Assembly (NCBI GenBank): GCA_009773415.1
Contig: WSNO01000016.1
Coordinates: 41,908 to 97,866, forward strand
Length of the DNA stretch: 55,959 bases
Reading direction: 5' to 3'
DNA from: Nitrospirota bacterium
GTDB lineage: Bacteria > Nitrospirota > Thermodesulfovibrionia > Thermodesulfovibrionales > Dissulfurispiraceae
Shown here: positions 1 through 55,959 of the stretch, piece after piece
Layout of the letters: every line of letters starts with the position of its first letter
How positions within the stretch are numbered: position 1 is the stretch's first letter
Translations under genes and position numbers: made by a program
Notes under the pieces: model-generated
Database searches by the model: none
What the model was told of the DNA's origin: nothing
Seen by the model: only the letters and a program-made list of their open reading frames with translations

Positions 1-66
1 GCCTGCCACCCCTCCAAAGGCACCACCCCGTCAGGCTTCGCCTGCCACCCCTCCAAAGGAGGGGAA
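1..66 (-). repeat. GC-rich dispersed repeat, copy 1
   Basis: The block contains the 20-mer gcctgccacccctccaaagg twice (1-20 and 40-59), followed by a CCTCC/GGAGG dyad (about 51-63). Its reverse complement matches the segment at 169-213, so the two copies lie in opposite orientation about 100 bp apart. The short palindromic GC-rich form resembles REP-like or MITE-like elements. No coding potential is seen. The copy runs into the window edge and may be longer. Confidence 0.6.
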
Positions 67-166
67 TGGAATTCTGTTCCAGAAGAGGAAAAATTTTAAG
101 ATGTAAGCAATTTGTTTCGGTCATATTTCATTCCCATCCCGTAGATGCGTACCCATCAGTACAAAA

Positions 167-1402
167 TTATTCCCCTCCTGTGGAGGGGTGCCCGTAAGGG
201 CGGGGTGGTTCTTCTCCAATGGATGGGAATTCTTTAAATGTCAATAATTTATCCCGGTAATATTCATACTGCTTTTTCCGGGCATTGAGTTCAGCAGGCA
301 GGCCGCTCGTGAGGTCGTTCAGCAGCGCATCGAATTTGTCGAGTATGGCGACGATGCGGGCTTGTTCGGCGAGGGAGGGAACTGGCAGCGGATATTTCTC
401 GAACATTGGCTTGCGAAGTGACGTGACTGATGCGTGTACCGACGTGGTTGCCAAGTAGCGAGCAAAGTCATCTCGGATGAAGTGGAACAGGAACTTTGGG
501 TCCAATTCGTCAGACGTCACGCGGATGCGGTATGCCCGCTGATGCAGAGCGTATTTCCCGTTGATGAAGTGAAATACCTTGCCAACACCGACGCCATCTC
601 CCGCCGTGATTACTGCCGTTTCATCAAATTCAAATTCATCAATCGTAAGTGGTTCCTGTGAACGCACGAAAAACGGATACGACCCATCCGAAATGGCTTC
701 GTTAGTATTACGACTGCCCGTTCCTATGGTTGCTATCTCCCCCAACGTCGCCCACCTGACATCGTCACGCTCGCCAAAACTCAAGAGCGCGTCGCGGTAG
801 TATTGGTACTGCTTCTTCCGCGCCTCCAGCTCCGCCTCCAGCTCCGCCTCCAGCTCCGCTTCCAGCCGGGTGAAGGTGTCCAGCACTTTTACGATCTCGC
901 GCTGCACTTCGAGGGGTGGGATAGGGATGCGAAACCTGGCCATGCTTTCACCTGAGATCCGCTTCACCTTGGTTCCAGTGATGTAACGTATCTTCTGTGA
1001 CTGGAATTTTTCAGAATGGAAGAAGTATGCAACATATTTGGCTTCAAGTGAATGCCTATAAATGTATGCATCGCCGCTGATGGCGATATCGTCTTTGCCT
1101 AACCACGCGACAGCCTTGCAAACATCCTCGTCGTTTTCGCTCGTGGTGGCGATAACGAGATCACCGCACTTTGCCTTCCGTAGTCGTTTGGCCAATTCTG
1201 GCGACACGAACGATTTGGTTTCATTCGCCCAGATGCCGTAATGCGTGTAGACTTGCCCGTAGTGGATGGCGCCAATACCAACATCAGCGAGATCCTTCTT
1301 CTGAAGGCCATTGCCTCGGACGAATTTTCCCGCCTCACCCAGCTCCCTAACCTCCACCCCCTCCGGACACAGCTCCGCAATCAACTCGTCAATTCTGCTC
1401 AT
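167..1402 (-). CDS. hsdS: Type I restriction-modification specificity subunit HsdS
   Basis: This 411-residue subunit recognises the split target of a type I RM complex. Two target recognition domains (about residues 1-165 and 215-360) are each followed by a conserved helical region containing ARKKQYxYYRD (about 194-203 and 380-390). The first helical spacer carries a perfect AELE-type repeat (about 180-194), encoded by 12-bp tandem repeats, as in the EcoR124I-like (type IC) family, where repeat number sets the target spacing. The start overlaps the hsdM stop by 4 nt, so the two are translationally coupled. The final ~18 residues, after the usual HsdS end (LLTFKE), are encoded largely by a dispersed repeat and look like an acquired tail. 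hsdR is not visible; it may lie beyond the window. Confidence 0.93.
169..213 (+). repeat. GC-rich dispersed repeat, copy 2, overlapping the hsdS 3' end
   Basis: This is the inverted counterpart of the repeat at 1-66: it begins with attcccctcct, has the same CCCCTCC/GGAGGGG dyad, a variable centre (cccgtaaggg) and the same ggggtggt end. It encodes the last residues and stop codon of hsdS on the other strand, so the element now supplies the C-terminus of that protein. Confidence 0.6.
822..869 (+). repeat. 12-bp tandem repeat in the hsdS spacer
   Basis: Three perfect units of gcctccagctcc (822-833, 834-845, 846-857) are followed by a degenerate fourth (858-869). On the coding (minus) strand each unit adds four residues (AELE type) to the helix between the two target recognition domains. 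Unit gain or loss keeps the reading frame and would change the DNA target spacing. Confidence 0.85.
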
Positions 1403-2979
1403 ACTTCTTCACCTTCCAGCTCCGCCACGATAGCATCAATCGCTGTCCGCAATTCCGACTGCCTGGCCACGATGCCGGCGATCTCGGCGTTGAGCGCCCG
1501 AATGTCCACCGCCTCGCGGGTGTCTTTCTGCTCCACGTAGGACGACACGGCGATGTTGTAGCCGTTCTCCGCAATGGCGCTATTGTCCACCAGCCGGGCG
1601 AAGTGGCTGATATCTTTACGCTGGGTGAAGGCGTCGAGGATCTTCTGCTGGTGCGCCTCGGTAAGTTTGTTCTTGTTGCCGCCGCGGGTGAATTCCGCCG
1701 ATCCGTCGATGAACAGGGTGGCGTTGTCGTGCTTGGATTTCTTCAGCACAATAATGCAGGTGGCAATCGTGGTGCCGAAGAAGAGATCCGGCGGCAACTG
1801 GATGACGGCATCCACATAGTTGTTGTCGATCAGGTACTGGCGGATTTTCTGCTCGGCGCCGCCGCGATAGAGCACGCCGGGAAACTCGACGATGGCCGCC
1901 GTGCCGTTGACCGCAAGCCAGCTTAAGATGTGCATGGTGAAGGCGAGGTCCGCCTTGCTCTTGGGCGCAAGCACGCCCGCCGGGGCAAAGCGCGGGTCGT
2001 TGATGAGCAGCGGGTTGGCGTCGCCGTCCCATTTGATCGAATAGGGTGGATTGGAGACGATGGCCTCGAAGGGCTCGTCGTCCCAGTGGCGCGGGTCGGT
2101 CAGGGTGTCGCCGTGGGCGATGTCGAATTTCTCGTAGTTCACATCGTGCAGGAACATGTTGATGCGGCACAGGTTGTAGGTGGTCAGATTGACTTCCTGG
2201 CCGAAAAAGCCCTGGCGCACACTGTCGTGGCCCAGCACCTTGGCGAATTTCAGCAGGAGCGAGCCGGAGCCGCAGGCCGGGTCGTAAACCTTGTTCACTT
2301 CCGTTTTGCCGACGACGGTGAGGCGGGCGAGCAGTTCGGAGACTTCCTGCGGGGTGTAGAACTCGCCGCCGGACTTGCCGGCGGTGGAAGCGTACATCTG
2401 CATCAAGTACTCGTATGCGTCGCCGAACATATCGATGCTGTTGCGCGAGAAACTGCCGGCGCCGTTGGACAGGGGCAGGTCGCCGATGGCATCGAGCAGC
2501 TTGACCAGCTTCTCGTTGCGCCTGGCCACCGTGGGTCCGAGCTTGCCGGAGTTGACGTCGAGGTCGTCGAAGAGGCCCTTGAAGTCGTCCTCGCTGCCGC
2601 TGCCCTTGGCGGAGGCTTCGATGTCAACAAAGATGCGGCTGAGGGTCTCGTTGAGGTTGGCATCCTGCCGGGCCATCTGGCGCACGTTGGCGAACAGCTC
2701 CGAGGGCAGAATGTAGAAGCCCTTTTCATTTACGGTTTCGGCGCGGCCGTATTCGGCGGCTTGGTCGCTCAGTTTCGCGTAGTCGAATTCCGCTTTGCCT
2801 GCGCGTTGCTCCTGTTCGTTGAGGTAGCCGGTCAGGTTCTCAGAGATGAAACGGTAGAAGAGCATGCCCAGCACGTAGGTCTTGAAGTCCCAGCCGTCCA
2901 CGCTGCCGCGCAGGTCGTTGGCGATGCGCCAGATGGTCTTGTGCAGTTCGGCGCGTTCGGTTTCTTTGGTGTTATTCAT
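1399..2979 (-). CDS. hsdM: Type I restriction-modification methyltransferase subunit HsdM
   Basis: This 526-residue protein is the N6-adenine methyltransferase subunit of a type I RM system. A helical N-terminal domain (about 1-170) precedes a catalytic domain with the SAM-binding motif DPACGSGS (233-240) and the N6-adenine motif NPPY (310-313). The length and the GEFYTP motif before motif I fit the EcoR124I-like family. The ATG at 2979 has an AAAGGA Shine-Dalgarno site. The gene is upstream of hsdS with a 4-nt overlap. It looks more G+C-rich than the cas genes at the other end of the window, judged by eye. No frame disruption is seen. Confidence 0.95.
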
Positions 2980-3317
2980 TTTTTATCCTTTGATTTGTAA
3001 AAATTAAGCTCTTGTCGTACAGTTTCCGGAACTGAAAGAAAGGGCAGTCAGTCTAACTCATTGGGCAAGATGTTTCACCAAAAAACAAGCCGGGGGGAGA
3101 ACATGACTGCCGACAAGAAGATAGCACAGAACCGATTGACATTGCTACAGATGGTCAAGTCCCAATAATGCCGTAATAACGATTCGGCATGACGGCGCTC
3201 AAAGAGAGCAGACAATAGAGTGACTCCGGCTGTCAATAGTCGCCCCCAAAGAGAAGCTCAAGAACAGGTTGCCAAACAGTGGAGAAATGGCATAAAATAG
3301 CCATCTAATTTATGGTC
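2980..3317. other. Intergenic region between hsdM and tRNA-Leu
   Basis: These 338 bases hold the leader of hsdM (AAAGGAT just before its ATG) and, at the far end, the promoter region expected for tRNA-Leu. A short dyad (ATGGC...GCCAT, about 3286-3304) lies before the tRNA. I see no ORF with a ribosome site and no mobile element. Confidence 0.5.
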
Positions 3318-3404
3318 GCCGGTGTGGTGGAACTGGCAGACGCGCCGGACTCAAAATCCGGTATCCGCAAGGATGTGCGAGTTCGATTCTCGCCACCGGC
3401 ACCA
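3318..3404 (+). tRNA. tRNA-Leu (anticodon CAA)
   Basis: An 87-nt class II tRNA with a 7-bp acceptor stem (GCCGGTG with CACCGGC), an anticodon stem CCGGA/TCCGG (from 3345), loop CTCAAAA with anticodon CAA at 3352-3354, a long variable arm, a GTTCGATTC T-loop, discriminator A and an encoded CCA end (3402-3404). It reads UUG codons. Confidence 0.97.
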
Positions 3405-3497
3405 TGAAAATCAATGAGACAGGGTCGCATGGATTAGCCTCCGGCGGCCCTTCTTATTTGGATTGTGCCCGGAAATGACTTTCGTGGGATGAAAACA

Positions 3498-3803
3498 TCA
3501 CATCCCGGCGAGTTTATCCTTCACGCTTTTTATTTTGTCTTCCATGGCCTGTTCTTTATCAGTCCTGGTGCCGAGCTTGATGACGGTGAAGATGCGGGGC
3601 GCCCCCATGGCATGGACTGTTTCATGGCAGCGCCTGACTGCGGCAAAGACGGCGTCCCATTCACCTTCGATATTCGTGCCGTTTGCATGGAGAGCTATGT
3701 TCAGTCCAAAGGACGAGAGAACATTTTCGCAGGCCGCAACGTATGCGGACAACGACACTCCTGCTCCGACCGGCACAATAGTTAAATCAACGATTACCTT
3801 CAT
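3498..3803 (-). CDS. Thiamine-binding-type (MTH1187/YkoF family) protein
   Basis: This 101-residue protein resembles the MTH1187 (formerly DUF77) family, small ferredoxin-like alpha/beta proteins that bind thiamine-related ligands. It starts with the typical hydrophobic strand VIVDLTIVPVG, and carries the conserved central region with NGTNIEGEWDAVF and CHE. The start ATG at 3803 has a strong GGAGGG site and overlaps the preceding radical SAM gene by 17 nt, so the two are probably co-expressed at the end of the dcw operon. The physiological ligand cannot be told from the sequence. Confidence 0.85.
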   Translation of the reverse strand: MKVIVDLTIVPVGAGVSLSAYVAACENVLSSFGLNIALHANGTNIEGEWDAVFAAVRRCHETVHAMGAPRIFTVIKLGTRTDKEQAMEDKIKSVKDKLAGM

Positions 3804-5364
3804 CCGCTTGCCCTCCTTCGGATACGGAAAGAGCTTTCTGATACTCTTCCCAGAGTTTGTCTTTTGTTACCCCCGCATCGATGAAGTCCCATGGCAGGAC
3901 TTCGTCTTTTCCCCGCTCACGAAAGACATACCACGACAGGTCTATGCCTGCCTGGCGACAGGCGGCCGTATAGTCATCCGACAGTTCCATCTCCGACAAA
4001 ACGGCGGTGAGGCGTCTGTCGCCCCGCGCGAATAGTCCCTGCATATAAGCATACTTCGGCACATCGTGCACTATCCTGACGCCGGGAGTCATCCGGAATG
4101 CCTTCTTAATCAGCCTGAGCTTTTTCTTTATGTTGTCGGGTCTGTCCATCGCGCACCACTGAAACGGCGTGAAGGGCTTCGGAACAAAGGTGCTGATGCC
4201 GGCGGTAATCTTTCCGTGGCGGCAAAGCGAGCGGATGCGGGCGATAAGATCGACAATGCCCAGTATATCCTCATCCCGCTCGGTCGGCAGGCCAATCATG
4301 AAATACAGACGCAGGTGGCTGATGCCCCGTGCGAATATGAGAGCGGCGGTTTCAACGATGTCCGTCTCGGTGACTTTTTTGTTTATCACTTTGCGCATGC
4401 GCTCAGTGCCGGCCTCCGGTGCGATTGAAATGCTCCGGGCCGCAGCGAGCTGATCAAGCAGGCGGGCGCTCTTTTCCTGCGCCCTCAGGGAAGTAAGCGA
4501 AAATTCGACTCCGTCAATAGCGAGGACGGCCTCAATATGCTGATAATCGGTCAAAGACGGGCCTACGATTCCCACGCGGCAGCCCTGCTCCTTCGCCCGG
4601 CCGATCTCCTCGCGGATGGCGGCGAGGCTCTTCTGCCTGACCGGACGATAGACATTGCCGACCATGCAGAAGCGGCAGCTCCACGGGCAGCCGCGCATTG
4701 CCTCGACCAGAAACATATCGGCGAACTCGCTTTTGGACGATACAATGGCGGTCGATACCGGAGAGCATGAGATATCGTCGCACCGCTGCCGGCGAATACC
4801 CTCCGGAGCGCCGGAGAGTGCCGAGCGGGCTGCAAGACTGCCGTCGTCGCCATAGGTTATTTCGTACCGCGAAGGCACATATATGCCGGGGATTGCGCCT
4901 GCCTGTGCGACACCGGCACGCCGCCCTCCAGCTGCGACGAACAGATCAAGAAACGCGGGAAGCGACTGCTCCGCATCGCCGACAAACAGCAGATCAAAGA
5001 AATCGGCAAACGGTTCAGGATTAATCGTGGCGCATACGCCGCCCCCAATTACCACAGGGTGATGTGCGGTGCGGTCATGCGACAAGAGCGGAATCCTGCT
5101 CTGCGCAAGGACGCGGACAATGTTCGGATAATCGTTTTCAAAAGCAATGGAGAAGGCGACGATGTCAAACTGACCGAGCGGACGTTTTGACTCAAGGGAA
5201 AAAATGGGGGTATCGGTTCGGCGATATTCAGCGAGATCCTTGTCATCGGGCACAAAGGCCCGCTCGCAGACAACGTCATTTCTCAGATTCAGGAGACGGT
5301 ATATTCCCTGATAGCCGAGGCTGGCCATGCCGACGCCGTAAACATTGGGATAGACGATGCACAC
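3787..5364 (-). CDS. Radical SAM protein with B12-binding-like N-terminus
   Basis: The 525 residues from the GTG at 5364 comprise a B12-binding-like Rossmann domain (about 1-150) and a radical SAM core with the 4Fe-4S triad C226xxxC230xxC233 in GCPWSCRFC. It resembles the uncharacterised family (TIGR03960-like) that often has a fused second domain, absent here. The start is doubtful: the frame stays open to a TGA at 5458-5460, and the residues before the GTG (RRLTAEADSLLAAERGAVRK) resemble the true N-terminus of relatives. No ATG, GTG or TTG exists in that stretch. An ATT at 5449-5451, with an AGGTG-like site before it, is the best candidate. The product is unknown. Confidence 0.85.
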   Translation of the reverse strand: MCIVYPNVYGVGMASLGYQGIYRLLNLRNDVVCERAFVPDDKDLAEYRRTDTPIFSLESKRPLGQFDIVAFSIAFENDYPNIVRVLAQSRIPLLSHDRTAHHPVVIGGGVCATINPEPFADFFDLLFVGDAEQSLPAFLDLFVAAGGRRAGVAQAGAIPGIYVPSRYEITYGDDGSLAARSALSGAPEGIRRQRCDDISCSPVSTAIVSSKSEFADMFLVEAMRGCPWSCRFCMVGNVYRPVRQKSLAAIREEIGRAKEQGCRVGIVGPSLTDYQHIEAVLAIDGVEFSLTSLRAQEKSARLLDQLAAARSISIAPEAGTERMRKVINKKVTETDIVETAALIFARGISHLRLYFMIGLPTERDEDILGIVDLIARIRSLCRHGKITAGISTFVPKPFTPFQWCAMDRPDNIKKKLRLIKKAFRMTPGVRIVHDVPKYAYMQGLFARGDRRLTAVLSEMELSDDYTAACRQAGIDLSWYVFRERGKDEVLPWDFIDAGVTKDKLWEEYQKALSVSEGGQADEGNR

Positions 5365-5475
5365 GGAAATGCGACCGCCGGAAGATTTGCGAACCGCCCC
5401 CCGCTCTGCCGCAAGAAGACTATCCGCCTCTGCTGTCAGGCGACGGTTAATGGCTGTTCACCTGCCTATGAGCGC

Positions 5476-5700
5476 TCAGAACTCATGCCGCTGCCCCGTA
5501 CCGCAGCAGCCCCTCCGTCGCTCTCCTTCCGGCTCAGCCCGCCGCCACCCGGTCAGGCAGGAAGAACCGATGCATTTGCATCCGTCCCATGCATGTCGGT
5601 TCATAAGGCCGCCGGGATCTGCCAGTGATAAGTTTGAAAGCACCGCTTTGAACAGAAGGTTGTATTTTTTGGCGCGGGCTTCGTCCTCCGTGAACAGCAT
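5476..5700 (-). CDS. Small Cys-rich protein downstream of ftsZ
   Basis: The 74-residue product starts at the ATG at 5700, with GGAGG nine nt upstream, 19 nt after the ftsZ stop. It begins LFTEDEARAKKY and carries the Cys motif CKCIGSSCL followed by RRGCCG. The spacing (CIGSxC ... W ... GxCG) resembles small conserved cysteine proteins seen in phage and environmental genomes, which may bind a metal or Fe-S cluster; that is inference. A longer frame reaching into ftsZ is open but has no ribosome site. The clear Shine-Dalgarno site and tight operon spacing support a real gene. Confidence 0.7.
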   Translation of the reverse strand: MLFTEDEARAKKYNLLFKAVLSNLSLADPGGLMNRHAWDGCKCIGSSCLTGWRRAEPEGERRRGCCGTGQRHEF

Positions 5701-5719
5701 GGTATGTTTTCCTCCGCGA

Positions 5720-7111
5720 TTAAAGGCGTTTTCGCAGGTATGAGGGGATGTCCAGCTCATCCTCCATCGGCAGCAGGGGTTCTTTCAATGAGCCGGGCTG
5801 CGCAGGGAGAGCGGCATCCGCCTGTTGCGGAGCCCCGGCATCAGGCTCAGGCCGGAATATCTGCTCCTGCGGAACAACCGGCTGCGGCTTTTCTGCATTA
5901 GGAAGTACCGGATCAACAACTCTCTTTGTCGCATCAGCGGCAGGCGATGCAAAAGAGGGCTGACCGAGCGGCTGAGGGTGAGGCGAATGCGGGACGGGCT
6001 GGGATACGGCATGGGCCGAAACCGGAGTAGGCACGCCCGGTGAATTGATGCCGGAAGGCATCGTTTTTGAGAGAATGCCATCCGTAGCCGGAAGCCTGAC
6101 CGGTTCCTTCGTCGGGGTCCACGGTTTGATGTTCGGCAAAACCGCCTTTTCGAGCTTTTCCTCGAATCCGGTTGCGATGACCGTCACCCGCACTTCGTCT
6201 TCCATATCAGGATTGATGACCGCGCCGAGAATGATATTGGCGTCATCCGCAGAAGCGTCATGAATCAGCGAAGCTGCCTCCTGCACGGCATCAAGCGGCA
6301 TATTGATGCCGCCGGTGATATTGATGAGAATGCCTCGCGCACCTTCAATCGATGTATCTTCCAGCAATTGGTTGGAAATGGCTTTTTTTGCAGCCTCAAA
6401 CGCGCCGCCCTCTCCCTTGCCGGTGCCGACGCCGATGACCGCGCGTCCGCCGTTCTGCATGATGGCCTTCACATCGGCAAAATCCAGGTTGATGAGGCCG
6501 GGAATGAGAATAAGGTCGGAGATGCCCTGTATCGCCTGCCGAAGCACATCATTGGCAATGGCAAAGGATTTCAGCAGCGGCGTTCCTTTGCCGGCAACGG
6601 CGTTGATGCGGTCGTTCGGAATGACGATCAGCGTATCGACATTCTGCCGGAGCTCGCGCACGCCTTCGTCAGCCCGCATCGCACGCTTTTTTCCTTCATA
6701 GAAAAAAGGGCGCGTCACGACGCCGACGGTAATAATGCCGAGCTCACGCGCCGCTGCTGCAACTATCGGCGAGGCCCCGGTGCCGGTGCCACCTCCCATG
6801 CCGGCGGTAATGAATACCATGTCGGCGCCTTCAAGCGCCGCGGCAATAGCCGTGCGGTCTTCAACAGCCGCAAGACGGCCAAGTTCGGGGTCTGCTCCTG
6901 CGCCAAGTCCCCGCGTCACCTGGCTGCCGATCTGAATCCTGACCGGAGCCAGCGAAGCTTCGAGATGCTGCTTGTCCGTGTTTATGGCGATAAACTCAAC
7001 CCCGAAGATATTTGCAGCAATCATGCTGTTGATTGCATTTCCGCCGCCGCCGCCAACTCCGGCGACTTTCAGCTTTGCGATCGGTCTTTCCAGTTCCTGC
7101 AACTCAAACAT
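5720..7111 (-). CDS. ftsZ: Cell division protein FtsZ
   Basis: This 463-residue tubulin homologue polymerises into the cytokinetic ring. The GTP-binding domain has the glycine-rich loop GVGGGGGNA (about 18-25) and the tubulin signature GGGTGTG (106-112). A proline-rich linker of about 120 residues (330-450) precedes the conserved C-terminal peptide DIPSYLRKRL (454-463), which binds FtsA and other partners. The ATG at 7111 has GAGGGGG upstream; an in-frame upstream codon lacks one. The linker is long compared with E. coli FtsZ (383 residues in all). ftsA precedes it with an 11-nt gap. Confidence 0.98.
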   Translation of the reverse strand: MFELQELERPIAKLKVAGVGGGGGNAINSMIAANIFGVEFIAINTDKQHLEASLAPVRIQIGSQVTRGLGAGADPELGRLAAVEDRTAIAAALEGADMVFITAGMGGGTGTGASPIVAAAARELGIITVGVVTRPFFYEGKKRAMRADEGVRELRQNVDTLIVIPNDRINAVAGKGTPLLKSFAIANDVLRQAIQGISDLILIPGLINLDFADVKAIMQNGGRAVIGVGTGKGEGGAFEAAKKAISNQLLEDTSIEGARGILINITGGINMPLDAVQEAASLIHDASADDANIILGAVINPDMEDEVRVTVIATGFEEKLEKAVLPNIKPWTPTKEPVRLPATDGILSKTMPSGINSPGVPTPVSAHAVSQPVPHSPHPQPLGQPSFASPAADATKRVVDPVLPNAEKPQPVVPQEQIFRPEPDAGAPQQADAALPAQPGSLKEPLLPMEDELDIPSYLRKRL

Positions 7112-7122
7112 CAGTCCCCCCT

Positions 7123-8412
7123 CTACTTTCTCCCGATAATATTCTGAAACCACCCGGTCATGGTGGTCACAATCCGCTGAAACAGGTGCGTTGAATTGCC
7201 GAGCACTGCCGCCGATTCACCGGCCTGCGCCGCATAAATAACCAGCCCGATGCCGGTTGCATACATGGGATTGCTGAACTCCACCGGGTGGTCATACGAT
7301 CTGGCTCTTGCAGCATGTCTCCCCGATCTGTCGGACAGATCCGGCACATTCACTTCCGGATATCCTATCCTGACCGGCGTGCCGAGCAGTGTGCCGGCAT
7401 ACGGCTCCAGCCCCGTGAGCAGAGAGCATCCGCCGGTGAGCACCGTGCGTGAAATGTTCGCGCCGAGCCGCTTTGCTTCGTCCAGTTCTTTCCGGATAAG
7501 CTCCAGCGTTTCTTCAGCGCGCGGCTGAATAATGTCGGAAATGTCGCGGGCTGATATCGTTTTCACATGGCCGTTGGCCAGGGCAACTTTAATCGGGCGC
7601 TTCTCCTGTCGCTCGTCGCAGAGAATCGATCCGAACAGCTTTTTGATGCGCTCCGCTTCGGGAAACGACACTTCAAGCCCGATTGAAAGATCATTGGTAA
7701 AATGATTGCCGCCGATGCCGAGCACCGCGGTCCGCAAGAGCCAGCCGCTCTGATAGACAGCTATGTCGGTCGTTCCGCCTCCGATATCCACAAGAGCGAC
7801 GCCGCGCTCCCGCTCCCGCTGGGTGACCGTTGCCTCAGACGATGCAATCGGCTGCAAAACAATATCGGACACCGCAACTCCGGAAGCCTCGCAGGCGCGG
7901 AGCAGGCTCTGCACCGCAGCAATCGCCCCCGTCACAATCGTCACTTTGACCTCAAGCCGCCGGCCGGTCAGCCCGACAGGGTCTTTGATACCGCCCTGCC
8001 CGTCGAGCACAAAGTCAGTCGGCAGCACATGCAGGATTTCACGGTCGAGCGGCACATATGCCGCACTGGCTGTGTCAATCGCCTTTTCAACATCCTGCGG
8101 CAAAACTTTTTTTCCTTTTATGTTCGCGCTGCCCTCGCTGCTGAAGCTTTTGATATGGCTTCCGGCAATGCCGACGCAGACCGACAACGCCCGGTCCCCT
8201 GACGGCACCGCTTCCTCAACAGCTCTGCGGATAGATTCCGCAGCGGCGTCGGCATCGACCACAATCCCTTTTCTCAGGCCGGTCGAAGAAAAGGAACGGG
8301 CAGAGGTAATGGTAATCCCCTGATCGCTCTTTTCACCGGTGACGATACAGATTTTCGTCGTTCCGACATCAAGACCAATCAATGTATTGCTATCTCTTAT
8401 TTTTCTTGTCAT
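7123..8412 (-). CDS. ftsA: Cell division protein FtsA
   Basis: This 429-residue actin-fold ATPase anchors FtsZ filaments to the membrane. The phosphate-1 loop GLDVGTTK (13-20), the phosphate-2 motif DIGGGTTD (209-216) and a second-lobe glycine motif (TGGCSLLTG) are present. The C-terminus ends in the amphipathic helix GWFQNIIGRK, the expected membrane-targeting sequence. The chosen ATG at 8412 has an AGGAG site and overlaps the end of ftsQ by 23 nt; an upstream in-frame start would add 15 unrelated residues. Confidence 0.97.
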   Translation of the reverse strand: MTRKIRDSNTLIGLDVGTTKICIVTGEKSDQGITITSARSFSSTGLRKGIVVDADAAAESIRRAVEEAVPSGDRALSVCVGIAGSHIKSFSSEGSANIKGKKVLPQDVEKAIDTASAAYVPLDREILHVLPTDFVLDGQGGIKDPVGLTGRRLEVKVTIVTGAIAAVQSLLRACEASGVAVSDIVLQPIASSEATVTQRERERGVALVDIGGGTTDIAVYQSGWLLRTAVLGIGGNHFTNDLSIGLEVSFPEAERIKKLFGSILCDERQEKRPIKVALANGHVKTISARDISDIIQPRAEETLELIRKELDEAKRLGANISRTVLTGGCSLLTGLEPYAGTLLGTPVRIGYPEVNVPDLSDRSGRHAARARSYDHPVEFSNPMYATGIGLVIYAAQAGESAAVLGNSTHLFQRIVTTMTGWFQNIIGRK

Positions 8413-9196
8413 GTGAACTTTTTTTCTCCTGTGCGCCGGGGGCCAGAGTTTCCTCATTCAACGGCTTTACCACGATACGATTCGCAAAACGAAGATCCAC
8501 ATACTCTACACGGATATTCCGTTTTGCGATCTCCTCCGTCACAAAGCGGAGATCGTCGAGTTTGCGTTCGAAATCACCCGAACCCACCTTAATCACAATG
8601 TTCTCCAGATGCAGCGTAATGTCCTCCGGCCGGGTTCCGGTTACAGAAAAAGTGCCGTTTGCGGCTAACCCGCCGCGCTTCGCATGAATAACCTCGATAA
8701 ACGACAATGCTTCGCGATACGCATCGCGCATCTGCCCGGGGTCAATTCCCCGGATGACCGGCAAAAAAATCGTCGGCGTATCTTTCAGCTCTTCAAGCAT
8801 CACGCCGTCGCGGTCCACAAGATACGAACGCGTTTCAAACGCCAGCACCGCACGCGGAACAGCTTCCGCAATGCGAACTTCAACCTGGCCGGTCAGATTC
8901 TTGCGCACCACAGCGTCCTTTACCCAGGGCGACTTCATGAGGCGCATCTGCAATTCCCTGCTCGTCACTCCGAACAGTTCATCGTTTTTGCGCATACGCA
9001 TCAGCGCAATCAGTTCCTCAGACTTCAAGTGCTGGTTGCCGGAAATCACGACCTCAGAAACAACCACCAGTTTTTTTGCAAGATAAAAGGTTCCGGCAAA
9101 CGATGCCGAAAGCAGAAGAGCCAGCGCCACCCCGGCAAAGAGTTTCTTCAGGCCTTTTTTGTGCTCAAGGGATCGCTTGTTGCGAAGCGTCGCCAT
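8390..9196 (-). CDS. ftsQ: Cell division protein FtsQ
   Basis: The 268 residues form a short basic cytoplasmic tail (1-20), one transmembrane helix (about 20-40), then a POTRA domain with the typical VVISGNQHLKSEEL start (about 48-115) and the FtsQ beta domain (115-245). FtsQ is the periplasmic scaffold of the FtsQLB complex. The tail ends in a Lys-rich stretch (KKSSHDKKNKR). It lies between ddl (7-nt gap) and ftsA. Confidence 0.93.
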   Translation of the reverse strand: MATLRNKRSLEHKKGLKKLFAGVALALLLSASFAGTFYLAKKLVVVSEVVISGNQHLKSEELIALMRMRKNDELFGVTSRELQMRLMKSPWVKDAVVRKNLTGQVEVRIAEAVPRAVLAFETRSYLVDRDGVMLEELKDTPTIFLPVIRGIDPGQMRDAYREALSFIEVIHAKRGGLAANGTFSVTGTRPEDITLHLENIVIKVGSGDFERKLDDLRFVTEEIAKRNIRVEYVDLRFANRIVVKPLNEETLAPGAQEKKSSHDKKNKR

Positions 9197-9203
9197 TCCC
9201 TGC

Positions 9204-10112
9204 TCAGCCCCGGACTGCCAGTCTCAGCATTTCTTCGACAAGGTCTTCAAACGACAGACCTGAAAGGCCCGCTATCTTCGGCAAGAGGCTCGTCTCGGTC
9301 ATGCCCGGCACCGTATTCACCTCAAGGACATACGGGGTGCGGTCTTCCGCGAGAATGAGATCGACACGGGTTGCACCGTTGCACCCAAGAGCCTGATGCG
9401 CCCGGAGACCGACCTCCTGCGCGGCGGCATATGCAGCGGCATCAACTTCGGGCGGGAGAATATACTGCGTCATTCCCGCAGTATATTTTGCCTCATAGTC
9501 ATAAAATTCTTTCGACGAACGCACTTCCACGCCGCCAAGAACGCGATCCCCGAGGATGCCTATCTGCACCTCTTTCCCCGCGATATACTGCTCAATAATG
9601 ATTTTGCCACCATAGCGAAACGCATCTTCGAGGGCAGCCGGAAGATCCGCATCGCTTCTGACGATACTGACGCCGATACTGGATCCTTCAGCAACAGGCT
9701 TGACTACCCACGGATACGCAAAAGGAAGTGTGATGCCGGAACAATCATTTTTCGTGAACAGGCGATACGGAGCAATGGGCAATGCATATTCCTGAAACAC
9801 CAGTTTTGACATTTCCTTGTCCATCGCAAGGGCAGATGCAAGAATGCCGGAGCCTGTATACGGAAGTCCCATTACTTCAAGAAGTCCCTGCAGGGCGCCG
9901 TTCTCTCCATGGCCTCCGTGCAACGCGATAAATACGACCCCTATCTTCTGTTCGGCAAGTGTCGCTGCAACCGCATGGTCCTGATCAATCAGGACGGCAT
10001 TGTATCCACGGGCAGCCAGCGCTCGATGCACTGCCGCCCCGCTCCGCAGCGACACTTCGCGTTCAGCCGAGGTTCCGCCGGCAAGAACGCCCACCTTCTT
10101 CTCTGTAACCAT
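9204..10112 (-). CDS. ddl: D-alanine--D-alanine ligase
   Basis: This 302-residue ATP-grasp enzyme makes the D-Ala-D-Ala dipeptide used by MurF. It begins VGVLAGGTSAEREVSLRSG, the Ddl N-terminal signature, and carries VVKPVAEGSSIGV, EVNTVPGMTETSLLP and other ATP-grasp motifs. The start at 10112 has a GGGAGACGAG leader. The gene is 58 nt downstream of murB in the operon. Confidence 0.97.
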   Translation of the reverse strand: MVTEKKVGVLAGGTSAEREVSLRSGAAVHRALAARGYNAVLIDQDHAVAATLAEQKIGVVFIALHGGHGENGALQGLLEVMGLPYTGSGILASALAMDKEMSKLVFQEYALPIAPYRLFTKNDCSGITLPFAYPWVVKPVAEGSSIGVSIVRSDADLPAALEDAFRYGGKIIIEQYIAGKEVQIGILGDRVLGGVEVRSSKEFYDYEAKYTAGMTQYILPPEVDAAAYAAAQEVGLRAHQALGCNGATRVDLILAEDRTPYVLEVNTVPGMTETSLLPKIAGLSGLSFEDLVEEMLRLAVRG

Positions 10113-10170
10113 CTCGTCTCCCGTGCTTAACACTTTAGTATACCAGACCGGTTCAGCGAGCCGGAATCCT

Positions 10171-11091
10171 TCAGGACGACCACTCCCCGACCATCCGGAT
10201 CTCCGGCTGCAGCACAACCCCGCACCTCTGATAAACCTTCGCTGATACCTGAGCCATCAGCATCCGGTAGTCGTTAGCGCTCCCGCCGCCGAGATTGATG
10301 AGAAAATTGGCATGCAGCGGGCTCACTTCGATTGCGCCTGCGCGCATGCCTTTGCAGCCCGCCTCATCGATCAGGCGTCCGGCAGACATTCCCTCCGGGT
10401 TTTTGAAAGCACATCCGGCCGATCGGGAGGCAACAGGCTGGCTCAGCCTCTTCTGTGCTCGATACTCCAGGATGCGGGAATGGATAGTCCGGGGTGAGTC
10501 AGGATGCAGGCTGAGCCGGACGTCCGTTATGATGCCATGATCAGGCACGAGTGAGGCTCGATAGTGAAAGCCCATCGCAGATGCCGGGATTTCCCGTGCT
10601 GCGCCGTCGGCTGAGACGATGGTTACAGACGCGACAACATCTTTCATTTCGACCCCGAAGGATCCGGCATTCCCCGCAACGGCGCCTCCGACCGTCCCCG
10701 GCACGCCTGCAAGCCCTTCCATCCCCGCAAGCCCGGCATCGGCGGCTATGCGAAGAGCCTGCTGCAGCGGTACCCCCGCTGACACCCTGACCCGGCCTTC
10801 CCGGACGTTTAGTTCACTGCCGCGCAGTCGGTGTGTAAACAGGACAGCACCGCGCACGCCTCGATCACTGACAAGCAGGTTGGACCCCTTGCCGAGCACC
10901 AGATACGGAATGGATAACGACCGGAGCATCTGAACAAGGGCGGGAATCTGACCGGTCTCAGGGAAGAGCGCGACATCCGCAGGCCCGCCGATTGCCGTAT
11001 AGGTATGGCGTCGGAGCGGTTCATCGCGGCGATATGCAATCCCGCGCTCCCGGCACCAGGCTATCAGCGGTTCACACTGCATATCCCGCAC
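10171..11091 (-). CDS. murB: UDP-N-acetylmuramate dehydrogenase MurB
   Basis: This 306-residue FAD enzyme reduces UDP-GlcNAc-enolpyruvate to UDP-MurNAc. FAD-binding motifs are TYTAIGGPAD (about 30-39), LGKGSNLLVSD and AGVPGTVGGAVAGNAG; the catalytic region has AGCAFKNPEG. The length and the absence of the extra loop place it in the short class II form. The start at 11091 follows the murC stop by 3 nt. An alternative ATG three codons later is possible. Confidence 0.96.
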   Translation of the reverse strand: MRDMQCEPLIAWCRERGIAYRRDEPLRRHTYTAIGGPADVALFPETGQIPALVQMLRSLSIPYLVLGKGSNLLVSDRGVRGAVLFTHRLRGSELNVREGRVRVSAGVPLQQALRIAADAGLAGMEGLAGVPGTVGGAVAGNAGSFGVEMKDVVASVTIVSADGAAREIPASAMGFHYRASLVPDHGIITDVRLSLHPDSPRTIHSRILEYRAQKRLSQPVASRSAGCAFKNPEGMSAGRLIDEAGCKGMRAGAIEVSPLHANFLINLGGGSANDYRMLMAQVSAKVYQRCGVVLQPEIRMVGEWSS

Positions 11092-11094
11092 TGC

Positions 11095-12486
11095 TCATGC
11101 CTGCGACTGTGAACGCGAGGCCTGAATCTGCAGAATACGTTCGCCTATTTTATAGACGTCTCCCGCGCCCAGGGTAAATACAACGTCACCCGGCCTGAGA
11201 TCATCACAGATGTCGGCAGCCGCGCGATCCTTGTCCGGAAGATGATAAGCATCGGCAAACCCGTTTTCCACAATTTTTCTACAGAGCACTGCGGAGGAAA
11301 CGCCTTCGATCGGTTTTTCACCTGCGGAGTAAATGTCCAGAAGATAGAGCCTGTCCGCCTCGCCGAAACACGCTGCAAATGCATCCATCTGGTCATGAGT
11401 GCGGGAATACCGGTGCGGCTGGAATGCCACGACGATGCGATGATCGCCGAAGCAGCGACGGGCGGCGCTCAGCACCGCCTCCAGTTCGGCAGGGTGATGG
11501 CCGTAATCGTCATAGACCAGAATCCCGGCTGCCTCTCCCTTGCGCTCAAACCGTCGGTGAATGCCGCCGAAGTTGGCAAGCGCACGCCGGATAATCTCCA
11601 CCGGAATCCGCAGTTCCAAAGCGGCAGCTATTGCGCTCAGACTGTTGAGCACATTATGGATTCCGGGCATCGGCAGGGTGAAGGTTCCGAGCGATTCTCC
11701 ACGACACACCGCATCATACTGCATGCGCGGACCGGCATTCGTTATATTCTTCGCGAAGATATCCGCCGACTCGGTCAGGCCATAGGTGATGCAGCGCCGG
11801 CTGATCTGCGGAAGAATCTCCCGGACATGCGCATTCTCGATGCAGACGATTGCCATTCCATAAAAAGGCACCTTGTTGATGAACGACAGGAAAGCGCTCT
11901 TCAACGAATCCATATCACGAAAAAAGTCCATGTGTTCCTTGTCGATGTTGGTGATTACCGCAATGGTCGGCGACAGTTTCAGAAACGAGCCGTCGCTCTC
12001 ATCGGCCTCCGCAACAAGATACTCTCCCTGTCCCAGCTTTGCGTTGCTCCCGATAGCCTTCAGCTTTCCGCCGATAACAACGGTCGGATCGAGCCCGCCT
12101 TCACCGACTATTGTGGCAATAAGAGATGTAGTGGTCGTCTTGCCGTGAGCGCCGGCAACCAGCACCCCGTATTTCAGCCTGCCGAGCTCCGCGAGCATTT
12201 CGGCACGCGGGATGACCGGGACTGCCCTGCTCCTTGCCGCGGCGACTTCCGGATTGTCGGCCTTCACCGCGGAAGAGACGACCACACCATGGGATCGCCC
12301 GATATTGGATGCGTGGTGTCCTATAAAGACCCTGATTCCAAGGTCTCGAAGGCGGACAGTCGTTTCGGATTCCTTCACGTCCGATCCGGTGACATCGTAG
12401 CCGAGATTATGGAGAACTTCCGCGATGCCGCTCATGCCGACCCCTCCGATGCCCACAAAATGCAATGCACGATAATGCGTAAACAT
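11095..12486 (-). CDS. murC: UDP-N-acetylmuramate--L-alanine ligase MurC
   Basis: This 463-residue Mur ligase adds L-Ala to UDP-MurNAc. The N-terminal UDP-binding motif HFVGIGGVGMSGIAE (about 8-22), the P-loop GAHGKTTTTSL and the central YDDYGHHP motif identify MurC. The ATG at 12486 has an AAGGATAG leader. murG ends 5 nt upstream. The upstream in-frame extension of 21 residues is unrelated to the family. Confidence 0.97.
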   Translation of the reverse strand: MFTHYRALHFVGIGGVGMSGIAEVLHNLGYDVTGSDVKESETTVRLRDLGIRVFIGHHASNIGRSHGVVVSSAVKADNPEVAAARSRAVPVIPRAEMLAELGRLKYGVLVAGAHGKTTTTSLIATIVGEGGLDPTVVIGGKLKAIGSNAKLGQGEYLVAEADESDGSFLKLSPTIAVITNIDKEHMDFFRDMDSLKSAFLSFINKVPFYGMAIVCIENAHVREILPQISRRCITYGLTESADIFAKNITNAGPRMQYDAVCRGESLGTFTLPMPGIHNVLNSLSAIAAALELRIPVEIIRRALANFGGIHRRFERKGEAAGILVYDDYGHHPAELEAVLSAARRCFGDHRIVVAFQPHRYSRTHDQMDAFAACFGEADRLYLLDIYSAGEKPIEGVSSAVLCRKIVENGFADAYHLPDKDRAAADICDDLRPGDVVFTLGAGDVYKIGERILQIQASRSQSQA

Positions 12487-12490
12487 GTTT

Positions 12491-13588
12491 CTATCCTTTC
12501 CGCATGAGGCTCTGCGCCACCTGAACGATCCTGTCTGCCGCATCCACACGGCCGAATGCCGCCGCGGAGCGTTTTATCCCGGCGCGAAGGCGCTCATCAA
12601 GATACAATGTTCTGAATATCTCCGCAACCCGTTCGCCGGACAGATCACGGTCGAAAATAACACGCGCTGCTCCCATGTCCTCCAGTTTTTTCGCATTCAG
12701 CTCCTGATGATTTGACGCCGCAAACGGATAGGGCACCAAAACGGCAGGCTTGCCGATTGCAGTAATCTCGGCAAGTGTCGTTGCACCGGCGCGGCACAGG
12801 ACAACATCAGCAAGGGCATATGCTTCGGCCATGCGGTAGACGAACGGTACGACAATCCCCGCGAATCCGGCTGTTGCATATGCTTCTGAAACATACTGGT
12901 GGTCTTTTTCGCCTGTCTGATGGATAAACTGCAGGGAGTCGCGGACGTCGGTCAGAAGAGGCAACGCCTCAACAACCGCCCTATTAATGCGATGAGCTCC
13001 GCTGCTGCCGCCGAACACAAAAAAAGTAAATCGCTCCGGGTCAAGGGGAAATGCTGCGCGGGCTGTCATCTCATCGCAACGGAGCATTTCCCTGCGCACC
13101 GGATTGCCGGTCAGCCAGGTTTTTTCTTTGGGAAAATGGTCGAGACTTTCCTGATAGGTAACCGCTATGGCATCTGCGAAGCGTCCAAGCGTGCGGTTCG
13201 CAAGTCCGGGCACGGCGTTCTGCTCATGAATCAGAGTCGGAATCCCGCGGAAATGCGCGGCCAGTACCATGCTGACCGAAGCATAGCCGCCGACGCCGAT
13301 AACGAGTTGCGGACGCAGCCGCTGCAGCAGGGAGCGAGCCTGCATGAGCGAGACCGCAAAAAGAGCCAATGCCCGTATCTTTTTTAACGGCGACTTGCCG
13401 ACAAAGCCTTCGGCCTTGAGAAAATGCAGCTGAAAACCTTCCTGCGGCAAGATCTTCGCCTCAAGTCCGTGCTCCGTCCCGGCAAAGACAACCTCATCGG
13501 CAATGCCCTGTTGCAAAAGTTCTTCTGCGATTGCTATCCCGGGAAAGACATGTCCGCCTGTGCCTCCTCCTGCAATAAGCACACGCAT
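12491..13588 (-). CDS. murG: Lipid II synthase MurG
   Basis: This 365-residue GT28 glycosyltransferase transfers GlcNAc onto lipid I at the inner face of the membrane. It has the N-terminal glycine motif IAGGGTGGHVFPG (about 5-17), the middle VGGYAS motif, FGGSSGAHRIN, and the donor-site signature CRAGATTLAEITAIGKPAVLVP. The start codon overlaps the ftsW stop (TGATG), so expression is coupled. Confidence 0.97.
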   Translation of the reverse strand: MRVLIAGGGTGGHVFPGIAIAEELLQQGIADEVVFAGTEHGLEAKILPQEGFQLHFLKAEGFVGKSPLKKIRALALFAVSLMQARSLLQRLRPQLVIGVGGYASVSMVLAAHFRGIPTLIHEQNAVPGLANRTLGRFADAIAVTYQESLDHFPKEKTWLTGNPVRREMLRCDEMTARAAFPLDPERFTFFVFGGSSGAHRINRAVVEALPLLTDVRDSLQFIHQTGEKDHQYVSEAYATAGFAGIVVPFVYRMAEAYALADVVLCRAGATTLAEITAIGKPAVLVPYPFAASNHQELNAKKLEDMGAARVIFDRDLSGERVAEIFRTLYLDERLRAGIKRSAAAFGRVDAADRIVQVAQSLMRKG

Positions 13589-14835
13589 CAGCGGTCCTCC
13601 CGTGCGGCGATGTCACGCTCATTGGTGCGGCCGTACTTCGTATACCCGAAACCGAGACGCCATCGCGACTCCCCGCCGGACAGCGCATGTGCACGCACCT
13701 CGCCAGATGCCGGTCCTCTGCCGTCGGAGACCGGAGAATTCTTTGAAATATTCAGCAGCATGCCGACTGCAAACATGTTGATAACCAGCGACGAGCCTCC
13801 ATAGCTTATAAAGGGCAAGGGCAGCCCCTTCGTGGGAACCATGCCGGTTACGACCGCAAAGTTGATGACCGCCTGGACCGCTATCATGATTGCTATGCCG
13901 AATGCAAGATAGTGCGCGAAACGATCTTCCCGCTTGCGGGCGATGTTGACTGCCTGCAGGAAAAAGACAAAAAAAAGCACTACAACCGCTGTCGCACCGA
14001 AAAATCCAAGTTCCTCGCCGATCAGAGAGAAAATGAAGTCAGTATGGACTTCCGGCAGAAAGGCAAGTTTCTGCTTGCTCTCCCCCAGCCCTACTCCCTG
14101 CAACCCTCCGCTGCCGAGCGCGATGAAGGACTGCACCAGCTGGAAGCCGCTGCCCTGCGGGTCTTTCCAGGGGTCGAGAAATGCCACAATGCGCTTCCAG
14201 CGATAGGGTTCTGAAATGAGCTTGATGAAGAGCGGAATCGTGATAAGCCCGAGCATCGCAAGAAAACGCAAACGCACGCCGCCGAGAAAAAGCATGGACA
14301 CTGTCAGAATTGCAAGACTAACGGCCGCCCCGAAATCCGGCTGCTTCAGAATAATCACCTGAAAAACTCCCATAATGACAATGGGGATAATGAACGAACC
14401 AAACTGCTCTTTCCGATATGCCGGCCGGCTCATGTACCATGCCATGAAGAGAACCATTGCCAGCTTCACCAGCTCAGACGGCTGAAATGTGGATGGCCAC
14501 AGACGCAGCCACCGCCGGGCGCCTCCCGCGCTTATGCCGAGCGGCGAATACACCAGCACAAGAAATATGAGAGACAGGACAAGCAGCGGGATAGCGGCTT
14601 TCCGAAGATATTCCAGCGGAACCTTGCAGGCGACAAGAAGAATGACAATCCCGATGACCACCGTCAGCATCTGTTTTTTTATGAAGCTGAACTGGCTTGC
14701 CTCTATGCCTTTCCCTTTTTGCTTTTCGGCGACAGCGGGTGATACGACCGAGGTTGAGCTGTAAACAGCAGTGAGACCGACAACAATGAGAATCGCGACA
14801 AGAACGAGCAGGACGCGGTCATACCGCTGCGTCAT
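13588..14835 (-). CDS. ftsW: Peptidoglycan glycosyltransferase FtsW
   Basis: This 415-residue SEDS protein polymerises glycan strands at the septum with FtsI. About ten membrane helices are visible. SEDS signatures include WPSTFQPSELVKLA, a loop with HTDFIFSLIGEELGFFG, and the C-terminal GLPLPFISYGGSSL. The cytoplasmic C-terminal tail of about 45 residues is rich in charged residues. It overlaps murD by 4 nt (ATGA) and murG by 1 nt. Confidence 0.96.
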   Translation of the reverse strand: MTQRYDRVLLVLVAILIVVGLTAVYSSTSVVSPAVAEKQKGKGIEASQFSFIKKQMLTVVIGIVILLVACKVPLEYLRKAAIPLLVLSLIFLVLVYSPLGISAGGARRWLRLWPSTFQPSELVKLAMVLFMAWYMSRPAYRKEQFGSFIIPIVIMGVFQVIILKQPDFGAAVSLAILTVSMLFLGGVRLRFLAMLGLITIPLFIKLISEPYRWKRIVAFLDPWKDPQGSGFQLVQSFIALGSGGLQGVGLGESKQKLAFLPEVHTDFIFSLIGEELGFFGATAVVVLFFVFFLQAVNIARKREDRFAHYLAFGIAIMIAVQAVINFAVVTGMVPTKGLPLPFISYGGSSLVINMFAVGMLLNISKNSPVSDGRGPASGEVRAHALSGGESRWRLGFGYTKYGRTNERDIAAREDR

Positions 14836-16247
14836 AACCCCTGCACCAGCGCTTTAAACTGTCTGCCGCGATCTTCATAGTCGAGGAACATATCAAAACT
14901 CGCACAGGCAGGCGAAAGCAGAACGACATCGCCCGCATCGGCACAGGCATGCCCCCGGTTGACAGCGGCTTTCAGATCGGATTCAAAATAGACCTGAGTT
15001 AAATCCCCGACGGCATCCCCGATTTTCGCGGCAGCTTCTCCGATCAAAACAAGCGCTTTCACCTTTTCACGAACCGGATCGCGCAGCAGTCTGAAATCGC
15101 TGTCCTTGTCGCGGCCTCCCGCGATCAGCACCACCGGAACGCTGAAGCTTTCAAGCGACTTCATGACCGCGCCGACATTGGTGCCTTTGGAATCGTTGAT
15201 GTACTGGACGCTGTCCAGTTCGCGAACCAATTCCAGACGATGCTCCAGACCACCGAACGTCCGGAGCGCTGCCGTGACGGCATCCATGCCGCATCCGGCA
15301 GTCAATGCAAGCAGTGCTGCCGCCATGGCATTTTCCCTGTTGTGTGCACCCCTGATGCGGAATTCTGCCGGATCCACGTCATGTTCGACGCCGTTGAACG
15401 AGAAGACAACTCGTCCATCAAGGCAATACGCTCCCCGCACTTTCTTCTTCGTGCTGAAATAATACACATCCGGGCTCACAGAAAGAGCTTTCCGTCTTGC
15501 ATCCATCTGCGGCGTATAGGGATCATCAGCATTGAGGACAAGGACGTCTCCCCTGCTCTGGTTTTCGAAGATTCTGCTTTTTGATGCGGCATACGCATCC
15601 ATTCCATGATAGCGATCGAGATGGTCAGGAGTGATATTCAGAATAGCCGCGCCGGAGGGCCGGAACGAAACAATCGTATCGAGCTGAAAACTTGAGACCT
15701 CAACGACGAAAAAATCTACTGCCCGCTGCAGCAACGCATCAGGCGCAAAAAAATCACCTGCAAGGAGGGTTTCTGAAACAGCCGTCCCGATGTTGCCGCA
15801 GAGTTCAGCCCGATAGTTCGCCTGACGCACCATCTCATAAAGAAGTGTCGTTGTCGTCGATTTCCCGTTTGTTCCGGTTATCGCCAGAAAGCCGGGAACT
15901 CGCCTCCCGTGACCAGCAGCTTCCGCAACCAGGGAATAGGCAAGCTCCAGTTCTCCAATGACCGGAATTCCCCGACCTGCCGCCGACTCAAGCAACGGAG
16001 TGTCATGCGGAACGCCGGGACTGAGAACAATGAGATCGGACGAAAAAAAAAGTTCAGGCGGATGAGAGCCGAGAGCAACCCTGACTGCACTGTCGAGACG
16101 ATTCAGAGAGGGTGCCAGACTCTCCGCTGATTTTGCATCGTTCGCCGTGACATGGGCTCCGAGGCGGACAAGCAGATTTGCAGCGCCGACACCGCTCCGC
16201 GCCAGCCCCACGACCAGCACTCGTTTTCCGTTGACTTGCCGCGCCAT
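14832..16247 (-). CDS. murD: UDP-N-acetylmuramoyl-L-alanine--D-glutamate ligase MurD
   Basis: This 471-residue ligase adds D-Glu to UDP-MurNAc-L-Ala. It has the N-terminal Rossmann motif VVGLARSGVGAA, P-loop ITGTNGKSTTT, the NITPDHLDRYHGM motif and the C-terminal NDSKGTN motif. The start is 13 nt after the carboxypeptidase stop, and the stop overlaps ftsW. Confidence 0.97.
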   Translation of the reverse strand: MARQVNGKRVLVVGLARSGVGAANLLVRLGAHVTANDAKSAESLAPSLNRLDSAVRVALGSHPPELFFSSDLIVLSPGVPHDTPLLESAAGRGIPVIGELELAYSLVAEAAGHGRRVPGFLAITGTNGKSTTTTLLYEMVRQANYRAELCGNIGTAVSETLLAGDFFAPDALLQRAVDFFVVEVSSFQLDTIVSFRPSGAAILNITPDHLDRYHGMDAYAASKSRIFENQSRGDVLVLNADDPYTPQMDARRKALSVSPDVYYFSTKKKVRGAYCLDGRVVFSFNGVEHDVDPAEFRIRGAHNRENAMAAALLALTAGCGMDAVTAALRTFGGLEHRLELVRELDSVQYINDSKGTNVGAVMKSLESFSVPVVLIAGGRDKDSDFRLLRDPVREKVKALVLIGEAAAKIGDAVGDLTQVYFESDLKAAVNRGHACADAGDVVLLSPACASFDMFLDYEDRGRQFKALVQGL

Positions 16248-16260
16248 CTCCGACGTATCT

Positions 16261-17337
16261 CTATGAACGCCCTGCGGGGATTTTTCCTTCAGCCGTTACG
16301 TTCGGCGACGGTTTTTTCTTGATTTTCTTTGCGCTGTTTGCGGACTTCTTTGTCTTCTTCGGTTTTTTTGCTTCAACACCCGCTTTCTTCTTTTTGCTTT
16401 TGGCAAGTGTTGCCTTTTTGTCGGGTTTCGCAGAACCGCCGGAACGATAGGTAGCAAAAACAATCGGGCTGTCGCTCTGGCTGCTGTACGTGATCATCGG
16501 CTCTGCCCGCCGGTTCATCACATCGTCGCCGCGCGCAATGAGCTTTTCCGTGTCGTTCCACAGATTCCCGCGTTGCGCCTCTCCCAGCACCGCGGATATA
16601 AGCACATTCTGCCCCTTTTGTGCCGCGCCGACAAAGCAATGGCGGGCTTCGCGGGTATAGCCTGTTTTGCCTCCCAGGACATCGTCACCATTCCAGAGCA
16701 GTTCATTGGTATTCTTTACAACCAGCTTGCGGCCCTTCGACGAATAAACGCTCTCTGTTTTTGTATTGATGAGATCGAGAATAACCGGATATTTCAGCGA
16801 TTCCTTCATAATCTTGGCGAGGTCAAACGCTGTGACGTACTGATTCGGGCCAGGCAGCCCCGATGCATTGATAAAGCGCGCATTGTCGGCGCCGATATTG
16901 GCGGCTTTCCGGTTCATCAGTTCCGCAAAGGCTTCTTCAGAACCCGCAGTCGCTTCGGCAAGCGCAACTGCGGCACTGTTCACCGACCGCATTAATGAAA
17001 GCGCAAGAAGGCTCCGGACGCTGAAGTGCTCGCCGGCGCGAAGCCTCGGCGATACAGACGGGGTCTCCGCCGCCTGAGCGCTGATTTTCACCAGAGCATC
17101 AGGGTGAAGACGATCCAGTGCAACCATTGCAGTCATCAGCTTGGTCGTGCTCGCCGGACGAAGTTTGAGATTCGGATTTTTCGCATACAGAATCCGCTCG
17201 GATGAAGCATCCATGACGATGGCAGCTGTCGCCGAAACCTCTCCGACAGATGCATCACAGACAGGCAGGACTCCCGGACAGGCTCCAAGAAGCGTCAGGG
17301 CTGCAAGAATCAGCAGACCATATATTTTGTTCAGCAT
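16261..17337 (-). CDS. D-alanyl-D-alanine carboxypeptidase with Lys-rich tail
   Basis: This 358-residue serine DD-peptidase (peptidase S11) has the triad S63-T-T-K66, S118-V-N120 and K224-T-G226. A signal peptide ends in LGAC (17-20), which also fits a lipobox, so it may be a lipoprotein cleaved before C20; signal peptidase I cleavage near residue 28 is the alternative. There is no PBP5-type C-terminal domain; instead residues about 306-358 form a very Lys-rich, low-complexity tail (KSKKKKAG, KKPKKTKK). Its place between mraY and murD inside the dcw operon is unusual and suggests a septal role. The catalytic assignment is firm; the exact substrate bond is inferred. Confidence 0.92.
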   Translation of the reverse strand: MLNKIYGLLILAALTLLGACPGVLPVCDASVGEVSATAAIVMDASSERILYAKNPNLKLRPASTTKLMTAMVALDRLHPDALVKISAQAAETPSVSPRLRAGEHFSVRSLLALSLMRSVNSAAVALAEATAGSEEAFAELMNRKAANIGADNARFINASGLPGPNQYVTAFDLAKIMKESLKYPVILDLINTKTESVYSSKGRKLVVKNTNELLWNGDDVLGGKTGYTREARHCFVGAAQKGQNVLISAVLGEAQRGNLWNDTEKLIARGDDVMNRRAEPMITYSSQSDSPIVFATYRSGGSAKPDKKATLAKSKKKKAGVEAKKPKKTKKSANSAKKIKKKPSPNVTAEGKIPAGRS

Positions 17338-17353
17338 TTTCCTGAATCCTCCC

Positions 17354-18436
17354 TTACCGTAATTTTAATGTCGCCAAACTAAAGAGTGCAAGTATTATTC
17401 CTGCTATCCAGAACCTGACGATGATCTTGGGCTCAGACCATCCTTTCAGCTCAAAGTGATGATGTATAGGAGCCATCCTGAATATCCTTTTTCCGGTAAG
17501 CCTGAACGAAACAACCTGCAACACAACCGAAACAGTCTCCAGAACAAAAATACCGCCGACTATTGCAAGCACAATCTCATGCTTGGTGATGACGGCGAGA
17601 GTGCCGAGCGCGCCGCCGAGCGAAAGAGAACCGACATCTCCCATAAAGACTTCGGCCGGATAGGCATTGTACCAGAGGAATCCGAGCGAGGCTCCGAGCA
17701 GCGCGCCGCAGAAAACAGTGAGCTCCCCGATACCCGGCAGATAGAGCACCTGCAGATACCGGGCAAACTGTGCGTGCCCCGACAGATATGTCAGTGCGCC
17801 GTTTGCAATGGTTGCGATAGCGACCAGTCCGATTGCCAGTCCGTCGATGCCGTCGGTCAGATTCACCGCATTGGATGATCCGACAATGACAAGCACTGAA
17901 AAAGGAATATAAAAGATGCCCATGTCGAACAACCACTTCTTGAAAAATGGCACGCTGAGAATGGTGGTATACGGGTCGTATGGATTGGCATACAGGAATA
18001 TGCCGATAATAAGCGCCAGCAGCATCTGGGCGCCGAATTTGTACAGTGCCCGCAGCCCTTTCGGATTTTTCTTGACCGCCTTCAGGTAATCATCCAGAAA
18101 TCCGATTGCGCCGAACCCGAGCAATGCAATCATGATAACCCAGGTGTAAACATTGCGGAAGTTCCCCCAGAAAATCATCGCAACGGTAACAGACAGCAAA
18201 ATGATGAGACCGCCCATAGTCGGGGTCCCTGCTTTCTTCAGGTGCGTCTGCGGTCCGTCATCGCGAATCTGTTGCGTCATGCTGATCTGCCTGAGCCATG
18301 AAATAATTGCCGGCGCGGTCAAAAACGTTACAACAAGCGCGGTCAACGCGGCCAGAGACGTCCGAAAAGTAATATATCGGAAAACATTAAAGACTGAACT
18401 GATATCGGTAAAGCCATATAAAAATTCGTATAGCAC
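17354..18436 (-). CDS. mraY: Phospho-N-acetylmuramoyl-pentapeptide-transferase MraY
   Basis: This 360-residue membrane enzyme makes lipid I from UDP-MurNAc-pentapeptide and undecaprenyl phosphate. About ten helices, the N-terminal KKAGTPTMGG motif, NAVNLTDGIDGLA, and the C-terminal APIHHHFELKGW motif are all present. The GTG at 18436, with GGGGGAA before it, gives exactly the length of E. coli MraY and starts as the family does (LYEFLYGF); an upstream TTG would add 13 residues. The gene is 63 nt downstream of murF. Confidence 0.97.
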   Translation of the reverse strand: MLYEFLYGFTDISSVFNVFRYITFRTSLAALTALVVTFLTAPAIISWLRQISMTQQIRDDGPQTHLKKAGTPTMGGLIILLSVTVAMIFWGNFRNVYTWVIMIALLGFGAIGFLDDYLKAVKKNPKGLRALYKFGAQMLLALIIGIFLYANPYDPYTTILSVPFFKKWLFDMGIFYIPFSVLVIVGSSNAVNLTDGIDGLAIGLVAIATIANGALTYLSGHAQFARYLQVLYLPGIGELTVFCGALLGASLGFLWYNAYPAEVFMGDVGSLSLGGALGTLAVITKHEIVLAIVGGIFVLETVSVVLQVVSFRLTGKRIFRMAPIHHHFELKGWSEPKIIVRFWIAGIILALFSLATLKLR

Positions 18437-18499
18437 CGTTCCCCCATTGATCGTCGCATAAACAGAAATCAACAAAATCCGTCAATGAACAGTATTTTC

Positions 18500-19888
18500 T
18501 TACTTCTTACTTGCCTCAATCCCCAGCCCCTCGCAGACCCGTTCCATGCGCATCCCGCGGGATCCCTTAATCAGCATGCAATCGCCCTTCCGCAAGAGTG
18601 GTCGCAGTATCCGCACTGCATCAGATGCATCACCGGCACTCACCGCATTTTCTCCAAAGGCTGCAACAGCATGGCGCATTCGCGTGCCGACCCCGATGAA
18701 AAGATCGACCCCTTCGGTCTTCAGTCTGCTGCCGACATCGAAATGATACGCGGCTTCGCGGTCTCCAAGTTCCAGCATGTCGCCAAGCACCGCCACCATG
18801 CGCCTGCGCAAAGGATCGGACTCTCTCCGGCTGAAGCGAACCAGCTCATCGACAGCTGCATTCACAGATGACGGATTCGCATTATAGACATCGGACAGCA
18901 CCGTAATGCCCTCATGCAGGAACACGGAAAAGCGCATCTGCACTCCCGAAAACGCTTCCAGTCCGCGGCGGATATCCTGAATCGAAATGCCGAGCGACGC
19001 TCCCGCCGCTGCCGCCGCGAGGGCATTGGCAACATTGAATGAACCGGCAAGCTGCAGCGAAATTTCGGCCGCATCCGCTCCGATATGCAGAATAAAGCTG
19101 ATGCCGGAATCAGTGGTCATAAGTGATGATCCCCGTATATCGGCGTGCGGGTTATCTATGCCGAAGCTGATTATTTTACCGCGAAAAACACTTTTTACGC
19201 CATCCATGAGGAACACATCGTCAGCATTGACGATTGCCGTCCGGATATAGGGGAGAAGCTCCAGCTCGGCGTCGCGCACGCGCTCCAGCGATCCGAAGCC
19301 TTCAAGATGTTCCATCCCGATGTTGGTAATGATTCCGATGTCAGGCCTTGCGATTTCACAGAGCTCGCGCACGTCTCCCGGCCTGTTCGTGCCCATTTCG
19401 ACGACCACTATCTGCGCAGTATCGGGTTTGCGCAGCAACGAAAGCGGCAAGCCGATATGATTGTTCAGATTTCCTGCACTCTTATAAACAGACAAGAGCA
19501 CTGAAAGAACAGACGCGGTGAATTCCTTGGTCGTGGTCTTTCCGTTGCTGCCGACCACGGCGATGACGGGATACATAAAACGGAGACGAATCAATCTCGC
19601 CCACAGCTGCATTGCGACAAGCGGATCAGCAACAGCGACAACGCTTTTATGCTGAAAGAGATGACAGAGCGATGCGCGATCAAAATCGCGTGCGATCACC
19701 GCACCGCCGGCCTGTTGCAGAACAGTGGGCAGAAAGGTGTGGCCGTCATGCCGTTCACCCTTAATCGCAAAGAAAAGCTCTCCTTCACGGATGGTGCGTG
19801 AGTCGATCGATACGCCCGCAAAGCTCTCAGGTCCGCGGGAGAGCGCTTCGCCGCCGGTAACGGCCAGAAGGTCTGCAAGAGTCAGCAT
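18500..19888 (-). CDS. murF: UDP-MurNAc-tripeptide--D-Ala-D-Ala ligase MurF
   Basis: This 462-residue ligase adds the Ddl product to the UDP-MurNAc tripeptide. It has the N-terminal SIDSRTIREGELFFAIKGER motif, P-loop VVGSNGKTTTKEF, the EMGTNRPGDV motif and the C-terminal LGDMLELG motif. The start overlaps the murE end by 7 nt, which implies coupled translation. Confidence 0.97.
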   Translation of the reverse strand: MLTLADLLAVTGGEALSRGPESFAGVSIDSRTIREGELFFAIKGERHDGHTFLPTVLQQAGGAVIARDFDRASLCHLFQHKSVVAVADPLVAMQLWARLIRLRFMYPVIAVVGSNGKTTTKEFTASVLSVLLSVYKSAGNLNNHIGLPLSLLRKPDTAQIVVVEMGTNRPGDVRELCEIARPDIGIITNIGMEHLEGFGSLERVRDAELELLPYIRTAIVNADDVFLMDGVKSVFRGKIISFGIDNPHADIRGSSLMTTDSGISFILHIGADAAEISLQLAGSFNVANALAAAAAGASLGISIQDIRRGLEAFSGVQMRFSVFLHEGITVLSDVYNANPSSVNAAVDELVRFSRRESDPLRRRMVAVLGDMLELGDREAAYHFDVGSRLKTEGVDLFIGVGTRMRHAVAAFGENAVSAGDASDAVRILRPLLRKGDCMLIKGSRGMRMERVCEGLGIEASKK

Positions 19889-21546
19889 GTGCGGGACATG
19901 CCTGATCGCTTTGTGCGTCGTGCGCCTCGTGCATGCCGCTCCATTGAACGCCGAATCGCTTCTTCCAGCACCTCCCGGTCGCTGAAGAGATGACGCGTTC
20001 CCTTAATCTCCTGATAATCCTCATGACCCTTGCCGGCAATCACAATAATATCGCCCGGCGAAGCCAGCTCGACCGCCATGGCAATTGCTGCCCGACGGTC
20101 ATGGATGACAATGTAGTTGTCTTTCCGGATACCTGCCTCTATCTCACGGACAATGGCCTTCGGATCTTCAAAGCGCGGGTTGTCCGATGTCAGGATGACG
20201 AAATAACTCAGGCGGGAGGCAATTTCCCCCATTCTCGGTCGCTTCCCCTGGTCGCGGTTTCCTCCGCAGCCGAATACGGTAATAATACGGCCCTGTCCGT
20301 TTACTTGCGGCAAGAAAAGATAATCATCACGCTTTTTTCCACGTGCCGGGCGTCGGCCAGCACCAGAAAGTTCCAGCAGCGCCCGGGCATTCTGCAGCAG
20401 CCGTTCGAGGGCGTCTTCAGTATGGGCATAGTCGATAATTGCCAGATAGCGCTGCCCGACGGCAACTCTCTCAAACCGGCCCCTGACCACTGCTGTTGAC
20501 TTGATGCCCTCCTTCAGCGCGGAATCCGGAACCCCAAGACCGACGGCAACGGTCACCGCAGCCAGAATATTCAAGACATTGGTCGTGCCGATCATCGGCG
20601 ATTCCAGATCAAGAAAACGCTCCCCCCCAGACGTTTTTATGCGGAATGTGCAGGACGTATGTTCGAATCCAGGGTCAACGCGGTTTGCATACACGTCTGC
20701 CTCCTCGTTGTGCATCGCATACGTCAGAATCCTGATATCTTTGCCATGATCTTGTTCCGAACGAAGCTGGTCCACGAGGGTCCGGCCATATGCATCATCG
20801 ACATTGACGGCAGCAATTCCGCCGGGGATGAGCAGTTCTGCGAAAAGGCGTTGTTTCGCGTGAAAATAATTCTCCATGGTTCCATGAAAATCAAGGTGGT
20901 CACGCGTCAGGTTGGTAAACACTGCAGCTCGAAACTGTGTCCCATCCACTCGCCGTTGTGCCAGAGCATGCGACGACACCTCGCTGACTGCATACCCGCA
21001 TCCGGCGTCCGCCATGGTTCTGAGCAGCTTCTGAAAATCGGCAGCCTCGGGAGTGGTATGAGATGCCGCATAAACCCGGTCGCCGACCATGTAATTGATG
21101 GTGCCGATAAGACCGACTTTGTGCTGCAATGCTTCAAGAATGGACTTCAGAATATATGACGTTGTGGTTTTTCCGTTCGTTCCGGTGATGCCGATGACGC
21201 CGATTTCTGAAGACGGATATCCGTAAAAACGCGCGGCACAGCCCGCGAGCGCTTCCCGTGAGTCGTTGACGCCAATCCACGCAATGGCCGGGTAGTCACG
21301 CAGGAATGCATCAAGCTCGGTCCGGCCCTGCTCGTAGATTATCGCGACAGCCCCCTTGCCAATAGCCTGCCCGATGAATGAGTGTCCATCGCTCTTGCCT
21401 CCCCGAACGGCAACGAAAAGGTTCCCCGCCTCAACTCTCCGCGAATCATGCTGTATGCCCGTCAGTTGCGCGTTTAGGTTTCCTGCGAACATATCCCCGG
21501 GCCGGATGAGATCGCGAACATGCAGAGGAAACTGAGATCCGCTCAT
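19882..21546 (-). CDS. murE: UDP-MurNAc-L-Ala-D-Glu--2,6-diaminopimelate ligase MurE
   Basis: This 554-residue Mur ligase has the P-loop TGTNGKT (121-127), SEVSSHAL (188-195) and the DNPR motif (455-458) of meso-diaminopimelate-specific enzymes. It is longer than E. coli MurE (495). Part of the excess is an insertion at about 393-419 between the helix ARALLELSG and the strand IITVFGCGGNRD, with basic residues followed by a hydrophobic DDYLFLPQV. The C-terminus ends in an Arg-rich tail (HARGARRTKRSG). The start overlaps ftsI by 4 nt. Confidence 0.96.
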   Translation of the reverse strand: MSGSQFPLHVRDLIRPGDMFAGNLNAQLTGIQHDSRRVEAGNLFVAVRGGKSDGHSFIGQAIGKGAVAIIYEQGRTELDAFLRDYPAIAWIGVNDSREALAGCAARFYGYPSSEIGVIGITGTNGKTTTSYILKSILEALQHKVGLIGTINYMVGDRVYAASHTTPEAADFQKLLRTMADAGCGYAVSEVSSHALAQRRVDGTQFRAAVFTNLTRDHLDFHGTMENYFHAKQRLFAELLIPGGIAAVNVDDAYGRTLVDQLRSEQDHGKDIRILTYAMHNEEADVYANRVDPGFEHTSCTFRIKTSGGERFLDLESPMIGTTNVLNILAAVTVAVGLGVPDSALKEGIKSTAVVRGRFERVAVGQRYLAIIDYAHTEDALERLLQNARALLELSGAGRRPARGKKRDDYLFLPQVNGQGRIITVFGCGGNRDQGKRPRMGEIASRLSYFVILTSDNPRFEDPKAIVREIEAGIRKDNYIVIHDRRAAIAMAVELASPGDIIVIAGKGHEDYQEIKGTRHLFSDREVLEEAIRRSMERHARGARRTKRSGMSRTC

Positions 21547-23255
21547 GGGTACACTCGCTCTCTGTTCGATACGAGCAGAAGTCCCCGCTCGCGCTGGTCA
21601 TCGCGCGGGACGCTCAGATACGAAAGAGATTCATTGGCTATTGCCTTGAATGCAGGTCCCGCAACAACACCGCCGTAGATAGCCCCTTTGGGTTCATGAA
21701 CCACAACAATCATTGCAATGCGGGGATCGTCGGCAGGAACAAAACCGACAAATGAGCTGACATATCTTTCTTTGGAATACCGCTTGGTACGCTGGTCAAA
21801 GAGCTGCGCAGTTCCGGTTTTTCCGGCTACCTGATTGCCGTCAATCGAAGCTGATTTTGCAGTGCCGCCCTCTTCTGTCACCCGTTTGAGGATGGAGCGG
21901 AATGCGATTGCTGTCTTCTCAGAAAGCACTCTCTCCTTTTCATTATTGGCCCTGTATACCTGCTGTCCTTGCGGCGTCCGTATTTCAGCGACAACGTGCG
22001 GCTTGACAAGCAGACCGCCGTTCGCAATGACGGCGTAGGCGCGAAGAACCTGCAGAGGCGTCACCGCAATTTCCTGGCCTATCGAAATCGCCCCGATAGA
22101 CATGCCTGACCACTTGTCAGGATGGCGGACCAGGCCGGAGACTTCACCTGCAAGGTCGATGCCGGTTCTTTCACCAAATCCGAATTTTTTCACATAATCG
22201 TAAACCCGCTGTTTGCCGAGCCCCAGGCCGATCTTGATCGTGCCGACATTGGACGACTTTTGAATGACCTCTTCAAAACTCAGCACACCGTTCCGGTGGT
22301 CGTCCTTGATGCGTCTGCCGCCGACTTCAACTGTTCCGGCGCTGCAGTCAAACATGGACCTGGAATTGACCGTGCCTTCTTCCAGCGCTGCGCTGCCGAC
22401 AACTACCTTGAACGTTGATCCTGGCTCGTAGCTGTCGGTAATGGCCCGATTGCGCAGTTTCTGCATCGACGTGCCGGATGCATTGTTCAGATTGTAGGCA
22501 GGACGGTTTGCCAGCGCCAGAATCTCGCCGGTATGCGGGTTCATCATGATGATGGTAGCAGATGCTGCATGCCACTTTGCCATGATTTCGTCAAGATTCT
22601 TTTCAACAATGTGCTGCAGTCCTTCATCAACGGTCAGCACGACATCATTGCCCTTCAGCTCTTTCATTGAGCCTTCTGAAAGGGTTTGCCCGCGGGCATC
22701 CTTTCCCTTCGTCAATTTCTCAGTCTGTGTTGAAAGCTGTTTGTCGAGCTCACGCTCTATCCCCTCCAGCCCGGTATTGTCTGAATTCACAAAACCTACA
22801 ACATGCGAAGCGAGCGAGCCCTTCGGATAATAGCGCTTCAACTCCGGAATAAAGCCGATTCCCTTCAGTTTCATATCCCTGATGCGCTGCGCCCGCGCAA
22901 GCTCAACTTTTCGCTCGACCCAGTAAAAGCGCTTGTCGGCATTCAGCTTGGTGAGCACGACCCGGGCATCGCTTCCCAGTTCTCGTGACAGGGACTTCGC
23001 AACATCATCATGAGCAGAAATTTCAGCGGGATCGCAAAAGACCGATTCGGTCTCGAGGTTGACGGCAAGCTCACGTCCCATGCGGTCATAAATAATACCG
23101 CGCTTGACCGGAATGTTCTCCTGCTTGGTCTGCTGGCCTCGGGCCTTGGCGAGAAACCAGTCGTGGTTCATCACCATGATATCGGCAAGACGAACGACAA
23201 CAGCAATGAACGCCACAGATATTATTGCTACGAGTACCATCCCGCGCCTGTTCAT
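21543..23255 (-). CDS. ftsI: Septal peptidoglycan transpeptidase FtsI (PBP3)
   Basis: This 570-residue class B penicillin-binding protein cross-links septal peptidoglycan. It has one N-terminal transmembrane helix (7-28), a pedestal domain with VKRGIIYDRMGRELA (50-64), and the transpeptidase motifs S280-T-F-K283, S334-S-N336 and K479-T-G481. It lacks a C-terminal PASTA domain. The ftsL-like gene precedes it by 52 nt. Confidence 0.96.
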   Translation of the reverse strand: MNRRGMVLVAIISVAFIAVVVRLADIMVMNHDWFLAKARGQQTKQENIPVKRGIIYDRMGRELAVNLETESVFCDPAEISAHDDVAKSLSRELGSDARVVLTKLNADKRFYWVERKVELARAQRIRDMKLKGIGFIPELKRYYPKGSLASHVVGFVNSDNTGLEGIERELDKQLSTQTEKLTKGKDARGQTLSEGSMKELKGNDVVLTVDEGLQHIVEKNLDEIMAKWHAASATIIMMNPHTGEILALANRPAYNLNNASGTSMQKLRNRAITDSYEPGSTFKVVVGSAALEEGTVNSRSMFDCSAGTVEVGGRRIKDDHRNGVLSFEEVIQKSSNVGTIKIGLGLGKQRVYDYVKKFGFGERTGIDLAGEVSGLVRHPDKWSGMSIGAISIGQEIAVTPLQVLRAYAVIANGGLLVKPHVVAEIRTPQGQQVYRANNEKERVLSEKTAIAFRSILKRVTEEGGTAKSASIDGNQVAGKTGTAQLFDQRTKRYSKERYVSSFVGFVPADDPRIAMIVVVHEPKGAIYGGVVAGPAFKAIANESLSYLSVPRDDQRERGLLLVSNRERVYP

Positions 23256-23307
23256 GCTGTTGCACTCCGCTGTATCATGGTGTCAGAGCCCGGCTTCCTC
23301 CTGTGAA

Positions 23308-23664
23308 TCAATCACGCGCAACCCTGCTGTCGCGGGGGCCGGGAACAAAGGAAGCCGTATATGTGGCGCCCTGGCGGCCGTTTTTTACGTGAACAACTTT
23401 CATGCGATCGGGAAAAACAAGATTGCCGTCGGCGCTGGCCACCGCCTCAAAGCGCTTAACGGCAATCAGGCTCGCACGCTCCGCACCGAGCACCTTCCCT
23501 TCCTTCATCAGTTCAATTTTTTTATGATCAAGCGAACTCAGCTGATATTCGAGCGACACGACTGCTGAACGAATCCAGACAATGGTAAAAACAAGCAGAA
23601 CAGCGCAGGCAAGAGCAGATGCCTTCCAGACAACGCTAAAATGTGATCTTCTCCGCTGTATCAT
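23308..23664 (-). CDS. ftsL: FtsL-like cell division protein
   Basis: The 118 residues have a short basic cytoplasmic tail (MIQRRRSH), one transmembrane helix (about 12-32) and a heptad-like periplasmic segment (about 33-72, SLEYQLSSLDHKKIELMKEGK). That architecture and its position between rsmH and ftsI identify FtsL, a family too divergent to name by motif. The remaining tail is polar. The start overlaps rsmH by 4 nt (ATGA). Confidence 0.85.
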   Translation of the reverse strand: MIQRRRSHFSVVWKASALACAVLLVFTIVWIRSAVVSLEYQLSSLDHKKIELMKEGKVLGAERASLIAVKRFEAVASADGNLVFPDRMKVVHVKNGRQGATYTASFVPGPRDSRVARD

Positions 23665-24533
23665 AACCGTTCACACCCCCTCAGTTTTGCGCTTCGCGCA
23701 GCCGGATTTCTGCGCGTCTCGTCGCGGCTTGCAGCAATAGGCTTCTTGGCAAGAAGCAGAACACGTCCTTCGCGCGCGCTGTTGCGCATGAACTGCTTTA
23801 CCATCCTGTCTTCCAGCGAGTGGTAAGAAAGAACACAGAGTCTGCCGCCCGCTCTCAGCAAACCTTCCGCAGCTGCCAGACCATTCTGCAGTTGCTCCAT
23901 CTCACGATTCACCGCAATCCGCAGCGCCTGAAACGTTCGCGTTGCCGGATGTGTCTTCCCGCGACGACCGTATGCCGCACTAACCACGTCGGCAAGCTGC
24001 GCGCAGGTGTCAATAGATGCATTCCGTCGTTCGGCAACGATCCGCCGGACAATCCGCCGGGCAAAATGTTCTTCGCCGTACTCCCGGAGAATACGCTCCA
24101 GATCGGCTTCCGATGCCTTGTTCACGAAATGCCAGGCGCTCTCCTCCTGATCCGGGTCCATCCGCATATCGAGCCGATGCTCCGACTGAAAACTGAATCC
24201 GCGCTCATGGTCTTTCAGCTGCATCATCGAAACGCCGAGGTCAAGGAGAATGCCGTCGCACTGGCTGAACTCCCGCGCTGCCGCAACCGCCGACATATCG
24301 GCAAACGCCGTTTTCTGCAGAACAACCCGCTCATTGCCCAGCCGCTTTGAAGCTTTCCGCAAGGCAGCGCTGTCGCGATCAAGGCCGAGCAGTCGTCCGC
24401 AGGGGCCCAGTTTTTTGAGAATTGCCTCGCTGTGTCCGCCGAGACCGACCGTTGCGTCGATATATTTGCCGTCCTGTTTCACCGCAAGCATCGTCATGAC
24501 CTCTTCAAGCAATACCGGAACATGTTCGTCCAT
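23661..24533 (-). CDS. rsmH: 16S rRNA (cytosine1402-N4)-methyltransferase RsmH
   Basis: This 290-residue SAM methyltransferase (MraW) modifies C1402 in the 16S P-site. It begins with HVPVLLEEVM and has the SAM motif DATVGLGGHSEAIL (about 26-39), DGILLDLGVSMMQL and the C-terminal LSYHSLEDRMVKQF motif. The start codon overlaps the mraZ stop (TAATG). Confidence 0.97.
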   Translation of the reverse strand: MDEHVPVLLEEVMTMLAVKQDGKYIDATVGLGGHSEAILKKLGPCGRLLGLDRDSAALRKASKRLGNERVVLQKTAFADMSAVAAAREFSQCDGILLDLGVSMMQLKDHERGFSFQSEHRLDMRMDPDQEESAWHFVNKASEADLERILREYGEEHFARRIVRRIVAERRNASIDTCAQLADVVSAAYGRRGKTHPATRTFQALRIAVNREMEQLQNGLAAAEGLLRAGGRLCVLSYHSLEDRMVKQFMRNSAREGRVLLLAKKPIAASRDETRRNPAARSAKLRGCERL

Positions 24534-24988
24534 TACAATCCATACCCGGCAAGCGCCGCGCTGAACGCCTTGGCATCGACCTTTTCAGGATTGGTGACCG
24601 CATCCCACGCGGACTTATCCCACAGTTCAATCTTGTCCAGCAGACCGACCATGACGATGTCGGACGCAATGCCCGCATCAACACGCAGTTCATACGGGAC
24701 CAGAATGCGCCCCTGCTTATCCAGTTCGCATTCGGTGGCGGAAGCGATGACGCGGCGCAGAAAGTACTTTACCGCCTCATCGGACTTGGGGAGGGAGCGA
24801 ACCTTATCCTGAAGTTTTGCCAATTCTTCAACAGGATAGACATGCAAACACTTGTCAAAGTCCGCATTGGTGATATATAGTTTGGAATTGTTATAGGTGG
24901 AAAGAATGACTTCGCGCAAAGGAGCAGGGATGACAATTCGCCCTTTGGGGTCCAGCGAATAGTAATATTTGCCATGAAAAGAGCTCAT
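24533..24988 (-). CDS. mraZ: Transcriptional regulator MraZ
   Basis: This 151-residue AbrB-like double-SpoVT domain protein binds the dcw promoter. Both repeats have the signature (YSLDPKGRIVIPAPLR about 10-23; ELDKQGRILVPYELR about 84-98). I chose the ATG at 24988; in-frame GTG codons sit at 24994 and 24997, and GGTGGAG abuts the ATG, so the exact start is uncertain. The operator boxes run up to this start, which points to autoregulation. Confidence 0.95.
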   Translation of the reverse strand: MSSFHGKYYYSLDPKGRIVIPAPLREVILSTYNNSKLYITNADFDKCLHVYPVEELAKLQDKVRSLPKSDEAVKYFLRRVIASATECELDKQGRILVPYELRVDAGIASDIVMVGLLDKIELWDKSAWDAVTNPEKVDAKAFSAALAGYGL

Positions 24989-24992
24989 CTCC

Positions 24993-25017
24993 ACCACTTT
25001 CTACCACTTTTTACCAC
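24993..25017 (-). promoter_or_regulatory. MraZ-type operator: three GTGGT boxes at 10-bp spacing
   Basis: On the minus strand the pentamer GTGGT occurs three times with centre spacing of exactly 10 bp (25013-25017, 25003-25007, 24993-24997), separated by aaaaa and agaaa. This matches the TGG-type direct repeats one helical turn apart bound by MraZ in E. coli. The boxes cover the predicted start of transcription and reach the mraZ ribosome site. The identity of the bound protein is inferred from family knowledge. Confidence 0.8.
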
Positions 25018-25019
25018 TG

Positions 25020-25048
25020 ATGATAAAAGAATAAGCGGGTTGTGTCAA
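25020..25048 (-). promoter_or_regulatory. Promoter of the dcw operon
   Basis: Minus strand: TTGACA (25043-25048), 17-bp spacer, TATCAT (25020-25025). This is a near-consensus sigma-70 type promoter, with transcription expected to start near 25013, inside the MraZ boxes. Confidence 0.82.
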
Positions 25049-25137
25049 GCAAAAAATACATGTTTTTTCAATGTCATATATAATGTGGATGAGAACAACT
25101 CTGAACACCAGATATTGTGGTTTTAGGACGGCAACTT

Positions 25138-26304
25138 ATGTACCATGAGGAACTCAATGAGATGAGGAGGCGCGGACTTGTACGCATCGTGCGGGATCGC
25201 GACTGCACTGCAACCCTCTCGTCAGGTGGGACAGCACGGATTATTCTCGATGGAAAAGAGTTCCTCCACTTCTCCTCAAACGACTACCTGGGACTTGCCT
25301 TTCACTCCGACTTGATTGCCGCAGCGAGTGCGGCTCTTGATGCGTGCGGCACCGGCGCAGGAGCAGCGCGACTGCTCGGCGGCGGGACACATCATCACCG
25401 CCTTCTGGAAAAGCAGACAGCCCAATTTAAGGGAACTGAAGACGCGCTCCTGTTCAACTCAGGGTACACGGCAAACCTCAGCGCAATTCCCGCGCTGGCC
25501 GGTGAAGGGGACATCATCTTCAGCGATGAACTGAACCACGCCAGCATTATAGACGGCTGTCGCCTCAGCAGGGCGAAAACCGTTATCTACCGGCATTGCA
25601 ATGCGGACCACCTGCAGGAACTGCTGAGTACTGAACAGGGAAAGCGCAGGCTTGTCATTACCGACTCGGTCTTCAGCATGGATGGGAACATTGCGCCGAT
25701 TCCGGCTCTCTCCGCAGCATGTCACAATAGCAACGCCATCCTCTATATAGACGACGCGCACGGAACCGGAGTCCTCGGCGGTGGCTATGGAGTGCTGCGA
25801 CATTTCGGAATCCCTCCACAAGACCGTATTATCCAGATGGGCACCTATTCCAAGGCGCTCGGGTCCTTTGGCGCTTTTGTAGCCGCGCAGTCTGAAATCA
25901 TTCAGTGGCTTTTAAACTCAGCCCGCGGGTTCATCTTCTCAACGGCGCTGCCGGCAAGCGCTGCTGCGGCATCCCTGGCAGCGCTCCAACTCGTCGAGAC
26001 TGCTGATTCCTGCACTGCACGCCTGTGGGCAAACAGAAAGCTTCTTGTTGAAGGACTCTCCATTTTGGGATATGATGTATCGCGATCAGAAACTCCTATA
26101 CTGCCTCTGTTCGTCGGCGATATTGACAGAACGCTCCGCTGCAGCGACTATCTGAGAGAAAACGGTATTTTTGCCCCCGCCATTCGCCCCCCAACCGTTG
26201 CCACCCCTCGAATTCGCCTCACGGTGACAGCAGGACATACGCAAGGCGACATACGGAAGCTGCTGCATGTCCTTGAAGGATGGCCGTCAGCGCACTGCCC
26301 CTGA
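25138..26304 (+). CDS. bioF: 8-amino-7-oxononanoate synthase BioF
   Basis: This 388-residue PLP enzyme condenses pimeloyl-ACP/CoA with alanine in biotin synthesis. It has the family signature FSSNDYLGL, GAARLLGGGTHHH, LNHASIIDG, YIDDAHGTGVLG, and the PLP-lysine region GTYSKALGS. Related alpha-oxoamine synthases (Kbl, ALAS) share the fold, but the start and length (E. coli BioF 384) fit BioF. The ATG at 25138 has an AGGA site. The gene diverges from mraZ; bioD lies 21 kb away in this window. Confidence 0.92.
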   Translation: MYHEELNEMRRRGLVRIVRDRDCTATLSSGGTARIILDGKEFLHFSSNDYLGLAFHSDLIAAASAALDACGTGAGAARLLGGGTHHHRLLEKQTAQFKGTEDALLFNSGYTANLSAIPALAGEGDIIFSDELNHASIIDGCRLSRAKTVIYRHCNADHLQELLSTEQGKRRLVITDSVFSMDGNIAPIPALSAACHNSNAILYIDDAHGTGVLGGGYGVLRHFGIPPQDRIIQMGTYSKALGSFGAFVAAQSEIIQWLLNSARGFIFSTALPASAAAASLAALQLVETADSCTARLWANRKLLVEGLSILGYDVSRSETPILPLFVGDIDRTLRCSDYLRENGIFAPAIRPPTVATPRIRLTVTAGHTQGDIRKLLHVLEGWPSAHCP

Positions 26305-26407
26305 GGGGAACAAACTCTCACCGGCCCACGCTCCGGCATATATCTGCGTCATTCAACAAAAGACTCCCGATTCGCATTACTTGCCTGCCTGTGCGCTAAA
26401 CGCAGAC

Positions 26408-26439
26408 AAGCGGAAATAACAACGCGCTTGCTTCCGCTT
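26408..26439 (+). repeat. 8-bp inverted repeat downstream of bioF
   Basis: AAGCGGAA (26408-26415) and TTCCGCTT (26432-26439) form a perfect 8-bp stem with a 16-nt loop. No T-run follows, so it is not a classic intrinsic terminator. It is the only structure seen in the 240 bases between bioF and the next gene. Confidence 0.4.
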
Positions 26440-26478
26440 ATGACTCCCTGACAATTAACTGACGGAGTGATGCACAAA

Positions 26479-26507
26479 TTGATTCCGGCTTTGATTTATG
26501 GTACAAG
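26479..26507 (+). promoter_or_regulatory. Promoter of the PilZ-receiver gene
   Basis: TTGATT (26479-26484), 17-bp spacer, TACAAG (26502-26507), followed about 30 nt later by GGAGGATGAGG and the ATG at 26544. Confidence 0.6.
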
Positions 26508-26543
26508 TAATGAACATCAGCAAACGACCGGGAGGATGAGGAA

Positions 26544-27224
26544 ATGACCGAGACGGAGAAAAGAAAACAGCAACGCGTTCGCATAAAGAAAGATGTCCGC
26601 ATCAATAAAGACGGCTCCGGTCGCGGTACGTGCATGAGCGAAAGCGGCATGTACGTTCTAACCGGTCAGGACTATCAGGAGAATGGGCAGGTTATGATAA
26701 GTTTTTCATTCGACCGGAAACTGCTCTCGATGCCGGGAATTATCAGGCATTTTGATGCGGATGTCGGATTCGGCGTTATGTTCGTCAACCCGACGGACGA
26801 ACAGCGTGCCCTGCTCAGGCAGGTAATTGATGCTGAATCTTCAGCGGAAAAACTCCCTGCCAGAGCAAACGTTCTTCTCGTCGATGATAACGCTACAAAG
26901 AGAAAAAAATATGCGAAAGTTCTCCTGAAGTCGGGATATGTTGTGCTTGAAGCAGACAATGATGTGCAAGCTGTTGAACTCCTCAAGACACGTCCGGCCC
27001 AGGTCGTTGTTTTCGATCCGTTTATTCAGAACGGGTTTCATCTGCTCAGCAAAATCAAAATGCTTCCTGAATGCCGAACGATTATCCCGATTGTGCTCGC
27101 ATCGAAAGCCGTGCCTGAAGACAAGAAGCGGATGTATCTTTCTGCGGTGAAGGATGTGCTTCTCAAAATGACCAGTCCTCCGCTTCGCCTGCAACAGATT
27201 GTCGAAAAGCACCTGCCGCTCTGA
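26544..27224 (+). CDS. PilZ domain - response regulator receiver fusion
   Basis: The 226 residues combine a PilZ domain (about 8-95) with a CheY-like receiver domain (about 108-226). The PilZ part has QQRVRIKK and MSESGMYVL, close to the RxxxR and D/NxSxxG c-di-GMP-binding motifs but not exact (Met in place of Asp/Asn). The receiver has acidic D114-D115, phosphoacceptor candidate D158 and K208. No output domain is attached, so it may act as a stand-alone signal adaptor linking phosphorylation and c-di-GMP; the role is inference. It is a single gene with its own promoter and a strong ribosome site. Confidence 0.85.
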   Translation: MTETEKRKQQRVRIKKDVRINKDGSGRGTCMSESGMYVLTGQDYQENGQVMISFSFDRKLLSMPGIIRHFDADVGFGVMFVNPTDEQRALLRQVIDAESSAEKLPARANVLLVDDNATKRKKYAKVLLKSGYVVLEADNDVQAVELLKTRPAQVVVFDPFIQNGFHLLSKIKMLPECRTIIPIVLASKAVPEDKKRMYLSAVKDVLLKMTSPPLRLQQIVEKHLPL

Positions 27225-27270
27225 GTTTTCTTTCATCCCGGGAGCCTCAGAGTCTGCCGGCCTGCGCAGA

Positions 27271-27309
27271 CATACACTACCCGTTGCGTGCGTCAACGGG
27301 TAGTGTATG
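27271..27309 (+). repeat. Perfect 16-bp inverted repeat before gpsA
   Basis: CATACACTACCCGTTG (27271-27286) and its exact complement (27294-27309) flank the 7-nt loop CGTGCGT. No T-run follows on either strand. It sits between the PilZ-receiver gene and the gpsA promoter, so it may end transcription in a factor-assisted way, protect an mRNA end, or be a regulator site. Confidence 0.75.
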
Positions 27310-27310
27310 A

Positions 27311-27340
27311 TTGAGGAAACGCTTCTCCTTTTGGTATAGT
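27311..27340 (+). promoter_or_regulatory. Promoter of gpsA, leaderless layout
   Basis: TTGAGG (27311-27316), 18-bp spacer, TATAGT (27335-27340), then only 8 nt before the gpsA ATG at 27349. No Shine-Dalgarno site fits in that space. Confidence 0.6.
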
Positions 27341-27348
27341 TAGTCCTT

Positions 27349-28344
27349 ATGAGCTATATATCGGTTATTGGCGCCGGTGCCTGGGGCACCGCACTCGCTG
27401 CCCTCCTTGCTGAAAAGGGATACGACATTACGCTCTGGACGCACGAAGCGTCGCTGGCAGAGCAAATCACCATGGAGCGCATGAACAGGACGTTTCTTCC
27501 AGGGTATCAGCTTCCGGCGAATCTTGCGGCTACAACGAATCTGCCAGATGCGCTTTCATCCGCCCGCTTCGTTCTGAATGCGGTTCCGACCCAGCATATC
27601 AGAGCGGTCTTTGCCGATGCGGCTTCGCTGCTCTTGCCTGAGTGCGTTGTCATAAGCGCGTCAAAAGGCATCGAAATCACCACATTTAAAACGCCGTCCG
27701 TTATTTTGGAAGAACTGCTCTCTCGTCCCGCAGCAGCGCTGTCCGGACCGAGTTTCGCTAAGGAAGTCGCAATGAAACTGCCGACAGCAGTTACTCTTGC
27801 AACATTGGATCTAAAGATTGGCTATATCTTGCAGGAGATTTTCAATACCGACTTTTTCAGGGTTTATACACATAACGACACCATCGGAGTGGAAATCGGC
27901 GGGGCTTTGAAAAATGTGATCGCAATCGCATCCGGCATCTGCGATGGACTTTCCCTTGGGCATAATGCACGCGCTGCTCTCATCACGCGGGGGCTTTCCG
28001 AAATAAAACGCCTCGGCATCGCTCTGGGTGCCAGGGAAATCACTTTTTCCGGACTGAGCGGCATCGGAGATCTGCTGCTGACGTGCACTGCAAGCCTCTC
28101 TCGCAACTATTCGGTCGGTTTCAGGCTTGGCCGGGGGGAAACGCTCGCGGAGATTACCTCAGGAACTCACTCCGTAGCAGAAGGCGTTTCGACAGCGTTG
28201 GCGGCGCGAAATCTCGCCGCTGATATGGGCGTCGACATGCCGATTACTGAACAGGTGTATATGACCCTGTATGAAAACAAAACGCCTGCCGATGCAGTGA
28301 GAGAGCTGATGACGCGTTCTCTCAGGGCTGAGTTCGATGGATAA
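27349..28344 (+). CDS. gpsA: Glycerol-3-phosphate dehydrogenase [NAD(P)+]
   Basis: This 331-residue cytoplasmic enzyme makes sn-glycerol 3-phosphate for phospholipid synthesis. The N-terminal dinucleotide-binding motif is VIGAGAWGTALA (about 5-16); the catalytic region holds SKGIE, ALSGPSFAKEVA, GGALKNVIAIASGI and the C-terminal SVAEGVSTA. larB follows with an 8-nt overlap. Confidence 0.97.
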   Translation: MSYISVIGAGAWGTALAALLAEKGYDITLWTHEASLAEQITMERMNRTFLPGYQLPANLAATTNLPDALSSARFVLNAVPTQHIRAVFADAASLLLPECVVISASKGIEITTFKTPSVILEELLSRPAAALSGPSFAKEVAMKLPTAVTLATLDLKIGYILQEIFNTDFFRVYTHNDTIGVEIGGALKNVIAIASGICDGLSLGHNARAALITRGLSEIKRLGIALGAREITFSGLSGIGDLLLTCTASLSRNYSVGFRLGRGETLAEITSGTHSVAEGVSTALAARNLAADMGVDMPITEQVYMTLYENKTPADAVRELMTRSLRAEFDG

Positions 28345-29101
28345 CTGCCGCCTTCAGGCACTTCTTCAGGAGGTCAAGACCGGCACGCTGAGCATTGCGG
28401 ATGCGCTTTCGCAGCTGAAATCACTGCCGTTTGAAGCCATTCCGGGTGCAAATATCGACCACCACCGTGAGCTGCGCACTTCTGTTCCTGAAGTCATCTT
28501 TGCCCCAAACAAACAGCCCGAGGACGTGGTTCGGATAGCCCGCGCGATGGCCCAAAAAAGCGGACGTTTTCTTATCACCAAAACCGATGAAAAAACATGG
28601 GAACTGCTCGGAATGCAAGGCGCTGAGTATCACCCGGCTTCCCGCGTGATATCATTCGGCGCGTCAAAGCGCAAGCGCGGCCGGGTTGTCATCGTATCCG
28701 CCGGAACATCGGATATTCCCGTCGCTGAAGAAGCTGCGGTCACTGCTTCATTCCTCGGCAGCGCAACTGAAACCTTCTATGACATCGGGGTTGCTGGCAT
28801 CCATCGTCTGTTCAGCCACTTGCCATCGATCGAAAAGGCCAATGCCGTCATCGCGGTTGCAGGAATGGAAGGGGCTCTGCCCTCCGTGCTGGGCGGTCTG
28901 ACCAGCAAGCCCGTGATTGCCGTTCCGACGTCGGTCGGCTACGGGGTCAGTCTGGGCGGCCTGACGCCGCTTTTCGCCATGCTGCACTCCTGCGTGCCCG
29001 GGGTTGCTGTTGTCAATATCGACAACGGGTTCGGCGCAGGATGTTTTGCGCATAAAATAAACCTGCTCGCATTACGAAAAACACAAAACGGGAAGCGCTG
29101 A
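28337..29101 (+). CDS. larB: Nickel pincer cofactor biosynthesis protein LarB
   Basis: This 254-residue protein carries a PurE-like C-terminal domain. LarB carboxylates nicotinic acid adenine dinucleotide and hydrolyses it, the first step to the nickel-pincer cofactor of lactate racemase-type enzymes. The signature segments VIVSAGTSDIPVAEEA, YDIGVAGIHRL, AGMEGALPSVLGGL and the C-terminal VNIDNGFGAG are visible. No larA, larC or larE is in the window. It is coupled to gpsA, with no obvious metabolic link. Confidence 0.92.
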   Translation: MDNCRLQALLQEVKTGTLSIADALSQLKSLPFEAIPGANIDHHRELRTSVPEVIFAPNKQPEDVVRIARAMAQKSGRFLITKTDEKTWELLGMQGAEYHPASRVISFGASKRKRGRVVIVSAGTSDIPVAEEAAVTASFLGSATETFYDIGVAGIHRLFSHLPSIEKANAVIAVAGMEGALPSVLGGLTSKPVIAVPTSVGYGVSLGGLTPLFAMLHSCVPGVAVVNIDNGFGAGCFAHKINLLALRKTQNGKR

Positions 29102-29144
29102 TGCGCGTCCCGTTACAATCATCATGCGGAACCGGACCGGTTCC
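29087..29144 (+). repeat. Two inverted repeats between larB and the FmdB gene
   Basis: The first stem pairs AACGGGAAGCGC (29087-29098) with GCGCGTCCCGTT (29103-29114), with one mismatch, and includes the larB stop. The second is GGAACCGG/CCGGTTCC (29128-29135, 29137-29144) with a 1-nt centre. They lie between convergent genes and may block read-through; no T-run is seen. Confidence 0.45.
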
Positions 29145-29153
29145 CTAAATCTT

Positions 29154-29366
29154 TCAGCCCCCTCCGAATCCTCCGCCGAAACGACCAAAACCGCCCGAAC
29201 CTGCTTTCGTGCCGCATCCTGAGGAACAGGAGTTAAACGAAGACATCCGCTTGGTAACGCTCGTAGCCTCACACTCCGGGCACCGGACCTCGTCAAAACA
29301 GGTCGCATTTCTCAGGACAGTAAAGATAGACCTGCAGTGTTCACATTTGTATTCATACATCGGCAT
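29154..29366 (-). CDS. FmdB-type zinc ribbon protein
   Basis: The 70 residues start with the typical PMYEYKCEHC and have two CxxC knuckles (C8xxC11, C29xxC32) likely to bind zinc, followed by a Gly-rich tail (GGFGRFGGGFGGG). The family is widespread and functionally vague, named from the FmdB regulatory protein. The ATG at 29366 has a GGGAGG site. It is convergent with larB. Confidence 0.88.
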   Translation of the reverse strand: MPMYEYKCEHCRSIFTVLRNATCFDEVRCPECEATSVTKRMSSFNSCSSGCGTKAGSGGFGRFGGGFGGG

Positions 29367-29424
29367 GCAGCATACCTCCCATAAAACTATTAATTTATAT
29401 TTTGATCAATAGCGCCGGCTCATG

Positions 29425-29904
29425 TCAAACAGCGGCGTTGTCCGCATTGAGATCAAGCCGCATGAGGACAGCATCTTCCTGCGGATTCTCGTAGTACGCC
29501 TTGCGTTTAGCATAGGAACGGAAGCCGAGCGATTCATACAACGAAAGAGCAGCGGAATTGGAAGCGCGAACCTCAAGAAAGAAGAAGCGCGTATCCGTCT
29601 CCCGCACCTCCTTAAGAAGCTTCTGCATGAGCAGCCTCGCCACGCCGCTGCGTCGCCGGTCCGGATGGACAGCAAGGTCGTGCAGATGGCATTCATCGGC
29701 CACCAGCCTTACGATAACATACCCAGCAACACTCCCCTCCGACTCCGCAAGCACCGAGAGGGAATGCCTGCTGCGGACTTCGCTCAGAAATGAAGTCTGC
29801 GACCATGGCGTCGAAAAGCAGAGCTGCTCAATCGCCAGCAGAGCCGGCACATCGTCCGGCACTATCCGGCGAAGAAAAATGATTCCTTCTGGATCAGCAG
29901 CCAT
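29425..29904 (-). CDS. rimI: Ribosomal protein S18-alanine N-acetyltransferase RimI
   Basis: This 159-residue GNAT acetyltransferase has the acetyl-CoA loop LAVHPDRRRSGVARLL and the C-terminal LYESLGF motif. RimI acetylates the N-terminus of ribosomal protein S18; other GNAT substrates cannot be excluded. The ATG at 29904 sits inside the end of tsaB (11-nt overlap), the usual tsaB-rimI pairing. Confidence 0.88.
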   Translation of the reverse strand: MAADPEGIIFLRRIVPDDVPALLAIEQLCFSTPWSQTSFLSEVRSRHSLSVLAESEGSVAGYVIVRLVADECHLHDLAVHPDRRRSGVARLLMQKLLKEVRETDTRFFFLEVRASNSAALSLYESLGFRSYAKRKAYYENPQEDAVLMRLDLNADNAAV

Positions 29905-30577
29905 CCTTAATCTCAGCCTCCGATCTGCGGCGATAACGGGGAACCAATGTGATGGGATCAGCAAAAACTTCTTTCTCCGCCAACTGCGCGCCAATCCAGG
30001 CGACATGCGCAGGTGCGGGCGCCATCATCTCCGGCGACCCGAAATAAGCGGCAGATCCCATTTCCTGTTTAATGACGGACTGGTAAAGCATGGCGCCTTC
30101 CCCGAGAAAAAGCGTCGGCCCATGAAGCCGCCTCAGCATGTCGCCAATCGGATAGGCTCCTTCCGGAACAAGCCGGTCAAAACCGTTCCCGACCCATTGA
30201 TAAACAGCACCGTACACCTCTTTCCTGCGGGCATCCAGCAACGGGCAGACAGGATACATGCTGAAGGCAGCATTCCAGGCAAAGGCTTCCAGTGTCGACA
30301 CCGCAACAACGCGCTTTCCAGCCGCGAAGGATAGTCCCTTGACCGTGCTGAGGCCCACACGCAGCCCGGTAAAAGAACCGGGCCCGATGGCAAATGCTAT
30401 CACATCAACTTCATCAATGCTCATCGCACACTGCCTGAGGCAACCAAAAATTTCACCGAGCAACCGCTCTGAATGCGCAACCTTCACGTTCAGGCGGGTT
30501 TCGGCACGGAGGACGTTGCCGTCCAGCAGCGCAACACCGCCGAGCAGTGTCGACGTATCGATACCAAGCACCTTCAT
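29894..30577 (-). CDS. tsaB: tRNA t6A synthesis protein TsaB
   Basis: This 227-residue ASKHA-fold protein partners with TsaD and TsaE in making threonylcarbamoyl-adenosine at A37 of tRNAs that read ANN codons. It begins VLGIDTSTLLGGVALL and carries IAFAIGPGSFTGLRVGL, the TsaB signature. The ATG at 30577 has AGGAGG seven nt upstream and overlaps the MFS gene by 4 nt. tsaC is 4 kb away on the other strand; tsaD and tsaE are not in the window. Confidence 0.94.
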   Translation of the reverse strand: MKVLGIDTSTLLGGVALLDGNVLRAETRLNVKVAHSERLLGEIFGCLRQCAMSIDEVDVIAFAIGPGSFTGLRVGLSTVKGLSFAAGKRVVAVSTLEAFAWNAAFSMYPVCPLLDARRKEVYGAVYQWVGNGFDRLVPEGAYPIGDMLRRLHGPTLFLGEGAMLYQSVIKQEMGSAAYFGSPEMMAPAPAHVAWIGAQLAEKEVFADPITLVPRYRRRSEAEIKDGC

Positions 30578-31791
30578 GGTATGGCCTCCTGATGTGAACG
30601 CCGGAACGTATAGACCAGCAAAGCACTCGCCGCGATGCAGATTATGCCGGTCAGCTTCAGCGAGAACAGCGTGCCGAAAGCATGCGCAAGGATGCCTATC
30701 ATGGAATTTCCAATCGGTGCCAGTCCGAGAAAAACAAGCGTATAGAGACTCATGACGCGGCCACGCAGCGCATCGGGCACCGCATGCTGGATGAAGCTGT
30801 TTGCCTCTGCAAGAAAACTGACCACCCCCCATCCCGCAAACCAGATGAGAACTGCGGAGATATGCAGATTATCCGAAAAAGGAATAAGTGTTATCGCAAC
30901 TGAAAAAACAAGGGCCGACAACGGCATGAGCTTCTTCTTGCTGGCGATATCTCCACGCAGTGCCATGGCTATCGCAGCGACAAAGGATCCGGCGCCGGCC
31001 GAAGCAACGAGTATGCTCAGGCCCGTGACTCCTGCTCCCAGCACGTTATCTGCCAGTATCGGCAGAAACGTGATATACGGGATACCGAAAAGACTGAAAA
31101 CCGCAATCAATGCCATTATCGGAAAAACAGAAGGCTCACGGACGACAAATCGCCACCCTGCCGCCAGATCCTGCGCCAGTCCCTTACCTTCATAGGGCAG
31201 CACACCGCGCGTCTTAATATGAAACAGCGCGAACAGCACCGCAATGAAACTGAGCGCGTTCAGATAAAAGCACGCCGGGATGCCCACCTGCGCAATAACA
31301 AAACCGGCAATCACCGGACCCAAAATCCGCGCACCGTTAAAGGCCGCTGAATTGAGCGCAATCGCATTGGTAATGGCTGAGCGATCTACTACTTCAGCGA
31401 GGAATGCTTGACGCGTCGGCACATCAAAAGCATTGATAAATCCGAGAGCAAGCGCTGCGGCTCCCACATGCCAGACCGTAATGATATTAAGGTCCGCAAG
31501 GACCGCGACAAAAAAAGCAGTCACAGCGGAAAGAAACTGCGTGACAATCAGGACAGTCCTTTTTGGATATCGATCAGCGACCATGCCGCCGAAAACCGTG
31601 AAAAGCAGTATCGGCAGCGATGATAAAGAAGCGATCAGCCCCAGATAGAGTGGAGAATGCGTCAGTGAATAGACGAGCCAGCTCTGTGCAACTGAATGCA
31701 TCCAGGTCCCGGATAGGGAAATAACTTGTCCGGACCAGAAAAGACGGAAATCGCGGAATGCAAGAGCAGGGAAACGGGAAGAGATGCCCAT
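30574..31791 (-). CDS. MFS transporter (MFS_3/EntS-like)
   Basis: This 405-residue membrane protein has about twelve helices. It starts FRDFRLFWSGQVISLSGTWMHSVAQSW-like, as in the MFS_3 group of exporters, and has the MFS motif A region GGMVADRYPKR (about 68-78). The substrate is unknown; relatives export siderophores or drugs. It heads the operon MFS-tsaB-rimI with 4- and 11-nt overlaps. The start ATG lacks a clear ribosome site and a TATACT box lies 8 nt upstream. Confidence 0.9.
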   Translation of the reverse strand: MGISSRFPALAFRDFRLFWSGQVISLSGTWMHSVAQSWLVYSLTHSPLYLGLIASLSSLPILLFTVFGGMVADRYPKRTVLIVTQFLSAVTAFFVAVLADLNIITVWHVGAAALALGFINAFDVPTRQAFLAEVVDRSAITNAIALNSAAFNGARILGPVIAGFVIAQVGIPACFYLNALSFIAVLFALFHIKTRGVLPYEGKGLAQDLAAGWRFVVREPSVFPIMALIAVFSLFGIPYITFLPILADNVLGAGVTGLSILVASAGAGSFVAAIAMALRGDIASKKKLMPLSALVFSVAITLIPFSDNLHISAVLIWFAGWGVVSFLAEANSFIQHAVPDALRGRVMSLYTLVFLGLAPIGNSMIGILAHAFGTLFSLKLTGIICIAASALLVYTFRRSHQEAIP

Positions 31792-31799
31792 AGTTCTTC

Positions 31800-31805
31800 A
31801 GTATA
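31800..31805 (-). promoter_or_regulatory. -10 element of the MFS-tsaB-rimI operon
   Basis: Minus strand TATACT (31800-31805), 8 nt before the ATG at 31791. No convincing -35 hexamer is seen. It belongs to the set of promoters with almost no 5' leader. Confidence 0.45.
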
Positions 31806-31879
31806 CATAATTTGCTGAAAAAATTACGCCAAACAGCTTGATTCCGGCGTTTGACCGACCTTCTCTGTTTCAGCAACTC

Positions 31880-31920
31880 TTGCTTTTTTATCTTTTTTAT
31901 AGTATCTTGTTCGTAAGATA
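31880..31920 (+). promoter_or_regulatory. Lipoprotein gene promoter with embedded dyad
   Basis: TTGCTT (31880-31885), 17-bp spacer, TATCTT (31903-31908). The -10 forms the left half of a perfect dyad TATCTT-GTTCGT-AAGATA (31903-31920), which could be a regulator site. Confidence 0.45.
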
Positions 31921-31954
31921 GTATTAAAACGCAACGAAAGGAGGTGACCATAGT

Positions 31955-32263
31955 ATGAAGAAAATTATTCTTTTGGCAGTTGCCGTGCTTTTCGTCTTTT
32001 CTTTCGGCTGCGCCACGAAGGACTATGTGAAACAGCAGATTGACCCGCTTGCAGACAGAATCAGCAAGCTGGAGGGGAAGACCGTTGAGCTTGACGGCAA
32101 AGCGGCGGCGGCACAAGCAACCGCGGCAGAGGCAAAAAAGATCGCTCTTGACTGCTGTGAAAAGTCTGATGCAGCAGCAAAGAGAGCTGAAGCAGCGGCA
32201 GCTCGCGCTGAAGCAGCAGCTGATAAAGCGGCAAAGGCTTTCCAGCTTGGCCAGAAAAAGTAA
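31955..32263 (+). CDS. Lpp-like alanine-zipper lipoprotein
   Basis: The 102-residue precursor has a lipoprotein signal peptide ending in lipobox SFGC (Cys19), then a long helix: a coiled-coil segment (IDPLADRISKLEGKTVELDG, about 29-48) and an Ala-rich repeat with 'AAAARAEAAADKAAKAF' near the end, like OprI/Lpp alanine zippers. It ends in LGQKK, and a C-terminal Lys is the residue that L,D-transpeptidases attach to peptidoglycan in E. coli Lpp. A very strong AAAGGAGGTGA site suggests abundant expression. The gene is convergent with an L,D-transpeptidase, which supports a wall-tethering role (inference). Confidence 0.88.
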   Translation: MKKIILLAVAVLFVFSFGCATKDYVKQQIDPLADRISKLEGKTVELDGKAAAAQATAAEAKKIALDCCEKSDAAAKRAEAAAARAEAAADKAAKAFQLGQKK

Positions 32264-32269
32264 CTGAAA

Positions 32270-33229
32270 TCAAAGGGTCCAGAACTCCGGAACAACAGCC
32301 GGGGCTTTTGGACCCTTTTTTTCGTCCAGCGAGATATCTGCAGGCATGCCGTCTTTTTTGCGCACGGCTCTGTAGAGCTTTTCCGTGCTCACGTTCTTCA
32401 TCAGCCCCATCTTTTTCAGCCGTACAATGGTTTCCTCAAAATAGCTCGAAATTGTCACGTCCGGATCTTCATGAATCTCCACAAACACACGATTATTGCG
32501 CACTCCGACCTTTATGGGCTGCTTCACAATGGTCACTTTCGCGCCGACAGGCACCATCTCATATAACTTCGGGACTTCTTCGGGATACAGACGAATACAC
32601 CCGTGCGTCGCACGCCTCCCTATTGCATAGGGACGATTCGTACCGTGAAGCAGATACGTCCTGAGTGACAGCCGGAGCGCATGAGTGCCAAGCGGGTTTT
32701 CCGGCCCCGGCGGAACTACAGCGGGCAGTTCAGGCCGTTCCGCGCGGATGGATGCAGGCGGATACCAGGCCGGATTTGCAATGCGCTCGACTATCTTGAA
32801 TGAACCGACCGGCGTATCGAGCCCCTCGTCGCCGATGCCGATGGGGAACGTACTCACCCTGAACAGTCCGTCCTTTGTGGTCGGATGAAAAAAGTACAGA
32901 CGCATTTCTGAAAGATTTATCACAATGCCGTCATGAGGCATATCAGGCAGCACCCAGGCCGCAGGGATTCGAATCGCCGCCCCCTCACCCGGAACAAAGG
33001 GATCAAGATCCGGGTTTGCAAGTGTGATTTCGTTATACCCGAGATGATTCTGGCGGGCCAGCTCTATCAGCGAGTCATTCTTGCTGGCAACATAGGTTGC
33101 ATAAACTTTTTCCGCGCCGACCACTGATGTCTGTCGATCATAGGGAAAAGTTTGTGCGGCACTTTGCGATGAAACCATTACAAGAGCAGCAACCACAAGC
33201 GCTATGTTCACAATCCATTGTATTGCCAT
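32270..33229 (-). CDS. L,D-transpeptidase (ErfK/YbiS/YcfS family)
   Basis: The 319 residues have a signal peptide (1-25), a LysM-type peptidoglycan-binding domain (about 40-90, ASKNDSLIELARQNH...NPDLDPFVPG) and a YkuD catalytic domain (about 100-235) with HGTN and the catalytic ATHGCIRL (Cys nucleophile). A C-terminal extension (235-319) follows. This class cross-links peptidoglycan or attaches lipoproteins to it. The last codons overlap the terminator of the lipoprotein gene on the other strand. The start ATG has no ribosome site and a TATTAT box 7 nt upstream. Confidence 0.93.
   Translation of the reverse strand: MAIQWIVNIALVVAALVMVSSQSAAQTFPYDRQTSVVGAEKVYATYVASKNDSLIELARQNHLGYNEITLANPDLDPFVPGEGAAIRIPAAWVLPDMPHDGIVINLSEMRLYFFHPTTKDGLFRVSTFPIGIGDEGLDTPVGSFKIVERIANPAWYPPASIRAERPELPAVVPPGPENPLGTHALRLSLRTYLLHGTNRPYAIGRRATHGCIRLYPEEVPKLYEMVPVGAKVTIVKQPIKVGVRNNRVFVEIHEDPDVTISSYFEETIVRLKKMGLMKNVSTEKLYRAVRKKDGMPADISLDEKKGPKAPAVVPEFWTL
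32272..32322 (+). terminator. Intrinsic terminator of the lipoprotein gene
   Basis: AAGGGTCCA pairs with TGGACCCTT, an inner CCGG/CCGG stem closes over AACAACAG, and a run of at least seven T follows. It starts about 9 nt after the lipoprotein stop and lies wholly inside the 3' coding end of the opposing L,D-transpeptidase gene. Confidence 0.85.
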
Positions 33230-33236
33230 AATCCGG

Positions 33237-33266
33237 ATAATAGCAAAAATCAGCGCTATTTGACAA
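33237..33266 (-). promoter_or_regulatory. L,D-transpeptidase promoter, leaderless layout
   Basis: Minus strand TTGTCA (33261-33266), 18-bp spacer, TATTAT (33237-33242), then 7 nt to the ATG at 33229. The -35 overlaps the opposite-strand TTGACA of the tRNA promoter. Confidence 0.6.
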
Positions 33267-33289
33267 AAGCTGCTGAACTATTGTTTAAT
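33260..33289 (+). promoter_or_regulatory. Promoter of the tRNA-Val/tRNA-Asp unit
   Basis: TTGACA (33260-33265), 18-bp spacer, TTTAAT (33284-33289), about 15 nt before the mature 5' end of tRNA-Val. Its -35 shares bases with the divergent L,D-transpeptidase promoter. Confidence 0.6.
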
Positions 33290-33303
33290 AAACTTCGCTT
33301 CGC

Positions 33304-33379
33304 GGGCGGTTAGCTCAGCTGGGAGAGCGCAGCCCTTACAAGGCTGATGTCACAGGTTCGATCCCTGTACCGCCTACCA
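33304..33379 (+). tRNA. tRNA-Val (anticodon TAC)
   Basis: A 76-nt tRNA: acceptor GGGCGGT/ACCGCCT (one G-T pair), D-arm TAGCTCAGCTGGGAGAGC, anticodon stem CAGCC/GGCTG with loop CTTACAA and anticodon TAC at 33337-33339, T-loop GTTCGAT, and an encoded CCA end. It reads GTA and probably other GTN codons. Confidence 0.97.
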
Positions 33380-33422
33380 CTTTTGAAGCACGCAGCTCTC
33401 GCAGCACCCGACATGTCGCTTT

Positions 33423-33499
<77 letters not shown>

Positions 33500-33512
33500 G
33501 AGCGAAACCGGG

Positions 33513-33543
33513 AGCCTCAAGGATTATCCTTGAGGCTTTTTTT
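33513..33543 (+). terminator. Intrinsic terminator after the tRNA unit
   Basis: Perfect 11-bp stem AGCCTCAAGGA/TCCTTGAGGCT with loop TTA, followed by a run of seven T, 13 nt after tRNA-Asp. Confidence 0.93.
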
Positions 33544-33692
33544 GTTGCGGACTGCAGCACCTGCGGCGCATATCAGGTCATCATAAAAGCATGCTGTCCT
33601 TCTGTCAGACAGCAAGAAGCGCATTCCCCCGGGTTTATTCAAAAAATGAGGTAATGAGCCGAAGACTGAACCGATCATTGACAAATACATCA

Positions 33693-34487
33693 TCAGGGCC
33701 GGCTTTGTGTTCGCCGCATTATAAAGGTATATGCCGCCAAATATGCCGTTGCTGCGGCAAATGAAAGCAACGTTCCCCAGAGAAGGCCAAGTGAGCCATA
33801 CGTCAGCGCAACAAACAGTGAGTAAACAATAAGGCTGCCGAGCCCGAGGGGAAAGTTTTTAATGATAGTATGCACGTGGCGGACATCGTACGTTGTGTGA
33901 ATGATGAGCATCAGCGGAAACATGGTCGAAGGGAATGCGGCAAAAAGACCCGCATATGCAGGTCCGACAGCATGCGCGAGCGATGTCACTACAATAATGA
34001 TGCCGGCTGAGACAAAAGCCCTCAGCAAAAGAACCCTGGCGGTAAGCTGAACCTTGTCTGCAATAATACTGTTTTCAATACTGCGGAAAAGATACAGGAA
34101 GAGAAAGATCGAGACAATCGGAATGAGCAGCGCTGTCGCCCAGTTGACCGGAACCTTCTGAACACACCACACAACCGCCAGATATCCAAGAAACGACACC
34201 AGCGAAGCGAACAGAACACTGCATCGGGTCACATGTGAGGAAGCCACATAATAGAGATATACAAACGACAGCGTGGCAAACAATCCGGCTGCGGTATAAA
34301 GTGCGCTCTCCGCAGCAAACGCCGGGCCGATTTCATAGCCGAAAAAAAAGAGATTGATTGCTATCCCGGCAGGATAGCCGGAAATAATGCCGGCTGCGCG
34401 CGGGCTGACGCGCTCCGCTACAACAGAGAGGACGAGAACAACCAGCATTGATATTCCAAGCTTCATCAGGAGAAGCGTGCTGTCCAT
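33693..34487 (-). CDS. Polytopic membrane protein of unknown function
   Basis: The 264 residues from the ATG at 34487 are almost entirely hydrophobic, with about nine predicted helices. The short loops are basic (VAERVSPRAAG, FIMRRTQSRP). A SGYPAGIAINLFF segment in helix 2 and an AAFPSTMFPLMLI segment in helix 7 hold conserved-looking Gly/Pro residues and may mark two repeated halves. I do not recognise the family. The start has TATAAT six nt upstream and no ribosome site; a longer frame to 34541 crosses that promoter and is less likely. It diverges from tsaC. Confidence 0.8.
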   Translation of the reverse strand: MDSTLLLMKLGISMLVVLVLSVVAERVSPRAAGIISGYPAGIAINLFFFGYEIGPAFAAESALYTAAGLFATLSFVYLYYVASSHVTRCSVLFASLVSFLGYLAVVWCVQKVPVNWATALLIPIVSIFLFLYLFRSIENSIIADKVQLTARVLLLRAFVSAGIIIVVTSLAHAVGPAYAGLFAAFPSTMFPLMLIIHTTYDVRHVHTIIKNFPLGLGSLIVYSLFVALTYGSLGLLWGTLLSFAAATAYLAAYTFIMRRTQSRP

Positions 34488-34493
34488 CGGGCT

Positions 34494-34499
34494 ATTATA
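34494..34499 (-). promoter_or_regulatory. -10 element of the membrane protein gene
   Basis: A consensus TATAAT on the minus strand, exactly 6 nt before the ATG at 34487. Transcription would begin at about the first base of the start codon. The -35 region is poor. Confidence 0.6.
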
Positions 34500-34554
34500 C
34501 TGCCCGCACCCATGCAATGCCCAGATGCAAACAGAAAGCATTCATCGGGCTCTC

Positions 34555-34563
34555 TGATATAAT
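34555..34563 (+). promoter_or_regulatory. Extended -10 element of tsaC
   Basis: TGATATAAT (an extended -10, TGnTATAAT) ends exactly 6 nt before the ATG at 34570. No Shine-Dalgarno site is present. It mirrors the divergent membrane-protein promoter. Confidence 0.65.
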
Positions 34564-34569
34564 CAAACG

Positions 34570-35184
34570 ATGATGACCATGGCTGCATCCGACAAAAGCG
34601 CTCTTTCGGCAGCAATTGAGAATCTGAACGCGGGTCGCATTCTCGCCTATCCCACGGAAACGTTTTACGGACTGGGGGCCAGACATGACGACGGCAATGC
34701 CATCAGACGGATTTATGCCGCAAAACGCCGCCCCGCGGATAAAGCCCTGCCGGTTATCATCGGCAACAGGGCACACCTGAGCCTGCTGACGGATATGAAG
34801 GATCCGCGCGCGGACATGCTGATGGAGCGTTTCTGGCCCGGACCCTTAACACTTATTATGACGGCTCTCCCCGGACTCACGGAAGGCATTGTCCACGAAA
34901 AGAAAATAGCGGTTCGCATCCCGGGCCCCTCATTTGCGCTGACCCTCGCATGTGCCGCAGGATACCCGATAACCTCAACCAGCGCCAACGTCTCCGGATT
35001 GCCGCCTGCGGCTTCGGCGCGCATGGTTATCAGCTACTTCGGAGATGCTGTATATCTTGTCATCGACGGCGGCGAAAGCCCGTCATCGCTTCCTTCAACC
35101 ATAGTGGACCTTACCGCTGCCGACCCGGTCATTGTCCGTGAAGGAATCATCCCCGCTGCGACCATTCTTGCCTTGATCCGCTAA
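34570..35184 (+). CDS. tsaC: L-threonylcarbamoyladenylate synthase TsaC (YrdC/Sua5)
   Basis: This 204-residue YrdC-fold enzyme makes threonylcarbamoyl-AMP from Thr, bicarbonate and ATP, the first step of tRNA t6A synthesis. It has LAYPTETFYGLG, IYAAKRRPADKALP (the KxR motif), FWPGPLTLIM and TSTSANVSG. It has no Sua5 C-terminal domain, so it is the short TsaC form. Three Met codons lie in the first four residues; the promoter position favours the first, at 34570. Confidence 0.94.
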   Translation: MMTMAASDKSALSAAIENLNAGRILAYPTETFYGLGARHDDGNAIRRIYAAKRRPADKALPVIIGNRAHLSLLTDMKDPRADMLMERFWPGPLTLIMTALPGLTEGIVHEKKIAVRIPGPSFALTLACAAGYPITSTSANVSGLPPAASARMVISYFGDAVYLVIDGGESPSSLPSTIVDLTAADPVIVREGIIPAATILALIR

Positions 35185-35505
35185 TCCTGTCCATACAGTA
35201 TGGAGGCAAGCCGCTCAGACTCCAAAACCGTCATTCATCCATCCCATCAACGATCATTTTTTGCAACAACTGTTCCTTTTTTTGCTTCACTTGTTGCTTT
35301 ATCAACAATCTCCTATTGGAATATTTTCTCGCATGGCGCCCCTGAAAGCACTCCGGACTAGCTGTTCTGAGACTGGATACAAAAATGATACAATCGTTTA
35401 CGGATAATGAATGTTCACAAAAAAGAACCAATCGTTCGAAAAAGCAATTTTATTGTTGACATATCGTATTCAATCGTGTACAGTATTTTTAGATTGAAGG
35501 CAACC
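35185..35505 (+). promoter_or_regulatory. Upstream region of the winged-helix gene with three CAATCGT boxes
   Basis: This 321-base AT-rich stretch has no convincing ORF. The heptamer CAATCGT occurs at 35391, 35429 and 35471 (spacing 38 and 42 bp, about four helical turns), each followed by T or G. The third lies between the -35 and -10 of the downstream promoter, so a repressor bound there would block it. The downstream winged-helix protein is the obvious candidate, but this is inference. Confidence 0.5.
35456..35484 (+). promoter_or_regulatory. Promoter of the winged-helix gene
   Basis: TTGACA (35456-35461), 17-bp spacer, TACAGT (35479-35484); start of transcription expected near 35491, with a GAAGG site before the ATG at 35506. 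Confidence 0.75.
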
Positions 35506-36054
35506 ATGCTGAGAAGCCTGTTTTCATCATCCATTCGAGCAGACGTTCTCTCTTTGCTGCTCAACAGTCCGGACGAAAAATTCTACGTCCGGGAGATAGC
35601 CAGGATTGTCCGAAAAAACCCCTCCGGGGTAAAGCGGGAGCTTGACAAGCTGGAGGAGATGGGTATCGTCTTCAGCGAGCGGGTCGCAAACCTCAAGTAC
35701 TTCCAGGCTGACAAAACCTCCTCACTCTATTCCGAACTCAAGGAACTCATCGCAAAGTCTCTCGGCCTCCCCGGTGCCCTGAAAAGCCTTCTCCGCGCAA
35801 ATGACATCAGGATAGCGTTTATTTATGGCCCCTACGCTGACGGCGAGGAAGAAGTGACAATGGTCGACATGGTCGTTGTCGGCCCCTCCACGCCGGCACT
35901 GCTGATGGGGCTGAAAGACATAGAACGAAAATTCCAGAAGACGATCAACTGCACGGTTTTTGATGAAGCAGACTATCGGGCCAGAAAGCGCGAAGATGCA
36001 ACATTCAAGCGGATGCTGGCCAATAAGCGGATACCTCTGCTCGGAAGGGCATAA
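35506..36054 (+). CDS. Winged-helix protein with degenerate nucleotidyltransferase domain
   Basis: The 182-residue product from the ATG at 35506 has an N-terminal winged helix (about 5-70; helix-turn-helix around FYVREIARIVRKNPSGVKRELDKL) and a C-terminal domain like minimal nucleotidyltransferases. The active-site motif, normally GS then DxD, reads G108-P109 and M119-V-D121, so the Ser and one catalytic Asp are lost and the domain is probably not catalytic. Such proteins are likely regulators with a nucleotide-binding or vestigial domain. A longer frame to 35407 crosses the promoter and is not used. Repeats upstream suggest autoregulation. Confidence 0.82.
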   Translation: MLRSLFSSSIRADVLSLLLNSPDEKFYVREIARIVRKNPSGVKRELDKLEEMGIVFSERVANLKYFQADKTSSLYSELKELIAKSLGLPGALKSLLRANDIRIAFIYGPYADGEEEVTMVDMVVVGPSTPALLMGLKDIERKFQKTINCTVFDEADYRARKREDATFKRMLANKRIPLLGRA

Positions 36055-36126
36055 GGGATAGATTTTAGGAGTATCTCGCTCTCAAAAGGCGCTGCTTTTT
36101 GGGAGGATGAAAGGGGGTGACCAAAG

Positions 36127-36207
36127 ATGGCAGCAACAAAAAAGGCTCCGGCAAAAAAGGCAGCAGCGAAAGCTCCGGCAAAAAAGGCAGCAGCGAAAAA
36201 GAAATAA
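36127..36207 (+). CDS. 26-residue Lys/Ala-rich histone H1-like peptide
   Basis: The ORF encodes only Met, Ala, Thr, Lys and Pro: 11 Ala, 11 Lys, 2 Pro, one Thr and the initiator. It has two near-identical APAKKAAAK units and ends in KKK. A very strong AAAGGGGGTGA ribosome site precedes it. The composition matches the C-terminal tails of histone H1-like bacterial DNA-binding proteins (PAKK repeats), so a nucleic-acid-binding role is plausible. It lies 72 nt after the winged-helix gene and is followed by the large hairpin at 36231-36320. It may equally be the remnant of a longer protein, or a leader peptide. Confidence 0.65.
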   Translation: MAATKKAPAKKAAAKAPAKKAAAKKK

Positions 36208-36230
36208 GTTCCGGGAATGCGTGTTCTTTT

Positions 36231-36320
36231 CGGGAATACCCAAAAGGCTTTGCCAAGATGCGACGAAGCACTGGTCAAAGCTTCTGCAAGCAGATGAATT
36301 TGGGTATTCCCGCTTTTTTT
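36231..36320 (+). ncRNA. Large branched hairpin ending in a T-run (structured RNA or terminator)
   Basis: A perfect 14-bp stem pairs CGGGAATACCCAAA (36231-36244) with TTTGGGTATTCCCG (36299-36312), followed by CTTTTTTT. The 54-nt interior is itself structured: AGGCTTTG (36245-36252) pairs with CAAAGCTT (36276-36283), extended by CCA/TGG (36253-36255, 36272-36274) and an inner TGC/GCA, with a short TCTGC/GCAGA element after. A second CGGGAAT at 36212-36218 could compete for the right arm. Ordinary terminators have small loops, so a stable 3' UTR RNA or an sRNA is possible. It ends 7 nt before the lpxC stop, between convergent genes. Confidence 0.6.
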
Positions 36321-36326
36321 GCCGAT

Positions 36327-37205
36327 TCAGCGGAGAGCGTCGACCCGGGCATGGTCAGCTTCTGTCACGATGCTATATGCTTCCGGAGAGCTGAGAAGTT
36401 GCAGCAGGAAATTGGCATTTGCCCGATGGCCTGCTTTTTCGAGAATAATGTGTCCGAGGATCGGCATTCCGACAAGTGAAAGGTCGCCCACGGCATCCAG
36501 CATCTTGTGCCGCACAAACTCATCACGATAGCGCAGTCCCGTAGGATTCAGAATTCCCTCATCGCCGATAACAATTGCATTGGCCAGTGAACCGCCCTGC
36601 GCCAGGCCATTGGCCTTTAACGATTCCACATCTTTGAGGAAGCCGAAGGTTCGCGCCGGGGCGATTTCCTCCATAAAAGACCGCTCGCTCAGCTCCAAAC
36701 GTAATTCCTGGCGCCCCAGTGCGCTGCCGTTGAAGTCGATGCGGTACGTCATGCGCCGACCTTCATAGGGCAATGCAACAACGCGGGCGTGTGCATCCTC
36801 ATAGGTAACCGGCTGAAGGATGCGCAAATGCGGCATCACCTTCCCCTGGCGGGCAATGCCGGCATCAAGCAGCGCAGAAACGACAGTGAGGGAACTCCCG
36901 TCCAAAATGGGCACTTCGGGGCCGTCGAGTTCGACGGTCAGGTTATCCACACCAAGCCCTGCTGCAGCCGCAAGCAGATGTTCGACCGTCCGGATGCGGA
37001 AATGTTCATTGCCGAGTGTCGTGCAAAAAGCTGTTTCCGTAATGGCACTGACATGGGCGCGTATCGTCATGTTTTTGTCGACTCTGTGAAAAACGACCCC
37101 GCTGTCAGGAGCGGCAGGAAGCAGACGCACTGTAGCACGGCGTCCGCTGTGAACACCGACACCGGAAAAAATCACTTCATTTCTTATTGTTCGTTGTAGC
37201 CTCAT
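36327..37205 (-). CDS. lpxC: UDP-3-O-acyl-N-acetylglucosamine deacetylase LpxC
   Basis: This 292-residue zinc amidase catalyses the committed step of lipid A synthesis. Zinc ligands are in TVEHLLAA and HKMLDAVGDL, and other signatures are LDGPEVPILDGSS and ARTFGFLKD. No FabZ fusion is present. It proves an outer membrane with lipid A. The start ATG at 37205 has no clear ribosome site. Confidence 0.96.
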   Translation of the reverse strand: MRLQRTIRNEVIFSGVGVHSGRRATVRLLPAAPDSGVVFHRVDKNMTIRAHVSAITETAFCTTLGNEHFRIRTVEHLLAAAAGLGVDNLTVELDGPEVPILDGSSLTVVSALLDAGIARQGKVMPHLRILQPVTYEDAHARVVALPYEGRRMTYRIDFNGSALGRQELRLELSERSFMEEIAPARTFGFLKDVESLKANGLAQGGSLANAIVIGDEGILNPTGLRYRDEFVRHKMLDAVGDLSLVGMPILGHIILEKAGHRANANFLLQLLSSPEAYSIVTEADHARVDALR

Positions 37206-37315
37206 AGGTGGAGCTTTTAATAAAGCAAAAGGAATGCCAGCAGATATTCACTTGAAAAACAGGCACTGCATTGTTTTCGGCTGTTTAAAGTGATGCAAAA
37301 AAACCACACTAAGGA

Positions 37316-38713
37316 TCAGCCCGCTATTTCGCCGCCGACCACTATCTCAGGAATACGCAATGTCGGCATTGCGTCTGAAACGGGAACCCCCTGCGCATCC
37401 TTCCCGCAGGTTCCAATTGAGAATCCGAGGTCAGAGCCGACCATGTCAATCGATTGCAGCACCTCCGGACCGTTGCCGACAAGGGTTGCTCCCCTCACCA
37501 GTTCACCGACCGTTCCGTTTTCGAGCAGAAAACCCTCCTGAACTTCAAATACAAAATCGCCCGTAATCGTATTCACTTGGCCGCCGCCCATTTTCGTTAC
37601 CAAAAGCCCCTTCGGCACTGAGCGTATAATTTCCTGCGGGTCACTGTTTCCCGGAGCAATAAAGGTATTGGTCATGCGCGGAATCGGCTTGTGCTCATAC
37701 GACTCCCGCCTGCCGTTGCCGGTCGATACCATGCCGTCGACCGACGCAGTATACCGATCATACATATAGCGACGCAGAATGCCGTTTTCGACCAGCACGG
37801 TGCGGCCGGCCGGGGTTCCTTCATCATCAAACACAAAGGAGCCGCGCCTGGTCGGAAGTGTTGCGTCATCAACGACGCTGACAATTGAAGAAGCGACCTG
37901 CTGGCCAAGCTTGCCGGAATAGACAGACAGCCCCTGCTGAGCAAGATCCGCTTCCAGACCGTGGCCGATTGCTTCGTGAATCATCGTACCTCCGGCCTCC
38001 GATGAGATGATAACCGGCATGCGCCCGCCCGGCGCCCGACGCGCTTTCAACATACTGACTGCCCGGCGCGCAGACTTCAGTCCCGCTTGCTCAATCCGGG
38101 AATCATCGAAAATTTCATAACCGATGAGACCGCCCACCGGTTCGTAGCCGGTCTGTATCGCAGCTCCGTCTATCGCAACGACCTGCACCAGAGCGGTGGT
38201 ATAGATACGATCATCTTCGGCAATGACGCCGTCAGATGTCACCACCTTCACCGACTGAACCGCATCGCGATACACAACCGTCACCTGCTTCACTGCCGGG
38301 TCATACTGACGCGCCACTGTGTTTCCGCGCTGAACCAGCGCAACCTTCTCGGCGAGACCGACCGTGTCCGGATGCCTCAGTATCGGTGAAGACCACGCCG
38401 GCGCCAGCTTTTTCAGATTCAGGGATATGTCGCGACTACCGCCGTTCATCTCGCGTGCTGCGGTCCGTAATGTTTCGGCAATAGCAAGCAACGCTTCACG
38501 CGAAAGATCATTGCTGAAAGCAAAAGCAGTCGTGTTCCCGATGATAAGGCGTACCCCGATGCCGGAGTCGGTGCCGGAAAGAACCCGCTCAATCTTGTCG
38601 TCTTCAAGCACTATTGCCGTGCTGAAGCGGCTCTCGACGAAAACATCAGCATAATCGCCGCCAGAGGCAAGCGTTGTGCGGAGCACCCGGGCCAATAGGT
38701 CATTGTCTATCAT
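37316..38713 (-). CDS. tldD: Metalloprotease TldD
   Basis: This 465-residue protein is the zinc-protease partner of TldE/PmbA, a pair that trims modified peptides and antitoxins. The zinc site HEAIGH is present (about residues 247-252), with the GxxxRxSxE-type MPRMTNTFI region and the C-terminal RIPEIVVGG. tldE is not in the window. The ATG at 38713 has a GGGGAGG site. It diverges from mtnP over 88 bp. Confidence 0.94.
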   Translation of the reverse strand: MIDNDLLARVLRTTLASGGDYADVFVESRFSTAIVLEDDKIERVLSGTDSGIGVRLIIGNTTAFAFSNDLSREALLAIAETLRTAAREMNGGSRDISLNLKKLAPAWSSPILRHPDTVGLAEKVALVQRGNTVARQYDPAVKQVTVVYRDAVQSVKVVTSDGVIAEDDRIYTTALVQVVAIDGAAIQTGYEPVGGLIGYEIFDDSRIEQAGLKSARRAVSMLKARRAPGGRMPVIISSEAGGTMIHEAIGHGLEADLAQQGLSVYSGKLGQQVASSIVSVVDDATLPTRRGSFVFDDEGTPAGRTVLVENGILRRYMYDRYTASVDGMVSTGNGRRESYEHKPIPRMTNTFIAPGNSDPQEIIRSVPKGLLVTKMGGGQVNTITGDFVFEVQEGFLLENGTVGELVRGATLVGNGPEVLQSIDMVGSDLGFSIGTCGKDAQGVPVSDAMPTLRIPEIVVGGEIAG

Positions 38714-38765
38714 CTGTCCTCCCCTTGCATCGTTTCATAATACCATAAGTGGCGTCCGGTGCTTG

Positions 38766-38795
38766 TTGCGGAAAGCGGCTCGCATCTCCTACAAT
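38766..38795 (+). promoter_or_regulatory. Promoter of mtnP, leaderless layout
   Basis: TTGCGG (38766-38771), 18-bp spacer, TACAAT (38790-38795), then 6 nt to the ATG at 38802, with no ribosome site. Confidence 0.6.
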
Positions 38796-38801
38796 AGGCG
38801 C

Positions 38802-39587
38802 ATGAAAATCGGGCTTATCGGCGGCAGCGGAGTCTATCAGATGGATGGACTGAATACCTGCGAAGAAATTTCCGCTGATACTCCCTATGGAGAACCGTCT
38901 GCTCCCGTAACGCGATGCGAACTGGATGGCCGTGAGATCTTTTTTCTCCCGCGCCACGGGAAAAAACACACGATCCCGCCGCATAAAATCAACTACCGCG
39001 CAAACATTTCCGCCTTCCGCCGGCTTGGCGTCACCCGAATATTTTCTATTGGCGCGGTGGGCGGCATGAACGAAAACTGGACTCCCGGCACGATTGTCAT
39101 CCCGAATCAGATTATTGATATGACGCAAGGAGCCCGGCCGGGAACTTTCTTTGACGAGGGAAGAGTCATGCACGTCGACTTTTCTCAGCCCTATTGCATG
39201 CAGATGAGAACTGTCATCCTTGCTCAAGCGACTATTCTGGGAGAAGAGGCGGTCGACGGGGGAACCTATATCTGTACGAATGGCCCGAGGCTGGAGTCGG
39301 CTGCTGAGATTCAGTTTTACCAAGCTATCGGCGCTCATGTTGTCGGCATGACCGCCATGCCGGAAGCCGCTCTTGCCCGCGAAGCGGAGATATGCTACGC
39401 TGGAATTTGCATTGTCACAAATCCTGCTGCCGGACTAAAGAATGAACATCTCACCGCAACAGAAGTAATAGCAGCAATGAACGATGCTTCCGAGAGGCTC
39501 CGACTGCTGCTCCGTGCAATTCTGCTCGCCCTGCATCCCGAGCATCTGTGCACATGCGGCAATGCTCTCAGCAAAGCAGGCATCTGA
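38802..39587 (+). CDS. mtnP: S-methyl-5'-thioadenosine/thioinosine phosphorylase
   Basis: This 261-residue purine nucleoside phosphorylase of the MTAP class begins IGLIGGSGVY and has RHGKKHTIPPHKINYRAN, GAVGGMNENW, and the base-pocket segment VVGMTAMPEAALARE. It recycles the methylthio nucleoside produced in polyamine and other SAM-dependent pathways. Whether it prefers thioadenosine or thioinosine is not decidable from what I see. It ends in LCTCGNAL. Confidence 0.92.
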   Translation: MKIGLIGGSGVYQMDGLNTCEEISADTPYGEPSAPVTRCELDGREIFFLPRHGKKHTIPPHKINYRANISAFRRLGVTRIFSIGAVGGMNENWTPGTIVIPNQIIDMTQGARPGTFFDEGRVMHVDFSQPYCMQMRTVILAQATILGEEAVDGGTYICTNGPRLESAAEIQFYQAIGAHVVGMTAMPEAALAREAEICYAGICIVTNPAAGLKNEHLTATEVIAAMNDASERLRLLLRAILLALHPEHLCTCGNALSKAGI

Positions 39588-39826
39588 CGCAACAATCACT
39601 TTTCAGCCGCACGCTTCATTTCAGACAATCGCCTGAAAAATCCTGCTTTTTCTCCATCGCTCATGTCGTTCGAAAGCGCATAACTAATTGACAGATATAG
39701 CGCTATCCGGTTAAAATATCGATGTTTTTTTAAGGAACTATTCAATACTGACAGGCTGGGCAACAACAAAAACTCTCTGTCGTGTGAGCAACGATAAAGA
39801 TATCACTTTCTCGCGGGGGATTCCGG

Positions 39827-40564
39827 ATGGCTGGGCATTCAAAATGGGCTCAAATCAAACATAAAAAAGCTCATACCGACGCAAAACGCGGCAAATTATT
39901 CACAAAAATCGTCAAGGAACTTACCATAGCAGCCAGATTGGGCGGCGGAGATGCCGACGGCAACGCACGTTTGCGAACCGCCATGGAAAAAGCAAAAGAA
40001 GTGAACATGCCTGCTGAGAATATCAAGCGGGCGGTCATGAAGGGCACGGGAGAACTCCCCGGAACGATGTATGAAGAAATCATGTATGAAGGGTACGGCC
40101 CCGGAGGAGCAGCTGTTCTCATAGAGACACTCACCGACAATAAGGTTCGCACGGTATCTGAAATCCGCTTCATTCTGTCCAAAAATGGCGGCAACCTCGG
40201 TGAGTCCGGCTGTGTAGGCTGGATGTTCGAAAAAAGAGGGTACATCCTGGTCGAGCGGCCATCAACCGACGAAGACACGCTCATGACCATTGCTCTTGAT
40301 GCCGGAGCTGAAGACATAAAGAACGATCCGAAAGAGGCGGGCTTCGAAATCATTACCGCGCCGGAGCATCTCGATGCAGTCAAGAAAACAATTGAAAAAA
40401 ACAGGATTCCGATTGCCGCAGCGGAAGTCACCATGCTTCCGAAGTCTTACGTTACGCTGGAAGGCTCTGCTGCCGACCAGATGCTGCGTCTTGTGGATGC
40501 GCTGGAAGATAACGACGACGTACAAAACGTATATTCAAACTTTGACCTTCCGGATCAGGACTAG
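39827..40564 (+). CDS. yebC: YebC/PmpR family regulatory protein
   Basis: This 245-residue protein begins with the family hallmark [20 protein letters not shown] and continues with [25 protein letters not shown] and a three-domain architecture. Family members act as transcriptional regulators (PmpR) or as ribosome-associated factors for proline-rich stretches. The GGGGGA site precedes the ATG. The 239 bases before it are AT-rich and hold no gene. Confidence 0.95.
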
Positions 40565-40680
40565 ATTTATCCCCGGCCACGTGCCGGCAGAGCATGCGCA
40601 GCAATAAAACGGGTGCCCGGGGGGGGACTTATGTGCATCGAATCGCTCACCTTACATCAGAAGAAAAAGGAGCGCCTGAC

Positions 40681-42093
40681 GTGAAACTTGCCGTTGTTAT
40701 ACTCGCTGCAGGTCTTGGAACACGCATGAAATCGGCTCTGCCGAAAGTCCTTCACCCACTTCTCGGCAAGCCGATCATCTCGCATGTCCTTGATGCCGTT
40801 ACGCCGTTACGCCCTGAAAAGACCGTCGTTGTCGTCAATCCGCACGGTGCGCCTGTTCGTGACGCCCTTTCAGGAAGAGAAAACATTGTTTTTGCCGTTC
40901 AAAAAGAGATGAAAGGCACCGGAGATGCGGTCAAGGCTGCTGTGCGCAGCCTCGCCGGGTTTCAGGGAACCCTTCTGATCGTCAACGGGGATACCCCGCT
41001 ATTGAATGCTGATGCGCTGAAACGCTTCGTCCGCCTCCATGCAGCCCGCAAAGAAGCCATTTCATTGATCTCATTTCTTGTTGATCCGCCGCATGAATAC
41101 GGTCGCATTCTGCGCGAACACGGCAAAATGGTCGGAATTATTGAGCATCGCAATGCAACCGATGAACAGAAAGAGATCCGGGAAGTGAACAGCGGGGTCT
41201 ATGCGATGCAGTCATCGATGCTTGGTATGCTGAAAAACATAAAAATCAATCCTGAAAAAGGTGAGTATTATCTGACCGACATCATCGGTATCGCTGTCCG
41301 GAAAGGTCTGCGTGTCGGCGGACACATCCTGGGCGGACCCGATGAATACTCCGGCATCAACAGCCGGGAAGATTTGCACGAGGCCGGACTGATACTGCGC
41401 CGCGCCATTGCACATCGCTGGATGCATAACGGGATCACCATTCTTGACTGCGATTCGGCCTTCATTGATCCGGCAGCGAGCCTGAAAGCCGATACGGTGC
41501 TGTATCCGAATGTTCATATCGAAGGGACAACATCAATCGGAGCACACTGCACGATCTATCCGAATTCGCGCATCATCAACTGCACGATCGGGGATAATGT
41601 GACGATAAAGGACTCCTCCGTGCTTGAAGACTCTGTTGTTCGGGAACATGCGTCGGTCGGCCCGTTCGCGCATATCAGGCCGGGTTCAACCATAGGGCCG
41701 AACGCAAAAATCGGCAATTTTGTCGAAATAAAGAAATCCAGCATCGGCAGCGGAACCAAGGCATCTCACCTCAGCTATATCGGTGACGCGGAGGTTGGCG
41801 CGGGCGTGAATATCGGAGCAGGCACCATCACCTGTAACTATGACGGTGTCAGCAAGTTTAAAACGACTATTGAGGACGGTGTCTTTATCGGCAGCGATTC
41901 CCAGCTGGTTGCTCCGGTCACGGTGGGAAAAGACGCCTATGTCGGAGCAGGATCCACCATCACCAAGAATGTACCTCCGCATGCCCTCGGACTCAGCCGT
42001 GCACGTCAGGTCAATCTTGAAGGATGGGTTGAACGGAAAAAGAGACGACCGGCAAAAGAAACTACCCCGAAAGGAGACTCTCACGGACGCTAG
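40681..42093 (+). CDS. glmU: Bifunctional GlmU (UDP-GlcNAc synthesis)
   Basis: This 470-residue enzyme has a uridylyltransferase domain (LAAGLGTRMKS, PKVLHP, about 1-230) and a left-handed beta-helix acetyltransferase domain (about 250-455). It makes UDP-GlcNAc for peptidoglycan and lipid A. The GTG at 40681, with AAGGAG 8 nt upstream, gives the family N-terminus KLAVVILAAG; an upstream frame would add 29 unrelated residues. glmS follows at 29 nt. Confidence 0.96.
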   Translation: MKLAVVILAAGLGTRMKSALPKVLHPLLGKPIISHVLDAVTPLRPEKTVVVVNPHGAPVRDALSGRENIVFAVQKEMKGTGDAVKAAVRSLAGFQGTLLIVNGDTPLLNADALKRFVRLHAARKEAISLISFLVDPPHEYGRILREHGKMVGIIEHRNATDEQKEIREVNSGVYAMQSSMLGMLKNIKINPEKGEYYLTDIIGIAVRKGLRVGGHILGGPDEYSGINSREDLHEAGLILRRAIAHRWMHNGITILDCDSAFIDPAASLKADTVLYPNVHIEGTTSIGAHCTIYPNSRIINCTIGDNVTIKDSSVLEDSVVREHASVGPFAHIRPGSTIGPNAKIGNFVEIKKSSIGSGTKASHLSYIGDAEVGAGVNIGAGTITCNYDGVSKFKTTIEDGVFIGSDSQLVAPVTVGKDAYVGAGSTITKNVPPHALGLSRARQVNLEGWVERKKRRPAKETTPKGDSHGR

Positions 42094-42122
42094 GCCATCG
42101 GCCTGATCGTGAACAAGCGACT

Positions 42123-43949
42123 ATGTGCGGAATAATCGGCTATATCGGCAGCAAGAACGCCATTCCTATCGTTATGGACGGCCTCAGGCGGCTTGAGTAT
42201 CGCGGCTACGACTCGGCCGGCATCGCGTATTTCTCTGAACAGGGCATCGAGGTCAAACGCTGCAAAGGCAAGATTAACCAGCTCGATCAGCTTGTAAGTT
42301 CCATGGCCATTACCAGCGGAACCGCAATCGGCCACACCAGATGGGCGACCCATGGGAAACCGTCTGATGAGAATGCTCACCCGCATCGCTCCGGAGGCAT
42401 CGTACTTGTTCACAACGGCATTATTGAAAATTATGTCGAACTGAAAGCGCAGCTGGAGCTGGAAGGCTACGTCTTTACCTCTGAAACCGACACGGAAGTT
42501 CTGGCTCATCTCGTACACAGATACGCCAAGGATGTCCCGCTTGAGGATGCAGTTCGAACCGCACTTCGCGGGGTGAAAGGGGCTTATGCATGCGCCGTCA
42601 TCAATGAAAAGGAGCCGGGCAAGATTGTAGCTGTCCGCAAGGAAAGCCCGCTCGTTATCGGTCTCGGAGAAGGTGAGTATTTTCTTGCCTCAGACGTTCC
42701 CGCATTTCTCAGCCATTCCCGTCAGGTTATTTTTCTGGAGAATGGCGAAATGGCGCTGATGCACCACAGCGGCGTGATTGTCACGGATTTTGAAGGCACC
42801 CCTGTCGACAAGAAAATCGTTACCATCTCCTGGAGCCCTTCGATGGCCGAAAAAGGCGGTTATCGCCACTTCATGCTCAAGGAGATCTATGAACAACCAC
42901 GCGCAATCGCTGATACGATTCGCGGACGCGTTATTCCCGAACGCGGCGACGTTGTCATTGAGGAGTTTGGTCTGACTGCCGAAACCCTGGCAGCAGTGAA
43001 CAAAATCACTCTGGTCGCCTGCGGGACATCATGGCATTCGAGTCTCGTCGGCAAGTACCTGATCGAAGAACTCGCACGCATTCCGGTCGAAGTCGATATC
43101 GCATCGGAGTTCCGCTATCGTAATCCCATAATAAGCAGCGAAACGCTCTTTATAGCGATAACTCAGTCGGGCGAAACTGCTGACACGCTCGCCGCAATGC
43201 GGGAAGCGAAGCGTCTGGGGGCAAAAACCCTGACCATCTGCAATGTTATCGGCAGCACTGCTTCCCGTGAGGCTGACTGCACGTTTTATACCCATTCCGG
43301 TCCCGAGATAGGCGTCGCCTCGACGAAAGCCTTTACAACGCAGATTGTGGCGCTGTACCTTCTGGCAATTGCCCTCGGACGAAAAAAGGGAGTGCTTGCA
43401 GCCGATGTTTCGGAAAAACTCATAGATGATCTGTTGCAGTTGCCGGCAAAAGTCGAAAATATCGTTGCACGCGATGCGGAAATCGAAGGTATCGCAAAAG
43501 AACATGCAAAGGCGCAGGACTTCCTGTACCTCGCACGGGGAATCCACTTCCCCATCGCACTTGAGGGAGCGTTGAAACTGAAGGAGATTTCATACATTCA
43601 TGCCGAGGGCTATCCGGCGGGCGAAATGAAGCACGGTCCGATTGCTCTCATCGACGAGGATCTGCCGGTTGTCGTGCTGGCGCCCGAGGACAGGCTGCTT
43701 GAGAAAGTGCTGTCCAACATGGAAGAAGTGAAAAGCCGCGGCGGCAGAATTATTGCCCTGACGACAAGGCACAACGCGCATGTCGGGAAACTTGCGCAGA
43801 GCGTATTTTCGATTGAGGTAAGTAACGATTTTCTGAATACCGTTCTGCTGACCGTGCCTCTGCAGTTGCTGGCGTATCATGTGGCAGTCCTGCGCGGGTG
43901 CGACGTGGATCAGCCGCGGAATCTGGCAAAGAGCGTCACGGTTGAATAA
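42123..43949 (+). CDS. glmS: Glucosamine-6-phosphate synthase GlmS
   Basis: This 608-residue aminotransferase has the N-terminal glutaminase domain starting MCGIIGYIG (Cys2 is the nucleophile), with RRLEYRGYDSAG and HTRWATHG, and two SIS sugar-isomerase domains. The C-terminus carries the DQPRNLAKSVTVE signature. It provides GlcN-6-P for UDP-GlcNAc. Length matches E. coli GlmS (609). No glmS-type ribozyme is seen in the 29-nt gap. Confidence 0.97.
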   Translation: MCGIIGYIGSKNAIPIVMDGLRRLEYRGYDSAGIAYFSEQGIEVKRCKGKINQLDQLVSSMAITSGTAIGHTRWATHGKPSDENAHPHRSGGIVLVHNGIIENYVELKAQLELEGYVFTSETDTEVLAHLVHRYAKDVPLEDAVRTALRGVKGAYACAVINEKEPGKIVAVRKESPLVIGLGEGEYFLASDVPAFLSHSRQVIFLENGEMALMHHSGVIVTDFEGTPVDKKIVTISWSPSMAEKGGYRHFMLKEIYEQPRAIADTIRGRVIPERGDVVIEEFGLTAETLAAVNKITLVACGTSWHSSLVGKYLIEELARIPVEVDIASEFRYRNPIISSETLFIAITQSGETADTLAAMREAKRLGAKTLTICNVIGSTASREADCTFYTHSGPEIGVASTKAFTTQIVALYLLAIALGRKKGVLAADVSEKLIDDLLQLPAKVENIVARDAEIEGIAKEHAKAQDFLYLARGIHFPIALEGALKLKEISYIHAEGYPAGEMKHGPIALIDEDLPVVVLAPEDRLLEKVLSNMEEVKSRGGRIIALTTRHNAHVGKLAQSVFSIEVSNDFLNTVLLTVPLQLLAYHVAVLRGCDVDQPRNLAKSVTVE

Positions 43950-44014
43950 CTTGAAGAGTCCGGCAATACCCGTCAAGGATGGCGCGGAATTATGGTATAC
44001 TAAGGAGTAACGTC

Positions 44015-46120
44015 ATGGCAAAAGATGTCCTGTTAGACGATCTGAACACCCAGCAACGGGAGGCCATTCTGCATTGTGACGGTCCGCTCCTGGTCCTTGC
44101 AGGAGCCGGCAGCGGCAAGACCCGGGTTATTACCCGCAAGTTCGCATACCTTACCAAAAAGAAAAAACTTTCTCCGGGAAGCATCTTCACCGTTACCTTT
44201 ACCAATAAAGCTGCCGCCGAGATGAAGCACCGCGTCAGTCAGTTGCTTGACAGCGATGAAAAGAACCTCTGGCTCGGAACGTTTCATTCACAGTGCAACC
44301 GCATTCTGCGGCGCGAAATAACTGCCCTTGGCTACAAACCCGACTTCACGGTATATGATGACGCTGATCAGAGCAGTCTCATACGGCACATTCTCCGGGA
44401 GTTCAACATTTATGAAGCCCTTTACAAGGGAGTGGTCTCCCGCATCAGCATCCTGAAATCGCATCTTATTACGCCGGAAGAGTTCCTTGCCAAGGGCGAC
44501 GGTTTCAGCTTTGACGAAAAGCTCGGCAGGGCATATATGAAGTATCAGCATGAGCTGAAGCGCTGCAACGCCCTGGATTTTGATGACCTCATCATGCTTG
44601 CGGTCAGGCTTTTTGAGGAGCATCCGAAGGTTCTCAAAAAGTACACCAGCTTATTCGAGCATCTGCTCGTGGATGAATTTCAGGATACCAACCGCGCCCA
44701 GTATCGTCTCATGCAGCTGCTCGCATCACAGCACCACAGGATATCGGTCGTCGGTGATGACGACCAGAGCATTTACTACTTCCGCGGTGCCGACGTCGGC
44801 AATATACTGAACTTTGAGAAGGACTTCCCGAAAACAAAGATCGTCAAGCTCGAGCAGAACTATCGCTCCACGCAAAAGATTCTTGACGTCTCCGGTTCGG
44901 TCATCTCGCAGAATGAAAACCGCAAGACCAAGCAGCTCTGGACCGACCGCGCAAAAGGCGAGATGGTCACTTACAGCACCTTGCAGAATGAAGAGGAAGA
45001 GGCTAAGCAGGTCGCCCGAACGATCAAGGATCTCTACCTGAAAGGCAAGTTCGAATACAGCGATATCGCTGTCCTTTATCGCATCAACCTTCAGGCCCGT
45101 GCAATTGAAGATTCCTTGCGTGAGGAGCGCCTCCCCTACCAGGTCATCAGCGGCATCAGCTTTTACCAGCGCAGGGAAATCAAGGACATCATATCATACA
45201 TGCGCCTGATTTCGAACCTTGAAGACAATGTGAGCCTGCGGCGCATTATCAACAGCCCGCCGCGCGGCATCGGCGCTTCCACCATCGGCAAGATTGAACA
45301 GGAGGCGAAGAAGCAGGGCCTGAGCATGTTCCGGACAATGAAGAGCATGCTGAAGGCTCAGAGCCTCGCCGTTTCATTTAAGGACAAGATCGGTGAATTT
45401 GTGCGCATCATCGAAAAACTGTCCCAGCAGCAGTTCAGGACAGCAGCGGATATGCTGAAAGGTATCGTTGAAAGAACCGGCTATCTGGATCATCTTGAGG
45501 ACGATCGCATTCAGAACGTCCTCGAACTTGTCGCTGCTGCCGAAGGGACACCGGTTCGCGAGTTTCTCGACCGCGCAGCGCTCGCATCGGCGACCGACAA
45601 TCTCCAGGAAGCAAAGGCCGTGTCGCTGCTGACGCTGCACAGCGCCAAAGGCCTTGAGTTTCCTGCAGTTTTTGTCGTGGGCCTGGAGGAAGGCATTCTG
45701 CCCTATTTCAAGGCCATGGACTCCCCGCGCGAAGTGCAGGAGGAGCGGCGCCTTTTCTATGTGGGAATGACCCGCGCCAAAGATCAGCTCTTCCTTTCAA
45801 GCGTCCGCCGGAGGCGTCTCTATTCCAAAATTCAGGAACAAGAGCCGTCACGTTTCCTTAAAGATATACCCCGCGAGCATTGCGACTGGGTGGAACGAAC
45901 CTGCGAACGTGTGCTTCAGGCAGCCACGCCTGCCAGAACAATTCCAAAGCCTCCGAAAGCATTGTATATCGTAGGCTGTCGGGTAAAGCATCCGTCATGG
46001 GGCATCGGGGTCGTCAGGGACTGCTGCGGGGAAGGCGAAGAGACGAAGGTCACTGTCAACTTCCCGGGAGTCGGCTTGAAGCGCCTTGCGGCAAAGCTTG
46101 CAAACCTCGAGAAGGTATAG
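44015..46120 (+). CDS. UvrD/PcrA-type DNA helicase
   Basis: This 701-residue SF1A helicase has Walker A AGAGSGKTRVITRK, motif II DEFQDTNRAQY, GDDDQSIYYFRGAD, QNYRST, TLHSAKGLEFPAVF and VGMTRAK. The last ~50 residues form the Tudor-like domain of PcrA/UvrD (CRVKHPSWGIGVV...), which contacts RNA polymerase. The ATG at 44015 has a TAAGGAG site; the frame extends 12 codons further without a site. A TATACT box at 43996-44001 may serve a promoter. It is coupled to gatC. Confidence 0.95.
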   Translation: MAKDVLLDDLNTQQREAILHCDGPLLVLAGAGSGKTRVITRKFAYLTKKKKLSPGSIFTVTFTNKAAAEMKHRVSQLLDSDEKNLWLGTFHSQCNRILRREITALGYKPDFTVYDDADQSSLIRHILREFNIYEALYKGVVSRISILKSHLITPEEFLAKGDGFSFDEKLGRAYMKYQHELKRCNALDFDDLIMLAVRLFEEHPKVLKKYTSLFEHLLVDEFQDTNRAQYRLMQLLASQHHRISVVGDDDQSIYYFRGADVGNILNFEKDFPKTKIVKLEQNYRSTQKILDVSGSVISQNENRKTKQLWTDRAKGEMVTYSTLQNEEEEAKQVARTIKDLYLKGKFEYSDIAVLYRINLQARAIEDSLREERLPYQVISGISFYQRREIKDIISYMRLISNLEDNVSLRRIINSPPRGIGASTIGKIEQEAKKQGLSMFRTMKSMLKAQSLAVSFKDKIGEFVRIIEKLSQQQFRTAADMLKGIVERTGYLDHLEDDRIQNVLELVAAAEGTPVREFLDRAALASATDNLQEAKAVSLLTLHSAKGLEFPAVFVVGLEEGILPYFKAMDSPREVQEERRLFYVGMTRAKDQLFLSSVRRRRLYSKIQEQEPSRFLKDIPREHCDWVERTCERVLQAATPARTIPKPPKALYIVGCRVKHPSWGIGVVRDCCGEGEETKVTVNFPGVGLKRLAAKLANLEKV

Positions 46121-46122
46121 AA

Positions 46123-46407
46123 ATGATTACCCAGGATGATGTGAGAAAGATAGCCGATCTATCGCGCCTTGCGCTCCGAGACGGTGAAGCAGAAGCCTTC
46201 GGTGCCCAGCTCAATTCGATTCTGACCTATGTGCAACAGATGAACGCTCTTGACACCTCTGCGATCGAGCCGACATCTCATGTCATTCCGCTGCAGAATA
46301 TCGTGCGGGAAGATGTTGTCCGTGCGTCTCTGCCGCGTGAGGCCGCACTGCAGAATGCGCCGGACGCAACCGATCTCTTTTACCGGGTGCCGAAGATTAT
46401 CGAGTAG
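46123..46407 (+). CDS. gatC: Asp/Glu-tRNA amidotransferase subunit C
   Basis: This 94-residue subunit has the GatC start TQDDVRKIADLSRLALRD and the QLNSILTYVQQMNALDT motif. It stabilises GatA and GatB in making Gln- and Asn-tRNA. It starts 3 nt after the helicase stop. gatA does not follow; panD is next, so the gat genes are split in this genome. Confidence 0.92.
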   Translation: MITQDDVRKIADLSRLALRDGEAEAFGAQLNSILTYVQQMNALDTSAIEPTSHVIPLQNIVREDVVRASLPREAALQNAPDATDLFYRVPKIIE

Positions 46408-46459
46408 CCCACGGGCCGTTCACCCCGCACTCATTATTGTTTATGAAAGGACATATCAG

Positions 46460-46813
46460 ATGTTGAGATGTTTTCTTCGTTCCAAGATTCATATGGCGAC
46501 CGTAACGGAGTCAAATCTGCTGTATGAAGGCAGCATTACTATCGATAAAGACATTATGGACATAGCCGACATTCTGCCGTTCGAGCAGGTACAGATCAGC
46601 AATCTGAACAACGGCGAGCGTTTTGAAACCTATGTCATTCCGGGGAAGCCCGGATCCGGCGAATTCTGTTTGAACGGTCCGACCGCCCGCAAGGGAGCGG
46701 TCGGCGACAGAATTATCATTTTTGCTTACTGCTACCTGAAAGACGCCGAAACCAGCAAGTTCCCGCCCATCATCATCAAGATGGACGAGAAAAACAATCC
46801 TCACAAACTCTGA
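46460..46813 (+). CDS. panD: Aspartate 1-decarboxylase PanD
   Basis: This 117-residue pyruvoyl enzyme makes beta-alanine for pantothenate. The self-processing site is G24-S25 in LYEGSITID, exactly as in E. coli PanD, and NGPTARKG follows. The ATG has AAAGGA upstream. The stop overlaps the 3' end of bioD on the other strand by 13 nt. Confidence 0.95.
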   Translation: MLRCFLRSKIHMATVTESNLLYEGSITIDKDIMDIADILPFEQVQISNLNNGERFETYVIPGKPGSGEFCLNGPTARKGAVGDRIIIFAYCYLKDAETSKFPPIIIKMDEKNNPHKL

Positions 46814-47532
46814 GCACTCCGCACGAGTCTGCCCAGATCGCTCTCTTTTGAGGCGGCATCAATGCTTGATGCCGTCTTTTCAGTCAGATGCCGGAACACA
46901 CCGAAAACCGGCACATGAAGAATCTTCCGCAACACTGCTGCATTTGTTGCCGATGCGGTGTCGGCGACCGGTTCCGTCTGGTTGAGAACAACGCCTGCCA
47001 CCCGAATCCTCGCCAATTCCGCTTCATGAACACTCAGCAGGGTGTGATTGATTGTACCGAGTCCGGCGCGCCCCACAATAACAAGCGGCAGCCCGCAATC
47101 CCGGGCGAGGTCCCTCATGAAATAGAACTCTCCATGCGCACCGGATAAAGACTCCGAGATCGGCACAAGCAGACCGCCGGCACCCTCAACAACAACAAAA
47201 TCAAACTCATTTCTGAGACGTTCAAAAACAGCGAGCAGCGACTTCACATCAGGAGTTTTTCCTTCAATCCCCGCAGCAACAAGCGGCGCCACCGGTGTCT
47301 CATATCGCAGGGGAACAACATCATCCAGCGAAGTAGTATGCCCCGCAATCTGCTGAAGGAAAAGTCCGTCGGCAGGAAGCAATTCACCATTCTCACGCCG
47401 GCAGCCTGTCTCAACAGGCTTCAGGACAGCGACCCGCAAGCCTTCCTGCCGCGCTGCAAGAACCAGTGCCGCCGCGATAACCGTCTTACCGACACCGGTG
47501 TCGGTGCCGGTCACAAAAATACCCTTGCCCAT
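46801..47532 (-). CDS. bioD: Dethiobiotin synthetase BioD
   Basis: This 243-residue P-loop enzyme closes the ureido ring of dethiobiotin. It has the P-loop GTDTGVGKT (about 8-16), LKPVETGC and the VVEGAGGLLVPI motif. It is convergent with panD. bioF is elsewhere in the window; bioA and bioB are not seen here. Confidence 0.96.
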   Translation of the reverse strand: MGKGIFVTGTDTGVGKTVIAAALVLAARQEGLRVAVLKPVETGCRRENGELLPADGLFLQQIAGHTTSLDDVVPLRYETPVAPLVAAGIEGKTPDVKSLLAVFERLRNEFDFVVVEGAGGLLVPISESLSGAHGEFYFMRDLARDCGLPLVIVGRAGLGTINHTLLSVHEAELARIRVAGVVLNQTEPVADTASATNAAVLRKILHVPVFGVFRHLTEKTASSIDAASKESDLGRLVRSAQSL

Positions 47533-47538
47533 GCTTAC

Positions 47539-48249
47539 CTACTTCTCAAGCTGCTTCAGGATGCCAGGCAGTTCAGAGTAGTCGCCCATCGTGGCATCCG
47601 GAGAGAACCCGTTGACCTCACGCCGCTCACTCTGAAAAAGAATGAACTTCATTCCCGCCGACTTGGCCCCGACCATATCCTTGGATAGACTGTCCCCGAT
47701 ATACACCGATTCCCCGGGAGCCACGCCGAGACGCCGCATTGCCTCATCAAACAGACGTTTGTCGGGCTTTTTATAGCCGAAGCGCGAAGACAGCAGCAGC
47801 GTCGTGAAAAAGCGGTCCAGATCAAGCATGCGCAGTTCCGGTTCGGTAAACGTCCACTGGGCGTCAGATATCAGGCCGAGCCGGTATCTCTTTTTCAGTT
47901 CACCGAGAGTCTCGGCAACTCCCGGGAAGAGCCCGAAGCGTCGCATGGTGAGCGAGCGAAAAAGCACCGTCGTGTCGAGCACCGACTGATCGGAATAAAT
48001 CCCCTTGCCGTGCTTCTCCATAATTTCGCCAAAGACCTGGAACATATCCGCTTCCGGATGCTTCTCTTTGCTCTGGTCAAGCTGCCGCTGGACAAGACCG
48101 AAAAAAGCCGCCCGCAGCTCATGGGGCTGAATGACGACTGAGTGGTACGCAAGATACTGCGCAAGCGCATCATATACCCGCATATCTCCCTCATCGGTAC
48201 GAATGTCTATCAGCGTGCAGTACAGGTCGAAAAAAATTCCGCGTATCAT
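47539..48249 (-). CDS. HAD-superfamily phosphatase
   Basis: The 236 residues have the HAD motifs: an atypical motif I FFDLYCTLID (Asp present, but Tyr in place of the second Asp), LISDAQW (motif II), Lys in GYKKPDKRLF, and GDSLSKDMVGAKSAG (motif IV). In this haloacid dehalogenase-like subgroup, the nucleophile D is kept while the acid/base position differs, so activity as a dehalogenase-like or phosphatase is uncertain. The start ATG overlaps the kinase stop (TGATG), suggesting coupled expression. Confidence 0.85.
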   Translation of the reverse strand: MIRGIFFDLYCTLIDIRTDEGDMRVYDALAQYLAYHSVVIQPHELRAAFFGLVQRQLDQSKEKHPEADMFQVFGEIMEKHGKGIYSDQSVLDTTVLFRSLTMRRFGLFPGVAETLGELKKRYRLGLISDAQWTFTEPELRMLDLDRFFTTLLLSSRFGYKKPDKRLFDEAMRRLGVAPGESVYIGDSLSKDMVGAKSAGMKFILFQSERREVNGFSPDATMGDYSELPGILKQLEK

Positions 48250-49247
48250 CACATTCTGAGCCCCCATCGCAAGCATTCCATCGCCTCGAACACAAGGCGT
48301 TTCCGGTAGTTCCAGTCAAGATAACGGTTCCGGCCAATCCGGAACTCGGTCATAGCCATAAAAAAAGGATTTCTTCGCGTAATGATACGAAAGGCTTCTT
48401 TCCGGTCAGGGAATCGGCTGCAATATTTCTTCAGAAAATGCCTGATAAACGGCTCCGCCGGAAATCCGCACCCCGTTCGCCAGAGAAACGCATGCTTCAG
48501 TTCGCCGCAGACCATGCCGATGTCGACCATGCGGTCGGTATCTCTCATCCGTTCAAGATCAATCGCGATAACATCTCTGTCGCCTGCAAAAAAGAAATTT
48601 GTCGGCGTCGCGTCACCGTGAACCAGCACGCTCTGCTGCTGCTCCAGCGCAAGACGATGGAGCCAGCAATCCATCAGGCGGTAGGCCTCCAGACGATGCT
48701 CATTGTCCAGCAGCGTCTGAGTGTGCAGTTTTTCGACAAGCTTCCCGAAATAGCCGCAAACTGATTCCACAGCGACCTGCCGCTGAGAACAGGTGCGCTC
48801 ATGGAGTTCATGCAGAAATCCTGCAAGCTGCGCAAGCCGCGTCATCAGCGCTTCTCCGCCGTTGCAATATATGGCTTGCACCAGATAATAGTCTAGATCC
48901 CTCCCGCAAACATACTCTTCCACAACCGCAAGCCCGATGCTGTCTTCCCGCGCCAGAGGCTGGACAACATAATGAGGGAGCGCGTTGAATCCGAACGACC
49001 GGATGCGCTGGAGCTTCTCGAATTCGCCCTGAATCCGGAGCGCCCGTTCGGGCTTGCGATCATTCAGGCGGAAAAACTTCCCGACTATCGCCCGCTGAGA
49101 ATTTTCTTCCACATACTGATATACGCCGCCCCGGGAGAATTTGTTCACATGAAAACATGGATGCGCAACGTCCGTGAACACTCTCTCAAGCAGGATTTCA
49201 TACAACGGATCACGATAGTCCAGTCTGCCAAGATATTCCTTCTGCAT
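48249..49247 (-). CDS. Aminoglycoside phosphotransferase-fold kinase
   Basis: This 332-residue protein has a kinase-like fold: an N-lobe, the catalytic loop HGDATPTNFFF and the metal-binding AIDLERMRD motif (APH family). The substrate is unknown; relatives phosphorylate small hydroxyl compounds. The ATG at 49247 has TACAAT 7 nt upstream and no ribosome site. The HAD gene follows directly, so a kinase/phosphatase pair on one substrate is possible (inference). Confidence 0.85.
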   Translation of the reverse strand: MQKEYLGRLDYRDPLYEILLERVFTDVAHPCFHVNKFSRGGVYQYVEENSQRAIVGKFFRLNDRKPERALRIQGEFEKLQRIRSFGFNALPHYVVQPLAREDSIGLAVVEEYVCGRDLDYYLVQAIYCNGGEALMTRLAQLAGFLHELHERTCSQRQVAVESVCGYFGKLVEKLHTQTLLDNEHRLEAYRLMDCWLHRLALEQQQSVLVHGDATPTNFFFAGDRDVIAIDLERMRDTDRMVDIGMVCGELKHAFLWRTGCGFPAEPFIRHFLKKYCSRFPDRKEAFRIITRRNPFFMAMTEFRIGRNRYLDWNYRKRLVFEAMECLRWGLRM

Positions 49248-49254
49248 ATGTACG

Positions 49255-49260
49255 ATTGTA
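49255..49260 (-). promoter_or_regulatory. -10 element of the kinase-HAD operon
   Basis: TACAAT on the minus strand, 7 nt before the ATG at 49247; a -35 is not clear. Leaderless layout. Confidence 0.5.
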
Positions 49261-49339
49261 CCACGGCGGAACAACGGCGACATGCAATTCGTCATGCGAA
49301 AACGCTGCCGCGGCAGAATATCTTACTTCTTCCTTGCCT

Positions 49340-50065
49340 CTATACTATTCTGCTGTCCAGGCAAAAAATCTGCCCGGTCACGCTGCGCATCGTTGTTAAG
49401 TGAACGACGAAGCGGGCTGCTTCGCCCGGGTCAGAAAGACAGCCGAGCAGGCTCTCCTGCTGCGCCTTTTTCATGGCTGATTCGGCGCGAGGTCCCATAC
49501 CGACAGGAAGATATCCCGGCAGTACCGCGTTGACACATATCCCTGCAGGTCCAAGCTCGATTGCCGCAGTCTTTGCCAGGCCAAAAAGCCCCGCCTTTGA
49601 AGCACTGTATGCCGCCTGTCCTTCCTTGCCTTTCAGCCCGGAATATGACGACAGCATGACGATATGCCCTCCGCCTGTCATGGCGGCAGCAGCAGCCCTG
49701 ACCGAATGAAACACCCCGGTGAGGTTCACTGCCATCACCTCGTCCCAGTCGGCTTCCTGCTGACGGATGAGGACGGCGTCGCGCGTTATGCCTGCGCTGT
49801 TCACCAGCACATCCAGACGCCCCCAGGCAGCGAGCACGTCGGCAACCGCCGCCTGCACAGAGGAAAAATCCGAAACGTCCGCACGCACAGAGAGCGTCCT
49901 GTCCGGGAATTCGGCGCAGAGCGTCCGGGCAAGCCCTTCCGCAGTCCGATACTGCACGGCCACGCGGTGGTCCGCAAGCGCAAACTCCCGGACAAGAGAA
50001 AATCCGAGCCCTCCCGCAGCTCCGGTAATAAGCACAACTTTGCCCGTCGCCGATTGGCTTGACAT
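49340..50065 (-). CDS. FabG-like short-chain dehydrogenase/reductase
   Basis: This 241-residue SDR has the NAD(P) motif TGAAGGLG (14-21), NSAG (89-92 area) and the catalytic YSASK. It resembles 3-oxoacyl-ACP reductase, but nothing else for fatty acid synthesis is nearby, so the substrate is open. The start ATG is 7 nt after a TATAAC box. It diverges from the acidic hypothetical gene at 50112. Confidence 0.85.
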   Translation of the reverse strand: MSSQSATGKVVLITGAAGGLGFSLVREFALADHRVAVQYRTAEGLARTLCAEFPDRTLSVRADVSDFSSVQAAVADVLAAWGRLDVLVNSAGITRDAVLIRQQEADWDEVMAVNLTGVFHSVRAAAAAMTGGGHIVMLSSYSGLKGKEGQAAYSASKAGLFGLAKTAAIELGPAGICVNAVLPGYLPVGMGPRAESAMKKAQQESLLGCLSDPGEAARFVVHLTTMRSVTGQIFCLDSRIV

Positions 50066-50072
50066 TGCTTAT

Positions 50073-50080
50073 GTTATAAT
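50073..50080. promoter_or_regulatory. Overlapping divergent -10 elements
   Basis: Forward TATAAT (50075-50080) and reverse TATAAC (complement of 50073-50078) share four bases. The reverse one lies 7 nt before the SDR ATG (50065) and has TTTACT 16 bp upstream as -35. The forward one serves the gene at 50112, which has a normal leader with GGAGG. RNA polymerase could occupy only one direction at a time. Confidence 0.55.
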
Positions 50081-50111
50081 GAGCTTTGACTTTTAGTAAA
50101 CCGGAGGCACC

Positions 50112-50687
50112 ATGACGCGGTTTGAAGAGGTCCAGATGCGGATTGCAGAGTCCGCGCGGAATTTTCTCGATATTTTCAATATGCAGGTCTTCATCGAACA
50201 GTTCACGCTCGACCGCGAGAGCAGGTTCTTTGTGACACTTCCCCAGATGGAGCAGCCCTACACCATTTCGGCCGTCGTATCGTTCATGTACGATACGTTT
50301 CAGACAAGCATGTCCATTTACAAGCAGGAAGATGACGATGAACTGCCGTATGAAGAATCCTCTCTGACGCTCGAAGTTCTGATAAAATTGCCCATGATGA
50401 CCGGCTATCCCGATATTGACAAAATCTTTGCCGAAATAGAGCAGGAATTCCCCGACACAGAGCCCTCGCTGCTTGTTCGAGAAACCATTTCCGGCAGTGA
50501 AACAACGAAAGAATACGAGATAGCGTATGCATACGACATCGCAGACGAAGACATGAGCGATGTCGCCCTGTATGAAGAGATATTCGAAGAGCTTCGCGAA
50601 ATGCTCGAACTCGCCCACAGCCGCACGAAATTTCATATCGACTCAAGCTGGTACAACGAAGAAGATGATACGCCTCAGCGATATTGA
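50112..50687 (+). CDS. Acidic hypothetical protein
   Basis: The 191-residue product is markedly acidic with repeated Glu/Asp runs (EDDDELPYEES, DEDMSDVALYEEIFEEL), no signal peptide and no membrane segment. Parts look like a mixed alpha/beta fold (EQFTLDRESRFFVTLPQ; TISAVVSFMYDTF). I do not recognise a family. It has a GGAGG site, and its end overlaps the nucleotidase by 23 nt, so they are coupled. Confidence 0.78.
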   Translation: MTRFEEVQMRIAESARNFLDIFNMQVFIEQFTLDRESRFFVTLPQMEQPYTISAVVSFMYDTFQTSMSIYKQEDDDELPYEESSLTLEVLIKLPMMTGYPDIDKIFAEIEQEFPDTEPSLLVRETISGSETTKEYEIAYAYDIADEDMSDVALYEEIFEELREMLELAHSRTKFHIDSSWYNEEDDTPQRY

Positions 50688-51321
50688 GTGCGTCCTGCTC
50701 GACATGGACGGCACGCTCCTGGACAAGTATTTCGACGACTTTTTCTGGGAGCATCTGGTGCCCGAACGCTATGCGGAAAAGCACAATGTTTCCTTCTGGC
50801 GGGCAAAAGAAGTGCTTATGGCCATGTACCGGGCACACGAAAATACCCTCAACTGGACCGACATTGATTTCTGGTCCGCAGAGCTCGACCTTGATATCCC
50901 TGCCCTGAAAGAACAGATACGCCATCTTATCGACATCCATCCCGACGTCGAAGACTATCTCCGGATGCTCCGCGGCCACGACAAGAAAGTCTACATGGTC
51001 ACTAACGCGCATTACAAAGTGCTCGATATAAAAATGAAGAAAATTCCGTTAGGCCACTACTTCCACCGCTGCATCACCTCAGGGGAGATCGGGTGCCCCA
51101 AAGAATGGCCCGAGTTCTGGCAGAAGCTCGAAAACGTTCTCCGTTTCGACAAAGAACGCACACTTCTCATCGACGACACCGTCGCGGTTCTGCGGACGGC
51201 AAAGCAATACGGCATTCGGCATCTGCTGCACAAAATATGCGCAAACTCAAAAACAGCCGCCGCTGCTGCCGACGGCTTTCCGGTGCTCTGCCACTTCAGG
51301 GACTTGATCGAGGAAGTTTAG
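50665..51321 (+). CDS. HAD hydrolase, GMP/IMP nucleotidase YrfG-like
   Basis: The 218 residues show HAD motifs DMDGTLLD (nucleophile Asp), MVTNAHYK and LIDDTVAVL. The insert with MYRAHENTLNWTDIDFW and FDDFFWEHLVPERYA resembles YrfG, which dephosphorylates GMP and IMP. The start ATG at 50665 lies inside the preceding gene; an internal frame from 50560 lacks a site. Confidence 0.86.
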   Translation: MIRLSDIECVLLDMDGTLLDKYFDDFFWEHLVPERYAEKHNVSFWRAKEVLMAMYRAHENTLNWTDIDFWSAELDLDIPALKEQIRHLIDIHPDVEDYLRMLRGHDKKVYMVTNAHYKVLDIKMKKIPLGHYFHRCITSGEIGCPKEWPEFWQKLENVLRFDKERTLLIDDTVAVLRTAKQYGIRHLLHKICANSKTAAAAADGFPVLCHFRDLIEEV

Positions 51322-51391
51322 GCTTACTCAGGAATTCTGCTGCACCCCGCTTTCCATCTGCTATACTATCGAAAACTTCCGGAGGTCATCC

Positions 51392-51508
51392 ATGCCCTCT
51401 TCGCTCATCCGCGGTTGCCCACCCTACCCCGCGCACGTGCCCGCACAGCGCAAGACTACCGAAAACAGCGCTCGACCGAAAGTCACTCGCACCTTCCCTG
51501 CCGGTTGA
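51392..51508 (+). CDS. Small ORF of unknown function (38 aa)
   Basis: The ORF begins at the ATG at 51392 after a GGAGG site (51381-51385) and a TATACT box (51362-51367). It encodes a basic, Pro/Arg/Thr-rich peptide starting PSSLIRGCPPYP. No match is recognised. It may be a real small protein, a leader, or the truncated start of a lost gene; the promoter and site are the only support. Confidence 0.4.
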   Translation: MPSSLIRGCPPYPAHVPAQRKTTENSARPKVTRTFPAG

Positions 51509-51654
51509 ACATTAATGCAGACCTATGACACTCCTTGTCTCAGATGGAGGAGTAGGATAGAAGGCAGAATATGAAACCTCCGGAACATAGACAGTATTTT
51601 GAAGATACATGCGGGGAGGCAACGTGATGGACTTACAGCTTAAGGAAGTGAAGT

Positions 51655-51671
51655 CGTGACATTTTGTCACG
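51655..51671 (+). promoter_or_regulatory. Dyad CGTGACA-TTT-TGTCACG upstream of the ORF6N gene
   Basis: A perfect 7-bp inverted repeat around TTT, centred about 31 bp before the ATG at 51694. It is a plausible operator, possibly for the ORF6N protein itself. Confidence 0.45.
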
Positions 51672-51693
51672 GGTTCAATAAATAATAACAATC

Positions 51694-52203
51694 ATGCTTC
51701 CTGTCGAGATTATCGAAAAAAAGATATTACTGATTCGCGGCGAGAAGGTCATGCTCGACGCCGACCTCGCAGAGTTATACGGAGTGGAGACACGAGCCTT
51801 GGTGCAGGCGGTAAAAAGAAATGCAGAACGGTTCCCCGATGACTTCATGTTCCAGCTGGACAATCAGGAGGTTACGGGTTTGAGATCACAAAATGTGACC
51901 TCAAAAAGCGGTCGCGGTGGTCGGCGCTATCTACCCTACGCATTTACCGAACAAGGCGTTGCTATGCTCTCCAGTGTTTTGAACAGCGAGCGAGCCGTGA
52001 AAGTGAGCATAGAGATTATGCGTACATTTGTGAAGCTCCGGCAGATGCTCTCCTCAAATGCAGAGCTGGCGCGCAGACTCACTGCGCTCGAAAAGAAATA
52101 CGACTCCCAGTTCAAGGCGGTCTTCGATGCAATCCGGCAGCTCATGATACCGCCGGAGCCGAAGAAAAAGAAAATCGGCTTCAGGCGTGAGGTTGAAGAA
52201 TGA
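51694..52203 (+). CDS. ORF6N-domain DNA-binding protein
   Basis: The 169 residues have an N-terminal ORF6N domain (about 5-95; [31 protein letters not shown]-like start, FPDDFMFQL, then [18 protein letters not shown]), found in phage and mobile-element DNA-binding proteins, followed by a helical C-terminus with a coiled coil ([17 protein letters not shown]) and a Lys-rich stretch (PKKKKIGF). It lies 134 nt before cas3, so it may belong to a mobile or defence island. No ribosome site is clear before the ATG. Confidence 0.88.
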
Positions 52204-52336
52204 GAACCGCCTGCAAAGGGCGGCAAAGTTGCAGGCGCTGCCCGCAAAAAACATTGAGGGAAAGACCGGCAAAAAAGGTCGTGTCAAAAGAGAACTATCT
52301 GGAGACACCGGAAAAGGTCAGGAGGCTGTGAAAGAA

Positions 52337-54826
52337 ATGAAATACATTGCACATGTGGGACAGACATTAGAAGAGCATCTGCGGGGTGTTGCTGAACTTG
52401 CTAAAATCCATGCCGAAAAAATCGGAATGGGAAATTACGGCGAACTGCTGGGACTTCTTCATGATTTCGGAAAATATAGTGCCGAATTTCAAAAATACAT
52501 CACGGATGCGATAAAAAAGAACGATCCACAGTTCAATCCCGACGAAGATGAAGATTTTGAAGATCCAACGGGGAAAAAAGGCAAGATTGACCATTCTACC
52601 GCTGGTGCCCAGTTTCTTTCCAATGAAACCGGTTCGTCCAATGCCCATATGATACTGAAACAAATTCTCTCGCTTTGTTTGGTATCGCATCACTCGGGCT
52701 TGATAAATTGCATAACGACCGACAATACCGGAACATGGGATTTATATTCAAGGCGGCTATCAAAAAATGACAGCAAAACGCATCGGGAGGAATGTGTCAG
52801 GAATATTGATAAACACATACTTAAAAGAATTACTACCATTTTCGCAGACCAGTCTTTTACAAAGCCGTTTGAAGAAAAGTGCCGGAGTATTCTCTGTGCT
52901 TCTCCAGAAAAAAACCCACTTTCTACTGTTTCGCAATTCCAATTAGGTTTGCTCACGAGGTTTCTCTTCAGTGCGCTTATTGATGCTGATCGACAGGACA
53001 CAGCTGACTCAGAGAAACCAAAAACGGCACAGCACCGCCAGCAGGGGCGGTATCGTTCGTGGGATATTTTGATTGAGCGATTTGAAAAGAAATACAAGAA
53101 TTTTAGGAAGAATAACGTTGATCGAACTAAAACGGAAAAAAAGGTTAATAAAATTCGCTCTGCTATCTCAAAAAGTTGCTTTGATGCCGCAAAGCGACCG
53201 AAAGGATTGTTCACTCTAACCGTTCCGACCGGTGGAGGGAAAACGCTTGCAAGCCTTCGTTTTGCGTTGCACCATGCAAAAAAACATGGCATTGAAAGAA
53301 TTATTTACGTCATCCCGTTCACATCAATCATTGATCAAAATGCCCAAGTCGTACGGGAAATCCTTGAACCGAAAGAGTGTCCTGAAGATGCCGGTAAGAT
53401 TGTCCTTGAACACCATTCAAACATCGGAGCTGATATGCAAAGCTGGAAAGAAAAGCTCCTGACTGAAAACTGGGATTCGCCGATTATTTTTACCACAATG
53501 GTTCAGTTTCTGGAGGCTCTATTCGGTGCCGGAACTCGTGGTGCAAGGCGAATGCACCAGTTAGCGAAAGCTGTCATTGTTTTTGATGAAATTCAAACAC
53601 TGCCAATAAAATGCGTCCATCTCTTCAACAATGCGATCAATTTTCTGGTCAATCACTGTGGAAGTACGGTTGTTCTCTGCACCGCTACACAACCGCTTTT
53701 GGGTTCGGTTGATAAGAAGAAAGGCGCCCTTAAACTGTCTGAAGAAAATGAACTTATACCGGATGTCGGCAGACTCTTTGTCGATTTGAAAAGAGTTCAT
53801 GTTCATGATTGTCGTAAATCTCCTGGATGGACTTATTCAGAGATCGCGGCGTTTGCGGTTGAGCAGGTCAAGGAAAGTGGAAGTTGTCTTGTCGTAGTCA
53901 ATATGAAGAAGACCGCCCGTATCATTTTCGAGGAAGCGCAAAAAGAAGGACTTGAGGTTTTCCATTTGAGCACGGGAATGTGTCCCGCACACCGCAAAAA
54001 GGTTCTCAAAACGATTCGCCAGAAGCTTGATGCTGGAGAGCCAATTCTCTGTGTCAGCACGCAACTAATTGAGGCAGGGGTAGATATAGATTTCCGTTCG
54101 GTCATCCGTATGCTTGCCGGGCTTGATTCCATTGCACAAGCGGCGGGCCGGTGCAATCGCCACGGCAGCCGGGAAATCGGCAATGTCTTTGTTGTAAATC
54201 CTCTTGAAGAGAATCTTGATTATCTGAAGGACATTGCAGTTGGCAAAGAAAAAGCAAATCGTGTTCTTGATGACTATAAGTCTGATCCATCAAAATACGA
54301 CAGCGACATTATCGGCCTTAAGATGCTGGAATGGTACTATCAAAATTACTTTTATGACCGAAAAGATATCATGGATTATCCTGTTAATGCTCATCGCGAC
54401 GATACGCTTCTGAATTTGCTGTCATGCAACGGCAATGCTGTTAGTGAGTTCTCGCGGACAAACAAAACGATGCCGGCAATAAGCCTGCATCAGTCGTTTA
54501 TGACGGCAGCTAAATTGTTCAGGTCGATTGATGCCCCCACGCGAAGCGTTATTGTCAAATACGACAAAGAAGGAAAAGAATTGGTAGGTCAGCTTTGCTC
54601 TGCATTTGAAGTGGAAAAACAATATGCACTGATCAAAAAAGCACAGCAATACTCTGTCAACCTGTTTACATATGAATTTGAAAAATTGTCCCAACAGAAT
54701 GCGCTTTATAGTGTACAGAAAGGGACAGAGATATTCTATCTTGATAACAAGTATTACAGCGAACTATTTGGACTTTCGACGGAGCCAATAAACAAGGAGG
54801 AGTTTTTACATGCCGGAGACTGTTAA
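52337..54826 (+). CDS. cas3: CRISPR-associated nuclease/helicase Cas3, type I-C
   Basis: This 829-residue protein has an N-terminal HD nuclease domain (H14, H42-D43, H86, H118 candidates for metal ligands) and an SF2 helicase with PTGGGKT (297-303), DEIQ (417-420), the STQLIEAGVDIDF motif and QAAGRCNRHG. Cas3 degrades target DNA after Cascade recognition. The HD-then-helicase form and the cas5c neighbour fit subtype I-C. The ATG at 52337 has AGGAGG 11 nt upstream; a GTG at 52328 is in frame. It is visibly more AT-rich than the dcw region, a sign of transfer. Confidence 0.95.
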   Translation: MKYIAHVGQTLEEHLRGVAELAKIHAEKIGMGNYGELLGLLHDFGKYSAEFQKYITDAIKKNDPQFNPDEDEDFEDPTGKKGKIDHSTAGAQFLSNETGSSNAHMILKQILSLCLVSHHSGLINCITTDNTGTWDLYSRRLSKNDSKTHREECVRNIDKHILKRITTIFADQSFTKPFEEKCRSILCASPEKNPLSTVSQFQLGLLTRFLFSALIDADRQDTADSEKPKTAQHRQQGRYRSWDILIERFEKKYKNFRKNNVDRTKTEKKVNKIRSAISKSCFDAAKRPKGLFTLTVPTGGGKTLASLRFALHHAKKHGIERIIYVIPFTSIIDQNAQVVREILEPKECPEDAGKIVLEHHSNIGADMQSWKEKLLTENWDSPIIFTTMVQFLEALFGAGTRGARRMHQLAKAVIVFDEIQTLPIKCVHLFNNAINFLVNHCGSTVVLCTATQPLLGSVDKKKGALKLSEENELIPDVGRLFVDLKRVHVHDCRKSPGWTYSEIAAFAVEQVKESGSCLVVVNMKKTARIIFEEAQKEGLEVFHLSTGMCPAHRKKVLKTIRQKLDAGEPILCVSTQLIEAGVDIDFRSVIRMLAGLDSIAQAAGRCNRHGSREIGNVFVVNPLEENLDYLKDIAVGKEKANRVLDDYKSDPSKYDSDIIGLKMLEWYYQNYFYDRKDIMDYPVNAHRDDTLLNLLSCNGNAVSEFSRTNKTMPAISLHQSFMTAAKLFRSIDAPTRSVIVKYDKEGKELVGQLCSAFEVEKQYALIKKAQQYSVNLFTYEFEKLSQQNALYSVQKGTEIFYLDNKYYSELFGLSTEPINKEEFLHAGDC

Positions 54827-55577
54827 AAACACTATCGAATTCAAGGTCTGGGGGAGATTCGCTCTTTTTACTGATCCGCTTACTAAAATTGGCGGTGAAA
54901 AATGTTCATATCATCTCCCAACCTACGAGGCGCTGAAAGGCATCTGCAAATCAATCTACTGGAAGCCTACAATAATCTGGGTGATTGATGCGGTGCGGGT
55001 AATGAAGCGTATTCGCACACAAACCAAAGGAACAAAACCACTGAACTATGGAGGCATTTATCCCAGCGAAAAGATTCCTGGCAAAAAACAAGAGAACTTT
55101 AATGACCTTGCTATCTATACATTCCTTTCCGATGTGGAGTATCAGGTACGTGCACATTTTGAATGGAATACGCACCACAAAGAATTGGAAAAAGACCGCA
55201 TCGACGGCAAGCATTTTGCCCTTGCCAAGCGAATGCTGGAACGTGGCGGAAGGCAAGACATTTTCCTCGGCACGCGCGACTGCCAGGGATATGTGGAGCC
55301 ATGCGTCTTCGGTGAAGGTGAAGGCGCTTATGATGGGGACGATGAAATTGGCTATGGGCTTATGTTTCATGGGTTTGATTATCCCGATGAAACTGGTGTT
55401 GACGAGTTATACGCCCGGTTCTGGTATCCAACCCTCAAAAAAGGGATGCTGACTTTTGACCGACCAGAAGATTGTAAACATAGGAAGATTGTTCGGAAGA
55501 TGGATGCAAAGAGCTTTGGTGCCGGAAACGTAAAATCGGTGGAGCTTGAAGCCGGGGAACAGGGGGTGGTGGAATGA
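54810..55577 (+). CDS. cas5c: CRISPR-associated protein Cas5c (Cas5d), crRNA-processing endonuclease
   Basis: This 255-residue RAMP protein of subtype I-C begins with VWGRFALFTDPLTKIGGEK and has SIYWKPTIIW. In this subtype Cas5 itself cleaves the pre-crRNA; by alignment from memory to the Bacillus halodurans protein, the catalytic Tyr, Lys and His correspond to Y50, K134 and H135. The glycine-rich region holds GGRQDIFLGTRDCQGYVEP. It overlaps cas3 by 17 nt and cas8c by 4 nt. Confidence 0.94.
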   Translation: MPETVKNTIEFKVWGRFALFTDPLTKIGGEKCSYHLPTYEALKGICKSIYWKPTIIWVIDAVRVMKRIRTQTKGTKPLNYGGIYPSEKIPGKKQENFNDLAIYTFLSDVEYQVRAHFEWNTHHKELEKDRIDGKHFALAKRMLERGGRQDIFLGTRDCQGYVEPCVFGEGEGAYDGDDEIGYGLMFHGFDYPDETGVDELYARFWYPTLKKGMLTFDRPEDCKHRKIVRKMDAKSFGAGNVKSVELEAGEQGVVE

Positions 55578-55897
55578 GTTGGATACAAAAGCTGTATGAG
55601 ACTTATGACGCTTGTGCTGGCAATGCAAATATTCCAGACATCGAAGAGTTATGCCCTGTTGGATATTCCGTGCAAAATGCTCACATTGAGGTTGTTATTG
55701 ATAAAGATGGTATGTTCAGAAGAGCCTCCCTCATTCAAAAAGAGAACAATCCAAAAACATTGATACCTGTTACGGAAGGATCTGCTGGAAGAACAAGTGG
55801 TGAAGATCCGCATCCGCTTTGCGATTCGCTTCAGTATTGTGCTGGTGATTATGTGCAGTATGGAGTCCGTTGCACGAACATTTTTTCAACCGAATAG
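55574..55897 (+). pseudogene. cas8c: Truncated cas8c (csd1), N-terminal fragment
   Basis: The first ~97 codons match the N-terminus of the type I-C Cascade large subunit (SWIQKLYETYD, QNAHIEVVIDKDG, VTEGSAGRTSG, HPLCDSLQYCAGDY). The similarity stops after YVQYG, and the frame ends at a TAG at 55895-55897, giving 107 residues instead of the ~600 of the family. The remaining 62 bases of the window do not continue the gene in any frame I can recognise. Truncation by a mobile element, a deletion or an assembly joint are all possible. No cas7, cas4, cas1, cas2 or CRISPR array is in the window. Confidence 0.8.
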
Positions 55898-55959
55898 ATT
55901 TCCCAAATGAGAGGGGTATTCAATAAGCCCGAACGCATCGAACCCGCGTCGGCTTGCCA

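Follow-up and report, generated by a model that had tools for sequence, protein, structure and literature searches.

Gene content of the locus

The window, i.e. the entire 55,959-nt stretch of DNA analyzed here, carries on its forward strand a gene for an ArsR-type HTH protein (positions 35509 to 36054, with the longest ORF starting at 35407), assigned by a Pfam HTH_5 match above the cut-off. It is followed by a 27-nt leader hairpin, CTCTCAAAAGGC-GCT-GCTTTTTGGGAG (36079 to 36105), which ends 3 nt before a long Shine-Dalgarno (SD) stretch, GAAAGGGGGTGAC (36109 to 36121), and by a 26-codon ORF for the Lys/Ala-rich peptide MAATKKAPAKKAAAKAPAKKAAAKKK (36127 to 36207). The hairpin studied in this work begins 23 nt past the peptide stop codon, a placement that is the same in relatives. 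Beyond its T tract by 6 nt lies the end of lpxC (36327 to 37205, reverse strand; Pfam LpxC), and this convergent gene is all that follows, with no same-strand gene downstream of the hairpin at the locus. Elsewhere in the window, a small Ala-rich ORF (31955 to 32263) with the lipoprotein-like start MKKIILLAVAVLFVFSFGCA is presumably reminiscent of Lpp-type lipoproteins.

Orthologs of the HTH gene were found in 126 of the 176 genomes of the order, and within the window's family this gene is invariably located 5' of the peptide gene. Equivalents of the Lys/Ala-rich ORF occur in all sampled relatives, and searches of Pfam and NCBIfam returned no match for the peptide. Its Lys/Ala repeat composition is shared with histone H1-like bacterial proteins such as AlgP (PMC9239181); the likeness is one of composition only, and, in contrast to such proteins, the peptide has just 26 residues (13 to 116 codons across the order). 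In some genera the ORF is tandemly duplicated (L065, L066, L068, L079 and L085), each copy having its own strong SD and one hairpin following the array. Longer Lys/Ala-rich ORFs that lack the hairpin were also noted at four loci elsewhere in these genomes (L013, L025, L026 and L028).

The long SD stretch is conserved in relatives, most of which also have a leader stem near it. The end of this stem usually lies 1-5 nt ahead of the SD; its pairing is kept and its sequence changes between clades. These stems beat shuffled sequences at p < 0.05 in 31 of 64 leaders (about 3 expected), a count that is indicative only, as the leaders are related. SD-proximal leader hairpins were observed across the order and beyond (leaders L065-L090 and L107-L146).

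Structure of the 3' hairpin

The closing stem is a perfect 14-bp helix between exact reverse complements, CGGGAATACCCAAA at 36231-36244 (core GGGAATACCC, 36232-36241) and TTTGGGTATTCCCG at 36299-36312 (core GGGTATTCCC, 36302-36311), which enclose 54 nt and give a hairpin of 82 nt in total. Directly 3' of the stem, CTTTTTTT at 36313-36320 consists of a C followed by seven T. The stem, loop size and T-run reported in the preliminary description are thus confirmed. The minimum free energy of the hairpin is -41.9 kcal/mol (z = -3.48), equaled by none of 200 shuffles. Perfect 14-bp inverted repeats with arms at most 80 nt apart occur in the window only here and at 27271-27309, and none was encountered in 40 Markov-resampled windows. 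The other locus is a short-looped perfect inverted repeat of 16 bp, CATACACTACCCGTTG...CAACGGGTAGTGTATG, which has no T tract directly after it.

In the window genome, the apical domain (36245-36298) is predicted to be branched, with seven consecutive pairs (36246-36252/36276-36282), three more past a bulge and a 4-bp side hairpin, so that the inner helix described earlier is present. A duplicate of CGGGAAT upstream of the stem was likewise located (36212), although its proposed role as an alternative partner of the closing stem is not supported, since its pairing with the 3' arm is predicted at below 1% and a comparable upstream GGGAAT exists in only 4 of 26 family members. The branched fold and this possible partner are the features that would suit a riboswitch or attenuator. 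Such a function, raised as a riboswitch-like element in the preliminary description, is nevertheless extremely improbable, considering the weak alternative pairing, the lack of a conserved aptamer-like core or of conserved unpaired columns in the family, the missing same-strand target gene and the missing Rfam match.

The hairpin has the features of an intrinsic (Rho-independent) terminator, i.e. a stable stem containing G-C pairs, a direct T tract and an intergenic placement after a gene. It differs from such terminators in its size, in its large and variable apical domain, and in the conservation across genera of its stem sequence and not just of its pairing. For comparison, the average intrinsic terminator of S. 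aureus measures about 30 nt (PMC7821165).

Distribution in the window's family

A covariance model built from the closing stem was searched against the 176 genomes of the order Thermodesulfovibrionales. It matched 25 of the 31 genomes of the window's family and, outside that family, produced nothing but one weak hit. Two more family genomes (G042 and G043; loci L107 and L108) have diverged hairpins at the same place, which were recognized by eye. Altogether, homologs at the same place are found in all 27 family genomes that retain the upstream HTH gene, and the remaining four genomes, some of them incomplete, lack that gene. The hairpin is single-copy in the window genome. One relative contains a second HTH-peptide-hairpin copy without adjacent lpxC (L090, G005:C37), possibly a duplication or the product of a mixed assembly.

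The gene order Sua5-HTH-peptide-hairpin-lpxC-tldD is common to most family members, and this tight linkage bears out the tie to the Lys/Ala peptide that was suggested earlier. At five relative loci, two of them near a contig end, the hairpin follows the HTH and peptide genes and lpxC was not found alongside, which assigns the hairpin to the peptide transcript. The symmetry of the hairpin could be explained if it terminated transcription in both directions and also served the convergent lpxC, a role compatible with termination of the peptide mRNA. The opposite strand has a T-rich tail (TAATTTTT) in many relatives and the covariance model matches both strands; on the other hand, the corresponding tail in the window reads GAAAAGAAC, and the hairpin is retained at loci without an adjacent lpxC, so we regard two-way use as quite unlikely.

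Several broader assignments were rejected. A genome-wide motif or uptake sequence was not supported, since the 2.46-Mb genome contains seven copies of GGGAATACCC, including the two arms themselves, and about five occurrences are estimated by chance for any 10-mer. A mobile or repeated element does not agree with a single-copy hairpin whose locus is fixed in relatives. Wide distribution was also dismissed: the exact two-arm pattern was detected at 27 places in genome contigs, of which 16 have the HTH gene and/or lpxC beside them (Nitrospirota), while the other 11 have neither gene and no T tail, with about seven estimated by chance. A scan of viral sequences gave one place, without HTH or lpxC neighbors. 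Rfam contained no match for the hairpin and none that was convincing for its relatives, in agreement with the earlier remark that it resembles no familiar RNA family, and nothing in the literature search was recognized as this hairpin.

Conservation and covariation

Across 27 sequences, 268 of the 270 cells for the ten core pairs of the stem show pairing. Four of the 15 stem pairs examined never vary. The observed variants keep pairing, including A-U in place of G-C in four sequences, G-U in place of A-U and U-G in place of C-G. Changes on both sides affect 7 of the 15 pairs, a level reached by one of 500 shuffles and by no slid control, although the rows are related and the counts are not independent events. 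The proposal of a structured RNA is supported by homologs as well as covariation; the preliminary description had tied a plain terminator to the absence of both, and by that measure the hairpin is not one.

For a terminator, one generally expects the structure and the T tail to be conserved, not the sequence of the stem. At this locus, relatives keep the T-rich tail, and across 14 genera the stem core GGGAATACCC/GGGTATTCCC has hardly changed, in contrast to its diverging flanks and interior; for instance, every one of the 19 sequences aligned at first has the identical GGGTATTCC in its 3' arm. Terminator-like hairpins downstream of the ribosomal protein S20 and tmRNA genes in the same family are absent or unrelated between genera. 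These controls support, without proving from two loci alone, that sequence conservation of terminator stems is not the rule in the family. When shared terminators were sought in 20-kb neighborhoods, where little synteny exists, the sole other case was the same hairpin read from the lpxC side.

Measured from one 10-nt core arm to the other, the interior is 21 to 60 nt long and has no conserved columns in the family alignment, with sequence, length and fold all differing between genera. Its folding (mean z -0.86; 9 of 26 below p = 0.05) is pronounced in certain genera but lacking in others, which argues against a common interior fold. This variability also bears on a trans-acting sRNA of about 90 nt derived from the 3' UTR, another function proposed at first. 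The size, stability and terminator end of the hairpin would fit such an RNA; however, conservation is confined to the stem arms and T tail, no unpaired seed-like stretch is conserved, and even closely related genera differ in the interior and the 5' flank, which makes a trans-acting sRNA very unlikely. A stable RNA derived from the 3' end may nonetheless exist.

Comparison with other families of the order

We compared 38 sampled loci (L109-L146) from other families of the order, together with several other families of the class. As a rule, the HTH gene is followed there by an SD-adjacent hairpin with a strong SD, a Lys/Ala-rich ORF and a terminator-like hairpin. The latter is mostly short-looped and has a different stem, GGCTGG(A/G)G being a common one. 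The exact pattern GGCTGGAGA-N(2-14)-TCTCCAGCC was found in 32 of the 176 genomes, all but two of which have a single copy; no genome of the window's family contains it. In 31 of the 32 carrying genomes, coordinate comparison placed this pattern shortly after the HTH gene; hence this stem is locus-specific in the other families.

These observations bear on the main rival or addition to termination, namely that the helix is read sequence-specifically by a factor such as an RNA chaperone, an RNase or a dedicated binder, termination being only one of its jobs. Termination alone does not account for the conserved stem sequence. The nearly invariant core arms, the different stem that occurs about once per genome at the same locus in other families, and the lack of such conservation at the S20 and tmRNA loci all point in this direction, and ProQ and other proteins are known to bind 3'-end structures (PMC7821165). 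Against a factor stand the lack of a candidate, the small number of control loci and the wholesale swap of the stem between families in which the HTH gene and peptide stayed; on balance, we consider it unlikely. An extended version can be proposed only tentatively. In an old Nitrospirota module of ArsR-type HTH gene, SD-adjacent hairpin, Lys/Ala peptide and locus-specific 3' hairpin, the 3' helix may be a dedicated RNA identity element, swapped between clades, whose reading by a factor would decide the fate of the polycationic peptide mRNA.

Proposed function of the hairpin

The hairpin is most simply read as an intrinsic terminator whose apical domain is unusually large, and the preliminary interpretation is partly supported. 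With a probability of roughly 0.78, we propose that it forms the intrinsic terminator and 3' end of the small Lys/Ala-rich peptide mRNA, as an enlarged, lineage-specific 3' stabilizer. The structure, its homologs, covariation and gene linkage, and the difference from other families were established from sequence comparison, while termination, stabilization and high expression of the peptide mRNA are suggested by general knowledge of terminator hairpins. This reading is favored by the strong stem with its C-T7 tract and the T-rich tail in relatives, by pairing that is kept through two-sided changes, and by the position of the hairpin just after the peptide gene even without an lpxC neighbor. 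It is further favored by the ordinary short-loop terminator that ends the same gene at the equivalent place elsewhere and by an interior without conserved sequence or fold. Counting against it, a plain terminator needs neither a conserved stem sequence nor an apical domain of 21-60 nt.

The peptide mRNA would be transcribed alone or jointly with the HTH gene that precedes it. After making the long hairpin, RNA polymerase would pause at the U tract and release the transcript, and the hairpin may then impede 3'-to-5' exonucleases. Stabilization of transcripts by terminator hairpins is established (PMC7509114; PMC7821165). Together, the SD-adjacent leader hairpin and the 3' hairpin would bracket a compact mRNA some 250 nt long. 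Hairpins at both ends, a short mRNA and a strong SD are reminiscent of mRNA-stabilizing stem-loops of the ompA 5' UTR type and of 3' terminator hairpins (PMC7509114), although the leader hairpin, here a predicted structure, lies within a few nucleotides of the SD. At the 5' end the bracket model may be incorrect, since in B. subtilis a stem loop very near the SD can reduce stability (PMC7509114). In the window's family, the short-loop terminator of related families may have been replaced by a different, near-invariant stem with a freely drifting apical domain.

If stem conservation proves common among the orthologous terminators of the family, the finding would be ordinary. If more controls confirm the present ones, the locus would be a clean, testable example of selection acting on a terminator helix at the level of its sequence: in many genera one gene retains the same terminator stem sequence, and one family exchanged that stem and then froze the new one around a changing interior. 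The analysis also indicates that much of Nitrospirota has a polycationic peptide gene that is paired with an HTH protein and has escaped annotation.
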